Assembly (NCBI GenBank): GCA_018651345.1
Contig: JABIEF010000031.1
Coordinates: 1 to 54,121 of the forward strand
DNA length: 54,121 bases
DNA from: Rhodobiaceae bacterium
GTDB lineage: Bacteria > Pseudomonadota > Alphaproteobacteria > Rhizobiales > TMED25
Direction: 5' to 3'
Shown here: positions 1-54,121 of the stretch, piece by piece
Numbering within the stretch: position 1 is the first letter of the stretch
Layout: each line of letters begins with the position of its first letter
Made by a program: the position numbers and the translations under genes
Notes under the pieces: generated by a model
Database searches by the model: none
What the model was told of the DNA's origin: nothing
The model's input: only the letters and a program-made list of their open reading frames with translations

Positions 1-181
1 TTACTGAAAAATCCTGAGAAGTCCCTGGTATAGCACTAGCCGTTATATCTACCGCTTCTTCATCTTCACCGCCGCCAAATAATGTAGCTTCAATCTTCTG
101 ACGTGATGTACAGCCAGCTACTGTAATTATTAAAAACATAGCAATAAATATATGGAATGGACTTTTATTTCTCATCTTCAT
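1..181 (-). CDS. pal: Pal, peptidoglycan-associated lipoprotein (5' part only)
   Basis: The gene runs off the left edge, so only about the first 60 codons are visible. The reading starts MKMRNKSPFH and has a hydrophobic signal segment ending in a lipobox (VAGC), so the mature protein should be an N-acylated outer-membrane lipoprotein. A Gly/Glu/Asp-rich linker follows, then a segment ending GTSQDFSV, like the approach to the OmpA-type peptidoglycan-binding domain in alphaproteobacterial Pal. It lies downstream of tolB on the same strand, the classical Tol-Pal order. Two in-frame ATGs compete (181 and 175). A GG-containing ribosome-binding site sits 4 nt before the first and 10 nt before the second, so the choice is open. 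Identity is firm from signal, lipobox and context together; the catalogue-defining OmpA domain itself lies outside the window. Confidence 0.85.
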   Translation of the reverse strand, partial: MKMRNKSPFHIFIAMFLIITVAGCTSRQKIEATLFGGGEDEEAVDITASAIPGTSQDFSV

Positions 182-343
182 TTTTCCTTTTTTAAATAGC
201 TAGAACTCCGTATCCTAGATTATATAAATAAAATGTTAACAAATCATGTAATCTTTTTAATTAATTTAAAATTCACAAATTATGTATAAATTATTTTTCC
301 GGACCTTCCAAAAGAATTAAAAATATCAAACAAAATGTATATT

Positions 344-1672
344 TTAATCCATCAACATAGACCAAGCTGGATCTGATGCGTATCCTGGTGTTTTTATTAA
401 CCTCTCATTATAGCCTGTTATATCAACGCTATAAATATTTGCACCACCTTTTTCACCAGGAACTTCTCTAAAAAACATTAAAACTCTTCCGTTTGGAGCC
501 CAAGTTGGACCCTCGTTATGATAACCGTCTGTTATTATACGTTCTCCTGTTCCATCAGCAAACATTACACCAATCATAAACCTACCTTGATACATTCTAG
601 TGTAAGCTATGTAATCTCCTCTTGGAGACCAGACAGGTGTTGAATAGCTTCCTTTTCCAAAGCTTATTCTTTTAACATTTCTTCCGTTTGCATCCATAAC
701 ATATATTTGTTGTGATCCAGACCGATCTGATTCAAAAGTAATTCTTTTGCTATCGGGAGAATAACTTGGAGCTGTATCTATATCGGGGCTATCTGTAAGT
801 CTTCTTTTTTCATAATTTGATAAATTCATTTCATAAATATTTGAACCCACTCCTTGCTGCAGACTCATAATAATCTTCTTACCGTCAGGTGAGAATCTAG
901 GGGCGAATGTCATACCTGGAAAAGAGCCTATTTCATAGTTTTGTTTTGATTCTATATCATAAATATATACCCGAGGAACACCATTCGCATAAGAAAGGTA
1001 AGTGATTTTTAGAGAAGTTGGGCTAAATCTAGGGGTCAATACTAATGAATTACCTTTAGTTAAGTGTCTAGGATTGTTACCATCTTGATCCATAATTGCC
1101 AATCTCTTAATTCTATTAGTCTTACTTCCACTTTCTGCTATAAATGCTATCTGTGTATCAAAATATCCCTTCTCTCCTGTTAACCTTTCGTAAACCGAGT
1201 CAGATATGACATGAGCTATTCTTCTCCACTTCTTAATTGGAGAATTGAGTATCTCTGCAGTCAACTCTTTTCCACTAATGACATCGAATAACCTATACTT
1301 AACAGTAATTGTTTCATTAGTTATACTGGCTACTTTTGCAATTATTAGTGCTTCTGCATTAATTATCCTCCATGATTTAAAATCTGGCTTCTGATCAATA
1401 TTATTAATTTTTTCAATAAATGCTTTTGGATTAATTGGATAAAAAAGACCTGAATTAGCTAGATTACTTGCTATAACCTTTGAAATCTTGCTTCCAATGT
1501 CCGATTCATCCTGCGGATCATTTAGAAAAATTGGAATAGCAATAGGAATAGGTTTAATAGTACCCTCTGTAATACTAAGTTCTAAAGCTGCATTTGAGGC
1601 ACCTGTAAAAGCATAAAGATATACAAATACTATGAATAAAAATAAATTTATTTTGTGAAGTTTATCTACCAA
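344..1672 (-). CDS. tolB: Tol-Pal system beta-propeller protein TolB
   Basis: Periplasmic TolB of the Tol-Pal system, which helps keep the outer membrane attached during cell constriction. The 442-residue protein has an N-terminal signal peptide (hydrophobic to about residue 22, likely cleavage near residue 28), an N-terminal alpha/beta domain to about residue 165, and then repeated propeller blades with the recurring pattern FSPDGKK / YSPDSKR / WSPRGDY. Length is normal for the family. The start is TTG: a strong AGGAGGA ribosome-binding site sits 4 nt upstream, and that same sequence contains the last codons and stop of tolA. This implies translational coupling to tolA. The gap to pal is about 160 bp and holds no gene. 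Confidence 0.96.
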
Positions 1673-1673
1673 C

Positions 1674-2501
1674 TTATCCTCCTAACATATTTTTTGGATC
1701 AAATGTTATGACCATTTCTTTCCATAGTTCAAATTTTTCAGTTGGGAAATCATATGGTGCACATTTTCTTACCCCCCTTATTGCCGATTCTACTGCAATA
1801 TCCTTTAGACCCACCCTATCTTTTGCTCTTGACAAAGGAATAGCATCGATCAACGTACCGTCTCTATTTAATCTAAGTTGAATCTTAACGCTTAGATTAT
1901 TAGCCTCCCTGACACCTCTTGGAGGGTTCCAGCATGCTGAAAGTTGTCTTATCATATTTCTTGTTTCGCTCCCTGTCATACTTGCATTCCTAACCGGTAT
2001 TTCAATTTCATTTTTTGGAACTATATTTTCATTTACCTCTTTGTCATCTGGAAATTTATCTAATAGCGCCGTTACCTTATCAACTTTCTTTTTCTTCTCT
2101 AAACTATCGTTTAAATTAGTTAATATTTCCTCTTCTACTTTCAGCATTTGCGGTTTTTTCTTTGGAAGATTGATTTTTATTTCATCTTTTTTTATAGAAA
2201 TATCTTCAATAGCATCTTTTTCTTTACTCAACTTATCTGGTTTGGATATAATCAAATTCTCTTGTTTCATTAATGGTTCCTGGTAAGAGCTAGAACTATA
2301 TTTTTTTGTAGATTTTTTTTCTATTTCTTTTTCTTCACCTTTCACTTCTTGAATTATAATCTCATTTAAATTTATCATTTCTACATTCATGCTTAGAGGG
2401 ATATCATATCCTGGAGATTGAAATGAAGGTAAACCGACTAATGCTATCAAAATAAACAATATGTGTATTGAAGCAGATATGATTATCGGATTAGATATCA
2501 T
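1674..2501 (-). CDS. tolA: TolA/TonB-like energy-transducing protein of the Tol system
   Basis: Inner-membrane protein expected to link the TolQ-TolR motor to TolB and Pal. Residues about 5-25 form a single N-terminal membrane anchor. About 50-170 is a Lys/Glu-rich, low-complexity periplasmic stalk. About 180-272 is a C-terminal domain with the CWNPP motif and a second Cys (RKCAPYDF), typical of alphaproteobacterial TolA. At 275 residues it is shorter than enterobacterial TolA because the stalk is short. The ATG start at 2501 lies 2 bp after the tolR stop. Its own stop codon is embedded in the ribosome-binding site of tolB. Assignment rests on topology, the C-terminal motif and operon position. 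Confidence 0.9.
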
Positions 2502-2503
2502 TT

Positions 2504-2941
2504 CTATTCTTCTAAATCTGTTATCAACCCGATTGAAGAGTAGCCAGCAGAACTAATACGACCCATAACCTTCATAACAATTTCATAATCTATATTCTTA
2601 TCCCCTTTTATATAGATCCTCTCTTTGTAACCGATACCAGCTATAGCTTGTAATTTATCTACAAGATCTTCGATTGATATCTCAGTCTTTTGAATATAAA
2701 TTTCATTCTTCTTTGTTATTGATATTATTAGAGGCTCGCTATCTCCTGACATCTGATTAGCCTGTGTCTTTGGAAGTTCTATTGGTACGCCAACTGTTAA
2801 TAAAGGTGCTGTAATCATAAATACAACCAAAAGAACTAACATGACATCAACTAAAGGTGTGACATTTATATCAGACATCGGTTTATAGGTTTTACCTCTA
2901 CGCTTACTATCAGGTAATATATTGATTGTTCCACTACTCAA
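2504..2941 (-). CDS. tolR: TolR, ExbD-family proton-channel subunit
   Basis: Small ExbD/TolR-family inner-membrane protein that forms the proton-driven motor with TolQ. A short cytoplasmic N-terminus leads into the family signature MSDINVTPLVDVMLVLL. Asp32 at the start of the single membrane helix (about 32-52) matches the conserved proton-carrying Asp. The remaining about 90 residues form the periplasmic domain. The start is TTG at 2941 with AGGAAGAG about 9 nt upstream; the next Met (residue 22) would cut into the conserved motif, so TTG is preferred. It sits between tolQ and tolA with minimal spacing. Confidence 0.95.
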   Translation of the reverse strand: MSSGTINILPDSKRRGKTYKPMSDINVTPLVDVMLVLLVVFMITAPLLTVGVPIELPKTQANQMSGDSEPLIISITKKNEIYIQKTEISIEDLVDKLQAIAGIGYKERIYIKGDKNIDYEIVMKVMGRISSAGYSSIGLITDLEE

Positions 2942-2955
2942 TGTTCAATCTCTTC

Positions 2956-3720
2956 CTATTCTTTATCTTCGTTTTCCAAATATTCGTTTCTATCAGACGG
3001 CTTAGAAAACTGTGCGTCTACGGAACGACTTAAATAATTTATAAATTCATCACTAAAATTTTCCAGATTACTAACAAGTCTTGAAATATCGTTTGAAATC
3101 TTGTTGTAAAACATCACCGCTGGTATTGCTGCAAATAAACCAATTGCAGTTGCAAACAATGCCTCTGCAATACCAGGCGCTACAATAGTTAAATTTGTAT
3201 TCTTTGATGATGCTATTGCTGCAAAGCTATTCATTATCCCGATTACAGTTCCAAATAAACCAACAAATGGGGCTGTTGAACCTACTGAAGCCAAGAATAA
3301 AAGTCTATTTTCTAACTTATCTATTTCAATATTAATTTGAATATTCATAGCCTTTTGGACCCTATTTTGGACCCCCTGAACAGGCATACTCGCATGTATT
3401 TTATAAGTGTTCTCCCATTCTCTATAACCTGATTCAAATATTTTTGCCATTGGATTATTCTTAGCTCTTCTATAGGCTTCATAAATATCTTCTTTTTCAC
3501 TACTCCAAAAATCTCTATAGAATTTTATAGCATTTTTCTTAGCCAATCTTGTTATTAGAAGCTTTTCAATAATTATTGCCCAAGACCATATCGAGGCTAT
3601 TAACAAGGATAAAATTACTCCTTGAACAATAATATCGGCTTCAAAGAAAAGCCCAAATAGTGTTAGATCTGCAGATGAGTTAGCTAGAGTCTCTGCTGAA
3701 GTTATAATCTCAGTATCCAT
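2956..3720 (-). CDS. tolQ: TolQ, MotA/TolQ/ExbB-family proton-channel protein
   Basis: Inner-membrane stator component of the Tol-Pal machine; with TolR it converts proton flow into movement of TolA. Three hydrophobic segments are visible at about 30-50, 140-165 and 180-205, with the family pattern APFVGLFGTVIGIMNSF and the Ala-rich APGIAEALFATAIGLFAAIP, which line the channel in characterised members. It is 254 residues, slightly long at the N-terminus. It is the first gene of the tol block. The thioesterase gene ybgC, often found just upstream of tolQ, is absent: the next gene upstream is ruvB. Confidence 0.96.
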   Translation of the reverse strand: MDTEIITSAETLANSSADLTLFGLFFEADIIVQGVILSLLIASIWSWAIIIEKLLITRLAKKNAIKFYRDFWSSEKEDIYEAYRRAKNNPMAKIFESGYREWENTYKIHASMPVQGVQNRVQKAMNIQINIEIDKLENRLLFLASVGSTAPFVGLFGTVIGIMNSFAAIASSKNTNLTIVAPGIAEALFATAIGLFAAIPAVMFYNKISNDISRLVSNLENFSDEFINYLSRSVDAQFSKPSDRNEYLENEDKE

Positions 3721-3862
3721 TTAGATTCCTAATTCTTATATATTTACACTAATGGTAATATAAATATTGAAATATAATTTTATTAAATATGAATTAATTT
3801 ATTCATTTTACAGATAAATTATGGCTAAAGTTAGTCATTAGCTGTTGATAGAAGTATTTTTT

Positions 3863-4876
3863 CTATTTATCCTCATCATTCTTAGGCTGATATATAATAT
3901 CTAAATGCTCAAATGCTAATGGAGTTAACATTCTTCCTCTCTGAGTTCTATTAATAAATCCTGATTGTATTAAATATGGCTCAACTACATCCTCTAAACC
4001 ATCTCTTGTTTCTCCTAGAGTGGCTGATATAGATTCAATTCCAACCGGCCCTCCAAAATAATTCTTAGCAATGCATTGCAGATACCTATAGTCTAATGCA
4101 TTTAGGCCAGAATCATCTACTTGAAGTTCCTTTAAAGCTCTGCTTGCAACAGCTGAATCAATTATCTTGTTATTCCCAACCAATGCGAAATCACTAACTC
4201 TTCTTAATAATCTGCCAGCAATTCTAGGTGTTCCCCTTGATCTACGGGCGATTTCTTTGGCGCCTTCATCATTAATATCTATTTTAGTTGCTTTTGCAGA
4301 TCTTTTCACGACCTTCTCTAATTCATCTGTTGGATAAAAATCTAAGGACAATGGTATTCCAAATCTTTCTCTTAGCGGGGTAGATAATAAGCCTAATCTT
4401 GTGGTTGCACCAATAAGTGTAAATGGTGAAAGATCAATCCTTACAGAGCGCGCGGCAGGACCTTCACCTATAATCAAATCTAAAACATAATCTTCCATAG
4501 CAGGATATAATACTTCTTCAACCGCACTATTTAATCTATGAATTTCATCTATAAAAAGAACATCTCTATCTTCTAAATTGGTTAATAGTGCCGCTAGATC
4601 CCCTGGCTTTGTTATCAATGGGCCAGAGGTAATTTTTAAATTTACATCTAATTCATTTGCAATAATATGGGCTAATGTTGTTTTACCAAGACCAGGAGGG
4701 CCTGAGAGTAAAACGTGATCTAAAGCTTTATTTCTTTCCTGCGAAGCTTTTATAAAAACCTTCAAATTAGAACATAATTTTTTTTGACCGATAAAGTCAC
4801 TGATTAACTTTGGCCTCCAAGCTCTCGCATACTTATCCTCAGCTAACTCGTGCGCTTCTTCAATATTATCTATCAT
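3863..4876 (-). CDS. ruvB: Holliday junction branch-migration helicase RuvB
   Basis: AAA+ motor that drives branch migration of Holliday junctions with RuvA. Walker A GPPGLGKT is at residues 59-66, Walker B FIDEIH at about 108-113, and the sensor/arginine-finger segment [18 protein letters not shown] follows. The C-terminal winged-helix part ends near [13 protein letters not shown]. Length (337) is normal. The start overlaps the end of ruvA by 4 bp (ATGA type), indicating translational coupling. Transcription order is yebC-ruvC-ruvA-ruvB, the usual proteobacterial cluster. Confidence 0.98.
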
Positions 4877-5454
4877 GATAATTCTTTCAACGATCGTTTA
4901 ATCAACTCTTCAATAGCTAACTCTTCTTCGCTCCTATTAATGATTTGTGTCAGAGCTCTTGACGCCTCTAATCTTCCGTAGCCGAGATTAATAAGTGCTG
5001 AAAGAGCAGAATCAGATTCAATGGAGGCAGAACTACTTTGAATATTTTTATCTAAAATAAATTTATCCTGTAACTCCACTACAATTCTCTTTGCTACTTT
5101 AGGTCCTATACCAGGAACTCTAGAGATCAGTTTATCATCGTTTAACGATATCGCTCTTTCTAATTCTTCAGTCGATAATAAACCTAAGACGGTCAAAGCT
5201 ACCTTAGCTCCAACGCCCTGTACAGTCTGTAGCAATCTAAAACAGATTCTTTCATTTAATGACGGAAATCCATATAATTTGATAACATCATCTCTGATTC
5301 TTGTTTCTATATAAAGTGTAACATTTTTGCGGTCATTCTCTACTAATTTTATAACTCTTTCAGGGCAATATACCTCATAACCAACGCCAGAAATATCTAA
5401 TATGATTGTTTCATCAAAAATTTGATCAACATTTCCTACAAGCTTACCTATCAT
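4873..5454 (-). CDS. ruvA: Holliday junction DNA-binding protein RuvA
   Basis: RuvA binds the four-way junction and loads RuvB. The 193-residue protein has an N-terminal OB-fold (about 1-63), then the two helix-hairpin-helix motifs (VQGVGAKVA and [12 protein letters not shown]) that contact DNA, and a C-terminal three-helix domain (about 145-193) for RuvB contact, with the typical [12 protein letters not shown] stretch. It overlaps ruvC by 11 bp upstream and ruvB by 4 bp downstream, so the three ruv genes look translationally coupled. Confidence 0.97.
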
Positions 5455-5950
5455 TTTGTAAAACCTTACTTAAATTACTTGTTCTATGATGCGCATGCGT
5501 AATTGCAATTGCCAAAGCATCGGATGCATCACCCGAACCTAGATTCTTGATTGATAAAAGTACCGATACCATTAGAGCTACCTGACTTTTATCCGCATGA
5601 CCTTGGCCACCAATAGTTTTTTTAATTAAATTTGGAGCATATTCACTGCATATTACATTTTGATTAGCAACAGCTACCATAATAGCCCCCCTTGCGTGCC
5701 CAAGCTTAAGGCTTGATAATGCATTTTTATTAACAAAAGTGTTTTCTATGCTAGCCTCATTTGGTTTAAATTCAGCAATAACCTCTGTTATATTACTATA
5801 TAATTCCAAAAGCCTATTAGAAAGAGAATCCTCTGAACGAGTTTTTATAACACCATTAGCATTATGCTTAATATGATTACCATCTAGACTAATTATTCCC
5901 CATCCCGTAAAACGTAACCCCGGATCAATGCCCATAACTTTAATTGACAT
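5444..5950 (-). CDS. ruvC: Crossover junction endodeoxyribonuclease RuvC
   Basis: Holliday-junction resolvase, RNase H fold. Catalytic acidic residues are visible: Asp9 in GIDPGLRFTGWG, the Glu in ASIENTFV (about residue 68), and the pair of Asp in GSGDASDALAIAITH near residue 140. These match the four-carboxylate active site of the family. Length (168) is normal. It lies 12 bp downstream of yebC and overlaps ruvA. Confidence 0.97.
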   Translation of the reverse strand: MSIKVMGIDPGLRFTGWGIISLDGNHIKHNANGVIKTRSEDSLSNRLLELYSNITEVIAEFKPNEASIENTFVNKNALSSLKLGHARGAIMVAVANQNVICSEYAPNLIKKTIGGQGHADKSQVALMVSVLLSIKNLGSGDASDALAIAITHAHHRTSNLSKVLQNDR

Positions 5951-5962
5951 TATAATATTTAC

Positions 5963-6709
5963 CTAACCGCTAAGTTGTTCTAAAACTTCATCAGTTGCAT
6001 CAAAATTTGTATACACATTCTGTATATCATCGCTGTCTTCCAATGCATCTATCATTTTTATAATTTTCTCCATTAACTCTATATCTGCAGGAATTAATGT
6101 TTCGGGTTTCCAAATAATACTAACAGAATTTGGTTCTCCCAATTGGTTCTCTAAACCAGCCGATATACTATGTAATTCATCAGCTTTACAATATATTTCA
6201 TGCGTATCTTCATTTGAAATACAATCTTCAGCTCCAGCTTCAATAGTCATTTCTATTAAGTCGTCATCTGAACCAGAATTTTTTGGAAACTCAATTAATC
6301 CAACTCTTTTAAATGAAAATGACACCGAACCAGTTTCACCTAAATTTCCTCCACATTTAGTAAAGATAGACCGAACCTCGCCAGCCGTCCTATTTCTATT
6401 ATCTGTTAATGTTTCAACTATAAAACCTATACCTCCAGGCCCAAAACCCTCATAACGAACCTCGTCATAATTTGCTAAATCATTATCTTGACTCTTTTTT
6501 ATTGCTCTCTCGATATTATCCTTTGGCATGTTTTGCGATCTTGCAGCTTGAACTGCAGATCTTAATCTAGGATTCATATCTGGGTCAGGAAGACCCGCCT
6601 TTGCTGCAACAGTGATTTCTTTTGCTAATTTTGAGAAAATTTTTGCCCTTTTTTTATCTTGGGCACCTTTTCTATGCATAATATTACTAAACTGTGAATG
6701 TCCTGACAT
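5963..6709 (-). CDS. yebC: YebC/PmpR-family probable transcriptional regulator
   Basis: YebC-family protein, 248 residues, with the conserved N-terminus [18 protein letters not shown] (the second conserved position usually reads HSKW/HSQF) and the helical segment [21 protein letters not shown]. Family members have been described as transcription regulators and, more recently, as factors helping translation through difficult sequences; which applies here cannot be told from sequence. It heads the ruvCAB block, the commonest context for yebC in proteobacteria. Confidence 0.95.
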
Positions 6710-6801
6710 AATAAAACCTTAAATAAGTTATTGTATAAAAATTTAATTGTAACATATAAAAAATATTCAAGTTACTAACAAATGATAATATTTTTATAAT
6801 A

Positions 6802-7617
6802 CTAAAAATTTGGAGTATTCTCTTTTAATACACCTCCAAGTATAAAAGAATCTATTTTACTTACTAATCCTGAACTGTCATCAGTCTCAATCATAACACC
6901 AGATAAAGTTGCACTTTTGCGCGCTGGAATAAGTTTTCCACTAGGAGTATGTGTTAAAAATCGATGTAAGGGTCCTGATTTTTCAAAACCAAGTATAGAA
7001 TCATAGTCACCCGTCATGCCAATATCTGACATATAACCTGTACCTTTTGTAAGTACTCTAAAATCACTAGTTGGAACATGAGTATGCGTACCAACCATTA
7101 AGGTAATTCTGCCGTCAAGGTAATGTCCCATTGCTTGTTTCTCTGAAGTTGCCTCTGCATGCATATCAACAATAATCGCATCTACAGTCTCAATTAATCT
7201 TACATCTAATAACAGTTTATCTATAACAGCAAAAGGGTCATCCATTGCATTCATAAAGACTCTTCCCATTAAATTAGCTACCAAGATTTTTTTCCCAGAT
7301 TCTGTTTCAAACACCCCAGCTCCCTTACCAGGCGTGCCTGCTGGAAAATTTGCTGGCCTAATTAATCTTTCCTGTCTGTTAATAAAAACCATTGCTTCTC
7401 TTTGGTCCCAAATATGATTCCCGGTTGTTATAACATCAACACCAGAATCAATTAATGAATTAGCAATACGTTCAGTTATTCCAAAACCTGCAGCTGAATT
7501 TTCTCCATTGGCGATAACAAAATCTAACTTATATTTACTTCTAATTTCAGGTAATCTTTCATGAACAATTTTTCTGCCAATCTCACCAACAATGTCACCG
7601 ATAAATAATATTCTCAC
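6802..7617 (-). CDS. YmdB-like metallophosphoesterase (TIGR00282 type)
   Basis: Calcineurin-like phosphoesterase of the YmdB family, 271 residues. Metal-binding motifs are complete: Asp8 in FIGDIVG, the NGENSA motif near residue 38, TTGNHIWD near 66-71, and the His residues of VDMHAEATSEK and VGTHTHVPT. Characterised YmdB proteins hydrolyse 2',3'-cyclic nucleotides; the substrate in alphaproteobacteria is not established. It overlaps the upstream 5-FCL gene by 4 bp, a pairing common in this class, so the two are probably co-translated. Confidence 0.9.
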   Translation of the reverse strand: MRILFIGDIVGEIGRKIVHERLPEIRSKYKLDFVIANGENSAAGFGITERIANSLIDSGVDVITTGNHIWDQREAMVFINRQERLIRPANFPAGTPGKGAGVFETESGKKILVANLMGRVFMNAMDDPFAVIDKLLLDVRLIETVDAIIVDMHAEATSEKQAMGHYLDGRITLMVGTHTHVPTSDFRVLTKGTGYMSDIGMTGDYDSILGFEKSGPLHRFLTHTPSGKLIPARKSATLSGVMIETDDSSGLVSKIDSFILGGVLKENTPNF

Positions 7618-8219
7618 TGTATTCCCTCATTCTTCTTTATAATAAATATCTCTTTTTCATTTAAAATATAATCTAATTTCTCATCAAATATCTCAGTTGT
7701 CACCTTATCAATACATTGCAATTCATAACATACACCAATAAATGCAATATCGAAGCTGTTTCGCATGAATTTGATAGTTCTATCAAAATAACCACCACCA
7801 TAACCGAGGCGAAATCCTGATCTATCAAATAGTAATCCTGGTACGAAAATTATATCTGGCTGAAGCGTTCTTTTGGTAATCATAGGCTCCAAAATAGAAT
7901 ATTGATTTTTTATAAGCGTATCACCTAATTTCCATTCCTTATAAACAAGAGGCTCATTATTATTTATTATACACGGCAGAGATATATCAAAACCTTTCAA
8001 AAAAAAATCTTCAATAAGAGGAAATATATTAAATTCAGAACCAAAAGGGTAATAACAACCAATTACATTAACATTTTCTTTAATATAGGGACGCTGTATA
8101 CTAATGGCTTCTATGGAGGATTGTTCTCTTTGCAGATCAGAGATAGTACCCCTCTGTTCAAGCGCCTTCTTTCTTTCAAGCCCCTTTATTGTTTTAACTT
8201 CTTTGATGGCTATCCTCAA
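7614..8219 (-). CDS. 5-formyltetrahydrofolate cyclo-ligase family protein (YgfA)
   Basis: Enzyme expected to convert 5-formyl-THF to 5,10-methenyl-THF using ATP, returning folate to the one-carbon pool. The basic N-terminal segment (ERKKALEQRG) and the C-terminal phosphate-binding motif FRLGYGGGYFDRT (about 137-149) are the family signature. At 201 residues it is typical. The reading begins with TTG at 8219 without a clear ribosome-binding site, so the exact start is uncertain. It lies directly downstream of the 6S RNA, the same linkage as ssrS-ygfA in other proteobacteria, and may share that transcript. Confidence 0.9.
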   Translation of the reverse strand: MRIAIKEVKTIKGLERKKALEQRGTISDLQREQSSIEAISIQRPYIKENVNVIGCYYPFGSEFNIFPLIEDFFLKGFDISLPCIINNNEPLVYKEWKLGDTLIKNQYSILEPMITKRTLQPDIIFVPGLLFDRSGFRLGYGGGYFDRTIKFMRNSFDIAFIGVCYELQCIDKVTTEIFDEKLDYILNEKEIFIIKKNEGIQ

Positions 8220-8245
8220 AAATAAAAATAAAATTTATATAAATT

Positions 8246-8397
8246 GATGCCACATGGCCGTGGATATCGACAATCCCGGGTTCCCTATTAGTATAGGTGG
8301 GTGCCAAATGAAAAAAACCACGGTTCTAATCAGCGTCAGCTCCCTTAAGAATCATTAAGGCCCTAGGTATAGTTTATCTCACAAACCACATAGCATT
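8246..8397 (-). ncRNA. ssrS: 6S RNA (RNA polymerase-binding regulator)
   Basis: Read on the minus strand, this gap between zapA and the 5-FCL gene carries a closing stem (ATGCTATGTGG near the 5' end pairing, with G-U pairs, to CCATGTGGCAT at the 3' end). Between them lie long imperfect complementary arms around a central open region with AGGGCCTTAATGATTCTTAAG and GGCACCCACC-like segments, which is the layout of alphaproteobacterial 6S RNA. The length, about 152 nt, and the position beside 5-FCL/zapA match known ssrS loci. The product would bind sigma70 holoenzyme and lower transcription in slow growth. Just upstream of the 5' end is an AT-only stretch (about 8398-8416) that could hold the -10. 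The exact ends are inferred from the stem. Confidence 0.88.
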
Positions 8398-8441
8398 TAT
8401 AATATATATATATATGTTACATGCAGCAATAAATTAATCTA

Positions 8442-8798
8442 CTAACTATTTAATGCCTTTGCTATACCTTCTAATTTACTAGCCAATGTTTCAATATCCT
8501 GGATTATGATATCTTCTATTTTTTTAGCATCCCCTTTAAATTCATCACTATTTCTTCTTAAGGCAGAGACTTCACCTTGAATCTCTTCGATTTGAGTCAA
8601 TGCATCTGATAACTTATCAGATATTGTTAAACCGGCCATTATAAAGAGACGTGTATCACCTATATGACCAAATCTACCTTGCAATTGATCTACATGTCGG
8701 GAGAAATAAGATGCTAACTCTTTTAAACGATGCTCTTCTCCGTCATCACATTCCAATTGAACCGTGCGATTGTTAATACTAACACTAACCTTGCTCAT
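8442..8798 (-). CDS. zapA: Cell division protein ZapA
   Basis: Small FtsZ-ring-associated protein. The 118-residue protein begins MSKVSVSINNRTVQLECDDG (beta-rich dimerisation head) and continues with the family pattern HRLKELASYFSRHVDQL and FIMAGLTISDKLSDAL, then a coiled-coil tail. It is preceded on the same strand by the DUF4164 coiled-coil gene and followed by 6S RNA and 5-FCL, the standard alphaproteobacterial arrangement. Confidence 0.93.
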   Translation of the reverse strand: MSKVSVSINNRTVQLECDDGEEHRLKELASYFSRHVDQLQGRFGHIGDTRLFIMAGLTISDKLSDALTQIEEIQGEVSALRRNSDEFKGDAKKIEDIIIQDIETLASKLEGIAKALNS

Positions 8799-8825
8799 TT
8801 TTCTGACTTACCTGTAATTAATAAT

Positions 8826-9155
8826 TTAATCCTGTTTTTCAACAAGTAAACCCTCAAAATTCTCTATCATGGATGTAAGACGTTTTTGAACGTCAGAGTT
8901 AACTTTATCTAATTTATTAGATTTTTTATTCATTTCATCTAACTTAACCAACATAGCTGCTTTTTCATTAAGCATCTTATCTAGCTCTTGTTTCAGATCA
9001 ATAGTCTCATCTGTTTGTTGGTTTTTATTTAGAGCTACGATTTCCAATTTAGAAATTGCGTCCCTAAGTTTGTTAAATGCATCACCTAAACGAGTACTAT
9101 TCTCAATTACTTCATCTTCTTCTATGTAACTTGATCTTATAGTTTGTTGATTCAT
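8826..9155 (-). CDS. DUF4164-type coiled-coil protein
   Basis: A 109-residue, highly charged protein that is almost wholly predicted coiled coil (heptad-like Leu/Ile spacing from about residue 20 to 105; no membrane segment). It matches the DUF4164 proteins encoded immediately upstream of zapA in alphaproteobacteria. The biochemical role is not known to me. Position 27 bp ahead of zapA suggests a link to the divisome, similar in spirit to coiled-coil ZapA partners, but this is inference from context. Confidence 0.8.
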   Translation of the reverse strand: MNQQTIRSSYIEEDEVIENSTRLGDAFNKLRDAISKLEIVALNKNQQTDETIDLKQELDKMLNEKAAMLVKLDEMNKKSNKLDKVNSDVQKRLTSMIENFEGLLVEKQD

Positions 9156-9195
9156 AAAATAGAAACCTAATTATAAAATTTTAATGTCTACAGAA

Positions 9196-9225
9196 ATTTT
9201 AGACTTACTAATACTAACACGTCAA
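9196..9225 (-). promoter_or_regulatory. Candidate sigma70 promoter for the DUF4164-zapA transcript
   Basis: On the minus strand a -35 TTGACG (9225-9220) is followed after 18 nt by a -10 TAAAAT (9201-9196). It lies about 40 bp before the DUF4164 start. Five of six and five of six matches to consensus make it a fair call, though A/T-rich DNA raises the chance of false hits. Confidence 0.5.
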
Positions 9226-9336
9226 TAAAAAAAGTATGAATATCTTATTCTTTCGTAAAAAATATTCAAAATATAGTATTAATAGAGCTAAAAAATATAA
9301 ATAAATCTATTTAAACACCAAATAGCCAAATATGGT

Positions 9337-9365
9337 TTGATAATTTTATACTTTCTATCTATAAA
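9337..9365 (+). promoter_or_regulatory. Candidate sigma70 promoter for tkt-gap-pgk-fba
   Basis: TTGATA (9337-9342), a 17-nt spacer, then TATAAA (9360-9365), about 33 bp upstream of the tkt ATG. Both hexamers are close to consensus and the spacing is ideal. It sits in the 242-bp divergent gap between DUF4164 and tkt, which otherwise shows no gene. The mRNA leader would be only about 25 nt. Confidence 0.55.
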
Positions 9366-9397
9366 GATATTTATAAATAATAAAATCAAATAAACAT

Positions 9398-11395
9398 ATG
9401 AATGATGATATAACTCATATTAAAATGGCTAATGCAATAAGGGCTTTATCTATTGATGCGGTAGAAACTGCAGCAAGCGGACACCCTGGTATGCCCCTTG
9501 GTACCGCAGATATTGCAACAATTCTATTTACAAAATATTTAAAATTTGATGCAGGTTCTCCCGATTGGTTTAACAGAGATAGATTTATTCTTTCAGGTGG
9601 CCACGGTTCAATGTTATTATATTCATGCTTATATTTATTAGGCTATGAAGACCTTACAATTGAGCAAATTAAGAAATTTCGTCAATTAGATTCTGTCACA
9701 GCCGGGCATCCAGAATTTGGAAATGCAAAAGGTATAGAAACTACAACAGGACCCCTAGGCCAAGGATTAGGTAATGCTGTTGGAATGGCAATTTCAGAAA
9801 AACTATTATCAGAAAAATTTGGGGAAGACCTAATTGATCACAAAACATTTGTAATGGTTGGTGACGGAGACTTGATGGAAGGAATATCTCAGGAAACACT
9901 ATCACTTGCTGGTCATCTGAGGCTTAACAAGCTAACAGTGTTGTACGATGATAATAACATCACTATTGATGGTGAGGTTAGTGTAGCGGACTCAACTGAT
10001 CAACTTATGAGATTTGAGGCTTCGGGTTGGAATGTAAAAAAAATAGATGGTCATAATTGTTCTGAAATTACAAATGCTTTAGAAGAATCGATGAATTCAG
10101 ATAAACCTACTCTTATTGCTTGCAAAACACACATTGGTTTTGGATCTCCAAATAGGCAGGACACGTCTGGAATCCACGGCGCTCCTCTTGGTAAAGAAGA
10201 ATATGAATTAACAAGAAAAAATCTAGGTATAGATTATCCTGCTTATGAAATACCTCAAGATATTCTAGACGAATGGAGGTTAGCTGGACTTAGGAACAGA
10301 CACCAAAGAAAAGTATGGGAAAAAAGATTTGAATCTCTGGATGCAGACCTAAAAAATAAAATAAACTCTCACCTAAATACTTCCATTTCCAAAGAATTTG
10401 AAGAAGAGCTCTACAAACAAAAGGAAAATCTATTAAACGAACCAAGAAATATAGCTACGAGAAAATCATCAGAATTAGTCCTCGGTACAATAAATAAATT
10501 TATACCCTCAACGATTGGTGGGTCTGCAGATTTAACAGGTTCAAATAATACAAAAACATCAGAAACTAAAAGTATTTCCTCTATAAACTTTGAAGGTCGT
10601 TATATACATTATGGAATACGAGAACACGCCATGGGCGCAATAATGAATGGTATAGCGTTACATGGCGGATTTATTCCATATGCCGGAACATTCCTTATAT
10701 TTTCTGATTATTGTAGGCCGGCTATACGCTTATCAGCTCTAATGAAACAAAGAGTGATATATGTAATGACCCATGATTCAATAGGTCTTGGTGAAGACGG
10801 TCCAACTCATCAACCCGTTGAACAACTTGCCGCCTTGAGGGCAATTCCTAATCTCTTTGTATACAGACCAGCAAACAGTGTTGAAACCCTAGAGTGCTGG
10901 CAACTAGCACTTAACTCAGTATCAGCTCCAAGCATACTTGCATTATCAAGGCAAAACTTACCAGAATTTAGAAAATATAATGAAAATTACAAAACAAATA
11001 AATGTGCAAAAGGCGCTTATGAAGTTTTCAGTTCTAGTAAAAAAACTAAAGTCACTATATTTGCTACAGGTTCAGAAGTTAAAATAGCAATTTTAGCAAG
11101 TAAAGAATTAGTATCTAACGACATAGAGACAAGAGTTATATCAGTACCGTGTTTAGATTTATTTAACGATCAAGATAAAGAAATAAAAGAATCGTTTACA
11201 AAATCTTCAGATTTGAATGTTGTTGTAGAAGCGGGAGTAAGGCAAGGATGGGAACATATTATTGGTGATAATGGTATATTTATAGGAATGGATAGTTTTG
11301 GAGCAAGCGCCCCTTATCTTGAACTATATAATAAATTTGGAATTACAACTGAGAACATCGTAGATAAAGTAATTAAAAATCTAGAAAATAATTAA
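9398..11395 (+). CDS. tkt: Transketolase
   Basis: Thiamine-diphosphate enzyme of the pentose phosphate pathway, moving two-carbon units between sugar phosphates. Length 665 is normal. The N-terminal pattern ASGHPGMPLGTADIA, the ThDP/metal motif GDGDLMEG (about residue 154) ending in DDNNITIDG, the pyrimidine-domain stretch RYIHYGIREHAMGAI, and the substrate loop THDSIGLGEDGPTHQPVEQ are all intact. It opens a co-directional block with gap, pgk and fba, a classic arrangement for central carbon metabolism in alphaproteobacteria. Confidence 0.97.
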   Translation: MNDDITHIKMANAIRALSIDAVETAASGHPGMPLGTADIATILFTKYLKFDAGSPDWFNRDRFILSGGHGSMLLYSCLYLLGYEDLTIEQIKKFRQLDSVTAGHPEFGNAKGIETTTGPLGQGLGNAVGMAISEKLLSEKFGEDLIDHKTFVMVGDGDLMEGISQETLSLAGHLRLNKLTVLYDDNNITIDGEVSVADSTDQLMRFEASGWNVKKIDGHNCSEITNALEESMNSDKPTLIACKTHIGFGSPNRQDTSGIHGAPLGKEEYELTRKNLGIDYPAYEIPQDILDEWRLAGLRNRHQRKVWEKRFESLDADLKNKINSHLNTSISKEFEEELYKQKENLLNEPRNIATRKSSELVLGTINKFIPSTIGGSADLTGSNNTKTSETKSISSINFEGRYIHYGIREHAMGAIMNGIALHGGFIPYAGTFLIFSDYCRPAIRLSALMKQRVIYVMTHDSIGLGEDGPTHQPVEQLAALRAIPNLFVYRPANSVETLECWQLALNSVSAPSILALSRQNLPEFRKYNENYKTNKCAKGAYEVFSSSKKTKVTIFATGSEVKIAILASKELVSNDIETRVISVPCLDLFNDQDKEIKESFTKSSDLNVVVEAGVRQGWEHIIGDNGIFIGMDSFGASAPYLELYNKFGITTENIVDKVIKNLENN

Positions 11396-11415
11396 ATTTT
11401 GGAGAATATAATTAT

Positions 11416-12423
11416 ATGGCAGTCAGAATTGCAATAAATGGTTTTGGAAGAATTGGTAGAAATATATTACGAGCGCTGGCTGAATCTGATCGTAACGACA
11501 TAAATATTGTTGCAATAAATAGTACCGGAAGCATTGAAACAAATGCTCACTTGCTAAAGTATGATTCCATACATGGAAGATATAAAAGAGAAATAAAAAT
11601 AACTCAAAATTCAATTGATGTCGGATTAGGTCCAATCGCGGTCCTTACAGAACTAAATCCAGAAAGATTACCTTGGAAAGATTTAAATATAGATATTGTA
11701 TTTGAATGTACAGGAAAGTTTACTGACCACGAAAAAGCTATTCTTCATTTAAAGGCAGGCGCAAAGAAAGTTTTAGTGTCAGCTCCATCAAAAGGCGCGG
11801 ACATAACAGTTGTTTATGGCGTAAACCACAATAATATAAAGAAAACAGATAATATTATATCAAGTGCATCTTGTACCACCAATGCTTTAGCTCCCATTGC
11901 ATCTGTATTAAATAATAAAATTGGTATAGAAAGCGGCTTTGTTACCGCAGTCCATTCTTATACAGGAGACCAGCCTACTATTGATAAAAATCACAAAGAC
12001 CTTTATCGTGCTCGAGCTGCCGCAATGTCTATGATTCCAACTTCGACAGGAGCTGCAGCAGCCGTTGGATTAATTTTACCTGAATTATCTGGAAAATTAG
12101 ATGGAGTATCAATCAGAGTGCCCACTCCAAATGTTTCATTAATCGATTTCAAATTTATCTCTTCTCGTTCAACAACAGTAGATGAAATTAATAATTCGAT
12201 AATAGAAGCTGCGAACAATCAGTTAAAGGGTGTTTTAAATTGGACAGAAGAAAAACTAGTGTCTACTGACTTTAATCATGATCCGCATTCATCAATCTTT
12301 GCTATTGACCAAACTCGGGTGATTGACAGCAAGTTAGTCAGAGTAATGTCTTGGTATGATAATGAATGGGGATTCTCAAATAGAATGAATGATTTAGCAG
12401 CAATTATTGGAAAATTAAATTAG
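11416..12423 (+). CDS. gap: Glyceraldehyde-3-phosphate dehydrogenase (type I)
   Basis: NAD(P)-dependent glycolytic/gluconeogenic dehydrogenase. The Rossmann motif INGFGRIGRN is at the N-terminus, and the catalytic Cys is about residue 153 in SASCTTNALAP. Phosphate-site residues HSYTGDQ and the C-terminal WYDNEWGFSNRM are present. Length 335 is normal. It starts 21 bp after tkt with a GGAG ribosome-binding site (TTGGAGAA) about 11 nt upstream of the ATG. Confidence 0.98.
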   Translation: MAVRIAINGFGRIGRNILRALAESDRNDINIVAINSTGSIETNAHLLKYDSIHGRYKREIKITQNSIDVGLGPIAVLTELNPERLPWKDLNIDIVFECTGKFTDHEKAILHLKAGAKKVLVSAPSKGADITVVYGVNHNNIKKTDNIISSASCTTNALAPIASVLNNKIGIESGFVTAVHSYTGDQPTIDKNHKDLYRARAAAMSMIPTSTGAAAAVGLILPELSGKLDGVSIRVPTPNVSLIDFKFISSRSTTVDEINNSIIEAANNQLKGVLNWTEEKLVSTDFNHDPHSSIFAIDQTRVIDSKLVRVMSWYDNEWGFSNRMNDLAAIIGKLN

Positions 12424-12449
12424 TATCAATCTAGCTGCAGGATAAATTT

Positions 12450-13646
12450 ATGATAACTAAATTCCATAATATTCAAGAAAAAGACGCTAGGAACAAGCGA
12501 ATAATTATTAGGGTTGACCTTAATGTTCCAATAAAAAATGCTCAAATAAAAGATAATACTAGAATAAAAGAAATTATTCCTACATTAAAAGAGCTACTAG
12601 ATTTTAATGCAGCAATAATTATTATTTCACATATGGGAAGACCCGGAGGTGAAAAGAAACTAGAATTATCGCTCTCGCCAATAGCAATTGAACTATCCAG
12701 ACTAATCAATAAAGATGTTAATTTTATAGATCATATACCAGATAGTAATTCTCCTTATAGCAAAAATAGCTTTGATCTCGGTTCAATCTATATGCTAGAA
12801 AATTTAAGATTCTACCCCGGAGAGGCAGAGAATGATAAAAATTTTATCCAAAATCTATCACAAATTGGTGATATTTATATCAACGATGCGTTTTCTGTTT
12901 CGCATCGATCTCACGCATCAACAATAGGTATAGCCAATAAACTACCAAGTTATGCAGGACAGAATATGTTAAAAGAATTGCATATGCTAGAATCGTTGCT
13001 AGAAAACCCTAAAAAACCAATGGCGGCAATAATTGGCGGATCCAAAATATCAACAAAAATTCAAATATTAGAAAATCTCATAGAAAAAGTTGATAAAATT
13101 ATAATTGGTGGGGCGATGGCAAATACATTTTTAATTGCTCAAGGGCATGAAATTGGAAATTCATTATCTGAACCTGATAAAATAAAAATAGCTCAAGATA
13201 TACTGATAAAAGCAAAAAAATATAATTGTAAAATTATTCTCCCAGTAGATGCACAAATTTCTAAAACATTAGACCACGACGTTCCTACAAAAAATGTGTC
13301 TTTGTCAGAAATACCAAAAGACTACATGATTCTTGACCTAGGACAAGAATCTACTAATATTATCATCAATGAACTTGAGAATATAAAAACATTAATCTGG
13401 AACGGTCCAATGGGAGCTTTCGAATATTCGCCATTTGAAAAATCAACGATCACAGTGGCACATTCAATATCAAAACTAACAAAGTCTAATAAAATGATAT
13501 CTGTAGCCGGAGGTGGGGATACAATCTCTGCATTAAATATGGCAGGAGTAATCAAAGATCTAACCTATGTTTCAACAGCTGGAGGTGCATTTCTTGAATG
13601 GCTTGAGGGCAAAATTCTGCCAGGAATAAAGGTCTTACTTAGATAA
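12450..13646 (+). CDS. pgk: Phosphoglycerate kinase
   Basis: Transfers phosphate between 1,3-bisphosphoglycerate and ADP. The family signature RVDLNVPIKN is near residues 22-31. Other conserved pieces are HMGRPGG, LENLRFYPGE, NDAFSVSHRSHAS, IIGGSKISTK and the C-terminal AGGGDTISAL and STAGGAFLEWLEGK. Length 398 is normal. GCAGGATAAATTT precedes the ATG as a ribosome-binding site. It lies 27 bp after gap. Confidence 0.98.
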   Translation: MITKFHNIQEKDARNKRIIIRVDLNVPIKNAQIKDNTRIKEIIPTLKELLDFNAAIIIISHMGRPGGEKKLELSLSPIAIELSRLINKDVNFIDHIPDSNSPYSKNSFDLGSIYMLENLRFYPGEAENDKNFIQNLSQIGDIYINDAFSVSHRSHASTIGIANKLPSYAGQNMLKELHMLESLLENPKKPMAAIIGGSKISTKIQILENLIEKVDKIIIGGAMANTFLIAQGHEIGNSLSEPDKIKIAQDILIKAKKYNCKIILPVDAQISKTLDHDVPTKNVSLSEIPKDYMILDLGQESTNIIINELENIKTLIWNGPMGAFEYSPFEKSTITVAHSISKLTKSNKMISVAGGGDTISALNMAGVIKDLTYVSTAGGAFLEWLEGKILPGIKVLLR

Positions 13647-13674
13647 TAATACATTACACATGATAGGATATAGC

Positions 13675-14703
13675 ATGAATAAAGAATTGAATAATGTAGC
13701 ACAGATGATGGTAAAGCCTGGAAAAGGGATCTTAGCAGCCGATGAAAGCAACGCAACAATTACAAAAAGATTTAATCAAATCAATTTAGAGTGTTCGAAG
13801 GAGAGCCGTCGAAATTATCGAGAAATGCTCTTTAGATCTTCTGAAGCTATGGAAAATTATATTTCGGGAGTTATTTTGTATGACGAAACAATCCGACAGA
13901 AAAGCGAAACAGGAGAATATCTTACGGACATAATTCAAAAATCAAATTCACTAGTCGGAATAAAGGTTGACACAGGAGCAAAACCACTTGCTTTAGATAA
14001 CTCTCAAACAATTACTGAAGGTCTTGATGGCTTAAGAGAGAGATTAAATGAATATTATAATCTTGGAGCTAGATTCGCCAAATGGCGTGGAGTAATAGAA
14101 ATATCAAAAGACAATCCAACATCTTATGCTATTAAAGCGAACGCACAGGCTCTCGCGAGATACGCAGCTCTGTGTCAAGAAGCCAATATAGTACCCATTA
14201 TTGAACCAGAAGTGTTAATGGATAGTCAGAATTCCAACCATAATATAAAAGAATGTGAACGCATTACGACTTGGGTATTAAATACTGTATTTGAGGAATT
14301 ATTTAATGCAAAAATAGAGTTGGAGGGTATCGTTTTAAAACCAAATATGATCATTCCAGGAAAATTTTGTAAGGAAAGATCTTCACCAAATGAAATTGCA
14401 GAAAGAACATTAAGTTGCCTAAAAGAAACCGTGCCTCACGGAGTTCCTGGAATTGCTTTCCTGTCAGGAGGGCAGAATGATATCGAAGCAACCGAACATC
14501 TGTCAATAATAAACACATCAAGTAACAATCCATGGAATATAACCTTTTCCTTCGGAAGAGCGCTTCAACATGAATCTATTATGACTTGGGGTGGAAAAGT
14601 AGAAAAAATAACTGACGCACAAAAGGCATTTACCCATAGAGCTAAGATGAATAGTTTTGCCTCATTAGGTAAATGGAATGTTGATTTAGAAAACAATGAT
14701 TAA
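13675..14703 (+). CDS. Class I fructose-bisphosphate aldolase
   Basis: Schiff-base (metal-independent) aldolase of glycolysis/gluconeogenesis. Motifs include KPGKGILAADESNATI at the N-terminus, GVILYDETIRQ, ARFAKWRGVIE and the lysine-bearing EGIVLKPNMIIPG (Lys about residue 222 from this start). SGGQNDIEAT and FSFGRALQ follow. The reading frame is open from an ATG at 13660, but ATG 13675 has AGGA seven nt upstream and gives the usual family N-terminus, so 342 residues is preferred. It closes the tkt-gap-pgk block. A class I enzyme here rather than class II is a feature shared with many alphaproteobacteria. Confidence 0.94.
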   Translation: MNKELNNVAQMMVKPGKGILAADESNATITKRFNQINLECSKESRRNYREMLFRSSEAMENYISGVILYDETIRQKSETGEYLTDIIQKSNSLVGIKVDTGAKPLALDNSQTITEGLDGLRERLNEYYNLGARFAKWRGVIEISKDNPTSYAIKANAQALARYAALCQEANIVPIIEPEVLMDSQNSNHNIKECERITTWVLNTVFEELFNAKIELEGIVLKPNMIIPGKFCKERSSPNEIAERTLSCLKETVPHGVPGIAFLSGGQNDIEATEHLSIINTSSNNPWNITFSFGRALQHESIMTWGGKVEKITDAQKAFTHRAKMNSFASLGKWNVDLENND

Positions 14704-14759
14704 AAAAAAATATTATTATACAGAAACACATTCGAAGCCAACTTAATATTGATATTGTA

Positions 14760-15686
14760 ATGAAATTTCATATAAAAAAAATTCTCTTACCGATTATCAT
14801 AGTTTTTTATTCTATATCTTACTCACACGCCTTTAATCCAGACGATTTTATCAGTTTAATTAAAAAGCAAGATACAAATAGCGCTGTTGAATTAATAAAG
14901 GGAACAAATTTTATAGATGATATAAATTATATTCTAACTATTGCGCAGTCATATGCTAGCCAAAGGAAGTATGACGACGCGCTAAAATGGTACGAAAAGG
15001 CGCACCAAAAAAAAAGCTTGCTAGGAAAATTTCAATTGGCAGAAATACTTCAATACAAGGAAGATAATAATAGTCACCAAAGATCAGCAGAGTTATTCGA
15101 AAGCTTTAATATTGATGATGGTGAACAAATATATTCTAATGCCCTTTACTCTTTAGGGCAAATATATCTTCTGGGTAGAGGAAGAGATAAAAATGATTCT
15201 AAAGCCTTTGATTTTACTTATAAATCTCATACTTATGACAATCCATTGGCCAGTTACACCCTATCGATTTTATACCACCAAGGAATTGGTACAGAGATAG
15301 ACCTTATCAACTCCGCAAGTCTAACAGCTAAACTTGCTAATCTAGGATTCGTTGAATCAGAGTCCGATTACGCTCATATGATACTAAATGAAATGGGTGT
15401 TAAGAAAAATAACCGCATCGCTGCTTTGTGGCTTAGAAGAGCTGCTGATAAAGGTTACCCTCAGGCCCAGCAGACATTATCCCGAATGTATTTATATGGT
15501 CTTGGAGTTGAAAAAAATAATATCGAATCTTATAAATTATATTTACTTGCTAAGGAGGCAGGAATAATGGATATAGAGTTAGATATAGCTCTTACTAATA
15601 TAAAAGAGGATGAAAAAGAAGAAGCGATTGATAGAGCAAATTCATTTCAAAAGCTAGAAACAAAGAGCTTTGGATTCGCAAATTAG
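14760..15686 (+). CDS. Secreted Sel1-repeat protein
   Basis: A 308-residue protein with an N-terminal signal peptide (hydrophobic about 7-22, likely cleavage after SHA near residue 24) and tandem Sel1/TPR-like helical repeats. Recognisable repeat pieces are ASQRKYDDALKWYEKAHQ, ALYSLGQIYLLGRG, ASYTLSILYHQGIGTE, AALWLRRAADKGYPQAQQTLSRMYLYGLGVE (conserved A..LG..Y..G spacing). Such repeats scaffold protein contacts in the periplasm or at the cell surface; no specific partner can be named. It sits between fba and efp and may be in the same transcript. Confidence 0.82.
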   Translation: MKFHIKKILLPIIIVFYSISYSHAFNPDDFISLIKKQDTNSAVELIKGTNFIDDINYILTIAQSYASQRKYDDALKWYEKAHQKKSLLGKFQLAEILQYKEDNNSHQRSAELFESFNIDDGEQIYSNALYSLGQIYLLGRGRDKNDSKAFDFTYKSHTYDNPLASYTLSILYHQGIGTEIDLINSASLTAKLANLGFVESESDYAHMILNEMGVKKNNRIAALWLRRAADKGYPQAQQTLSRMYLYGLGVEKNNIESYKLYLLAKEAGIMDIELDIALTNIKEDEKEEAIDRANSFQKLETKSFGFAN

Positions 15687-15768
15687 ACTTTGGCAAGATA
15701 ATTAATAAATAAATATACTAAAAGATAAAAAAATATTACAACAGGTTATAACATATAGGTTTAGATAG

Positions 15769-16332
15769 ATGAAAGTTAATGGTAATCAGATTTTTCCTGG
15801 TAATATAATAGAATACAAAAATTCACTTTGGTCTGTAGTAAAAGCACAAGCAGTAAAACCTGGAAAAGGTGGTGCTTTTAATCAAGTAGAATTGAAATCA
15901 ATTACTGGAAATACTAAACTCAACGAAAGATTTCGATCAGATGATTCAATTGAGTTAGTCAGAATTGAGAGTTATGAATTTCAATATTTATATTCAAATG
16001 ATGGTAAAGCTGTATTTATGAATAAAGATACATTTGAACAAGTTGAGCTAGAAGAAGAATTTATAGGAGAAAAAAAAGCCTATTTACAAGATGGAATGAA
16101 TGTGCAAATAGAACTATATGACGAGAAGCCAATTGGCATAATTTTTCCTAAACAATTAATATTAAAAATCAAAGATACAGAGCCAACTATCAAAGGTCAA
16201 ACGGCATCCTCTTCTTACAAACCTGCAATTTTAGAAAATAATCTCAGGGTAATGGTGCCATCATTTATTTCTGTTGGGGACAATATAATAGTTGATACCA
16301 ATGATTCATCCTATATAAAAAGAACAGATTGA
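15769..16332 (+). CDS. efp: Translation elongation factor P
   Basis: EF-P binds ribosomes stalled at polyproline and promotes peptide bond formation. The 187-residue protein has the three-domain family layout. The loop carrying the modified lysine reads VKPGKGGAF with Lys33 in the expected place. The C-terminal signature (SFISVGDNIIVDTNDSSYIKRT) is intact. The modification enzymes are not in this window. The degenerate IMPase gene starts 8 nt after the stop, a conserved pairing in alphaproteobacteria. Confidence 0.97.
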   Translation: MKVNGNQIFPGNIIEYKNSLWSVVKAQAVKPGKGGAFNQVELKSITGNTKLNERFRSDDSIELVRIESYEFQYLYSNDGKAVFMNKDTFEQVELEEEFIGEKKAYLQDGMNVQIELYDEKPIGIIFPKQLILKIKDTEPTIKGQTASSSYKPAILENNLRVMVPSFISVGDNIIVDTNDSSYIKRTD

Positions 16333-16339
16333 CAAATAC

Positions 16340-17122
16340 ATGGTTGCATCCCCTATAATGAATATAATTATCCAAGCGACTCGTAAAGCTGCAAAAATAT
16401 ATATGCGAGATTTTGGTGAAATACAAAACCTTCAAACATCTACAAATTCTATAAAATACTTTACTGATAAAAGCAAAAATAGAGTTCAAGATATATTAAT
16501 CGAAGAGATAACCAAAGCCTATCCAAAAAATGGTATTATTTGTGATAATTATTACAAAGATACGGACAATCCTACGGATGGAGTTTGGATAATAAATATC
16601 TTAGACGGGGAAGAAAATTATTCTCGGGCAATACCATACTTCTCTTTGTCGGTAGCTTATAAAAAAAATAATGTTATTACTGATGGTGTTGTCTACAACC
16701 CATCAACTGACGATTTATTTATGGCTGAAAAAGGAAAGGGGGCAAGTTTAAACGGAAAAAGAATAAGAGTATCCTCCATGGAAACTATTAATAATAGCAT
16801 GATCTCTATCAGAAAATATGACGATATAACAACGATTGCCAATAAGAAACTATGCAGTAATCTAAGCGCTGAGGGAGCTAATATTAGATCTTTTGGTTCT
16901 CCATCTATAGATATAGTTCGAGTTGCTTCAGGTAATATTGATGCATATATCCAGAATAATAATAGCTTAATTACACTTGCTGCAAGTATATTAATATTAT
17001 TAGAATCAGGAGGAAGAATAACAGACTTCACTGGAGAAAACAAATGGATAGAAAATAAACAAATTATAGTTAGTAATGATAAAATCCATAATGAGATAAT
17101 TAATAGAATGAATAAAAAATAA
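16340..17122 (+). CDS. SuhB/inositol monophosphatase-family protein, catalytic residues degenerate
   Basis: A 260-residue full-length IMPase fold protein, matching the family over its whole length (e.g. GVVYNPSTDDLFMAEKGKG, SFGSPSIDIVRVASGNIDAY, SGGRITDF). The active site is eroded. The first metal Asp of DPxDGT is Asn86, only Asp89 of that motif is kept and the Thr is Glu91 (NILDGE). The GEES glutamates read CDNY. The WDxAAG Asp position reads LITLAAS. The usual TxxD early motif reads FTDKSK. It therefore probably lacks phosphatase activity. In E. coli, SuhB works as a Nus-type rRNA antitermination factor and this does not need catalysis; a similar structural role is possible here but unproven. 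It follows efp by 8 nt. There is no frameshift or stop, so it is not an obvious pseudogene. Confidence 0.85.
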   Translation: MVASPIMNIIIQATRKAAKIYMRDFGEIQNLQTSTNSIKYFTDKSKNRVQDILIEEITKAYPKNGIICDNYYKDTDNPTDGVWIINILDGEENYSRAIPYFSLSVAYKKNNVITDGVVYNPSTDDLFMAEKGKGASLNGKRIRVSSMETINNSMISIRKYDDITTIANKKLCSNLSAEGANIRSFGSPSIDIVRVASGNIDAYIQNNNSLITLAASILILLESGGRITDFTGENKWIENKQIIVSNDKIHNEIINRMNKK

Positions 17123-17195
17123 TATTATGCTAAGCTAATTTAGAAATTAAATTCATTGAACATAGGGTTAGTAAATTATAAAAAATTAAATTATT

Positions 17196-18158
17196 ATGAC
17201 AATATATTCTGGCTACACAAATTTAACTAATCCAAAAAGTTATATTTTAAAAATGCTTTCCTGCATTTTATTAATAGCTGTGGTAGTTTTTTTTCTTCAA
17301 GAGTTTCTGCTTAAAGCCTTTCTAGCAAACTTAGTAATTAATTCTATTATATTATCTGTATTAATATTTGGCTGCTTATTTATATTAAATCAGGTTATAA
17401 AATTATTTAAAGAAGTTAGGTGGGTTAATAATTTTCAAAATGGCGATCTGAATGCTGATATAGGTTCACCTCCATCATTATTGGCTCCCATGGCAACAAT
17501 GATGTTAGACCATCAACATACCATAAGCCTTTCAACAACATCAATGAGATCTCTTTTAGATTCTATAGCTTCTAGATTAGATGAAGCAAGAGAATACTCG
17601 CGCTATATGATTGGTTTATTGATTTTCCTTGGGCTGTTGGGAACATTTTGGGGATTATTAATGACTATTGATTCAATAAGCCAAACGATTGGGTCGCTAA
17701 ATTTAAATGGAGAGCAGCCTTCGGCAATGTTCGAAGAGCTTAAACAAGGGCTTGAAGCTCCTCTATCCGGAATGGCAATTGCTTTTTCATCATCTTTATT
17801 CGGTCTGTCAGGATCATTAATATTAGGATTCTTAGATCTTATTTATAATCAAGCACAAAATAGATTTTACAATGAACTTGAAGAATGGCTCTCTACTGTT
17901 ACAGAAATAAATTCTGATGAGAAAACTGATAATAAATTTCTTATGTATCTTAATAAAAATATGAAAGAAATGCATCAAATGATAAGTAATTTAACGGATG
18001 TCATAGATCAAAGTAATAATATTTATAATAATAGAAATAAAGAAATTCAAAATGAGCAAGAGTTGATAAAAGATCTAATAAAATTACAATCAGAACATCA
18101 GTTAGAACTCATTAAAGAATTACGCAATATGTCATCTAACGAAGCTAATAGTAAATAA
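17196..18158 (+). CDS. MotA/TolQ/ExbB-family proton-channel-like membrane protein
   Basis: A 320-residue membrane protein with two hydrophobic segments at about 20-70, then the channel pair at about 143-165 (MIGLLIFLGLLGTFWGLLMTI) and about 193-218 (PLSGMAIAFSSSLFGLSGS). This GTFWGLL...AFSSSLFG pattern is that of MotA/TolQ/ExbB proteins. A C-terminal coiled-coil tail follows. Its partner is the next gene, which has an OmpA-like peptidoglycan-binding domain. The pair resembles a stator or an envelope motor distinct from TolQR above. No flagellar genes are present nearby, so a flagellar role is not implied. The same pair next to rpmE is widespread in alphaproteobacteria. Confidence 0.82.
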   Translation: MTIYSGYTNLTNPKSYILKMLSCILLIAVVVFFLQEFLLKAFLANLVINSIILSVLIFGCLFILNQVIKLFKEVRWVNNFQNGDLNADIGSPPSLLAPMATMMLDHQHTISLSTTSMRSLLDSIASRLDEAREYSRYMIGLLIFLGLLGTFWGLLMTIDSISQTIGSLNLNGEQPSAMFEELKQGLEAPLSGMAIAFSSSLFGLSGSLILGFLDLIYNQAQNRFYNELEEWLSTVTEINSDEKTDNKFLMYLNKNMKEMHQMISNLTDVIDQSNNIYNNRNKEIQNEQELIKDLIKLQSEHQLELIKELRNMSSNEANSK

Positions 18159-18173
18159 GCGAGATTATCTACA

Positions 18174-19655
18174 ATGATTGGGAAAAGTCGCCGAAAATCT
18201 GATAGCGGTGGTAATTATTGGCCTGGTTTTGTCGATGCAATGGCAACCATCCTATTGGTAATAATGTTTTTACTGACTGTTTTTATTTTATCACAGTTTT
18301 ACCTAGCAAATGAAATCTCTGGTAAGGACAATGCACTTGAAGAATTACGCGAACAACTTGCTGATCTTAATAGCGTCCTCTCAATTGAACGCCTTCAAAA
18401 TAATGAATTAGAAAAAGATATTTTAAATTTAGAAATTAGTATTTCAGAACTTGAAATTGAAAAAACAAGCTTAATAAATGATCTATCTATTGCAAATGAA
18501 GAACTGGTAGTGCTTCAGGATGAAGTCATTAAGATTACAACTGAGTATGAAAATAAAATAATAATTCTTGAAGATAATATAGAAGACAGAATTCTTCAAT
18601 ATGAATTGCAGCGTGATGAATTAGCAAATAGGAATAAAATAATTTTAGACCTAGGTGCAAAAGAAAAGGAAATAAGTAATCAATTAGCAGTTAAAAATAT
18701 AGAGATAGAAAAAAAACTAGAAAGAATTAATAAAGATGATTTAAAAATTATTGCCCTCAATAATAAGATTAATATCAAAGAATCAAAAATATTAGAAATA
18801 GAACAAAAGCTTATCAAATCTGGGCAAATAATAATAGATATAAGGAAGAAAAATGAAGAATTGGATCGAGGGCTATTAAATCTTAATAAGACTATTAGCA
18901 GTATTACTAGTTCAAATAAATCTAGTGAACAAGTGATCATAGACCTTAGAAAGAAAGATATTGAGAGCTCATCTAAAGTATTAGATTTGAAAAATAGTAT
19001 TAAAAATTTATACGGAAAATCATATAAAGCGAATGATGAAATAAAAATCTTAAATATACAACTAAAAGCTCTTAGAAAACAAATGCTTGAGATGCAAGCT
19101 TTATTAGATGATTCTAAAGACAGAGATATAGATCAAAAAGCTAGGATATCCGATCTTGGGAAAAAACTCAATCTTGCGCTAGCCCAAAAAGTAAAAGAAT
19201 TATCGGAATATAGATCAGAGTTTTTTGGAAAATTAAAAGAAATATTAGGTGACAGAAGTGATATTAAAATAATAGGTGATAGGTTTATCTTTCAATCAGA
19301 AGTTCTCTTTGGTAGTGGTGAATCTGAAATTAATATCGAAGGAAAGCGTCAACTAGCTAAACTTAGTGGAGCAATCCTTGACCTTATGGATGAAATACCC
19401 AGCGACGTTAATTGGATACTAAGGGTTGATGGTCATACAGATAAACAGCCTATTAAAAATGCTAAATTTAATTCAAATTGGGAGTTATCATCAGCTAGAG
19501 CCATATCAGTAGTCAAATTTCTAATACAAATGGGAATTCCACCAAACAGATTAGCGGCAACAGGACTTGGAGAATTCCAACCAATTGATAACTATGATGA
19601 CCAAGAAGGCTATAGAAAAAATCGAAGGATTGAATTAAAATTAACTGAGGGGTAA
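18174..19655 (+). CDS. MotB/OmpA-like peptidoglycan-binding protein with long coiled coil
   Basis: A 493-residue inner-membrane protein. A short basic N-terminus is followed by one membrane helix (about 18-43) that carries Asp21 in GFVDAMATILLV, in the position of the proton-accepting Asp of MotB/TolR proteins. Residues about 45-340 are a long coiled coil. The C-terminal OmpA-family domain (about 370-490) contains the peptidoglycan-binding pattern DGHTDKQP, NWELSSARAISV and NRRIELKL. With the preceding MotA-like gene, 15 bp upstream, it probably forms a proton-driven envelope complex. The coiled coil is much longer than in flagellar MotB, which suggests reach across the periplasm. Confidence 0.85.
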   Translation: MIGKSRRKSDSGGNYWPGFVDAMATILLVIMFLLTVFILSQFYLANEISGKDNALEELREQLADLNSVLSIERLQNNELEKDILNLEISISELEIEKTSLINDLSIANEELVVLQDEVIKITTEYENKIIILEDNIEDRILQYELQRDELANRNKIILDLGAKEKEISNQLAVKNIEIEKKLERINKDDLKIIALNNKINIKESKILEIEQKLIKSGQIIIDIRKKNEELDRGLLNLNKTISSITSSNKSSEQVIIDLRKKDIESSSKVLDLKNSIKNLYGKSYKANDEIKILNIQLKALRKQMLEMQALLDDSKDRDIDQKARISDLGKKLNLALAQKVKELSEYRSEFFGKLKEILGDRSDIKIIGDRFIFQSEVLFGSGESEINIEGKRQLAKLSGAILDLMDEIPSDVNWILRVDGHTDKQPIKNAKFNSNWELSSARAISVVKFLIQMGIPPNRLAATGLGEFQPIDNYDDQEGYRKNRRIELKLTEG

Positions 19656-19795
19656 GTTTTTAAATTTTTCAAAAAGACTTACTGCTAATATTTCAAATAA
19701 AAAATATATTTACATATACCTATTGAGGTTTCTTAAATCTTAGTCTATAGATTCTATAAATTATATTTAACTTATTATTTTTAGAGAAGCATATT

Positions 19796-20020
19796 ATGAA
19801 AAAAGATACACATCCAGATTACCATAAGATTACAGTAGCTATGACTGACGGTACAGTTTTTGAGACCAAGTCAACTTACGGTAAAGAAGGTGATACACTT
19901 ACTCTAGATATAGACCCAACAAGTCATCCGGCTTGGACAGGAGGCTCTCAACACCTTTTAGATAGAGCTGGTAGAGTTAGTAAATTTAATAAGAAATTTG
20001 AAGGTTTCTTAGGTAAATAA
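19796..20020 (+). CDS. rpmE: 50S ribosomal protein L31
   Basis: A 74-residue bacterial L31 with [18 protein letters not shown] at the start and the RNA-binding SHPAWTGG and [10 protein letters not shown] pattern. It is the form lacking the zinc-binding Cys residues. A ribosome-binding site is weak (AGAAGC before ATG). It lies 140 bp behind the OmpA-like gene, as in many alphaproteobacteria. Confidence 0.96.
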
Positions 20021-20102
20021 AATCCTTTCAAAAATGCTACTAAGCATAATATTTTTACATATTGTATCTTATGTCTAATTTCTTTACAGAGAAGTAAAAT
20101 CT

Positions 20103-21077
20103 ATGAAAATAGTTGATATTATTGACCATGGGAAAAATAATAAACTAGTAATAAGAGATATTATAATACCAGAACCCTCTGGTAAAGAAATTCTTATTGA
20201 AGTTAAGGCAGCTGGGGTTAATAGACCGGATATACTTCAGAGGATGGGTATGCACCCACCACCATCCGGCGCACCTCATAATCCTGGTTTAGAAATTTCA
20301 GGAATTATAACAAAATGTGGTAAGGATGTTGTTCGATACAAAGTTGGAGATGCAGTCTTGGCTCTTGTACCAGGTGGCGGTTATTCAGAATATTGTATTG
20401 CTCATGAAAATCTTAGTCTTCCTATACCAAAAAATTTATCCTTTATAGAAGCAGCAGCTATACCTGAAACTTTTTATACAGTGTGGAGCAATATCTTTGA
20501 TATAGGAGAGCTTAAAAAAGGTGAAAATTTTCTAGTGCATGGCGGATCAAGTGGTATTGGGTCAACCGCAATTCAAATCGCCAAAGCGTTTTCAGCAAAT
20601 GTGATCACAACTACAAGCAGCGCATTAAAATGTAGTAAGTGCCTTGAAATAGGAGCTGATCTTGCTATAAATTATAGTGTTGATGATTTTGTATCCGTAA
20701 TAAAGGACTCGATATTCAAAGAAATTAATTTAACATTGGATATGGTGGGTGGAGATTATACCTTAAGAAACTATAATGTAGCTGCACAGCATGGACGAAT
20801 TGTTCAAATTGCTTTTTTAAAAGGGAAAATAGTAGAAACAGATATTCATCTAATGATGAGAAAAAAATTAAAACATACAGGTTCCACCCTTAGATCTCAA
20901 AGTATTAAATTTAAGTCTGAAATAACTAAAAAATTAGAAAAAAAAATATGGCCTTTATTAGAGAAAAATCAAATAAAACCAGTAGTTTATCAAACTTTCC
21001 CATTAGAAGAAGCTGAGTTAGCCCATAAACTTATGACTTCTGGTAAACATTTTGGTAAAATTATACTAACAGTTTAG
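20103..21077 (+). CDS. NAD(P)H:quinone oxidoreductase, zinc-free MDR family
   Basis: A 324-residue medium-chain dehydrogenase/reductase of the quinone oxidoreductase (PIG3-like) group. The N-terminal catalytic domain has VKAAGVNRPDILQRMG and HNPGLEISGII. The cofactor domain has LVHGGSSGIGSTAIQIAKAF (glycine-rich NADPH site near residue 150). The zinc ligands of alcohol dehydrogenases are absent, as expected for the group. The substrate is not determinable. It sits between rpmE and the TrcR gene. Confidence 0.9.
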   Translation: MKIVDIIDHGKNNKLVIRDIIIPEPSGKEILIEVKAAGVNRPDILQRMGMHPPPSGAPHNPGLEISGIITKCGKDVVRYKVGDAVLALVPGGGYSEYCIAHENLSLPIPKNLSFIEAAAIPETFYTVWSNIFDIGELKKGENFLVHGGSSGIGSTAIQIAKAFSANVITTTSSALKCSKCLEIGADLAINYSVDDFVSVIKDSIFKEINLTLDMVGGDYTLRNYNVAAQHGRIVQIAFLKGKIVETDIHLMMRKKLKHTGSTLRSQSIKFKSEITKKLEKKIWPLLEKNQIKPVVYQTFPLEEAELAHKLMTSGKHFGKIILTV

Positions 21078-21148
21078 ATATTAATTTAAATTAATCTATG
21101 CTATGAAATAATATTAAGTAGCTATAAGAAAATAACGGAGAAATAATA

Positions 21149-21832
21149 ATGGCGCAAATTCCACTAATGCCAAAAGCAACTGCAGTGTGGTTAGTAGAGA
21201 ATACTACTTTAACATTCGACCAAATTGCAAACTTTTGTAACTTGCATAGTCTGGAAATAAAAGGAATTGCAGATGGGGACGTCGCGCAAGGGATACGTGG
21301 TATGGATCCAATTATGGGAGGACAAATAACTAGATCAGAGCTAGAACTAGCACAAAAAGATAAAAATCATGTAATTATATTAAATAAGTCTGATGTTAAA
21401 TTACCTGAAATAAAAAAGAAAAGACAGCCTAAATATATGCCATTATCTCGAAGACAAGATAGGCCAACCGCAATTGCATGGCTTGTTAGAAATCACCCTG
21501 AATTAAAAGACTCTGAAATAATAAAATTAGTAGGGACAACAAAATCAACAATCAATGCTATTAGAGAACGGTCGCATTGGAATATTAGTAATATTCAACC
21601 TCAAGATCCTGTTGCATTGTCTTTATGCTCACAAATTGAATTAGATAATGCCGTGGTGAAGGCAGCTAAAAGATTAGAAAAAGAAACAGGAATATCACCG
21701 GATATTAATACATTAAAGCCAACCGATGTAACTGTTGATTATTATATAAAAAAAGAAACAGCCATTAATAATACCGAATCCCTAACCATTGATGATGTTT
21801 TTTCTAATAATAATGATGATAAAGCAGAGTAA
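21149..21832 (+). CDS. TrcR/DUF1013 cell-cycle regulator family protein
   Basis: A 227-residue protein of the DUF1013 family, called TrcR in Caulobacter where it is described as a cell-cycle transcriptional regulator. Visible features are an N-terminal helical region (MPKATAVWLVENTTLTFDQ) resembling a small HTH, the second similar half (RPTAIAWLVRNHPELKDSEI), and a basic linker between them. An ACGGAG ribosome-binding site precedes the ATG. The family is essentially restricted to alphaproteobacteria, which supports the taxonomic call. DNA targets cannot be told. Confidence 0.85.
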   Translation: MAQIPLMPKATAVWLVENTTLTFDQIANFCNLHSLEIKGIADGDVAQGIRGMDPIMGGQITRSELELAQKDKNHVIILNKSDVKLPEIKKKRQPKYMPLSRRQDRPTAIAWLVRNHPELKDSEIIKLVGTTKSTINAIRERSHWNISNIQPQDPVALSLCSQIELDNAVVKAAKRLEKETGISPDINTLKPTDVTVDYYIKKETAINNTESLTIDDVFSNNNDDKAE

Positions 21833-21891
21833 AAAGAAAAAAGAAATCATTACTATTAATTTTTTGTTTTTCAATAGAAAACTTTATCCTA

Positions 21892-22644
21892 ATGATCATT
21901 GATCCTTTATTTTATTTAATGGCTATACCATCAGTCATTATAATTGGCCTCTCAAAAGGAGGGCTAACTGGCATTGGCGCGTTAGCCGTACCATTAATGG
22001 CAATTGTTGCTTCCCCCCTTCAATCGGCTGCAGTTCTTATGCCCATATTAATGGTATTAGATTTAATTGCAGTTTGGATGTATAGAAAAACATTTGATAG
22101 AATAACATTAGCTATAACTGTTCCGGCTTCAATTGTAGGTATAATAATTGGCTGGGCTTTAGTATCACGAATTGATCCGAATGTTATCAGGATATTAATT
22201 GGCATAATTGCTGGAACTTTTACTATATCCTATTGGCTAAATAACAACCAAAAAGAATCTAAGGGGCATAGTGTTGTACGCGGAACTTTTTGGGGTTCCA
22301 TAACTGGATTTACTAGCTTTGTAACGCTAACAGGAGCCCCTCCATATCAAATGTACCTACTTCCATTAAAGCTGGAACAAAGAAAATATGCTGGAACTTT
22401 TATGATTTTCTTCTGGTTAAATAATATATTTAAATTTCCTTTGTTTATACAATTAGGAGAAATGAACAAAGCAACTTTGTTTACATCATTGGCTTTATTT
22501 CCAATAGCAGTAATTTCTACCTTTGTTGGGATATATATTGTTAAAAAAGTTCCTACAAAAATATTTTATAGAATTATTTATATTCTTCTATTCTTAGTTA
22601 GTATAAAATTAATATGGGACGGCTTTAGTAATATAATTAAATAA
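21892..22644 (+). CDS. TauE/SafE-family membrane transporter
   Basis: A 250-residue integral membrane protein with about seven to eight hydrophobic segments and the family pattern GLSKGGLTGIGALAVPLMA near the N-terminus, repeated in a second half (TSFVTLTGAPPYQMYLLP). Members export or import sulfite, organosulfonates or related C2 compounds; the substrate here is unknown. It is followed 18 bp later by purE but shows no functional link. Confidence 0.85.
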   Translation: MIIDPLFYLMAIPSVIIIGLSKGGLTGIGALAVPLMAIVASPLQSAAVLMPILMVLDLIAVWMYRKTFDRITLAITVPASIVGIIIGWALVSRIDPNVIRILIGIIAGTFTISYWLNNNQKESKGHSVVRGTFWGSITGFTSFVTLTGAPPYQMYLLPLKLEQRKYAGTFMIFFWLNNIFKFPLFIQLGEMNKATLFTSLALFPIAVISTFVGIYIVKKVPTKIFYRIIYILLFLVSIKLIWDGFSNIIK

Positions 22645-22662
22645 TAATTAAATGAGAAAAAA

Positions 22663-23148
22663 ATGCATAAAATCGCAATTATAATGGGCTCACAATCAGA
22701 TTGGGCAACAATGCGCCATTCAACTAAGATACTAGATGACTTAGATATTGATTATAGAACAATGATAATATCTGCACACAGAACTCCGGAAAGATTATAC
22801 GAGTTTGCAAAAAATGCTGAAAAAAAAGGCTTTAATATAATTATCGCTGGTGCAGGTGGAGCAGCTCATTTACCTGGTATGGTTGCATCACTTACCGCCT
22901 TACCAGTTCTCGGTATTCCAATAAAATCTAAATTACTTTCAGGTCTAGACAGCTTGCTTTCAATCGTCCAAATGCCGGCAGGAATCCCAGTTGGAACATT
23001 AGCGATAGGGAAACCTGGCGCTATTAACGCAGCCCTTCTTGCAGCCTCTATAATTGCTGGTAGTGATAAAATTATCAGTAAAAAATTAACTGAATGGAGG
23101 AATGCTCAAACAAAATTAGTGGACGAGAAACCAACTGAAGATGAATAA
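22663..23148 (+). CDS. purE: N5-carboxyaminoimidazole ribonucleotide mutase (PurE)
   Basis: Purine biosynthesis enzyme that converts N5-CAIR to CAIR. The 161-residue protein starts with [14 protein letters not shown] and has SAHRTPERL and [16 protein letters not shown], with [20 protein letters not shown]; these form the CAIR-binding site of class I PurE. It overlaps purK by 8 bp, so the two steps are translationally coupled. Confidence 0.97.
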
Positions 23149-24220
23149 AAATATTGGCTCTGAATCAAATAAAATGATTGGGATCCTGGGAGGAGGCCAA
23201 TTAGGAAGCATGCTTGCAATAGCGGCAAATAAATTAGGGTTAAAAACACATATTTATAGCTCTAGTAAAGATAGTCCAGCATTTAATTATGCTACTAAAT
23301 ATACTTTAGCAGATTATAACAATCAAATAGCTCTTAAGGACTTTGTTGAAGATGTAGATATTGCAACTATTGAATTTGAAAATATCCCAGAGCAAACTCT
23401 AAATTATATTTCAGACTGCGTCCCTCTTTATCCTAATAAAGAATCAATTTTCTTAAGCCAAGATCGTTTTTTAGAAAAAAATTTTATAAGACAAAATGGG
23501 GTAGAAGTTGCAGATTTTATAGAAATAAACAACAAAGAAGACATAAAAAAATGGGATTTCAGTCTAAAGCCAGGGATACTTAAAACAAGAAAATTTGGCT
23601 ACGACGGCAAAGGTCAAAAATTAATTAACTCTATGAGAATGTGTGAAGAATATTTTATTGGACTAAATAATGTTCCATGCATAATAGAAGAAGTTATACC
23701 CTTTCATATGGAAGTTTCAACTATTACAACAAGATCGCAAGACGGATCAATAGAAATTTTTGAACCTTCAAGGAATATTCATAAAAATCATATTTTGCAT
23801 ACGTCTAGCATTCCATCAGGATTATCTAGTAGCTTAATTGAGAAGTTATATGAAATATCAAAATTGATTATATCAAAACTAAATTATATCGGTGTTTTAT
23901 CAATTGAATTTTTTATAACAAATAATAATATCAAGGTTAATGAAATTGCTCCAAGAGTCCATAATTCTGGTCACTGGACTATGAATGGTGCTAATGTATC
24001 TCAATTCGAACAACACATTAGAGCAATTAGTAATATGCCACTTATAAAACCAAAAACGCTACATTCATTAGAAATGCTAAACATCATTGGAACTGATATT
24101 CATTATTGGGAGAAATCAAATGATAACGAAGATAGAAAGATTCACATTTATGGAAAAACAGAAATTAAAAAGGGCAGAAAACTAGGTCACGTTAATTCTA
24201 TTAAGAGATTTAAAAAATAA
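23141..24220 (+). CDS. purK: N5-carboxyaminoimidazole ribonucleotide synthase (PurK)
   Basis: ATP-grasp enzyme making N5-CAIR from AIR, bicarbonate and ATP, feeding Pur[18 protein letters not shown] is the N-terminal signature, followed by [24 protein letters not shown] and [14 protein letters not shown]. Length 359 is normal. The annotated ATG lies inside the end of purE; an alternative Met 11 residues later (MIGILGGG) would also make a full enzyme. The stop codon lies within a long A/T inverted repeat. Confidence 0.96.
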
Positions 24221-24255
24221 AAAAATAGCAAATCGTTTTTTATTTTTTTATTTGC
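24215..24255 (+). terminator. Candidate terminator or attenuator after purK
   Basis: A 12-bp perfect A/T inverted repeat (24215-24226 with 24242-24253) surrounds a second possible stem, GCAAAT (24228-24233) with ATTTGC (24250-24255), and contains T-runs at 24236-24241 and 24243-24249. It could stop transcription between purK and rpsU. Stem stability is low because it is almost all A/T, so the call is tentative. Confidence 0.35.
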
Positions 24256-24322
24256 AATACGGAATAAATAATATATAAAATATTTATAGTTTAAAACTTT
24301 ATTAAATTGATTGGATAATTCA

Positions 24323-24535
24323 TTGCAAGTAACAGTTCGAGATAACAACATAGATCAAGCTCTTAAAGCTCTTAAAAAAAAGATGCAACGTGAAGGTATT
24401 TTTAGAGAAATGAAACTACGTAATCATTATGAAAAACCTTCAGAGAAAAAGGCAAGAGAAAGAGCCGAGGCGATAAGACGTGGAAGAAAACTTGCAAGAA
24501 AAGCTCAACAAAGAGAGAGTGGAACTGCCCTATAA
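24323..24535 (+). CDS. rpsU: 30S ribosomal protein S21 (TTG start)
   Basis: Small basic S21, 70 residues from TTG at 24323, giving [20 protein letters not shown], the usual alphaproteobacterial N-terminus. A longer reading from TTG 24311 adds four unusual residues, and its first bases (TTGGAT) look instead like the ribosome-binding site for 24323 (GGA seven nt upstream). The conserved [15 protein letters not shown] and basic C-terminus are intact. Confidence 0.93.
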
Positions 24536-24581
24536 AATTTTATTAGTTTTTTGCTTACATTATAATTAGAAAAATATTATT

Positions 24582-25430
24582 GTGAAATTTTATAATATTA
24601 TAGAATTAAAAGATTTATATATAATTTTTTTGTTAATCCCTTTTGTTTCCTCCTGCACTAGCAACAAACTCATCACAGAATTCAGTTCCAATATCATACC
24701 CAATAATATTAATTTATACGAAGATAACTTTAAATCTATAAATATAGCCATTGTAAAAGAACCTTTAAATCCCAAATTATATAATTTGAGAGGCATAGAA
24801 TATGCAAAGATTGGTTTCTTCGATGAATCTATTCAAGATTTTCAAAAAGCCATAAAATTAGACCCCAGTTATTATCAGGCCATATACAATGAAGGTCAGT
24901 CCTATTTAAATATAGGTAATACAAAAAAAGCTATTGATAATTTTAATAAATGCATTGAAATAGCTCCAAATTACTCAAAGGCTTATTTAAGTAGAGGCAT
25001 CTATTACAAAAAAAATCAGTATTATGAAATGGCACTAAATGATTTTAATGACTCTATAAAATATGATAAAAATAGTTCTGATGCCTACCATCATAGAGGG
25101 TCATTATACCAATTACTCAAGAAACAAAATAATGCGGTACAAGACTTTGACAAATCAATATCGCTAAAGCGAAATAATTATGTATCATTATATTCACGAG
25201 CGTTATCCTATATAGCAATTAGGCGCTATAATTCTGCTATAGACGACTTAAATCAGGTACTATTTTCAGAGCCTAATTTTCTTAATGCGCTATTTGCAAG
25301 AGCTAAGACATATGAATATTTAGAAAAATATAGTCTAGCTATAAAAGATTATGAAGAAATTATCAGAATTGATAAAAATAATAAGCATGCAAAAAAGTCT
25401 ATTTCCTTTATAAAAAGAAAAAAACTATAA
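24582..25430 (+). CDS. TPR-repeat lipoprotein
   Basis: A 282-residue protein read from GTG 24582. A hydrophobic segment ends in a lipobox-like VSSC (Cys about residue 25), so it is probably a lipoprotein. From about residue 55 to the end there are at least six tetratricopeptide repeats (e.g. PKLYNLRGIEYAKIGFFDES, YYQAIYNEGQSYLNIGNTKKA, SKAYLSRGIYYKKNQYYEMA) with conserved aromatic/Ala/Gly spacing. The role is unknown; NlpI-like adaptor functions are a possibility but cannot be shown. Its stop overlaps the convergent pntB stop by 6 bp. Confidence 0.8.
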   Translation: MKFYNIIELKDLYIIFLLIPFVSSCTSNKLITEFSSNIIPNNINLYEDNFKSINIAIVKEPLNPKLYNLRGIEYAKIGFFDESIQDFQKAIKLDPSYYQAIYNEGQSYLNIGNTKKAIDNFNKCIEIAPNYSKAYLSRGIYYKKNQYYEMALNDFNDSIKYDKNSSDAYHHRGSLYQLLKKQNNAVQDFDKSISLKRNNYVSLYSRALSYIAIRRYNSAIDDLNQVLFSEPNFLNALFARAKTYEYLEKYSLAIKDYEEIIRIDKNNKHAKKSISFIKRKKL

Positions 25431-26822
25431 CGATTTAACTATATTTTCAACCATCTTTTTTGCATCACCAAAAAGCATCATAGTGTTATCTCTAAAGAAC
25501 AATTCATTCTGCACTCCTGCATAACCAGATGCCATAGATCTTTTAATAAACAATACAGTCCCAGAACGCTCTACATCGAGAATTGGCATTCCATATATCG
25601 GACTCTGCGGGTCAGTCTTCGCAGCAGGGTTTGTTACGTCATTAGCGCCTATAACAAAAGTAACGTCTGTCTGACTAAACTGTGAATTAATATCTTCTAA
25701 CTCATACACCTCATCATAGGGTACTTGTGCTTCAGCCAATAAAACATTCATATGACCAGGCATACGACCAGCAACCGGGTGTATGGCATAAGAAACACTT
25801 ACCCCCGCTTTCTTTAGCTCATCAACCATTTCACGAAGCGCGTGTTGTGCTTGTGCAACTGCCATACCATAACCAGGTACTATTATAACAGACCCAGCGT
25901 TTTTCATAATGAAAGCAGCGTCTTCTGCTGACCCTCTTTTTACTGGTCTATTCTCATCAGTATCTGAGCTTACAGAATTATTATCACTGCCAAATCCACC
26001 TAATATCACATTAAAAAATGATCTATTCATCCCCTTACACATTATATAGGATAATATTGCACCAGATGATCCAACAAGAGCCCCTGTAATTATTAATGCT
26101 GTATTACCTAATGTGAAACCTATTCCAGCTGCTGCCCATCCAGAATATGAGTTTAACATTGATATCACAACCGGCATATCTGCACCTCCAATTGGGATAA
26201 TAATTAAAATTCCTATTAACAATGCTGTGAACGTCAGAGCCCAAAAAATGAAATGTGATTCGGTTAAAGAGAATGCTATTATCATTAACACTAAACTAAT
26301 ACCTATAAGAAGATTTATAAGGTGTTGCTTTGGAAATGTAAGTGGAGACCCTGATACTAAACCCTGTAACTTTGTAAACGCAACTATTGAACCCGTAAAT
26401 GTTATTGCCCCTATAGTAACACCTAGACCCATTTCTACGAGACTAGACATATGCATGTTGCCGGGACTACCAATACCCATAGCAGCTGGAGCATATAACG
26501 CTGCTGCCGCAACTAAAACTGCAGCTAAACCAACTAAAGAATGAAATGCAGCAACTAATTGAGGCATCGCGGTCATTGGAATTTTACGTGCAATATATAT
26601 GCCTATACCACCACCGATTGTTATACCTAATATAATTAACATTCCATCTAAAATATTTGTTGTAGCTGAAATCGTTAAAGTTGTTAATACAGCGATCGCC
26701 ATTCCTGATATACCAAAAATATTACCAAGTCGTGCAGATTCTGGATTCGACAAGCCTCTAAGCGCTAGGATAAAACAAACACCTGAAACTAAGTATAAAA
26801 ATGCTACAATATTTGCTGACAA
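25425..26822 (-). CDS. pntB: NAD(P) transhydrogenase subunit beta
   Basis: Proton-translocating transhydrogenase subunit, 465 residues. About nine hydrophobic segments form the membrane domain II part (about 1-265), then a linker and the NADP-binding domain III (from about 290) with VPGYGMAVAQAQHALREM, HPVAGRMPGHMNVLLAEA, VIGANDVTNPAA and FIKRSMASGYAG. All are intact. It is the last of three pnt genes and converges on the TPR lipoprotein gene. Confidence 0.97.
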   Translation of the reverse strand: MSANIVAFLYLVSGVCFILALRGLSNPESARLGNIFGISGMAIAVLTTLTISATTNILDGMLIILGITIGGGIGIYIARKIPMTAMPQLVAAFHSLVGLAAVLVAAAALYAPAAMGIGSPGNMHMSSLVEMGLGVTIGAITFTGSIVAFTKLQGLVSGSPLTFPKQHLINLLIGISLVLMIIAFSLTESHFIFWALTFTALLIGILIIIPIGGADMPVVISMLNSYSGWAAAGIGFTLGNTALIITGALVGSSGAILSYIMCKGMNRSFFNVILGGFGSDNNSVSSDTDENRPVKRGSAEDAAFIMKNAGSVIIVPGYGMAVAQAQHALREMVDELKKAGVSVSYAIHPVAGRMPGHMNVLLAEAQVPYDEVYELEDINSQFSQTDVTFVIGANDVTNPAAKTDPQSPIYGMPILDVERSGTVLFIKRSMASGYAGVQNELFFRDNTMMLFGDAKKMVENIVKSL

Positions 26823-26826
26823 ATTA

Positions 26827-27231
26827 CTAAACCTTCTTTTTATACATCGCTAACATGCGATGGCTGACGAGGAACCCCCCAAATATATTAATTGAAGCAA
26901 GTATTAATGCAAAAAAACCAAATGTTTTAGCATAAAATATATCACTTGCTTCCGCTGATCCTGGTATAAAATTAGCTCCTACAGATAATAATGCACCAAC
27001 AATGATTACAGATGATATTGCATTAGTAACCGACATAAGAGGAGTATGTAATGCTGGAGTAACACTCCAAATAACATAATATCCTATAAATATAGCTAGT
27101 ATAAATATTGACAACCTAAACATAAAGGGGTCAACTACATCAAGTACACCAGCGTGTTCTAAATTTGAAACAAGTGTTATTGCCTCCACATTAGCTGCGT
27201 CAATTACATTTACTATAGATTCTTTGTTCAT
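26827..27231 (-). CDS. pntAB: NAD(P) transhydrogenase subunit alpha part 2
   Basis: A 134-residue membrane piece corresponding to the C-terminal part of the fused enterobacterial PntA. Three hydrophobic helices are visible (about 42-62, 68-90, 100-125), with the conserved WSVTPALHTPLMSVTNAISS pattern. In alphaproteobacteria the alpha subunit is normally split in this way. It lies between pntA1 and pntB with 4-10 bp spacing. Confidence 0.94.
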   Translation of the reverse strand: MNKESIVNVIDAANVEAITLVSNLEHAGVLDVVDPFMFRLSIFILAIFIGYYVIWSVTPALHTPLMSVTNAISSVIIVGALLSVGANFIPGSAEASDIFYAKTFGFFALILASINIFGGFLVSHRMLAMYKKKV

Positions 27232-27241
27232 AGTATCTCCA

Positions 27242-28369
27242 TCAATTATACATTTTATGCACTAGCTTAGATTCATCTGCTATCAGTGTACCTAATATAA
27301 TTTCATCATCACTTTTAATTTCTAATCGTTTATCAGTATAATTTATTATTTCTCCAAGAAAATTATATATATTTTGAGAGTATAAATTGGAGGAATCTGC
27401 AGGCAACCTAGCTGCAAAATTTTCATACCCTATAATTGAGACACCATTATAATCTTCTATTTTTCCAACTCTAGACATCTCAACATTACCACCCCGTTCT
27501 ATAGCTAAGTCAGCAATTACGGATCCTTTTCTCATTGAATCTATCATTTTTTTTGTTATTAATATTGGAGCTTTTCTGCCAGGTATTAAGGCGGTAGTAA
27601 TTACGATATCCTGCTTTGCGATATGCTCTGCTACCAAATTTTGTTGTTTATTTTTATATTCATCTGACATTTCTTTGGCATAACCGCCAGAAGTTTCTGC
27701 AGCTTTAAACTCATCATCCTCAACTGCAACGAACTTTGCTCCTAATGATTCTACTTGCTCTTTTGAGGCAGGCCTAACATCTGTTGCGGTTACAATAGCG
27801 CCCATTCTTCTTGCTGTTGCAATAGCTTGGAGTCCAGCTACACCAGCACCCATGATAAAAGCACGTGCCGGGGGAATTGTACCAGCTGCTGTCATCATCA
27901 TTGGCAATGCTCTACCATAAGTTGCAGCAGCATCTATAACAGCCTTATAACCTGATAAATTTGATTGTGATGACAGAACATCCATAGATTGTGCTCTTGA
28001 AATTCTAGGCATCAATTCCATCGAAAAAATCTTACAACCATTTTTAGCCAAACTTTGCAAATCATCCCTATTCCCATAAGGATCCATCAGCCCAATCAAA
28101 ATGGTGCTCTTTTGAACATATTCTAGTTGATCTTTATTTGGCCTTCTAACGGTTATTATAATATCGGCATTAGATACAGCATCTTTGATGGTTCTTGAAA
28201 TCTTAGCGCCAGCTTCTTCGTACTCAGAATCAGCAAACCCTGCTCTTGCACCGCAGCCTGACTGAATACAAACATCTACGCCTTGTGAAACTATTTTTTT
28301 TATAACTGAAGGTGTTAACCCAACACGGTCTTCAGTTTTAATGACTTCAGATAAAACTGTAATTTTCAT
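27242..28369 (-). CDS. pntAA: NAD(P) transhydrogenase subunit alpha part 1
   Basis: Soluble NAD(H)-binding domain I of the transhydrogenase, 375 residues. The start KITVLSEVIKTEDRVGLTPSVIKK and the Rossmann segment FIMGAGVAGLQAIATARRMGAIVTATD (glycine motif near residue 170) match the alanine dehydrogenase/PNT family. With pntA2 and pntB it makes NADPH using the proton gradient. The CoxIV-like gene sits just upstream, the usual alphaproteobacterial neighbour. Confidence 0.96.
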   Translation of the reverse strand: MKITVLSEVIKTEDRVGLTPSVIKKIVSQGVDVCIQSGCGARAGFADSEYEEAGAKISRTIKDAVSNADIIITVRRPNKDQLEYVQKSTILIGLMDPYGNRDDLQSLAKNGCKIFSMELMPRISRAQSMDVLSSQSNLSGYKAVIDAAATYGRALPMMMTAAGTIPPARAFIMGAGVAGLQAIATARRMGAIVTATDVRPASKEQVESLGAKFVAVEDDEFKAAETSGGYAKEMSDEYKNKQQNLVAEHIAKQDIVITTALIPGRKAPILITKKMIDSMRKGSVIADLAIERGGNVEMSRVGKIEDYNGVSIIGYENFAARLPADSSNLYSQNIYNFLGEIINYTDKRLEIKSDDEIILGTLIADESKLVHKMYN

Positions 28370-28411
28370 GAGAAAGAAGAACCTTAAAACACGAGATTAA
28401 AAAATTAATTA

Positions 28412-28552
28412 TTAGACAAGAAAGATAGCCATCAATGCTAATAAAACTACTAAGAAAATTGAAGAAAATTTTGTTAACTTAACAAAACGTATGTAGGTTT
28501 TATTATGCTCTACATAATCCATACTTGGAATATCGTCACTATTTTTTGTCAT
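28412..28552 (-). CDS. aa3-type cytochrome c oxidase subunit IV (46-residue peptide)
   Basis: A short gene read from ATG 28552 to TAA 28412, product 46 residues. The N-terminal half is MTKNSDDIPSMDYVEHNKTY and the rest forms one membrane helix (about residues 30-46, SIFLVVLLALMAIFLV). The MD..EH.KTY...VK pattern followed by one helix is that of the bacterial aa3-oxidase subunit IV family (PF07835). These single-helix peptides accompany cytochrome c oxidase, whose main subunits are elsewhere. AAGAG lies upstream as ribosome-binding site. Position upstream of pntAA is common in alphaproteobacteria. Short length lowers confidence slightly. Confidence 0.82.
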   Translation of the reverse strand: MTKNSDDIPSMDYVEHNKTYIRFVKLTKFSSIFLVVLLALMAIFLV

Positions 28553-28632
28553 AAATATCTCTTTAATATCTCTTTATAAATATAACAATCAACTAGCATG
28601 TGGTAACAAAATTATCAATGAAAAAATCACAA

Positions 28633-29988
28633 CTAATCACCATAATCAACATTTGTTTTTATAAAAATTTTATTTTGCCTACTTTTTAATTTTTTTTCAT
28701 CAAAATCTCCTATAGCTTTTTCAAATAGATCATGAAGATTTAATTTTGCATCTAGGTGCAGAAAAACAGCACCAAGTCCTATTGCAGCTCTATCCATAAA
28801 AACGAACTCTCTTGGTATTTCAATTGGACCAATTTTTTTTAGAGCAGTATAAACTTCAAAGGCTTCTTTTCTCCCATAACTGTTTGGACTTGTCCCATCT
28901 GAGATCGTTCTAATTCTATTATCTAATAAAGGACCATATACAAATTTTGCCCATATATTTAGTATTTCAATTGTTTCATTTTTAAGATCAGAGAATCCCC
29001 ATGTTTCATAAGCAGAAATTACTTGATCCCTTTTATTTAACAAAAGTCCATTGTACAAATCTACAACACCTTTTACGAAAGACGGTTCAAATCTCCTGAC
29101 ACATCCAAAATCTAATAAATTTAGTCCTGTAACCTGGTTATTTTTTTCTATAATTGTATAATTACCTAAATGTGGATCGCCGTGAATTACACCGTATTGT
29201 CCAAAGGGAATCCACCATGCTCTAAACAACATATCGCCAATTTTATTTCTAATCTCTTGTGAGGAATTCTTATAGCTCAATAAGTGAACCCCCTGTTGCC
29301 ATGTCATTGTTAATAATCTTTTTGTTGACAACTCTCTCTCCACATTAGGAATTTTTATATCCTTATGATCCTTCAACATTGCCCGATATAGATCTAAATG
29401 ATTGGCCTCTCTCTCATAATCAAGCTCTTCCCTTAATCTAATCGCTATTTCTTTCTTTATCTGCCCAGTTAATATAGCAGGATCAAACCTTTTATTTATA
29501 GAAAATAGTAAATCTAATTGCTTTAGGTCAGCCTCTACTGCAGAAGACATATCTGGGTACTGCAGTTTACAGGCAACCACGTTTCCTTTTAAATCTTCAC
29601 CTTTATGAACTTGACCAAGCGAAGCTGCTGCACACGCCTCTTTATCGAAGCTTTTAAACTTACCTTGCCAATCTTTACCTAATTCAGCTTTCATACGTCT
29701 ATTAACAAATCCCCAGCCCATAGAAGGAGCATTATTTTGTAGTTTAGATAATTCATCTGCGTATTTAGCTGGCACAGCCCCTGGTATTGTAGATAAAATT
29801 TGGGCGATCTTCATAATAGGCCCCTTTATATCACCAAGGGCGCTAGTTACTGCAATAGCATTTTTTTCTAGTGACTTTTCGTTCATTACTTTGGATAAAG
29901 CAACCCGTGCAGCAGCAATGCCTAAGTTAGAACCAACTTTACCATATCTCATAAATCTTTTTGAATAGGTGTTTTCTTCTTTATCCAT
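28633..29988 (-). CDS. ABC1/UbiB-family atypical kinase-like protein
   Basis: A 451-residue ABC1/ADCK-UbiB family protein. The KxGQ region reads KGPIMKIAQILSTIPG (about 55-70), followed by the Ala-rich loop AAASLGQVHKG (120-130), the phosphate-binding Lys141 in VACKLQYPD, and HGDPHLGNY plus LLDFGCVRRF (catalytic and metal sites). Family members are linked to ubiquinone biosynthesis or lipid handling. The protein lacks the C-terminal membrane helices of enterobacterial UbiB, so it is nearer to the shorter ABC1 group, and I do not call it ubiB. It follows pepF on the same strand. Confidence 0.88.
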   Translation of the reverse strand: MDKEENTYSKRFMRYGKVGSNLGIAAARVALSKVMNEKSLEKNAIAVTSALGDIKGPIMKIAQILSTIPGAVPAKYADELSKLQNNAPSMGWGFVNRRMKAELGKDWQGKFKSFDKEACAAASLGQVHKGEDLKGNVVACKLQYPDMSSAVEADLKQLDLLFSINKRFDPAILTGQIKKEIAIRLREELDYEREANHLDLYRAMLKDHKDIKIPNVERELSTKRLLTMTWQQGVHLLSYKNSSQEIRNKIGDMLFRAWWIPFGQYGVIHGDPHLGNYTIIEKNNQVTGLNLLDFGCVRRFEPSFVKGVVDLYNGLLLNKRDQVISAYETWGFSDLKNETIEILNIWAKFVYGPLLDNRIRTISDGTSPNSYGRKEAFEVYTALKKIGPIEIPREFVFMDRAAIGLGAVFLHLDAKLNLHDLFEKAIGDFDEKKLKSRQNKIFIKTNVDYGD

Positions 29989-30009
29989 AGTACCGCTAAA
30001 CTAGCTTAA

Positions 30010-31818
30010 TTAATCTTTTTCAATTACCTCTAATTCGTCAATCATATTTTCTATCAAGGACAATCCGGCTTTCCAGAATTCAGGATTAAGTGCGTCAAGG
30101 TTAAATGGTGATAACAATTCTGTGTGGTGTTTAGTCGCACCTGCTTTTAATAAATCAATATATTTTTCGACAAAATTAGTGCTTGAATCTCTATATATTG
30201 CATAAAGAGAATTTACAAGACAATCGCCAAAAGCATAAGCATAGACATAAAATGGGCTATGTATAAAATGGGGAATATAACACCAATAGTATTTATAATT
30301 ATCATCTATATTAACCGCTGGACCAAGGCTATCTTTCTGTATTTTCATCCATATACTGTTAATATCCTCAGTAGTTAATTCACCATTCTTTCTTTCTTTA
30401 TGTATCGATTCTTCGAACTGGTAAAATGATATCTGACGCACCACAGTATTAAGCATATCTTCAACTTTTGATGCAATTAACATACGTTTGCTTTCCTTGC
30501 TATCAGCCTTAGATAGTAATTTCTGGTAAGTAAGCATTTCACCAAATACACTTGCAGTTTCAGATACAGTTAGCGGCGCGTTTGCCATCAAAGGTCCATG
30601 CCTTGAAGATAAAGTCTGATGTATCCCGTGCCCTAGCTCGTGTGCAAGCGTCATAACATCTCTTGCTCTCCCTTGATAATTTAATAGTATATAAGGATGT
30701 TTGTTTGGGGTAGTTGGGTGAGCGAAGGCACCCGATACCTTTCCCTCTAATGACGGAGCGTCAATCCAGTTATTAGAAAAAAATTGATTAGCAATGTCAC
30801 CTATTTCTTCAGAAAAGCTTGAATAGGATTCAATTACAATATTTTTTGCTTCATCCCAAGAAATTATTTCATTATCATTTAATGATAGAGGTGCATTCCT
30901 ATCCCAATAATTTAATTTTTCTTTACCTAACCATTTAGCTTTAAGTGCATAATATCTATGGCTTAATTTAGGATAAGACTCTGATACTGATTTAACCAAT
31001 GCTTGAACTACTTCTGGTTCTATATTATTAGCAAGATGACGAGAATCACTTGGTTCTTCATATTTCCTTATATTATCTGATATACTTTTATCTTTTGCCA
31101 AAGTGTTTGTAATTAATGTAAATAGAGATATATTTTCAGCAAACTTAGAAGATAGCGCATCCGCTGCTTTTTTTCTTATAGTCTCATCAGGTGACAATAA
31201 AAAACTTAACGTTGGTTCTAGTGAATAAGGTTTATCATCAATAGTAAATTGGAAGCCTGCCATCGTTTGATCAAACAGTCGATTCCAAGCATGTGATCCT
31301 GTGACACTTTTTTCCTGTAATAATCGCTCTAGTTGATCTGACAGTTGATGTTTTTTGTATTTTCTAACATTTTCTATCCACGGCCTATACTTAGATAGTT
31401 TAATATTATCGAGCGCTTTTAATAAAATATCGTCATCTAATTGATTCAACTCTAAATCAAAAAATATTAAATCATTAGATAGATCCGTTAATCTAGATAT
31501 CGTGTCACCATAAAATTTAGATCTTTCTGAACTTGATGTGTCTGTAACATGGTACAAGGTTGCATAAGATCCTATTTGCCCCATTTTTTCTGATATTTTC
31601 TCATACTGACATATTGCTCCATATAACACTAAACCAAGTTCATCTATAGAGAGCTTATCAGTAATATTACCTTTGTATTCATTTGAAAAATTTTTTATAT
31701 TAACCCTTAAATCTTCAATATCTTTAGAAAGAATTTCAGATTCTGGCGATGGATATAAATCAGTTAGATCCCATCTCGGTAAATCACCAATATTTTTGAT
31801 GTTTTTTATGTTACTCAT
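30010..31818 (-). CDS. pepF: Oligoendopeptidase F (M3 family)
   Basis: Zinc metallopeptidase that cleaves short peptides in the cytoplasm. The HExxH motif is in TLAHELGHGIHQTL (about residues 390-400), with the downstream Glu in TVSETASVFGEMLTY. The C-terminal helical region with FHSPFYVYAYAFG is also typical of M3B enzymes. Length 602 is normal for the clade. No signal peptide is visible. Confidence 0.94.
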   Translation of the reverse strand: MSNIKNIKNIGDLPRWDLTDLYPSPESEILSKDIEDLRVNIKNFSNEYKGNITDKLSIDELGLVLYGAICQYEKISEKMGQIGSYATLYHVTDTSSSERSKFYGDTISRLTDLSNDLIFFDLELNQLDDDILLKALDNIKLSKYRPWIENVRKYKKHQLSDQLERLLQEKSVTGSHAWNRLFDQTMAGFQFTIDDKPYSLEPTLSFLLSPDETIRKKAADALSSKFAENISLFTLITNTLAKDKSISDNIRKYEEPSDSRHLANNIEPEVVQALVKSVSESYPKLSHRYYALKAKWLGKEKLNYWDRNAPLSLNDNEIISWDEAKNIVIESYSSFSEEIGDIANQFFSNNWIDAPSLEGKVSGAFAHPTTPNKHPYILLNYQGRARDVMTLAHELGHGIHQTLSSRHGPLMANAPLTVSETASVFGEMLTYQKLLSKADSKESKRMLIASKVEDMLNTVVRQISFYQFEESIHKERKNGELTTEDINSIWMKIQKDSLGPAVNIDDNYKYYWCYIPHFIHSPFYVYAYAFGDCLVNSLYAIYRDSSTNFVEKYIDLLKAGATKHHTELLSPFNLDALNPEFWKAGLSLIENMIDELEVIEKD

Positions 31819-31924
31819 GATTTAACCTCGTTATATAAATTAATTTTATATAAATTATATGATTACGATATAAAATAGTTCAATACTCAATTTAAAAATT
31901 AAATATTAGTACCGGAGAGTCCGA

Positions 31925-32233
31925 ATGGAAAATAATTTAATCATTATAGATGATAATAATCTAAATTCTAAGCTAAAACAGAACTACCAAGTAATCTGGA
32001 TGACAAAAAAAGAAGCGATTAATCATTTTAATAAAACTAAAAAAAATGGTGATATATATTTTGATGCGACTGAAGGGATAAAATACTTGAATCAAGAAGG
32101 AGAATTCAGAACATTAAAAGATTTAAATTCAATAATTGCACTGGAGACTATTAAATTTTGTAATGGCAATGTAACAGAAGCCGCTAAAAAACTATCTATA
32201 AGCCGCTCCAAAATATACAGATTAATAAAGTAA
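31925..32233 (+). CDS. Small Fis-type HTH protein with reduced N-terminal domain
   Basis: A 102-residue protein. Residues about 62-102 are a Fis/NtrC-type DNA-binding helix-turn-helix (ALETIKFCNGNVTEAAKKLS, then ISRSKIYRLIK). The N-terminal about 60 residues begin LIIIDDNNLNSKLKQ, reminiscent of the first strand and acidic pair of a response-regulator receiver, but the segment is much too short for a full receiver and lacks an evident phospho-acceptor Asp and Lys. No AAA+ sigma54 domain is present. A GGAGAG ribosome-binding site lies 6-7 nt before the ATG. It is convergent with the DUF1244 gene, both stops lying in one palindrome. Its targets are unknown. Confidence 0.75.
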   Translation: MENNLIIIDDNNLNSKLKQNYQVIWMTKKEAINHFNKTKKNGDIYFDATEGIKYLNQEGEFRTLKDLNSIIALETIKFCNGNVTEAAKKLSISRSKIYRLIK

Positions 32234-32246
32234 AATATTTTACTTT
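32227..32246. terminator. Bidirectional palindrome containing two stop codons
   Basis: A perfect 20-bp palindrome, AAAGTAAAAT at 32227-32236 followed by its complement at 32237-32246, with T-rich DNA on its right (32246-32253) and A-rich DNA on its left. It holds the stop codon of the Fis-type gene and touches that of the convergent DUF1244 gene. Form and place fit a shared intrinsic terminator, though the stem has only two G/C pairs. Confidence 0.5.
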
Positions 32247-32485
32247 TATTTTTGATATTTATCTTTCCACTCTGAATATGGCATGCCATAGATAAATTCT
32301 CGGGCTTCTTCTCTATCAACTGGTATTTCCATTTTATTAGATTCTTCTTCATACCAATTTGATAAACAATTCCTACAAAATCCTGCAGTATTCATTAAAT
32401 CAATATTCTGAACATCGGTTCGTTCTCTTAAATGGTTAAGCATTCTTCTAAATACCAAAGCCTCAATCTCTATAGATTTCTCCAT
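32246..32485 (-). CDS. DUF1244 family protein
   Basis: A 79-residue protein with the clear DUF1244 signature IDLMNTAGFCRNCLSNWY (two Cys in CRNC at about residues 37-40, possible metal site) and the C-terminal EAREFIYGMPYSEWKDKYQ. The biochemical function of the family is not known to me. It lies 31 bp downstream of the N-formylglutamate amidohydrolase gene, a neighbour often seen in alphaproteobacteria. Confidence 0.9.
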   Translation of the reverse strand: MEKSIEIEALVFRRMLNHLRERTDVQNIDLMNTAGFCRNCLSNWYEEESNKMEIPVDREEAREFIYGMPYSEWKDKYQK

Positions 32486-32515
32486 TAATAAAATCTCCTA
32501 ATATTATTAACTAAC

Positions 32516-33289
32516 TCAAATGTCAATATAATTTAAACCATTCAAATCCAATAATCTAGATATGATTTTATTTAAATATAAAGCCCATTTTTGTTGCCCT
32601 TCAGCATCTGATATCAAATCCTGCCTAATCTCAATCAAAACATGGGGTATGCCATTTAAACTAGCATGCCTGTATAATGTATCACCCTTTAGGCTACCAG
32701 AATATGGTTCATTTTTGCCAATAATATATTCATTATCTGACTCTAAAAAATCAATTAATGGGCCTGAAAACCTTGTATCTTGATCCCACAGTATAGAAAT
32801 ATGCCAAGGTCTTTCTATCCCTCTAAATATTGGAGTAAATGAATGCATTGATATAATTATAGGCACAACGTTTCTTGACAATAAATCGTTAATTTTTTTC
32901 TTTACAGCCTCATGGTAAGGTTTATAAAAATTATTAATCCTATTTAGACATTTGTTATTATCCAAATTTAAATTACCAGGTATAATATAATTATCAGATA
33001 TCTTCATTATGAGAGTAGGGTCATTCAATGCTCTATTTGGGTCGATTAACAATCTAGAAAAATTACTTAAAATAGCATTCGATTTTAACAAATTAGCTAA
33101 GCTAATAGTTACCCCCTTAGAACCAATGTCGTATACTATGTGACGACTTAAATTTTCATCAGATATATTAAGATTGTTGTAAATATAAGGGATATGGTTC
33201 GACGCATGATCGCAAAGTAATAAGACCCTACTATCATGATTCTCAATAACTTGAAATGGTTGATAGTTTAGATTTTTATTATGAGGCAT
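32516..33289 (-). CDS. N-formylglutamate amidohydrolase family protein
   Basis: A 257-residue protein of the FGase family (hydrolysis of N-formyl-glutamate or related N-substituted amino acids). Zinc-site motifs are visible: LLCDHASNHIP near residue 27-37, SRLLIDPNRAL with the acidic/Arg pair, and IISMHSFTPIF. C-terminal HVLIEIRQDLI also fits. No hut genes are nearby, so a role in histidine degradation is not supported by context. It lies between rpmJ and DUF1244 on the same strand. Confidence 0.87.
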   Translation of the reverse strand: MPHNKNLNYQPFQVIENHDSRVLLLCDHASNHIPYIYNNLNISDENLSRHIVYDIGSKGVTISLANLLKSNAILSNFSRLLIDPNRALNDPTLIMKISDNYIIPGNLNLDNNKCLNRINNFYKPYHEAVKKKINDLLSRNVVPIIISMHSFTPIFRGIERPWHISILWDQDTRFSGPLIDFLESDNEYIIGKNEPYSGSLKGDTLYRHASLNGIPHVLIEIRQDLISDAEGQQKWALYLNKIISRLLDLNGLNYIDI

Positions 33290-33310
33290 TATATAAAAAG
33301 TATTAAATGA

Positions 33311-33436
33311 TTAACCTTGTCTTGCTTTAAATCTTCTATTAACTTTATTTATCACAAATAAACGACCCCGACGTCTAACAATTTTATTGTCGCGATGTCT
33401 ACCTTTAAGGGATTTAAGAGAATTACGTACTTTCAT
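33311..33436 (-). CDS. rpmJ: 50S ribosomal protein L36 (41 residues)
   Basis: A short gene from ATG 33436 to TAA 33311. The product starts [18 protein letters not shown] and ends RRFKARQG, with the basic VRRRGR core. It is the L36 form without the four zinc-binding residues, the type usual in alphaproteobacteria outside the main ribosomal operons. A clear promoter lies upstream (see 33481-33509). Confidence 0.95.
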
Positions 33437-33480
33437 GTTTCAATTCATTTCTAAAAAATAATATTATATTAATTTCCCGA

Positions 33481-33509
33481 TTATTATTGATACTATTCGT
33501 ATCTGTCAA
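33481..33509 (-). promoter_or_regulatory. Candidate sigma70 promoter for rpmJ
   Basis: On the minus strand a perfect TTGACA (33509-33504) and a 17-nt spacer lead to TAATAA (33486-33481), ending about 45 bp before the rpmJ ATG. The spacer holds a small inverted repeat, GATAC-n5-GTATC, which could be an operator. The element lies between gltD and rpmJ, so rpmJ need not depend on the glt operon. Confidence 0.5.
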
Positions 33510-33534
33510 GAAAGACTTATTTTTTTATATAAAT

Positions 33535-34953
33535 CTATCTTGCTAAATTTGTTTTTCCCATTAAAAATTTATCGACAGAACGAGCAGCTTGTCGACCTTC
33601 ACGTATGGCCCAAACGACCAAGGACTGTCCTCTTCGCATATCTCCTGCAGCAAAAAACTTTTCGATATTAGTTAAATATTTTTCTGTATCTGCAAGAATA
33701 TTTCCTCGTGAATCTTTTTCTATACCCAAGGTATCTATAATACCAGTATGAACTGGATGCACAAAACCCATCGCAAGCAAAGCCAAATCTGCTTTTATTT
33801 CAAATTCACTACCATCAATTTTTTTCATTTCATTATCGACCCTTACACATTTAAGAGCTTTTAATGATCCATTGTCTCCATTAAATTCTTCTGTCATTAT
33901 AGAGAACTCTCTACTTGCACCTTCTGCTTGACTTGAAGATGTTCTAAATTTTAAAGGCCAATTAGGCCAGGTAGATAATTTATCTTCTTTCTCTGGAGGA
34001 ATCGGCATTATCTCTAATTGTGTAACGGAAAGCGCTCCCTGCCTAAAAGAAGTACCTATACAATCTGAACCCGTATCACCTCCACCTATAACAACGACAT
34101 TTTTACCGGCAGCTGTAATCATACCACTCTTATCAACTTCTTCATTGCCGATAACTCTATTTTGATTGGGAAGAAAGTCCATAGCAAAGTGGACTCCGTT
34201 CAATTCTCGGCCTGGTATTGGTAGATCACGAGATGACTCAGATCCTCCAGCAAGCACTATAGCATCATAATTATCTATTAGTTGATCAATAGATTCTTTG
34301 CTCTCAATCTTCACCCCATAGTGAAATTTAACGCCCTCTTCTTCCATTTGATGAACACGCCTTTCAATTAAATACTTTTCCATCTTAAAATCAGGAATTC
34401 CGTACCTCATTAAACCGCCAGCCTTATTATTCTTTTCATAAACATTAACTGAATGGCCTTGCCTTGCTAACTGTTGAGCACAAGATAGACCAGCGGGGCC
34501 AGACCCAACAATTGCTATTGACTTACCTGTTTTAATTTCACTTATCTTTGGGGTTATCCAGTTTTCTTTCCAGCCCTTGTCTATAATTGCACATTCAATA
34601 GTCTTTATGGTAACCGGTTCATCATTTAGATTCAGCGTACAAGAAGATTCACATGGAGCGGGACAAATTCTTCCAGTAAATTCTGGAAAGTTATTTGTTG
34701 AATGTAAGTTTTCAAGAGCCTTTTTCCAATCATTTTTATAAACAAGATCGTTCCAATCAGGGATCTGATTATTTACAGGGCATCCCGTATGGCAAAAAGG
34801 TATTCCACAATCCATGCATCTTGCAGCCTGATCTCTTGTTTGCGCTTCGCCAAGAGGGATAATGAATTCATTAAAGTTTCTAACTCTATCTGATGCAGGT
34901 TTATATTTCCTATCATGTCTATCTATCTCCAAAAAACCGGTAACTTTTCCCAT
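33535..34953 (-). CDS. gltD: Glutamate synthase [NADPH] small subunit
   Basis: The 472-residue NADPH-oxidising partner of GltB. N-terminal Cys residues 46, 49, 54 and 58 ([13 protein letters not shown]) and [14 protein letters not shown] bind iron-sulfur clusters. Two dinucleotide-binding motifs follow: [19 protein letters not shown] (FAD) and [13 protein letters not shown] (NADPH). The C-terminal [16 protein letters not shown] is the FAD pocket. It starts 2-3 bp after gltB ends, so the subunits are co-expressed. Confidence 0.97.
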
Positions 34954-34955
34954 AT

Positions 34956-37900
34956 TTATACTCCTGCAACAATTTTTACACTATTATCATTTAGATCCAT
35001 CTCTTTAAGAGCCCTTCGGTAGTCTACAGGCATAACTTTTACAAACTTTGGAAGGTAATCATCCCAATGTTCTAGAATTATTCTCGCGCGATTCGAACCC
35101 GTATACTCGCTATGATTTAATACTAATTTATAAATTCTTTCAGCATCAAATTTAGTCATTGATTTTAAGACATCGACTCTACCGTGAGTTTCAAGGTCCC
35201 CTCCTTGATGATGAAGTCTTTCTAATAAATCATCTTCAGCTGGAATTGGCTCAAGTTCAACCATAGATAGATTGCATCTATCGTTAAAGTCACCAACTTC
35301 ATCCAATACATACGCAATCCCACCAGACATTCCTGCTGCAAAATTTCTTCCAGTTTTTCCTAATATAACCACTACCCCGCCCGTCATATATTCACAACCA
35401 TGATCACCGGTACCTTCAACAACTGCTATAGCACCAGAATTACGCACCGCAAACCTCTCTCCAGCTACCCCCCTAAAATAACACTCTCCAGAAGTAGCTC
35501 CGTATAATACGGTATTTCCTACTATCGTACTTATGTCTGGGTTAATTTTTGATGTTCTATCTGGATACACAACTAACTTACCGCCAGAAAGGCCTTTGCC
35601 AACATAATCATTTGCTTCTCCTTCTAACTCTAATGTAACTCCTCCAGCAACAAATGCACCGAAACTTTGTCCCGCTGTACCATTCAATTTCACATGGATT
35701 GTATCTTCTGGTAATCCCTTATAGCCATACTTCCTAGCAATATGGCTTGACAGTATCGTTCCTATTGTGCGGTCTGTATTTTTAACCACCTTCTCAACAA
35801 AAATGCTCTTTCCACTATCTATAGCTTCTTTACATAAATTAACTAGATCTTGGTCTAAGACTTTCTCTATATTATGGTTTTGTTGTTCTGATTTAAATAT
35901 AGGAAGACCTGAAGCAACATGAGGTTTATAAAATAATTTACTCAAATCAATACCTTTTGCTTTCCAATGTTTGATAGCAGTTTTTTTATCAAGCATCTGA
36001 CTCTGCCCGATCATATCATTGAAATTTTTAAATCCCATAGATGCCATATATTTTCTGACTTCTTCTGCTACGAAGAAAAAATAATTTATAACATTCTCGG
36101 GTGTTCCTACAAACTTCTTTCTAAGCTCAGGATCTTGCGTCGCAATTCCAACTGGACACGTATTAAGATGACATTTTCTCATCATTATACAGCCAGAAGC
36201 AATTAATGGCGCCGTTGAAAAAGCAAACTCATCTGCTCCTAGCAAGGCCCCAACAACAACATCTCTTCCTGTTCTTAAGCCCCCATCTACCTGCACAGAA
36301 ATTCTTGATCTCAATTGATTCAAAACTAAAGTTTGGTGTGTCTCAGCTAGACCTAATTCCCAAGGAAGTCCTGCGTGTTTTATCGATGTTAAAGGACTAG
36401 CTCCAGTTCCGCCTTCAAAACCCGATATTGTTACATGATCAGCCCTAGATTTTGCGACCCCAGCTGCAACTGTACCTACCCCAACTTCGGATACTAACTT
36501 TACGCTAATCAAAGCTTCTGTATTAGCATTTTTGAGATCAAAAATTAACTGAGCAAGATCTTCGATAGAATAAATATCATGGTGAGGTGGCGGAGATATA
36601 AGGCCGACTCCAGGAGTTGAATATCTTACTTTTGCAATAACCGCATCTACCTTATGTCCAGGCAATTGGCCGCCTTCTCCAGGCTTCGCACCTTGAGCCA
36701 TCTTAATCTGAATCATATCTGCATTTACCAAATACTCGCTAGTAACTCCAAACCTTCCTGATGCAACCTGTTTAATTGCTGATCGCATTGAGTCGCCATT
36801 GGCGAGCGGAGTAAATCTATCGACCTCTTCTCCACCCTCTCCTGTATTTGACTTTCCTCCAATTCTGTTCATAGCGATAGCTAGATTAGTATGAGCTTCT
36901 CTGCTTACCGAACCGAAAGACATGGCACCAGTTGAAAATCTTTTGACAATCTCAACGGCAGACTCAACTTCTTCCAGCGGTATAGAAACCCTACTATCTG
37001 ATTTTGCATCACTTATATCAAACAAACCCCTGACCGTAAGTAATCTCTCATCTTGATTATTAATTTGTTCTGAAAATTTTTCATATGAATCTGGTGATTT
37101 GCTTCTAACGGCATGCTGTAAACTAGTAATACTATTATAATCCCAAGCATGGTCTTCCCCTCTAACTCTTTGTGCATACTCACCACCAACTTCGAGAGAA
37201 TTTTCTAAAATTTCAGGACTATCGAAAGCATCTCTATGTCTATTTAATGTTTCAATTGATATTTCTTTAAGGGTCATTCCTCCTATTTTACAATTCGTTC
37301 CAGTAAAATATTTATCAATAACCGAATGATCCAAACCAATTGAATCAAAAATCTGCGCGCCACAATATGACTGATATGTTGATATACCCATCTTTGACAT
37401 TACTTTTAGCATTCCTTTATCAAGAGCTTTTATGTATCTTTTTGAAGCCTCTTTTGTAGAAATATCTTCATTAAGTGAATGTCTCAATTCCTCGATTGTA
37501 TCAAATGCTAAATAAGGATTAATTGCCTCAGCACCAAAGCCTGCAAGCGTACAGAATTGATGGACTTCTCTTGCTTCTCCCGTTTCAATAACCAGTCCTA
37601 CAGTGGTTCTGAGCCCTTCCCTAATAAGATGATGGTGTACGGCAGATGTAGCTAACAAAGCCGGAATTGGGACTCTATTAGTATTCGTTAGGCGGTCAGA
37701 TAATATAATGATATTATAACCACTCTTAACTTTAGACGTCGTCTTTTCGCATAACCTATCTAATGCTTTCTCTAGCCCATCATTACCATTTTTAACATCG
37801 AATGTAATATCAAGAGTAATAGTATGGAAATGGCCATCAGACATATCCCCGATTGACCGGATTTTATCCAAATCTTCATTTGTCAGTATAGGCTGACGAA

Positions 37901-39632
37901 CCTCTAATCTTTTCAAACCCTCGTTTTTATGGGGATCAAGAAGATTGGGCCTTGGCCCTATAAAAGATACTAGTGACATGACTAGTTCTTCGCGTATAGG
38001 GTCGATTGGTGGATTGGTAACTTGAGCAAATAATTGCTTAAAATAACTGTGTAGTAATTTAGGCTTCTTAGATAAAAATGATACTGGTGTATCTGTCCCC
38101 ATCGAACCTATCGCTTCTTGCCCCGAAGCAACCATTGGTGACAGTAAAAACTTTAAATCTTCTTCAGTATAGCCAAATACCTGCTGCAAACTTAATAAAT
38201 CACTGCTTGATTGACGCGAGCTTGACTTTACTTCAGGTAAATCTTCCAGAATAATTTGACTATTATCTAACCACTCTTGATAAGGATGTTGATTTACTAG
38301 ACTATTCTTTAAATCTTCATCAGAAATAATTCTTCCCTCTTCGAGATCTATCAGTAACATTTTTCCCGGTTGCAAGCGCCATTTTTCCACAATATTACTT
38401 TCCTCAATAGGTAAAACTCCCATCTCAGAAGACAAAACAACTCTATCGTCATCTGTTACCAAATATCTAGCTGGCCTTAAACCGTTTCTATCAAGAGTAG
38501 CGCCAATCTGTTTTCCATCCGTAAAAGCAATAGCAGCAGGGCCATCCCATGGCTCCATCATCGAGGCTTGATGCTCATAAAAAGCGCGCCTCTTTTTGTC
38601 CATAAGCGGATTGCCAGTCCATGCTTCAGGTATCATGGTCATCATAGCGTGTGATATTGAGTACCCACAATTAATAAGCAACTCTAAAACATTATCAAAG
38701 GATGCAGAATCTGATTGCCCGTCAACTACTATAGGCCATATTTTTTTTATATCATCTTTTAGCAAATCAGATTTCATCGATGCAAATCTTGCTTTTATCC
38801 AATTTACATTGCCACGCAACGTATTAATCTCACCATTATGACAGATCATTCTAAACGGTTGAGCTAAACTCCACGTTGGAAAAGTATTCGTAGAAAAACG
38901 TTGATGAACAAGAGCTAATGAAGATTTGAAATCTGGGTCCTGCAAGTCAAGAAAGTAATCACCTAATTGACCTGCCAATAGCATTCCCTTATACAAAATT
39001 GTTCTTGAAGAAAGAGAGCTTATATAAAAATCATTTGAAAGGTTATTATCTTCTTTCCACAAAACATTAAAAACTCTTTTCCTTACAACAAATAGTTTTC
39101 TCTCAAAATCATCTTGTTTTTCAAAATCTTGTAATGAATTGATAAATATCTGAGCATGAAATGGTTCTGTTGGAATAACAGATTTTCCTAAGTCGCTATT
39201 ATCTACCGGAATATCTCTCCATCCTAAAATATTCAAGCCTTCTTCTCTCGCTACATCTTTTATGAGCTCAGTAACTTTTCTACGCAGTTTTTTATTCTTT
39301 GGCATAAAGAAATTACCTACCCCGTAATATCCATAATCTGGTAAATCAATCCCTAGGGCCTTTGTTGATTTAAGAAAGAATTCATGGGGAATTTGAGTCA
39401 ATATCCCACAGCCATCACCAGCTTTTGGATCAGCGCCAACCGCACCTCTATGATCAAGATTTTTTAGAATCAAAAGACCATCTTGTATTATTGAGTAACT
39501 TTTTTTATTTTTAATATTTGCAACAAAACCAATACCACAAGCATCATGCTCATTAGCAGGATTATATAGACCATTTTCAATTGCATGATCCAATTCTTTA
39601 TTAATATTTTTATATATATTTCTTATCGACAT
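34956..39632 (-). CDS. gltB: Glutamate synthase [NADPH] large subunit
   Basis: A 1558-residue glutamate synthase. The N-terminal glutaminase has its catalytic Cys32 in [10 protein letters not shown] behind a 31-residue propeptide. The FMN-binding synthase domain has [12 protein letters not shown] and the [3Fe-4S] Cys motif [15 protein letters not shown]. The C-terminal GXGXG beta-helix has [19 protein letters not shown] and [14 protein letters not shown]. Full length and intact. It catalyses glutamine plus 2-oxoglutarate to two glutamates and is the main ammonia-assimilation step with glutamine synthetase. A 205-bp A/T-rich gap separates it from the divergent S9 peptidase gene. Confidence 0.98.
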
Positions 39633-39702
39633 TGCTTAATGAAAACCTTTTTTATGATAGTCGTATTATACTAAAATTGTATCAATTCCAGTATAATATA
39701 AT

Positions 39703-39722
39703 TATTATTATTAATAATAATA
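39703..39722. repeat. 20-bp A/T palindrome in the gltB / S9-peptidase divergent gap
   Basis: A perfect palindrome (TATTATTATT and its complement) about 75 bp upstream of gltB and 115 bp upstream of the peptidase gene. It could be a regulator site, but trinucleotide-like A/T sequence can give this by chance. The rest of the 205-bp gap shows no gene. Confidence 0.35.
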
Positions 39723-39837
39723 GTATAAAGCACTAATATATTTATTTATATAACATTAGAAAGTATAAAAATCCATAATTTGGGTATTTTTTTTATTTTA
39801 AAGTAATTACCGTCAATAAATTATAAAGATTAATAAT

Positions 39838-41703
39838 ATGAATATCTACCAATTTATAGCCAATAAGTTTGATAATAATAATATCACCGCTGAACTTGTG
39901 GCAAAATCATCAAAAAAGAAAATTTTTCCAAAGTCTAAAAATAAAATACATTATTGGCTTGAAACATTCCCTGAAGATAATGGCAGGACAAGTATTATAA
40001 GTATTAATAATCAAAAAGAAATTAAAAATATTACTGGAATTAATTACGATGTAAGAAGCAGAGTACATGAATATGGAGGTGGCAGCTATACTGTGTCAGA
40101 TAATTTAATCTTCTTTATTAATGAATCCGATCAAGATATCTACATTATTGATAAAAATACTAGTAAATTAACAAATCAAAAATCACTAAGATATGCAGAT
40201 CTTGAATATTCTGATAGCCAAAAAAACCTTTATTTCGTAATAGAAGATCACTCTAATATCAAGTCTTCAAAGCCAAAAAATTATATTGGGTTTATTGACC
40301 TAGACAAAAAAAACGCACCAAAAAAACTAGTTACAGGTAGAGATTTTTACTCAAATCCAAGGATGAGCAAAAATGGAAAATACTTAGCATGGCTAGAATG
40401 GGATTTACCTCATATGCCATGGGATGCTTGTGAGTTATGGGTAGGAGAAATAGACAAAATAGGAAATCTGCATGACAAAAGAAAAATAGATGGAGGAATA
40501 AAGCGTCCAGTATTTCAGCCCGAGTGGAGCGATGATAACAAATTATATTATGTTAGCAAAAACGATGACTTTGGTAATATCTTTTTGTGGAATGGGAAGA
40601 AAAAAAATCTGGTTATTCCAATCAACGGCGATTTCTATAGGCCTCAATGGGCATTTGGTATGAGTAGTTACAAAGTCATATCAAACGATATGATAATAGG
40701 ATCGATGTGGAAAAATGGCCTGATGCACCTTGTTTTAATAAATATAAAATTAAAAGAATGGAGAATTATACCAAATAAGATGAAAAATATTGACGATATA
40801 GAAATTACAAACGACTTAATAATTCTATCAGGGTCAACAAAAGATATTTCAAATGATATTTTTTATATGAGAAAAAAAGATATCAATAATATGCCTTTAC
40901 CAGAAGATCCTGTTGATAAAGGTATCATAAAAATTAATTATAAAAAACACTCTGTATATGGATTGCATTACCCACCTAATAAAAATATTTATCAGAACTC
41001 TTGTCCTTTAATTATATCGATTCACGGAGGGCCTACCTCAATATCAAAGAGAGGCTATTCAATAGAGCGAGAATATTGGAGAGCAAAGGGACTAGGTGTC
41101 CTTGAAATTGATTATCGTGGAAGCATTGGATATGGGATAAAATATAGAGATTCATTATATGGATACTGGGGTATAAAAGATGTTGAAGATGTAATTATAT
41201 TTGCAAATCATATGATAAAAGAGGGCCTATATAATAAAAATAAAATAATCCTTCGTGGGTCTAGTTCGGCTGGCCTTACGATTTTAAATACTCTAATCAA
41301 AACGAACATATTTGCATGCGCCGCCAGTTATTATGGAGTTGCTGATTTAGAAAAACTTTATGCTGACACACATAAATTTGAATCGGGGTATTTGGAGAGT
41401 CTTATTGGCTATGATTTTAACACAAAAGAAGGGAAGGATGTTTTTAAAAAAAGATCTCCACTTAGTTATTGTGATAAAATAAAATCTCCAATAATCTTCT
41501 TCCAAGGCCTTAAGGATAAGGTTGTCCCTCCCAGCCAAACCAAAACAATAGTTAATGCTTTGAACAAAAATAATATATATAATGAATTTTATGAATTTAA
41601 AAATGAAGGCCATGGGTTTCGTAAAAAAGAAACTATCATCAGTTCACTAAATTTAGAATTTGAATTCTACAAAAAAATATTAAGCTTAAAGAGCATAGAT
41701 TGA
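39838..41703 (+). CDS. S9-family prolyl oligopeptidase-like serine peptidase
   Basis: A 621-residue protein with an N-terminal beta-propeller (TolB/WD40-like repeats, to about residue 370) and a C-terminal alpha/beta hydrolase. Catalytic residues are visible: the nucleophile region LRGSSSAGLT (Ser about 476), Asp in FQGLKDKVVPPSQ, and His in NEGHGFR. IHGGPTS forms the oxyanion part. This is the S9C dipeptidyl/acylaminoacyl-peptidase layout. No signal peptide is present, so it is cytoplasmic. It lies 7 bp before the threonine aldolase gene, a likely two-gene transcript for peptide and amino-acid breakdown. Confidence 0.9.
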   Translation: MNIYQFIANKFDNNNITAELVAKSSKKKIFPKSKNKIHYWLETFPEDNGRTSIISINNQKEIKNITGINYDVRSRVHEYGGGSYTVSDNLIFFINESDQDIYIIDKNTSKLTNQKSLRYADLEYSDSQKNLYFVIEDHSNIKSSKPKNYIGFIDLDKKNAPKKLVTGRDFYSNPRMSKNGKYLAWLEWDLPHMPWDACELWVGEIDKIGNLHDKRKIDGGIKRPVFQPEWSDDNKLYYVSKNDDFGNIFLWNGKKKNLVIPINGDFYRPQWAFGMSSYKVISNDMIIGSMWKNGLMHLVLINIKLKEWRIIPNKMKNIDDIEITNDLIILSGSTKDISNDIFYMRKKDINNMPLPEDPVDKGIIKINYKKHSVYGLHYPPNKNIYQNSCPLIISIHGGPTSISKRGYSIEREYWRAKGLGVLEIDYRGSIGYGIKYRDSLYGYWGIKDVEDVIIFANHMIKEGLYNKNKIILRGSSSAGLTILNTLIKTNIFACAASYYGVADLEKLYADTHKFESGYLESLIGYDFNTKEGKDVFKKRSPLSYCDKIKSPIIFFQGLKDKVVPPSQTKTIVNALNKNNIYNEFYEFKNEGHGFRKKETIISSLNLEFEFYKKILSLKSID

Positions 41704-41710
41704 GAAAATT

Positions 41711-42766
41711 ATGAATTTTACAAGTGATAATACCCACATAATTGCCGAACCAATATTAAACGCTATCCTGAAATCAAATAAGAGCTCTGTTACGTCTTAT
41801 GGTGGCGATGAAATTACAAAGAAAGCAAAAGAAAAAATTTGCGATCTGTTTGGTGTTGATGCTGAAATTTTTTTTGTTACCAGTGGTACAGCAGCTAATG
41901 CGCTAAGTATATCTAGTGTAACACCTCCATATGGTTCGGTTTTTTGCCATAATGAAAGCCATATTCATCTTGAAGAATGCGGAGCACCAGAATTCTTTTC
42001 AGGTGGGTGCAAGCTAATCCCTATCAAGGGTTTTGCTGGTAAAATATCGCTTGAAGGCTTCCAAAATGCGATTAACGATCATCCTTCGGATAAATATGAT
42101 TTCAAACCTTCGTGTCTTAGCATTACACAATCCACTGAGTGTGGAACTATTTATAATGAAAAAGAAGTCAACGAACTATCTTCATTGGCCCATAAATATA
42201 ATATTAAAGTCCATATGGACGGAGCAAGATTTGCCAATGCAATATCTACATTAAAAATAAAACCGTCAAAAATAACTTGGGAAGCCGGTATTGATATAAT
42301 GTCTTTTGGAACAACAAAAAATGGAACCATGTCAGCCGAAGCAATAATTGTTTTTAATAAAAAAATTTCTAAAGATATGAACTTACGCATAAAAAGATCT
42401 GGCCACTTATTATCTAAAATGCGCTTTCTATCAGTTCAAATGGACTCTTATATTACGGATAATTTATGGATTAATCTCGCAGATAAATCTAATTCAATGG
42501 CAAATTATATGTACCAGAAACTCTTATCAGTAAAGTATATTGATATGCCGTGGAAGGTAGAAGCTAATGAAATATTCGTTATCTTACCAAAAGAAATTGA
42601 AAGAAAATTATCAAAACAAGATGTCCTTTATCACAAATGGTCTAAAGTTGGAATAAAAGACCTCGCCTTAAATAAAGACAAGGAGTTTATTAGACTTGTA
42701 ACCTCTTACAATACTAAAAAGGATGAAATCGATCAGTTTGTTGCTATATTAAATAATATTAATTAA
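41711..42766 (+). CDS. Low-specificity L-threonine aldolase
   Basis: PLP-dependent beta-eliminating lyase family, 351 residues, expected to split threonine to glycine and acetaldehyde. FTSDNTHI and TSGTAANALSIS bind substrate/PLP phosphate, VHMDGARFANA holds the ring-binding Asp, and the Schiff-base Lys is about 203 in FGTTKNGTMSAEA. Length is typical. It partly resembles other aminotransferase-fold lyases but the motifs favour threonine aldolase. Confidence 0.9.
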   Translation: MNFTSDNTHIIAEPILNAILKSNKSSVTSYGGDEITKKAKEKICDLFGVDAEIFFVTSGTAANALSISSVTPPYGSVFCHNESHIHLEECGAPEFFSGGCKLIPIKGFAGKISLEGFQNAINDHPSDKYDFKPSCLSITQSTECGTIYNEKEVNELSSLAHKYNIKVHMDGARFANAISTLKIKPSKITWEAGIDIMSFGTTKNGTMSAEAIIVFNKKISKDMNLRIKRSGHLLSKMRFLSVQMDSYITDNLWINLADKSNSMANYMYQKLLSVKYIDMPWKVEANEIFVILPKEIERKLSKQDVLYHKWSKVGIKDLALNKDKEFIRLVTSYNTKKDEIDQFVAILNNIN

Positions 42767-42781
42767 TAAATTGTAGAATTA

Positions 42782-43576
42782 TTACTTAAAATTTTTTAAT
42801 ATATCTATCGCTTGGCTATGCAAATCCTGGCTTGCCGAGGCTACAATTGACCCCCCTCGATTAGGTGAACCGCCGTCCCAAGATGAAATAAATCCACCTG
42901 CGGCCTCAATTAATGGAATAATTGCTACAATATCATATGGCTGAAGGCTTGATTCAATTATTATATCCATATGACCTGATGCTAACAGAGAATAAAAATA
43001 ACAATCTCCGCCACTTCTTGTTATTTTTACTTGATCATATATGCTATCAAATATCAACTGATCGTTCCTGGTTTTAAACATATCATATGAAGTAAAACCT
43101 AACCTTGCTTCATTTAAAGACTGACAGTTACTAGTCCTTAAAATATCCGATTTCCCATTCTTAATCAGAAAAGCTTTGCCATCTATAGCAATATATCTTT
43201 CGTCAAGACATGGATGATCAATAACCCCGAAACTAGGCTTAGTATTATACTCTAAACCTATTAAGGTGCCCCAGAGAGGAACCCCCGAAACGAAAGATCT
43301 TGTTCCATCAATTGGATCAATAAACCAACAATATTCTGAATTAGTATCTTTTATTCCCATCTCTTCGCCATAAATGCTATGGCCTGGATGCGAAGTTTCT
43401 ATTAACTCCCTTATAGCGAGCTCAATCTTTTTATCAATTTCAGTTACAGGATCAAAAATTTCACCGACATCTGCTTTATTTTCTAAAGTCAGCTCTTTCT
43501 TGAAATAAGATTTAGAAATATTACTGGCATCATCTGCTAACTTATTCATAAATCTAAAAATATAATCATTCTGCAT
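42782..43576 (-). CDS. Histidinol-phosphatase / inositol monophosphatase family enzyme (HisN type)
   Basis: A 264-residue Mg-dependent phosphatase with a complete active site: Glu71 (GEEMG), Asp87 and Asp90 (FIDPIDGTRSF) and Asp215 (QPYDIVAI). The form FIDPIDGTRSFVSGVPLWGTLIG is that of HisN-type histidinol-phosphatases, while general IMPases usually have DGTTNF. No his operon is in the window, so the histidine role is inferred from motif alone. It converges on the threonine aldolase gene with 15 bp between. It contrasts with the degenerate homologue at 16340. Confidence 0.85.
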   Translation of the reverse strand: MQNDYIFRFMNKLADDASNISKSYFKKELTLENKADVGEIFDPVTEIDKKIELAIRELIETSHPGHSIYGEEMGIKDTNSEYCWFIDPIDGTRSFVSGVPLWGTLIGLEYNTKPSFGVIDHPCLDERYIAIDGKAFLIKNGKSDILRTSNCQSLNEARLGFTSYDMFKTRNDQLIFDSIYDQVKITRSGGDCYFYSLLASGHMDIIIESSLQPYDIVAIIPLIEAAGGFISSWDGGSPNRGGSIVASASQDLHSQAIDILKNFK

Positions 43577-43734
43577 AAAATAATTCCATATTTTATTTTT
43601 GGATTATGTATTTCTTTACATAATTAGGCTTTTATACATTCTAAACTAATTTATAACCTCTGTTTAAAATAGATATAACAAAGAAAATAAATATCCAATA
43701 AATTAAACGTTATTAAATAAAAATTTTTATCATA

Positions 43735-43809
<75 letters not shown>

Positions 43810-44077
43810 ATAAATATTCTTGATCTTAATATATTAGTTATATTTATCTATAGGCACAAGATTTTCTTCAAAAAAATTCGATATGTTTAGCAAGTGAATC
43901 CATCTGAGTTCTTTCTATAAATTTCTTGATATTTTTATTAATATGGATGAAGCAAAAGAAAGAAGGGGTATAAAAAAATATAAATCAATTATTAGCATAA
44001 TAAATTATTAACTAATATCATTTAATAAACTGTAATAATTAAGATTATTTGATTAAATACCAAAAGATTTGAGAAAA

Positions 44078-44533
44078 ATGATATTACAAACAAGAGGCGG
44101 TGCCAGAGAAGGAGCAGGAAGGCATAAAAAGTATAATCCAAAAGAATGTTCAGTAATTTGCAACATATGTGAAAAAGTTTGGCAAACGAGAAAAAATAAA
44201 AAAAATAATTTTATATTTGTAACCTTAATTAATGATCCTTACACAGAGTATAATTACAAAATATGGGATGCTAATATCAAAGAAAAATTAGATCAAAAAA
44301 AAATTAATGTAAATTTAAAACTACCAATAACATCACACAACAGATTAAAATTAATAAATAAGTTGCAGGATAATGGGAATAAAAAAAAATCTTGCATATA
44401 CAAAAAACCTACCAATAAAGACGAGAGTTTAAAAATATCAATATTAATTATATCCCAATTAATGCCAGAGAAATTTCATAGGATTAGCATGATTGAATGT
44501 ATTTGGAAAAAAAATAAAAATATAAGCAATTGA
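44078..44533 (+). CDS. Hypothetical basic protein with GGAREGAGR motif
   Basis: I do not recognise the whole protein. From ATG 44078 it is 151 residues; an upstream in-frame TTG (44069) is less likely because its bases look like the ribosome-binding region. The N-terminus has TRGGAREGAGRHKK, a motif common at the start of phage and mobile-element DNA-associated proteins, then three Cys (24, 28, 31: CSVICNIC), a possible small metal site. It is Lys/Asn-rich, strongly basic, with no membrane segment. It is isolated between tRNA-Val and a candidate RNA. It may be recently acquired or fast evolving; the function is unknown. Confidence 0.5.
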   Translation: MILQTRGGAREGAGRHKKYNPKECSVICNICEKVWQTRKNKKNNFIFVTLINDPYTEYNYKIWDANIKEKLDQKKINVNLKLPITSHNRLKLINKLQDNGNKKKSCIYKKPTNKDESLKISILIISQLMPEKFHRISMIECIWKKNKNISN

Positions 44534-44624
44534 TATATTTAGATAAATATGAATTAATTATAAATAATTGTAGTAACCTATGCTAAAAAAACACATAATA
44601 CGTCCCGATTTTACATTTAGATTT

Positions 44625-44740
44625 AAATGACAAGTAGGGCCAGTTGCTATAGGGAACAACTGGTATACTTTGCATTATACTATGATGACTACTCAGGTCA
44701 TAGAAGGAAAATGTACCGCATCATAATAAAGGGCAAAGAG
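44625..44740 (+). ncRNA. Candidate structured RNA, unassigned
   Basis: In a 225-bp gap without a gene. Hairpin 1: AAGTA and CCAGTTG pair with CAACTGG and TACTT (about 44632-44670, 10-nt loop). Hairpin 2: CTTTGC (44668-44673) pairs with GCAAAG (44733-44738), and TATGATG with CATCATA inside it, closing a loop region with CAGGTCATAGAAGGA. The arms share bases at 44668-44670, so they cannot all form at once. The apical sequence recalls the SRP RNA tip (CAGG...GRAAGGA) and also pieces of RNase P RNA, but key conserved parts of both are missing. Strand is uncertain, since hairpins read both ways. It might be a processed 3' region of the FAH gene (minus strand) or a free RNA. Confidence 0.4.
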
Positions 44741-44758
44741 AAAGCTTATTAATATAAA

Positions 44759-45643
44759 CTAAGCAATTTTATTACGAAGAATCCCAATTTTTTCAATTTC
44801 GACTTCTATTTTATCACCGCTTTTTAAATATACAGGCGGATTTGAGCCAATCCCAACACCTGCCGGAGTACCGGTTGCAATAATATCCGCAGTTTCAAAT
44901 GTCATAGTTTTTGATATTGTAGAAATAAGATTAGGAATATCAAATATTAAATTTCTAATATACGAACTTTGCCTTGTTTCACCATTTACTCGAGTTTCAA
45001 TCTTTAACTTTGTAACATCATCAATTTCATCTGCAGTTACAATAACTGGCCCCATAGGACAATAGGTGTCCGGACTCTTTCCGATAAACCATTGTTCATG
45101 CTGCCTTTGTATTTGCCTCGCAGACACATCATTAATTACTGTATATCCAAACACTTTACCGTAAGCATCATCCGATTGTATATTTTTACCCCCTGAACCT
45201 AATATAAGCCCTAACTCACCTTCATAATCCGTTGTATTAGTGTAATCATTAGCGAGGATAATGTCATCTTCTGTACCAATTACAGATGTTGTAGCTTTTG
45301 TAAAAATCACCGGAAAAGATGCAACTGCCTGCTTTCCACTTGAATCGAAACCAGAATTATGAAATTCGGCAGCATGATCATGGTAATTCTTGCCAACACA
45401 CATGATATTTCTAGTAGGCCTAGGAATAGGTGCAACAATTTTAACTAAATTAGTCTCGATAGATTTTACTTTATAATGGTTGATATCGTTTATTTTATCA
45501 AGCCCAGATTCACCCAACTTGATTATTTCATTCATATCATTAGGCAAGCCGTTTTCTTCTAAAGATATAATCTGATTATCATCGTTTACAAGCAGTCCTG
45601 CTTTATTTTCATTATTAGTATTTTTATAAGTTATAAGTCTCAT
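44759..45643 (-). CDS. Fumarylacetoacetate hydrolase (FAH) family enzyme
   Basis: A 294-residue protein with the C-terminal FAH catalytic domain (about 75-292). Metal-binding acidic residues are in TDYEGELGLILG (about 136-146), and other family pieces are CVGKNYHDHAAE, GYTVINDVSARQIQ, and TGTPAGVGIGSNPP at the C-terminal side. The group covers ureidoglycolate lyase, 2-keto-4-pentenoate hydratase and acylpyruvase types, and the substrate cannot be told. AGGA lies close upstream of the ATG. It stands alone between a possible RNA and the yeiH-type gene. Confidence 0.87.
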   Translation of the reverse strand: MRLITYKNTNNENKAGLLVNDDNQIISLEENGLPNDMNEIIKLGESGLDKINDINHYKVKSIETNLVKIVAPIPRPTRNIMCVGKNYHDHAAEFHNSGFDSSGKQAVASFPVIFTKATTSVIGTEDDIILANDYTNTTDYEGELGLILGSGGKNIQSDDAYGKVFGYTVINDVSARQIQRQHEQWFIGKSPDTYCPMGPVIVTADEIDDVTKLKIETRVNGETRQSSYIRNLIFDIPNLISTISKTMTFETADIIATGTPAGVGIGSNPPVYLKSGDKIEVEIEKIGILRNKIA

Positions 45644-45774
45644 TTTTTCCTAGCTATTAATTATTTAATATTGACAATAAAAAAATTTGAATATCCATAG
45701 CATATAAAAATATGTATTGCACCCACAAAAAATAGTAATACTTATTACCAAATAAAATCTAATTATACGAGCGT

Positions 45775-45825
45775 ATTAATTATAATTTATAATTAATTGA
45801 CAATTATATGTTCAAAAAATACAAA
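45775..45825 (+). promoter_or_regulatory. Candidate promoter and operator upstream of the YeiH-type gene
   Basis: A 23-nt inverted repeat (ATTAATTATA at 45775-45784, 3-nt centre, TATAATTAAT at 45788-45797) ends on the first base of a perfect -35 TTGACA (45797-45802). After 17 nt comes TACAAA (45820-45825), a weak -10. The gene starts at 45944, so the leader would be about 110 nt. A palindrome touching the -35 is the form of an operator. The rest of the 300-bp gap (45644-45943) shows no gene. Confidence 0.35.
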
Positions 45826-45943
45826 CTTCTAATTTTGTTATACTATATTTTAAACGAATGATTATAATTACGTTTTATTAATTAAGTAAAAAACTATCAT
45901 TAAACTGAAATATTGCTAGAAAGACTTTAACAAGAGAAGTTGA

Positions 45944-46993
45944 ATGCAAATTAATATTATAAAAAATAATATATATGGAATTATAACAGTTACTTCTCTA
46001 GTTGCCATTTCCGTTGCAATTAGTAAAATTCTATTAAATTATGAATTGTTCATCTCAGCATCATTTATTTGCATTCTTTTAGGCCTTATAATTGGAAACT
46101 TGCTAAAAACAAATAACCAAATAGAGTGGGTTATAAATCTCTCATTGAAGAAAATATTGCGTATTGGCATAGCCTTCCTTGGCATTAGTTTAAGTTTCTC
46201 GGAATTATTTGGCTATGGAATAATATCTTTTTTCCTTGTCTTCATTAATATTATTATAGCGTTTTTATCTGTATATATTTTGTGTAGATTTTTTAAAATA
46301 TCAAAAGACCTTGGATATTTAATTGCAATAGGAACAAGCATATGTGGTGTTACAGCAGTAATTGCAGCATCATCGATTATAAAACCAAGCAAAAATGAAA
46401 CTAGTTATGCGATAGGTATTGTAACTATTTTTGGTATGATTGCTGTATTTACCTACCCTTATCTAGCAAATTTTTTATTTGATAACGATGCTAAATTAGC
46501 AGGTATTTTTTTAGGATCATCTATCCATGATACTGCCCAAGTAAGCGCAGCTGGTTTAATTTATTCAGAAATGTATAATAGTGAAATTGCTATGAATTCA
46601 GCTATGACAACAAAGCTACTTAGAAATTCATTTCTAATATTTTTGATACCTCTATTAGCCTATTTCTATAATAATAAAAATAATATTAATGTAAAAAATT
46701 CAATAAAAACTTTTTTTCCATATTTTGTCATTGGGTTTTTAGGGATGTCTATTTTAAGAACTTTTGGTGACCTATTAATACTGAATAAAGATTTAATCCA
46801 TTATTGGGAATATCTCATTTATTCAATAAAAACCATTTCTAAATATTGCATTCTTTTTGCTATGGTCTCACTTGGATTGCAAACGAATCTGAGAAAAGTG
46901 TCAAAACTTGGATTCACTCCTTTATTTGCCGGATCTATCGCAGCGATTATAATTGGAATTAGCAGTATTTTATATTTGAAATTACTAATATAA
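45944..46993 (+). CDS. YeiH/UPF0324-family putative sulfate exporter
   Basis: A 349-residue integral membrane protein with about ten hydrophobic segments. Family motifs are LRIGIAFLGISLSFSEL, IAIGTSICGVTAVIAAS and GIFLGSSIHDTAQVSAAG, characteristic of the YeiH/PSE (putative sulfate exporter) family. GAGAAG precedes the ATG. The transported substrate is unproven for the family as a whole. It is divergent from the FAH gene. Confidence 0.88.
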   Translation: MQINIIKNNIYGIITVTSLVAISVAISKILLNYELFISASFICILLGLIIGNLLKTNNQIEWVINLSLKKILRIGIAFLGISLSFSELFGYGIISFFLVFINIIIAFLSVYILCRFFKISKDLGYLIAIGTSICGVTAVIAASSIIKPSKNETSYAIGIVTIFGMIAVFTYPYLANFLFDNDAKLAGIFLGSSIHDTAQVSAAGLIYSEMYNSEIAMNSAMTTKLLRNSFLIFLIPLLAYFYNNKNNINVKNSIKTFFPYFVIGFLGMSILRTFGDLLILNKDLIHYWEYLIYSIKTISKYCILFAMVSLGLQTNLRKVSKLGFTPLFAGSIAAIIIGISSILYLKLLI

Positions 46994-47053
46994 ATTTACA
47001 AAATTACTAATAATAATTTTTTATAATACAATAAAGAAATTTACTATTTTAAG

Positions 47054-48352
47054 CTAACTACCCAAACAATAATACTCGAACCCTAATTTATTCATCGTTT
47101 CAGGATTGAATATATTCCGGTAATCAAATATTTTATTACCTTTCATTTTATTTTTTAAGCTACTAAGAGAGATATTTTTAAATTCATCCCACTCGGTCAA
47201 GATCACAATCACGTCAGCACCTGATATAGCCTCGTCTAATGTAATGCATGTTCTTACATCTGGCATTATCTTATGATAATTCTCTATTGCCCTTGGATCA
47301 TAAACCTTTACATTAACTCCGCTATCAATAAGATTTGATATTATCGATAAACTTGGAGACTCCCTTACATCATCAGTGCCTGCCTTAAAGCTAACGCCAA
47401 GAATACTTACAACATCACCATTATTACCAATTTTTATTTTTTTAATAATTCTATTTGATAGCAAATCCTTCCTGCGGTTATTTGAAGCCTTAACCCCTTC
47501 AATAATTCTCAATTCAGATCCATGTTCATGCGCTATATTAATTAGAGCAGAAACATCTTTTGGGAAGCAAGAGCCTCCATAACCTGGACCTGGTTCTAAA
47601 AAACTATTTCCAATTCTCTTATCATAGCCAATGGCTTTTGAAACCTCTTTTACATTCGCATTCGTTGCCTCGCAAAGATCTGCAATCTCATTAATAAAGC
47701 TAACTTTCATAGCTAAAAAAGAATTTGCTGCATATTTTGCCATTTCTGCAGATCGTCTTTTCATTTTTATATAGGGAATATTGTTTGCAATTAATGATGC
47801 ATATATATCTCTCATTATTTTATCAGAATTATCATTCTCACAGCCTACTAAAATTCTATCTGGCGTCATGAAATCACTTATAGCCGAACCTTCACGTAAA
47901 AATTCTGGATTAGACACTACATCAAAATTTTCTTTTGCTACACTTTTAAGAAGCGTTCTCTCAATTTCATCACCAGTACCAATAGGGACAGTAGACTTAA
48001 CTATTATAAGCGTGTAACCTTTAAGTTGATTTCTGATACCCTCCACAGCGCTGTAAATGTATTGTAAATCTGCTTTACCATCTGATTGCATTGGAGTCCC
48101 AACAGCCAAAAATATTGCGTCTACATCAGCGATATGTGCATTCAAATCTTTTGAAAATAATAGACTGTTACAATCTACGTTTTTTTTTATTAGATCTTCT
48201 AGGTAGGGCTCGTAGAATGGCACTTGTCCTTCTAATAATAAATCTATTTTTGCTGCATTATTATCGACGCATATAACATCTAAGCCGCATTCAGCAAAAC
48301 AAGTTGCTGATACCAACCCTACATAGCCACAACCTATTACACATATTTTCAT
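47054..48352 (-). CDS. ugd: UDP-glucose 6-dehydrogenase
   Basis: Oxidises UDP-glucose to UDP-glucuronate for surface polysaccharides. 432 residues. The NAD motif is CVIGCGYVGLVSATCF at the N-terminus. The catalytic Cys is about residue 261 in GPGYGGSCFPKDVSAL, and the FLREGSA and SFKAGTDDVRESPS motifs are intact. It is divergent from galU, whose product supplies its substrate. Confidence 0.95.
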   Translation of the reverse strand: MKICVIGCGYVGLVSATCFAECGLDVICVDNNAAKIDLLLEGQVPFYEPYLEDLIKKNVDCNSLLFSKDLNAHIADVDAIFLAVGTPMQSDGKADLQYIYSAVEGIRNQLKGYTLIIVKSTVPIGTGDEIERTLLKSVAKENFDVVSNPEFLREGSAISDFMTPDRILVGCENDNSDKIMRDIYASLIANNIPYIKMKRRSAEMAKYAANSFLAMKVSFINEIADLCEATNANVKEVSKAIGYDKRIGNSFLEPGPGYGGSCFPKDVSALINIAHEHGSELRIIEGVKASNNRRKDLLSNRIIKKIKIGNNGDVVSILGVSFKAGTDDVRESPSLSIISNLIDSGVNVKVYDPRAIENYHKIMPDVRTCITLDEAISGADVIVILTEWDEFKNISLSSLKNKMKGNKIFDYRNIFNPETMNKLGFEYYCLGS

Positions 48353-48424
48353 ATAATATTTTCCTAGATATTATCTTTAATATTAATATTATTTAATTCA
48401 ATAACAATTTACTTTTAATAAAAA

Positions 48425-48433
48425 TGATATAAT
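48425..48433 (+). promoter_or_regulatory. Candidate extended -10 promoter for galU-kdsD
   Basis: TGATATAAT, an extended -10 (TGnTATAAT) with perfect hexamer, 82 bp before the galU ATG in the 163-bp gap divergent from ugd. No good -35 is seen, as often for extended -10 promoters. A/T richness makes the call moderate. Confidence 0.4.
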
Positions 48434-48515
48434 ACCAATATATAAAATAAATAATATATTCAAATTTAAATCGATAGGAATAGCAAAATATATATAAATA
48501 ACTTAGGATAAATTA

Positions 48516-49397
48516 ATGAAGAAAATATCAAAAGCTATAATACCTGTTGCAGGACTTGGAACAAGAATGCTTCCAGCTACAAAAAATTTGCCTAAAGAAT
48601 TATTGCCTATATTTGATCGACCGATGATCGAATATGCCCTTAAAGAGGCCTCTGAGGCAGGTATTGAAGATATTATATTCATTACAGGAAAAAATAAAGA
48701 AATGCTTCAATATTATCTCGGTAAAAACTATCAAGCCCGTCACACTTTTACTGAGGATAATAGGTCTATAAAACCAGAAAGACCAACCAAAAGTGAGTTA
48801 AATCCCAATAATATAGTATTTATAGAACAAAAAGAACCTTTAGGACTGGGTCACGCAGTTCTATGTGCCAAGAATATTATAGGCAATGAATCATTCTGCT
48901 TAATACTCCCCGATATGCTAGCAAAAGGTAAACCGGGTTGCTTAAGTCAAATGTTACAAGCTTATAATATTAATAAAGGAAATATAATTGGTCTAGAAAA
49001 AATACCTATAGAAGATACTTACAAATATGGTATTGTTAAAATATCTGATAAGAAAAATAATGTCTGTAAAATAGATGGCATGATTGAAAAGCCAAGACCT
49101 GAAAAAGCACCATCAAATTTAATGATTATGGGAAGATATATATTGCAACCAGAAATATTTGATACATTAGAACATCAAAACCCAGGTCACAATAATGAAA
49201 TACAGCTAACAGATGCCTTAATTACACTTATTGAAACACAAAAATTTACTGGCGTAGTGTTTGATGGAAAAACTTATGATTGTGGAGATAAATTAGGATA
49301 TTTAATGGCAAATTTACAATACGCTCTTGATAGTGAGGCAAATAATTCGGATATTAGAAAGACTCTTGTAAAATTAATACAAACATTGGAAAGCTAG
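48516..49397 (+). CDS. galU: UTP-glucose-1-phosphate uridylyltransferase
   Basis: Makes UDP-glucose. 293 residues with the N-terminal nucleotide-binding motif VAGLGTRMLPATKNLPKE, LPIFDRPMIEYALKEA, FIEQKEPLGLGHAVLCA, and the sugar-binding IEKPRPEKAPSNL. A GGATAA ribosome-binding site precedes the ATG. Its last codons contain a GGAAAG sequence placed to serve as ribosome-binding site for kdsD. Confidence 0.95.
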   Translation: MKKISKAIIPVAGLGTRMLPATKNLPKELLPIFDRPMIEYALKEASEAGIEDIIFITGKNKEMLQYYLGKNYQARHTFTEDNRSIKPERPTKSELNPNNIVFIEQKEPLGLGHAVLCAKNIIGNESFCLILPDMLAKGKPGCLSQMLQAYNINKGNIIGLEKIPIEDTYKYGIVKISDKKNNVCKIDGMIEKPRPEKAPSNLMIMGRYILQPEIFDTLEHQNPGHNNEIQLTDALITLIETQKFTGVVFDGKTYDCGDKLGYLMANLQYALDSEANNSDIRKTLVKLIQTLES

Positions 49398-49401
49398 TAA
49401 T

Positions 49402-50379
49402 ATTATTAATAAAATAAAAATTGTTGAAAAGACAAAGTCAATAGTTAGCGCTGAGATTGAAGGCCTTAATCTCATTATTAATGGATTAGAGGGTGATCTT
49501 TCAAGCTCTCTCTGTAAAGCCATAAATATTATACATGAATCTAACGGTCACGTAATAATTTCTGGAATTGGTAAGAGTGGACATATCGGAAACAAGATTT
49601 CTGCCACGTTATCATCAACAGGTACTCCATCATTCTTCATTCATGCAACAGAAGCTAATCATGGCGACCTTGGCATGATCACAAAAAATGATTGCTTGTT
49701 AATACTATCCCATTCCGGAGAAACATCAGAATTAAAAAATATTATAAATTATACAAAGAAAAACTCCTTGCCACTAATATCAATTACTGGAAATAAGAAT
49801 AGCATGCTGAGCTTAGCCTCTGAAGTTGCAATTATTCTTCCAGATGCCAAAGAAGCTTGCCCTAACTCTTTAATACCAACAACCTCCACAACAATGCAAT
49901 TAGTTATTGGGGATACAATCGCCATGATATTAATGGAGTTAAATTCTTTTTCAGAAAAGGATTTTAAGAAATTTCATCCTGGTGGACGCATTGGAGCGTC
50001 TCTCCTGAATATTGATGAAGTTATGCATACAGAGAAGAGCCTACCAATTATTTCATTGGGCAAATCAATGGGTGAGGCAATTATAATTATGAATGAAAAA
50101 AGATTTGGTTGCGTAGGAATAATAGATGAAATTTCTGGTCAGCTCATTGGCATCATAACCGATGGAGATTTACGCAGATCGATGGGGGTAAATCTAGTTG
50201 ATACAAGTGTTGAAAAAATTATGACCAAAAATCCAATTACATTAATAGAAAAAGATTCAATTAAAAATGCGATCAATCTATTGAATAAAGAAAAAATAAC
50301 TTGCGTATTTGTGACCAAAGATAAAAAACCAATTGGTATTGTGCATTTGCATGACCTTATAAAGATTACATCTACATAG
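49402..50379 (+). CDS. kdsD: D-arabinose 5-phosphate isomerase (KdsD/KpsF), non-AUG start
   Basis: Isomerises ribulose-5-P to arabinose-5-P for Kdo synthesis. The SIS domain with GIGKSGHIGNKISATLSSTG, HATEANHGDLGMI and LSHSGETSEL is complete only if translation starts upstream of the first ATG (49675). Two CBS domains follow (about 205-325). In this frame no ATG, GTG or TTG occurs from the frame-opening stop (49375) to 49675. The best start is ATT 49402, eight nt after GGAAAG at the end of galU, giving 325 residues, the family's normal length. ATT 49405, ATA 49414 and ATT 49420 are alternatives. A sequencing indel near 49410-49425 is the other possible explanation. Confidence 0.85.
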   Translation: MINKIKIVEKTKSIVSAEIEGLNLIINGLEGDLSSSLCKAINIIHESNGHVIISGIGKSGHIGNKISATLSSTGTPSFFIHATEANHGDLGMITKNDCLLILSHSGETSELKNIINYTKKNSLPLISITGNKNSMLSLASEVAIILPDAKEACPNSLIPTTSTTMQLVIGDTIAMILMELNSFSEKDFKKFHPGGRIGASLLNIDEVMHTEKSLPIISLGKSMGEAIIIMNEKRFGCVGIIDEISGQLIGIITDGDLRRSMGVNLVDTSVEKIMTKNPITLIEKDSIKNAINLLNKEKITCVFVTKDKKPIGIVHLHDLIKITST

Positions 50380-50384
50380 AAAAC

Positions 50385-51407
50385 CTAAATCCAACCCTTT
50401 AATTCATTCAAAGTTATGTCTTTAAGCATTGAGATAGCGATATCACTATGATTCATACAAGGTATTAATGTAAAATTCTTACCCCCGTGTTCGTAAAATT
50501 TTTCTTTTATCCCTATATCGAGCTCTTCAAGTGTTTCAACACAGTCTGATATGAAAGCGGGAGATATCATAGCGAGATTCTTAACTCCAGATTTTGCTAA
50601 ATCAACTACCGTATTTTCTGTATAAGGCTGCAACCATTCTTCTGGACCAAACCTAGATTGAAAAGTAAGCATAATCTCTTTATCAAACCATGTAATCTTT
50701 TCTCTTAAAAGTCTTGTTGTTTTATAACAATGACAGTGATATGGATCTCCTAGTGTTAAATATCTTTTCGGAAGACCGTGATATGATGTCAATAAAATAT
50801 CCGGAGACCATTTTAAATCATCTATATTTTTCTGAATTGATTCTGCTAGCGCATTTATATACAGAGGGTTGTCAAAATAAGGGGGTACAGTTCTTATAGA
50901 CGGCTGCCACCTCATTTTTTTCATGACACTAAATACTTCATCTTGCACAGAAGCTGTTGTCGCTGCAGAATACTGAGGATATAATGGAAATATCAACACC
51001 CTATCAATACCAGAATTCCTAAATTGATTAAGCTTTTCATAAATTGATGGCTTGCCATATCTCATTGCCCAATCAATAGAAATTTTATGTTTGCTAAACC
51101 TTTCTTTCAGAAGATTAGATTGTGATCTTGTATATGTCTTTAAAGGCGATTCATTATCTTTTTTATTCCATATTGCCTTATAAGCCTTAGCGCTTTTACT
51201 GGGTCTGAAACTTAAAATAATAAAATTTAAAATAAACCACCATAAATATCTATTTGTATCTACAACCCTTCTATCGGACAAAAATTCCTTTAGATACCTT
51301 CTTACTGACCAATAGTCAGTGGCTTCAGGGGTACCAAGATTAATTATCAAGACCCCAATTTTTCCATAATTAATAGAGGGGTGATTATCAGGAGTATGGT
51401 CATTCAT
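50385..51407 (-). CDS. hemH: Ferrochelatase
   Basis: Inserts ferrous iron into protoporphyrin IX, the last step of protohaem synthesis. 340 residues with GVLIINLGTPEATDYWSV at the N-terminus, the active-site His in LLTSYHGLPKRY, GDPYHCHCYKTTRLL and the C-terminal metal-site Glu region ISPAFISDCVETLEELD. The gene ends 5 bp from the convergent kdsD stop, with no visible terminator between. It is upstream of ccdA, which follows 43 bp before on the same strand in the haem/cytochrome theme. Confidence 0.95.
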   Translation of the reverse strand: MNDHTPDNHPSINYGKIGVLIINLGTPEATDYWSVRRYLKEFLSDRRVVDTNRYLWWFILNFIILSFRPSKSAKAYKAIWNKKDNESPLKTYTRSQSNLLKERFSKHKISIDWAMRYGKPSIYEKLNQFRNSGIDRVLIFPLYPQYSAATTASVQDEVFSVMKKMRWQPSIRTVPPYFDNPLYINALAESIQKNIDDLKWSPDILLTSYHGLPKRYLTLGDPYHCHCYKTTRLLREKITWFDKEIMLTFQSRFGPEEWLQPYTENTVVDLAKSGVKNLAMISPAFISDCVETLEELDIGIKEKFYEHGGKNFTLIPCMNHSDIAISMLKDITLNELKGWI

Positions 51408-51450
51408 TTTTCTAAATCCAATTAAATTATAATATGTCGTCTAACCAACA

Positions 51451-52203
51451 TTATAGTCCAAATATTGATAAAAAGGTTAAGTTTTCAACTAAAAAATATG
51501 AACTTTGCTCAACCCATCCAAAAATAAACCCAATACCAGTTAAAACTAGTATTAAGCCCATCATCCTTTCTACAAGATGTATGTAGCGTTTATATTTTTT
51601 AATTTTCTTAATCAGTTTATTAATAGCTAAACTGCTTAGAATAAATGGAATACCTAACCCTAGTGAGTATATAGACAATAATAATGCTCCTTCGTATAGG
51701 CTTTCCTTAACCGATGCTAAGGTTAAAACGCTTGCTAAGACAGGGCCAATGCATGGCGTCCAACCAAATCCAAAGACAAATCCCATTAAGAATGAACTAA
51801 AAAAACCAGTTATTTTAAAATTTTTCTGATATGAGAAGTTTTTATTAAGAAATGAGAAGTTGAATAATCCCATAAAATGAAACCCAAACAACAATATTAT
51901 AAAACCTGCTATTTGACTAAACCCAAATCCTATATTTAAAAACTCAAATCTTATATTAAACAAAGGTCTGATGGCAGATGCAGATGCTCCCATAGCTATA
52001 AATACCAGAGAAAATCCAAGAACAAAAAATATTGATCTAAATATAAGAGTTTTATTATATATTTTTTTATCTTCATTCAACAATAGCTCACTCAAACTTA
52101 TGCCTGTGAGGTAGCAAAGATATGGGGGAACCAAAGGTAATACACATGGCGACAAGAAGCTTAATATTCCAGCAGCGAATACAATACTATAAGTAATGTC
52201 CAT
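51451..52203 (-). CDS. ccdA: Cytochrome c biogenesis protein CcdA
   Basis: Membrane thiol carrier that passes reducing power from cytoplasmic thioredoxin to periplasmic cytochrome c assembly proteins. 250 residues, six membrane helices. The Cys pair is in SFLSPCVLPLVPPYLCYLTG (N-terminal helix) and FGFGWTPCIGPVLASVL, matching CcdA/DsbD-beta domains. It lies upstream of hemH on the same strand, so haem supply and cytochrome c maturation may be co-expressed. Confidence 0.93.
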   Translation of the reverse strand: MDITYSIVFAAGILSFLSPCVLPLVPPYLCYLTGISLSELLLNEDKKIYNKTLIFRSIFFVLGFSLVFIAMGASASAIRPLFNIRFEFLNIGFGFSQIAGFIILLFGFHFMGLFNFSFLNKNFSYQKNFKITGFFSSFLMGFVFGFGWTPCIGPVLASVLTLASVKESLYEGALLLSIYSLGLGIPFILSSLAINKLIKKIKKYKRYIHLVERMMGLILVLTGIGFIFGWVEQSSYFLVENLTFLSIFGL

Positions 52204-52277
52204 GATTAAAACCTTTAAAAAAATATTATATTTATTATATGGGGATTATAAATTTTATTAAAATAATATTATAAAAA

Positions 52278-52931
52278 TTAAAGACGGATAGAATTTATGT
52301 TATCAGCATAATCAGGTGTCTTGAAAATAGATGATCCCGCAACAAGAATATCTGCACCAGCAGCAACACAATCTCTTGCGTTATCAGACGTCACTCCACC
52401 GTCAACCTCAATTAGAATATTTCTATCACCGATCATTTTTTTAAGACTTTTAATTTTATCTACTGTAGATCTTATAAATGTTTGGCCAGCAAAACCTGGA
52501 TTAACAGACATAACAATTACCATGTCTATCTCATCAATTACAGGTAATAGCATTTCAATAGGAGTTGCAGGGTTGATTGCAATACCAACCTTTTTGCTTA
52601 AGGACCTAATGAGGCTAATCGTTCTGTGTAAATGTACCTCAGCCTCTAAGTGTATAGAAATATGATCTGCACCTGCATCAGCAAAGTCCTTTATATAACT
52701 ATCGGTAGGAGAAATCATAAGATGCACATCGAAAGGTATCTTTGTGCAAGATCTTATTGAATTTACAACAAGAGCTCCAATTGTGATATTAGGAACAAAA
52801 TGACCGTCCATTACATCAACATGTATCAGATCTGCGCCTGCTTTTTCTAAAGAAACAATCTCTTCACCTAACCTAGAGAAATCAGCTGAAAGTATTGATG
52901 GGGCTATTAATATTTCTTTCAAATTATTCAT
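52278..52931 (-). CDS. rpe: Ribulose-phosphate 3-epimerase
   Basis: Pentose phosphate pathway enzyme, 217 residues, TIM-barrel. Motifs: IAPSILSADFSRLGEE, IHVDVMDGHFVPNITIG, DVHLMI (metal His), MSVNPGFAGQTFI and EVDGGVTSDNA (catalytic Asp). Length is normal. It is 3 bp downstream of bioY. Confidence 0.96.
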   Translation of the reverse strand: MNNLKEILIAPSILSADFSRLGEEIVSLEKAGADLIHVDVMDGHFVPNITIGALVVNSIRSCTKIPFDVHLMISPTDSYIKDFADAGADHISIHLEAEVHLHRTISLIRSLSKKVGIAINPATPIEMLLPVIDEIDMVIVMSVNPGFAGQTFIRSTVDKIKSLKKMIGDRNILIEVDGGVTSDNARDCVAAGADILVAGSSIFKTPDYADNINSIRL

Positions 52932-52934
52932 GAT

Positions 52935-53540
52935 TTATTTGCTTCGTTTATTAAAAAATTTCCAAGCAGATGGTATTAGTAAAGTTGCTAAGAGAATCTT
53001 AAATATTTCAGCTGGATAAAAAGGTAAAAAACCTCCCATAATTGCTTTTTCAATTCCTATCATATTAGATAAGTATATTACCCCGGACATATATATTATT
53101 AATGTTCCGATAAAAATCGCTGAAATAGTTGTTAAATAACTCTTGCCCCAACCTCTATCTGATAAACTACCCAGAACAATACCTGCAAGTAAAAATCCAA
53201 GTAAATATCCGCCTGTAGGACCCATAATATAAGCAATGCCTGCACCTCCTGCAAAAACAGGGATACCAGCGAGACCTTGCAAGAGATAAAACAATATTGT
53301 GGTCGTACCGTAAAGTCTACCAAAGGTCATGGCTATTACGCATACAGCAAAGGTTTGCATTGTCATTGGAACTGGAAAAAAAGGTATAGATATTTTAGCG
53401 GATAATGTGAGTAATATGCTACCCATCAGTACTAGCGATATTATATACAGTGGTGATGCAATTTTTTCTTTAAAAATAGACCCCATCAGTGTATCCGTTT
53501 GTTTCAAACGATATGATAAGAGAAATTGAGATGATGGCAT
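52935..53540 (-). CDS. bioY: BioY-family biotin transporter (ECF substrate-binding subunit)
   Basis: A 201-residue membrane protein with five to six hydrophobic helices. The family signature FFPVPMTMQTFAVCVIAM and GGAGIAYIMGPTGGYLLGFLLAG are clear. BioY binds biotin in the membrane, alone or with an ECF AT module (not seen here), suggesting biotin uptake. The N-terminus from ATG 53540 (AAGGAAAA upstream) has an odd first 20 residues, and its codons 3-10 are an exact copy of a segment in the 23S-5S spacer. An internal Met at residue 19 (MGSIFKEK) could be the older start. Only five residues (SLLQG) would be hard to judge beyond this. Confidence 0.92.
   Translation of the reverse strand: MPSSQFLLSYRLKQTDTLMGSIFKEKIASPLYIISLVLMGSILLTLSAKISIPFFPVPMTMQTFAVCVIAMTFGRLYGTTTILFYLLQGLAGIPVFAGGAGIAYIMGPTGGYLLGFLLAGIVLGSLSDRGWGKSYLTTISAIFIGTLIIYMSGVIYLSNMIGIEKAIMGGFLPFYPAEIFKILLATLLIPSAWKFFNKRSK
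53511..53534. repeat. 24-bp direct repeat, copy 1 (within bioY 5' end)
   Basis: Exact copy of 53847-53870. The core is GATAAGAGAAATTGAGATGA. Agreement continues a few bases to the left with one mismatch, and loosely to the right (ATAGTATTTTCCT here, ATAAAGTATTTCCT in copy 2). On the minus strand it encodes bioY residues just after the start codon. Confidence 0.9.
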
Positions 53541-53582
53541 AGTATTTTCCTTTTTTATTCAACAACAATCTACGTATAATTA

Positions 53583-53597
53583 TTCTCGTTGCGAGAA
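53583..53597. promoter_or_regulatory. Palindrome upstream of bioY
   Basis: TTCTCG-TTG-CGAGAA, perfect 6-bp arms, about 45 bp before the bioY ATG in the gap to 5S rRNA. It could be a repressor operator or part of a short hairpin ending the rRNA transcript; there is no T-run after it on the minus strand, so an operator is slightly favoured. The rest of the 53541-53695 gap shows no gene. Confidence 0.35.
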
Positions 53598-53695
53598 AAG
53601 ATTTTAAATAGCATTATAGGTATTAATATCACTTAATATATAAGAAAGTATTATTAATATATCTTTAAATGTTTGATGAATTTTCTATTTGATAT

Positions 53696-53845
53696 GTTAG
53701 GGCTTATACAAAGTCTGGCAACGACCTACTCTCCCACGCCTTAAGACGGAGTACCATCGGCGCTAAAGGTTTTAACTATCGAGTTCGGAATGGGATCGAG
53801 TTTAGACCCTTTGCTATGGTCACCAGACCATGAATAAGCCCTAAC
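53696..53845. repeat. Inverted repeat flanking 5S rRNA (processing stem)
   Basis: GTTAGGGCTTAT (53696-53707) is the exact complement of ATAAGCCCTAAC (53834-53845), extending by one further A-T pair. The arms lie just outside the 5S gene and continue its terminal helix, forming a long double-stranded stem in the precursor. This is the usual substrate shape for RNase III/RNase E maturation. Confidence 0.75.
53713..53828 (-). rRNA. rrf: 5S ribosomal RNA
   Basis: On the minus strand the RNA begins GTCTGGTGACCATAGC and ends GTCGTTGCCAGAC, closing helix GTCTGG/CCAGAC. The inner region has the conserved loop CCCATTCCGAACTCG and the GATGGTACTCC and GTGGGAGAGTAGG segments. About 116 nt, normal. It follows 23S in the transcript, with bioY next downstream. 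Confidence 0.96.
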
Positions 53846-53846
53846 A

Positions 53847-53870
53847 ATATGATAAGAGAAATTGAGATGA
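53847..53870. repeat. 24-bp direct repeat, copy 2 (23S-5S spacer)
   Basis: Identical to 53511-53534. It lies between the 5S processing stem and a 9-bp hairpin (TATAAAGTA/TACTTTATA, 53877-53902) that follows the 23S 3' end. Two copies 336 bp apart on the same strand, with the 5S gene between, suggest a local duplication of rRNA-spacer DNA. Confidence 0.9.
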
Positions 53871-53920
53871 CAACCGTATAAAGTATTTCCTAGTACTTTA
53901 TACAATTACATAAATAATGG

Positions 53921-54121
<201 letters not shown>

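Follow-up and report, generated by a model that had tools for sequence, protein, structure and literature searches.

Roughly fifteen unrelated genes of a marine family of the Rhizobiales appear, from comparison of their sequences, to start at AUU, AUC or AUA (AUH), many more than would be expected of bacteria. The case from which this pattern emerged is kdsD, located near the end of a 54,121-nucleotide stretch of a Rhodobiaceae bacterium genome (contig JABIEF010000031.1, hereafter the window). In our judgment it is likely (probability of about 0.83) that kdsD translation begins at an AUU codon, read by the ordinary formyl-methionine initiator tRNA after the upstream gene galU has been translated, and that the gene represents one instance of a tolerance for AUH starts that extends across the family.

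The kdsD gene and its start

The features of the galU–kdsD region on which the start assignment is based are as follows:

48516–49397, forward strand: galU, UTP-glucose-1-phosphate uridylyltransferase, an open reading frame matching TIGR01099 at 304 bits, just under the cut-off of 326.8; gene order the same in the related genome G001
49388–49393, forward strand: Shine-Dalgarno-like GGAAAG, within the last galU codons and 8 nt before the ATT at 49402
49402–49404, forward strand: proposed kdsD start ATT; ATT ATT AAT AAA is conserved in G001, with no ATG, GTG or TTG there in either genome
49402–50379, forward strand: kdsD, KpsF/GutQ-type arabinose-5-phosphate isomerase, 325 codons plus stop when counted from this ATT; a SIS and two CBS domains
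49675–49677, forward strand: first in-frame ATG of kdsD, at residue 92 and within the SIS domain; the choice of gene callers

The open reading frame list places a TAA at 49375–49377, the open frame from 49378 and the stop codon at 50377–50379. A scan of this frame from 49378 for ATG, GTG and TTG found none before the ATG at 49675, in agreement with the sequence-only reading that had first drawn attention to the gene. The product belongs to the KpsF/GutQ subfamily and is a predicted arabinose-5-phosphate isomerase: in profile searches it matched TIGR00393 at 280.3 bits (cut-off 203.7), while the score for the narrower KdsD equivalog NF008141 was below its cut-off (273 versus 505), and Pfam identified a SIS domain (PF01380) followed by two copies of PF00571 (a CBS pair). 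Its best relatives of solved structure are SIS-domain sugar isomerases, including an arabinose 5-phosphate isomerase. The SIS domain spans residues 44–174 of the long form, and a short form from 49675 would lose 91 residues, and with them the GIGKSGHIG half of that domain, and would retain only profile positions 50–129 of 131. The proposal that the N-terminal SIS region lies upstream of the first ATG therefore stands, as does the prediction that gene callers would truncate the protein, since a mechanical caller yielded a product of 234 aa. No second copy of kdsD was found in the genome from which the window derives, and a scan of viral contigs for relatives found none.

The start region was compared with that of G001, a separately assembled genome of the same genus (a marine MAG carrying a Rhizobiales label, FRAM18_bin081) whose KdsD is 88% identical in protein sequence and whose gene order is alike. 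The G001 start region, TAATAATATTATTAATAAAATT, shares TAAT-ATT-ATT-AAT-AAA with the window, has an in-frame stop four codons ahead of its first ATT and contains no canonical codon in frame before codon 25. The ATG at codon 25 is the first in that frame, and as the window has ATT at this position, the ATG is not common to both species. Examination of a related genome had been proposed as a check on the start, and G001 showed the frame to be intact with no canonical codon. Over codons 1–91 the two genes differ with dN 0.107 and dS 0.777 (dN/dS 0.14), and over codons 1–24 alone with dN 0.135 and dS 0.717; in the upstream stretch there are 13, 4 and 34 differences at codon positions 1, 2 and 3, respectively. 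Based on the logic that two species lack a canonical start and that selection acts on the upstream codons, we infer that the upstream stretch is translated and begins at a non-canonical codon. The ATT start claimed for kdsD is thus supported by its conservation in a second species and by the purifying selection apparent upstream of the first ATG. It is kept within the genus, for which one relative was compared, and the sister genus has ATG.

These comparisons effectively exclude, at the level of sequence, an assembly error, a pseudogene, a hidden canonical start and a short protein. The genome is a 79-contig assembly and such assemblies contain single-base errors, so that a lost base might conceal a normal kdsD start; this is scarcely credible given that the separately assembled species also has no canonical codon in its start region, and that both the reading frame and the pattern of synonymous change are undisturbed on either side. 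Initiation at the ATG at 49675, with the upstream part untranslated, has in its favor that this is the first canonical start, but it would remove half of the SIS domain, it is at odds with purifying selection on 91 upstream codons and a different ATG would come first in G001, and we give it next to no credence. A programmed +1 frameshift at the end of galU, producing a GalU–KdsD fusion, is very improbable as well. Although the kdsD frame is +1 relative to that of galU, with an overlap of about 20 bases in the window and of 8 bases in G001, the overlap codons are neither slippery nor conserved (GAA AGC TAG versus GAA GGT TAA), re-pairing would likely take mismatched tRNAs and, as the MTHFS gene described below follows a 6S RNA gene, a frameshift would leave other cases uncovered.

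In-frame stops confine the possible starts to a few codons. Among these, the most likely start of kdsD is the ATT at 49402, with the second ATT directly after it (49405–49407) a close and possible alternative; the former is preferred because of its spacing. The ATG of kdsD in the sister genus aligns at about residues 1–3. The GGAAAG that had been noted eight nt upstream of the ATT was found at 49388–49393, and its counterpart at the same place in G001 is AGAAGG. The predicted duplex is −3.3 kcal/mol in the window and −4.5 kcal/mol in G001, compared with −11.7 kcal/mol for infC, making the window kdsD element the weakest of the set examined. The galU stop codon (TAG, 49395–49397) is four bases before the kdsD ATT, an arrangement that is the same in G001, and because galU ends so close to kdsD in both species, ribosomes most likely reach kdsD by re-initiating after galU. 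Well-documented cases in E. coli show re-initiation at starts a few bases from the stop of the preceding gene (PMC2268962). With a stop a few bases from the downstream start and a gene order conserved between the window and G001, kdsD is probably coupled to galU in this way.

Further genes lacking a canonical start

A second gene of this type is present in the window, in the neighborhood in which 6S RNA and the MTHFS gene are usually found (ssrS-ygfA):

7614–8207, reverse strand: MTHFS/ygfA, 5-formyltetrahydrofolate cyclo-ligase gene, PF01812 at 94.7 bits; proposed start ATC at 8205–8207
8213–8217, reverse strand: MTHFS Shine-Dalgarno GAGGA, 5 nt before the ATC
8243–8399, reverse strand: 6S RNA, RF00013 at 58 bits (gathering threshold 46.4), directly upstream of the MTHFS gene

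The MTHFS start context is GAGGATAGCC-ATC, and GAGGATAG-C/A-C-ATC is common to the starts of the window and G001. The only upstream TTG overlaps the GAGGA and is CTG in G001, in which no canonical start was found before codon 100. Standard callers would truncate this gene or pick the unlikely TTG. Elsewhere in the window, 5S rRNA and the 3′ end of 23S rRNA are located at the contig edge (53713–54121, minus strand), and no 16S rRNA gene was found in the assembly.

As a control, 49 gene pairs of the window and G001 were compared, followed by 555 pairs drawn from 761 kb of the window's genome and 846 kb of the G001 genome, and flagged pairs were screened for selection on their upstream codons and inspected. 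Dropped at this step were ORFs apparently antisense to other genes (G000 C4:32522, C31:7091 and C78:65), ORFs overlying tRNA genes and genes in which the conserved upstream part looked non-coding. Nine of the 555 orthologous pairs had no canonical start: kdsD, MTHFS, infC, fdhA, polA, a FemAB-like gene, a NUDIX gene, an SDR protein gene and ispE. The start contexts of the remaining seven are:

infC: AAAGGAGGATTACC-ATA
fdhA: GGAGTTGACCA-ATC
polA: GAGGATAGAACA-ATA
FemAB-like gene: AAGGAAAAAAAT-ATT
NUDIX gene: GGAGGTATAAAA-ATT
SDR protein gene: AGGAAATTGT-ATA-ATT
ispE: AAGGA with ATT 11 nt away (a long spacing)

In the FemAB-like, NUDIX, FdhA, SDR and InfC proteins, a Pfam domain already starts ahead of the first canonical codon. 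The infC start appears to be ATA in the two species of the genus and is preceded by a strong Shine-Dalgarno, and the infC start region looks alike across the family. For fdhA, other Rhizobiales carry an ATG at residue 2, the exact position of the ATC, and the sister genus has an ATG at residue 5 of ispE, at residue 19 or 24 of polA and at residue 11 of the FemAB-like gene. In the window's genome polA has a GTG that could serve as a start, which is GTT in G001. An ATC start context is also present in this genome for PduO.

In the sister genus, 5 of 278 sampled pairs from two genomes were without a canonical start, and these were mostly genes other than those of the first genus:

CCA/poly(A)-polymerase-family gene: GGAGG, ATC (G010:C10, G004:C16)
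trpA: GGAG, ATT
PduO-type adenosyltransferase: AAGGA, with ATC or ATA depending on the species
trmL: AAGGA, ATT
cytochrome b561-like gene: ATC in one species only, ATG in the other

In the SDR protein gene of the sister genus, an in-frame stop is directly followed by ATT or ATC, which lies six bases past GGAG. Some AUH starts therefore seem to be common to the family and others to come and go between the genera: infC (AUA), PduO and the SDR protein have AUH starts in both, trpA and trmL have ATG in the window's genus, and kdsD, polA, ispE and FemAB have ATG in the sister genus. At the same start the third base can differ between species (ATC/ATA in PduO, ATT/ATC in the SDR protein). In nearly all of the listed genes a Shine-Dalgarno precedes the AUU, AUC or AUA at the usual spacing, and in relatives an ATG is often found at this position or close to it. 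As every case consists of AU followed by U, C or A, a tolerance at the third base is suggested.

An identical filter applied to the phages T4 and RB69 (35% GC) flagged none of 78 pairs, which is only mild evidence in a control of this size, as 1.3 flags would be expected at a rate of 1.7%. Spacing was evaluated in 27 contexts that were copied by hand and picked for having no canonical start. In 22 of them the best Shine-Dalgarno was followed by the AUH codon at an aligned spacing of 3–8 bases, compared with 9.6 contexts on average and never more than 18 when the data were permuted 2000 times; as the contexts were preselected, this test supports the codon assignment and not the gene count. The script had picked the wrong element for infC in G001, for MTHFS in the window and for trpA in G004, which accounts for three of the misses, and ispE, with two contexts, is a true misfit to the spacing rule. 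When every AUH codon ahead of a first canonical start was considered, there was no Shine-Dalgarno enrichment (odds ratio about 1.0–1.2), since the Shine-Dalgarno of an ordinary ATG also serves the codons immediately preceding it. The argument is based on the genes without any canonical start.

A permissive start or a regulated gene set

We propose that ribosomes finishing galU at 49395–49397 would remain bound to the mRNA and begin again four bases further on, helped by the weak Shine-Dalgarno, and that the ordinary fMet initiator tRNA would read the AUU at 49402 (possibly 49405) with a third-position mismatch. In other organisms such mismatched reading by this tRNA is the established route to initiation at AUU, AUC or AUA. 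The first amino acid would then be formyl-methionine, and initiation at an AUH codon coupled to galU would probably reduce kdsD expression. On this model the family would tolerate AUU, AUC and AUA in roughly 1.5–2% of genes, given a Shine-Dalgarno at normal distance. Components of the initiation machinery were also inspected. The IF3 protein of the lineage is intact over its length and not degenerate. All four initiator tRNA genes recovered from three genomes have an AGG/CCU anticodon stem; the stem of the E. coli initiator is GGG/CCC, with three G-C pairs, and AGG/CCU-like stems probably occur in other Rhizobiales as well. Crude parsing of the sampled stretches found no extra initiator-like tRNA beside the CAU one. 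The same initiator tRNA sequence ends two contigs of the window's assembly, perhaps as one repeat that broke the assembly.

The sequence-only reading had suggested that Kdo synthesis would be under an unusual initiation control. This part of it was not supported, as at least nine genes of the genus, PduO and at least five genes of the sister genus are alike in this respect and the sister-genus kdsD starts at ATG; the AUH start is, as judged from these genes, a feature of the translation of the lineage and not of kdsD. A broader regulatory explanation, in which kdsD and the other genes with AUH starts form a selected set controlled by IF3, is unlikely in our view. It is consistent with the AUA start of infC in both genera, with the intact IF3, with the repression of non-canonical starts by IF3 elsewhere (PMC5472188) and with the retention of AUH starts in both genera by infC, PduO and the SDR protein. 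However, the genes have no common pathway, and most of them differ between the genera, with TrpA and TrmL starting at ATG here and kdsD, polA, ispE and FemAB starting at ATG there. Because the genes share no pathway, permissive initiation combined with drift from ATG under A+T pressure (the genome has a GC content of about 33%) appears to explain the pattern better than a regulon would, and it is possible that AUH starts attenuate individual genes. It is conceivable, though we hold this only tentatively and think it somewhat less probable than not, that the ribosome of the family has lost much of its third-base discrimination and that AUN is a general start by way of a change in the initiation machinery, for which the initiator tRNA stem is one candidate. 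If this is true, changes from ATG to ATH would be nearly neutral in weakly expressed genes.

Relation to known AUH starts

The infC gene of E. coli has an AUU start that serves the autoregulation of this one gene, and infC of Streptomyces has an ATC start. As in E. coli infC, an AUH codon here is the only start of a conserved gene, and infC of this family apparently begins at AUA; in contrast to that single autoregulated gene, many unrelated genes carry AUH starts in this lineage. IF3 is a fidelity factor that resists AUH starts (PMC5472188). An AUU start limits the expression of E. coli pcnB (Binns and Masters 2002, as cited in PMC13009471), which is called there only the second chromosomal AUU example in that organism, and similarly the CCA/poly(A)-polymerase-family gene of the sister genus apparently starts at ATC. 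In S. aureus, AUH starts were identified in infC (AUA), cvfC1 (AUU), ccpN (AUA) and citZ (AUA), and initiation profiling and reporters showed that AUU and AUA starts work at about 10–30% of AUG (PMC13009471). Our lineage resembles S. aureus in having several AUH starts per genome with Shine-Dalgarno support; the four S. aureus sites were found genome-wide by profiling, whereas here at least nine genes among 555 sampled were identified from sequence alone. Streptomyces sigR has a conserved GTC start that is misannotated in databases and repressed by IF3 (PMC5472188); unlike the AUH genes described here, its mismatch is at other codon positions, and it is a single regulator whose role is proven.

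Starts at AUU, AUC and AUA pass for curiosities: when about 69,000 ancestral starts were reconstructed, in a study limited by annotation, only two had switched to AUU (PMC5622118). We found no description of a lineage with 1.5–2% AUH-dependent genes in the literature searched, which was covered in part. Single AUH starts are known, and it is their lineage-wide use that appears to be new. The habit may be commoner than recorded, with gene callers hiding such genes. If our interpretation is true, standard gene callers shorten or overlook housekeeping genes of this family, such as polA, ispE, trpA and infC, start-codon stringency can evolve, and these bacteria provide natural material for finding which part of the machinery sets it.
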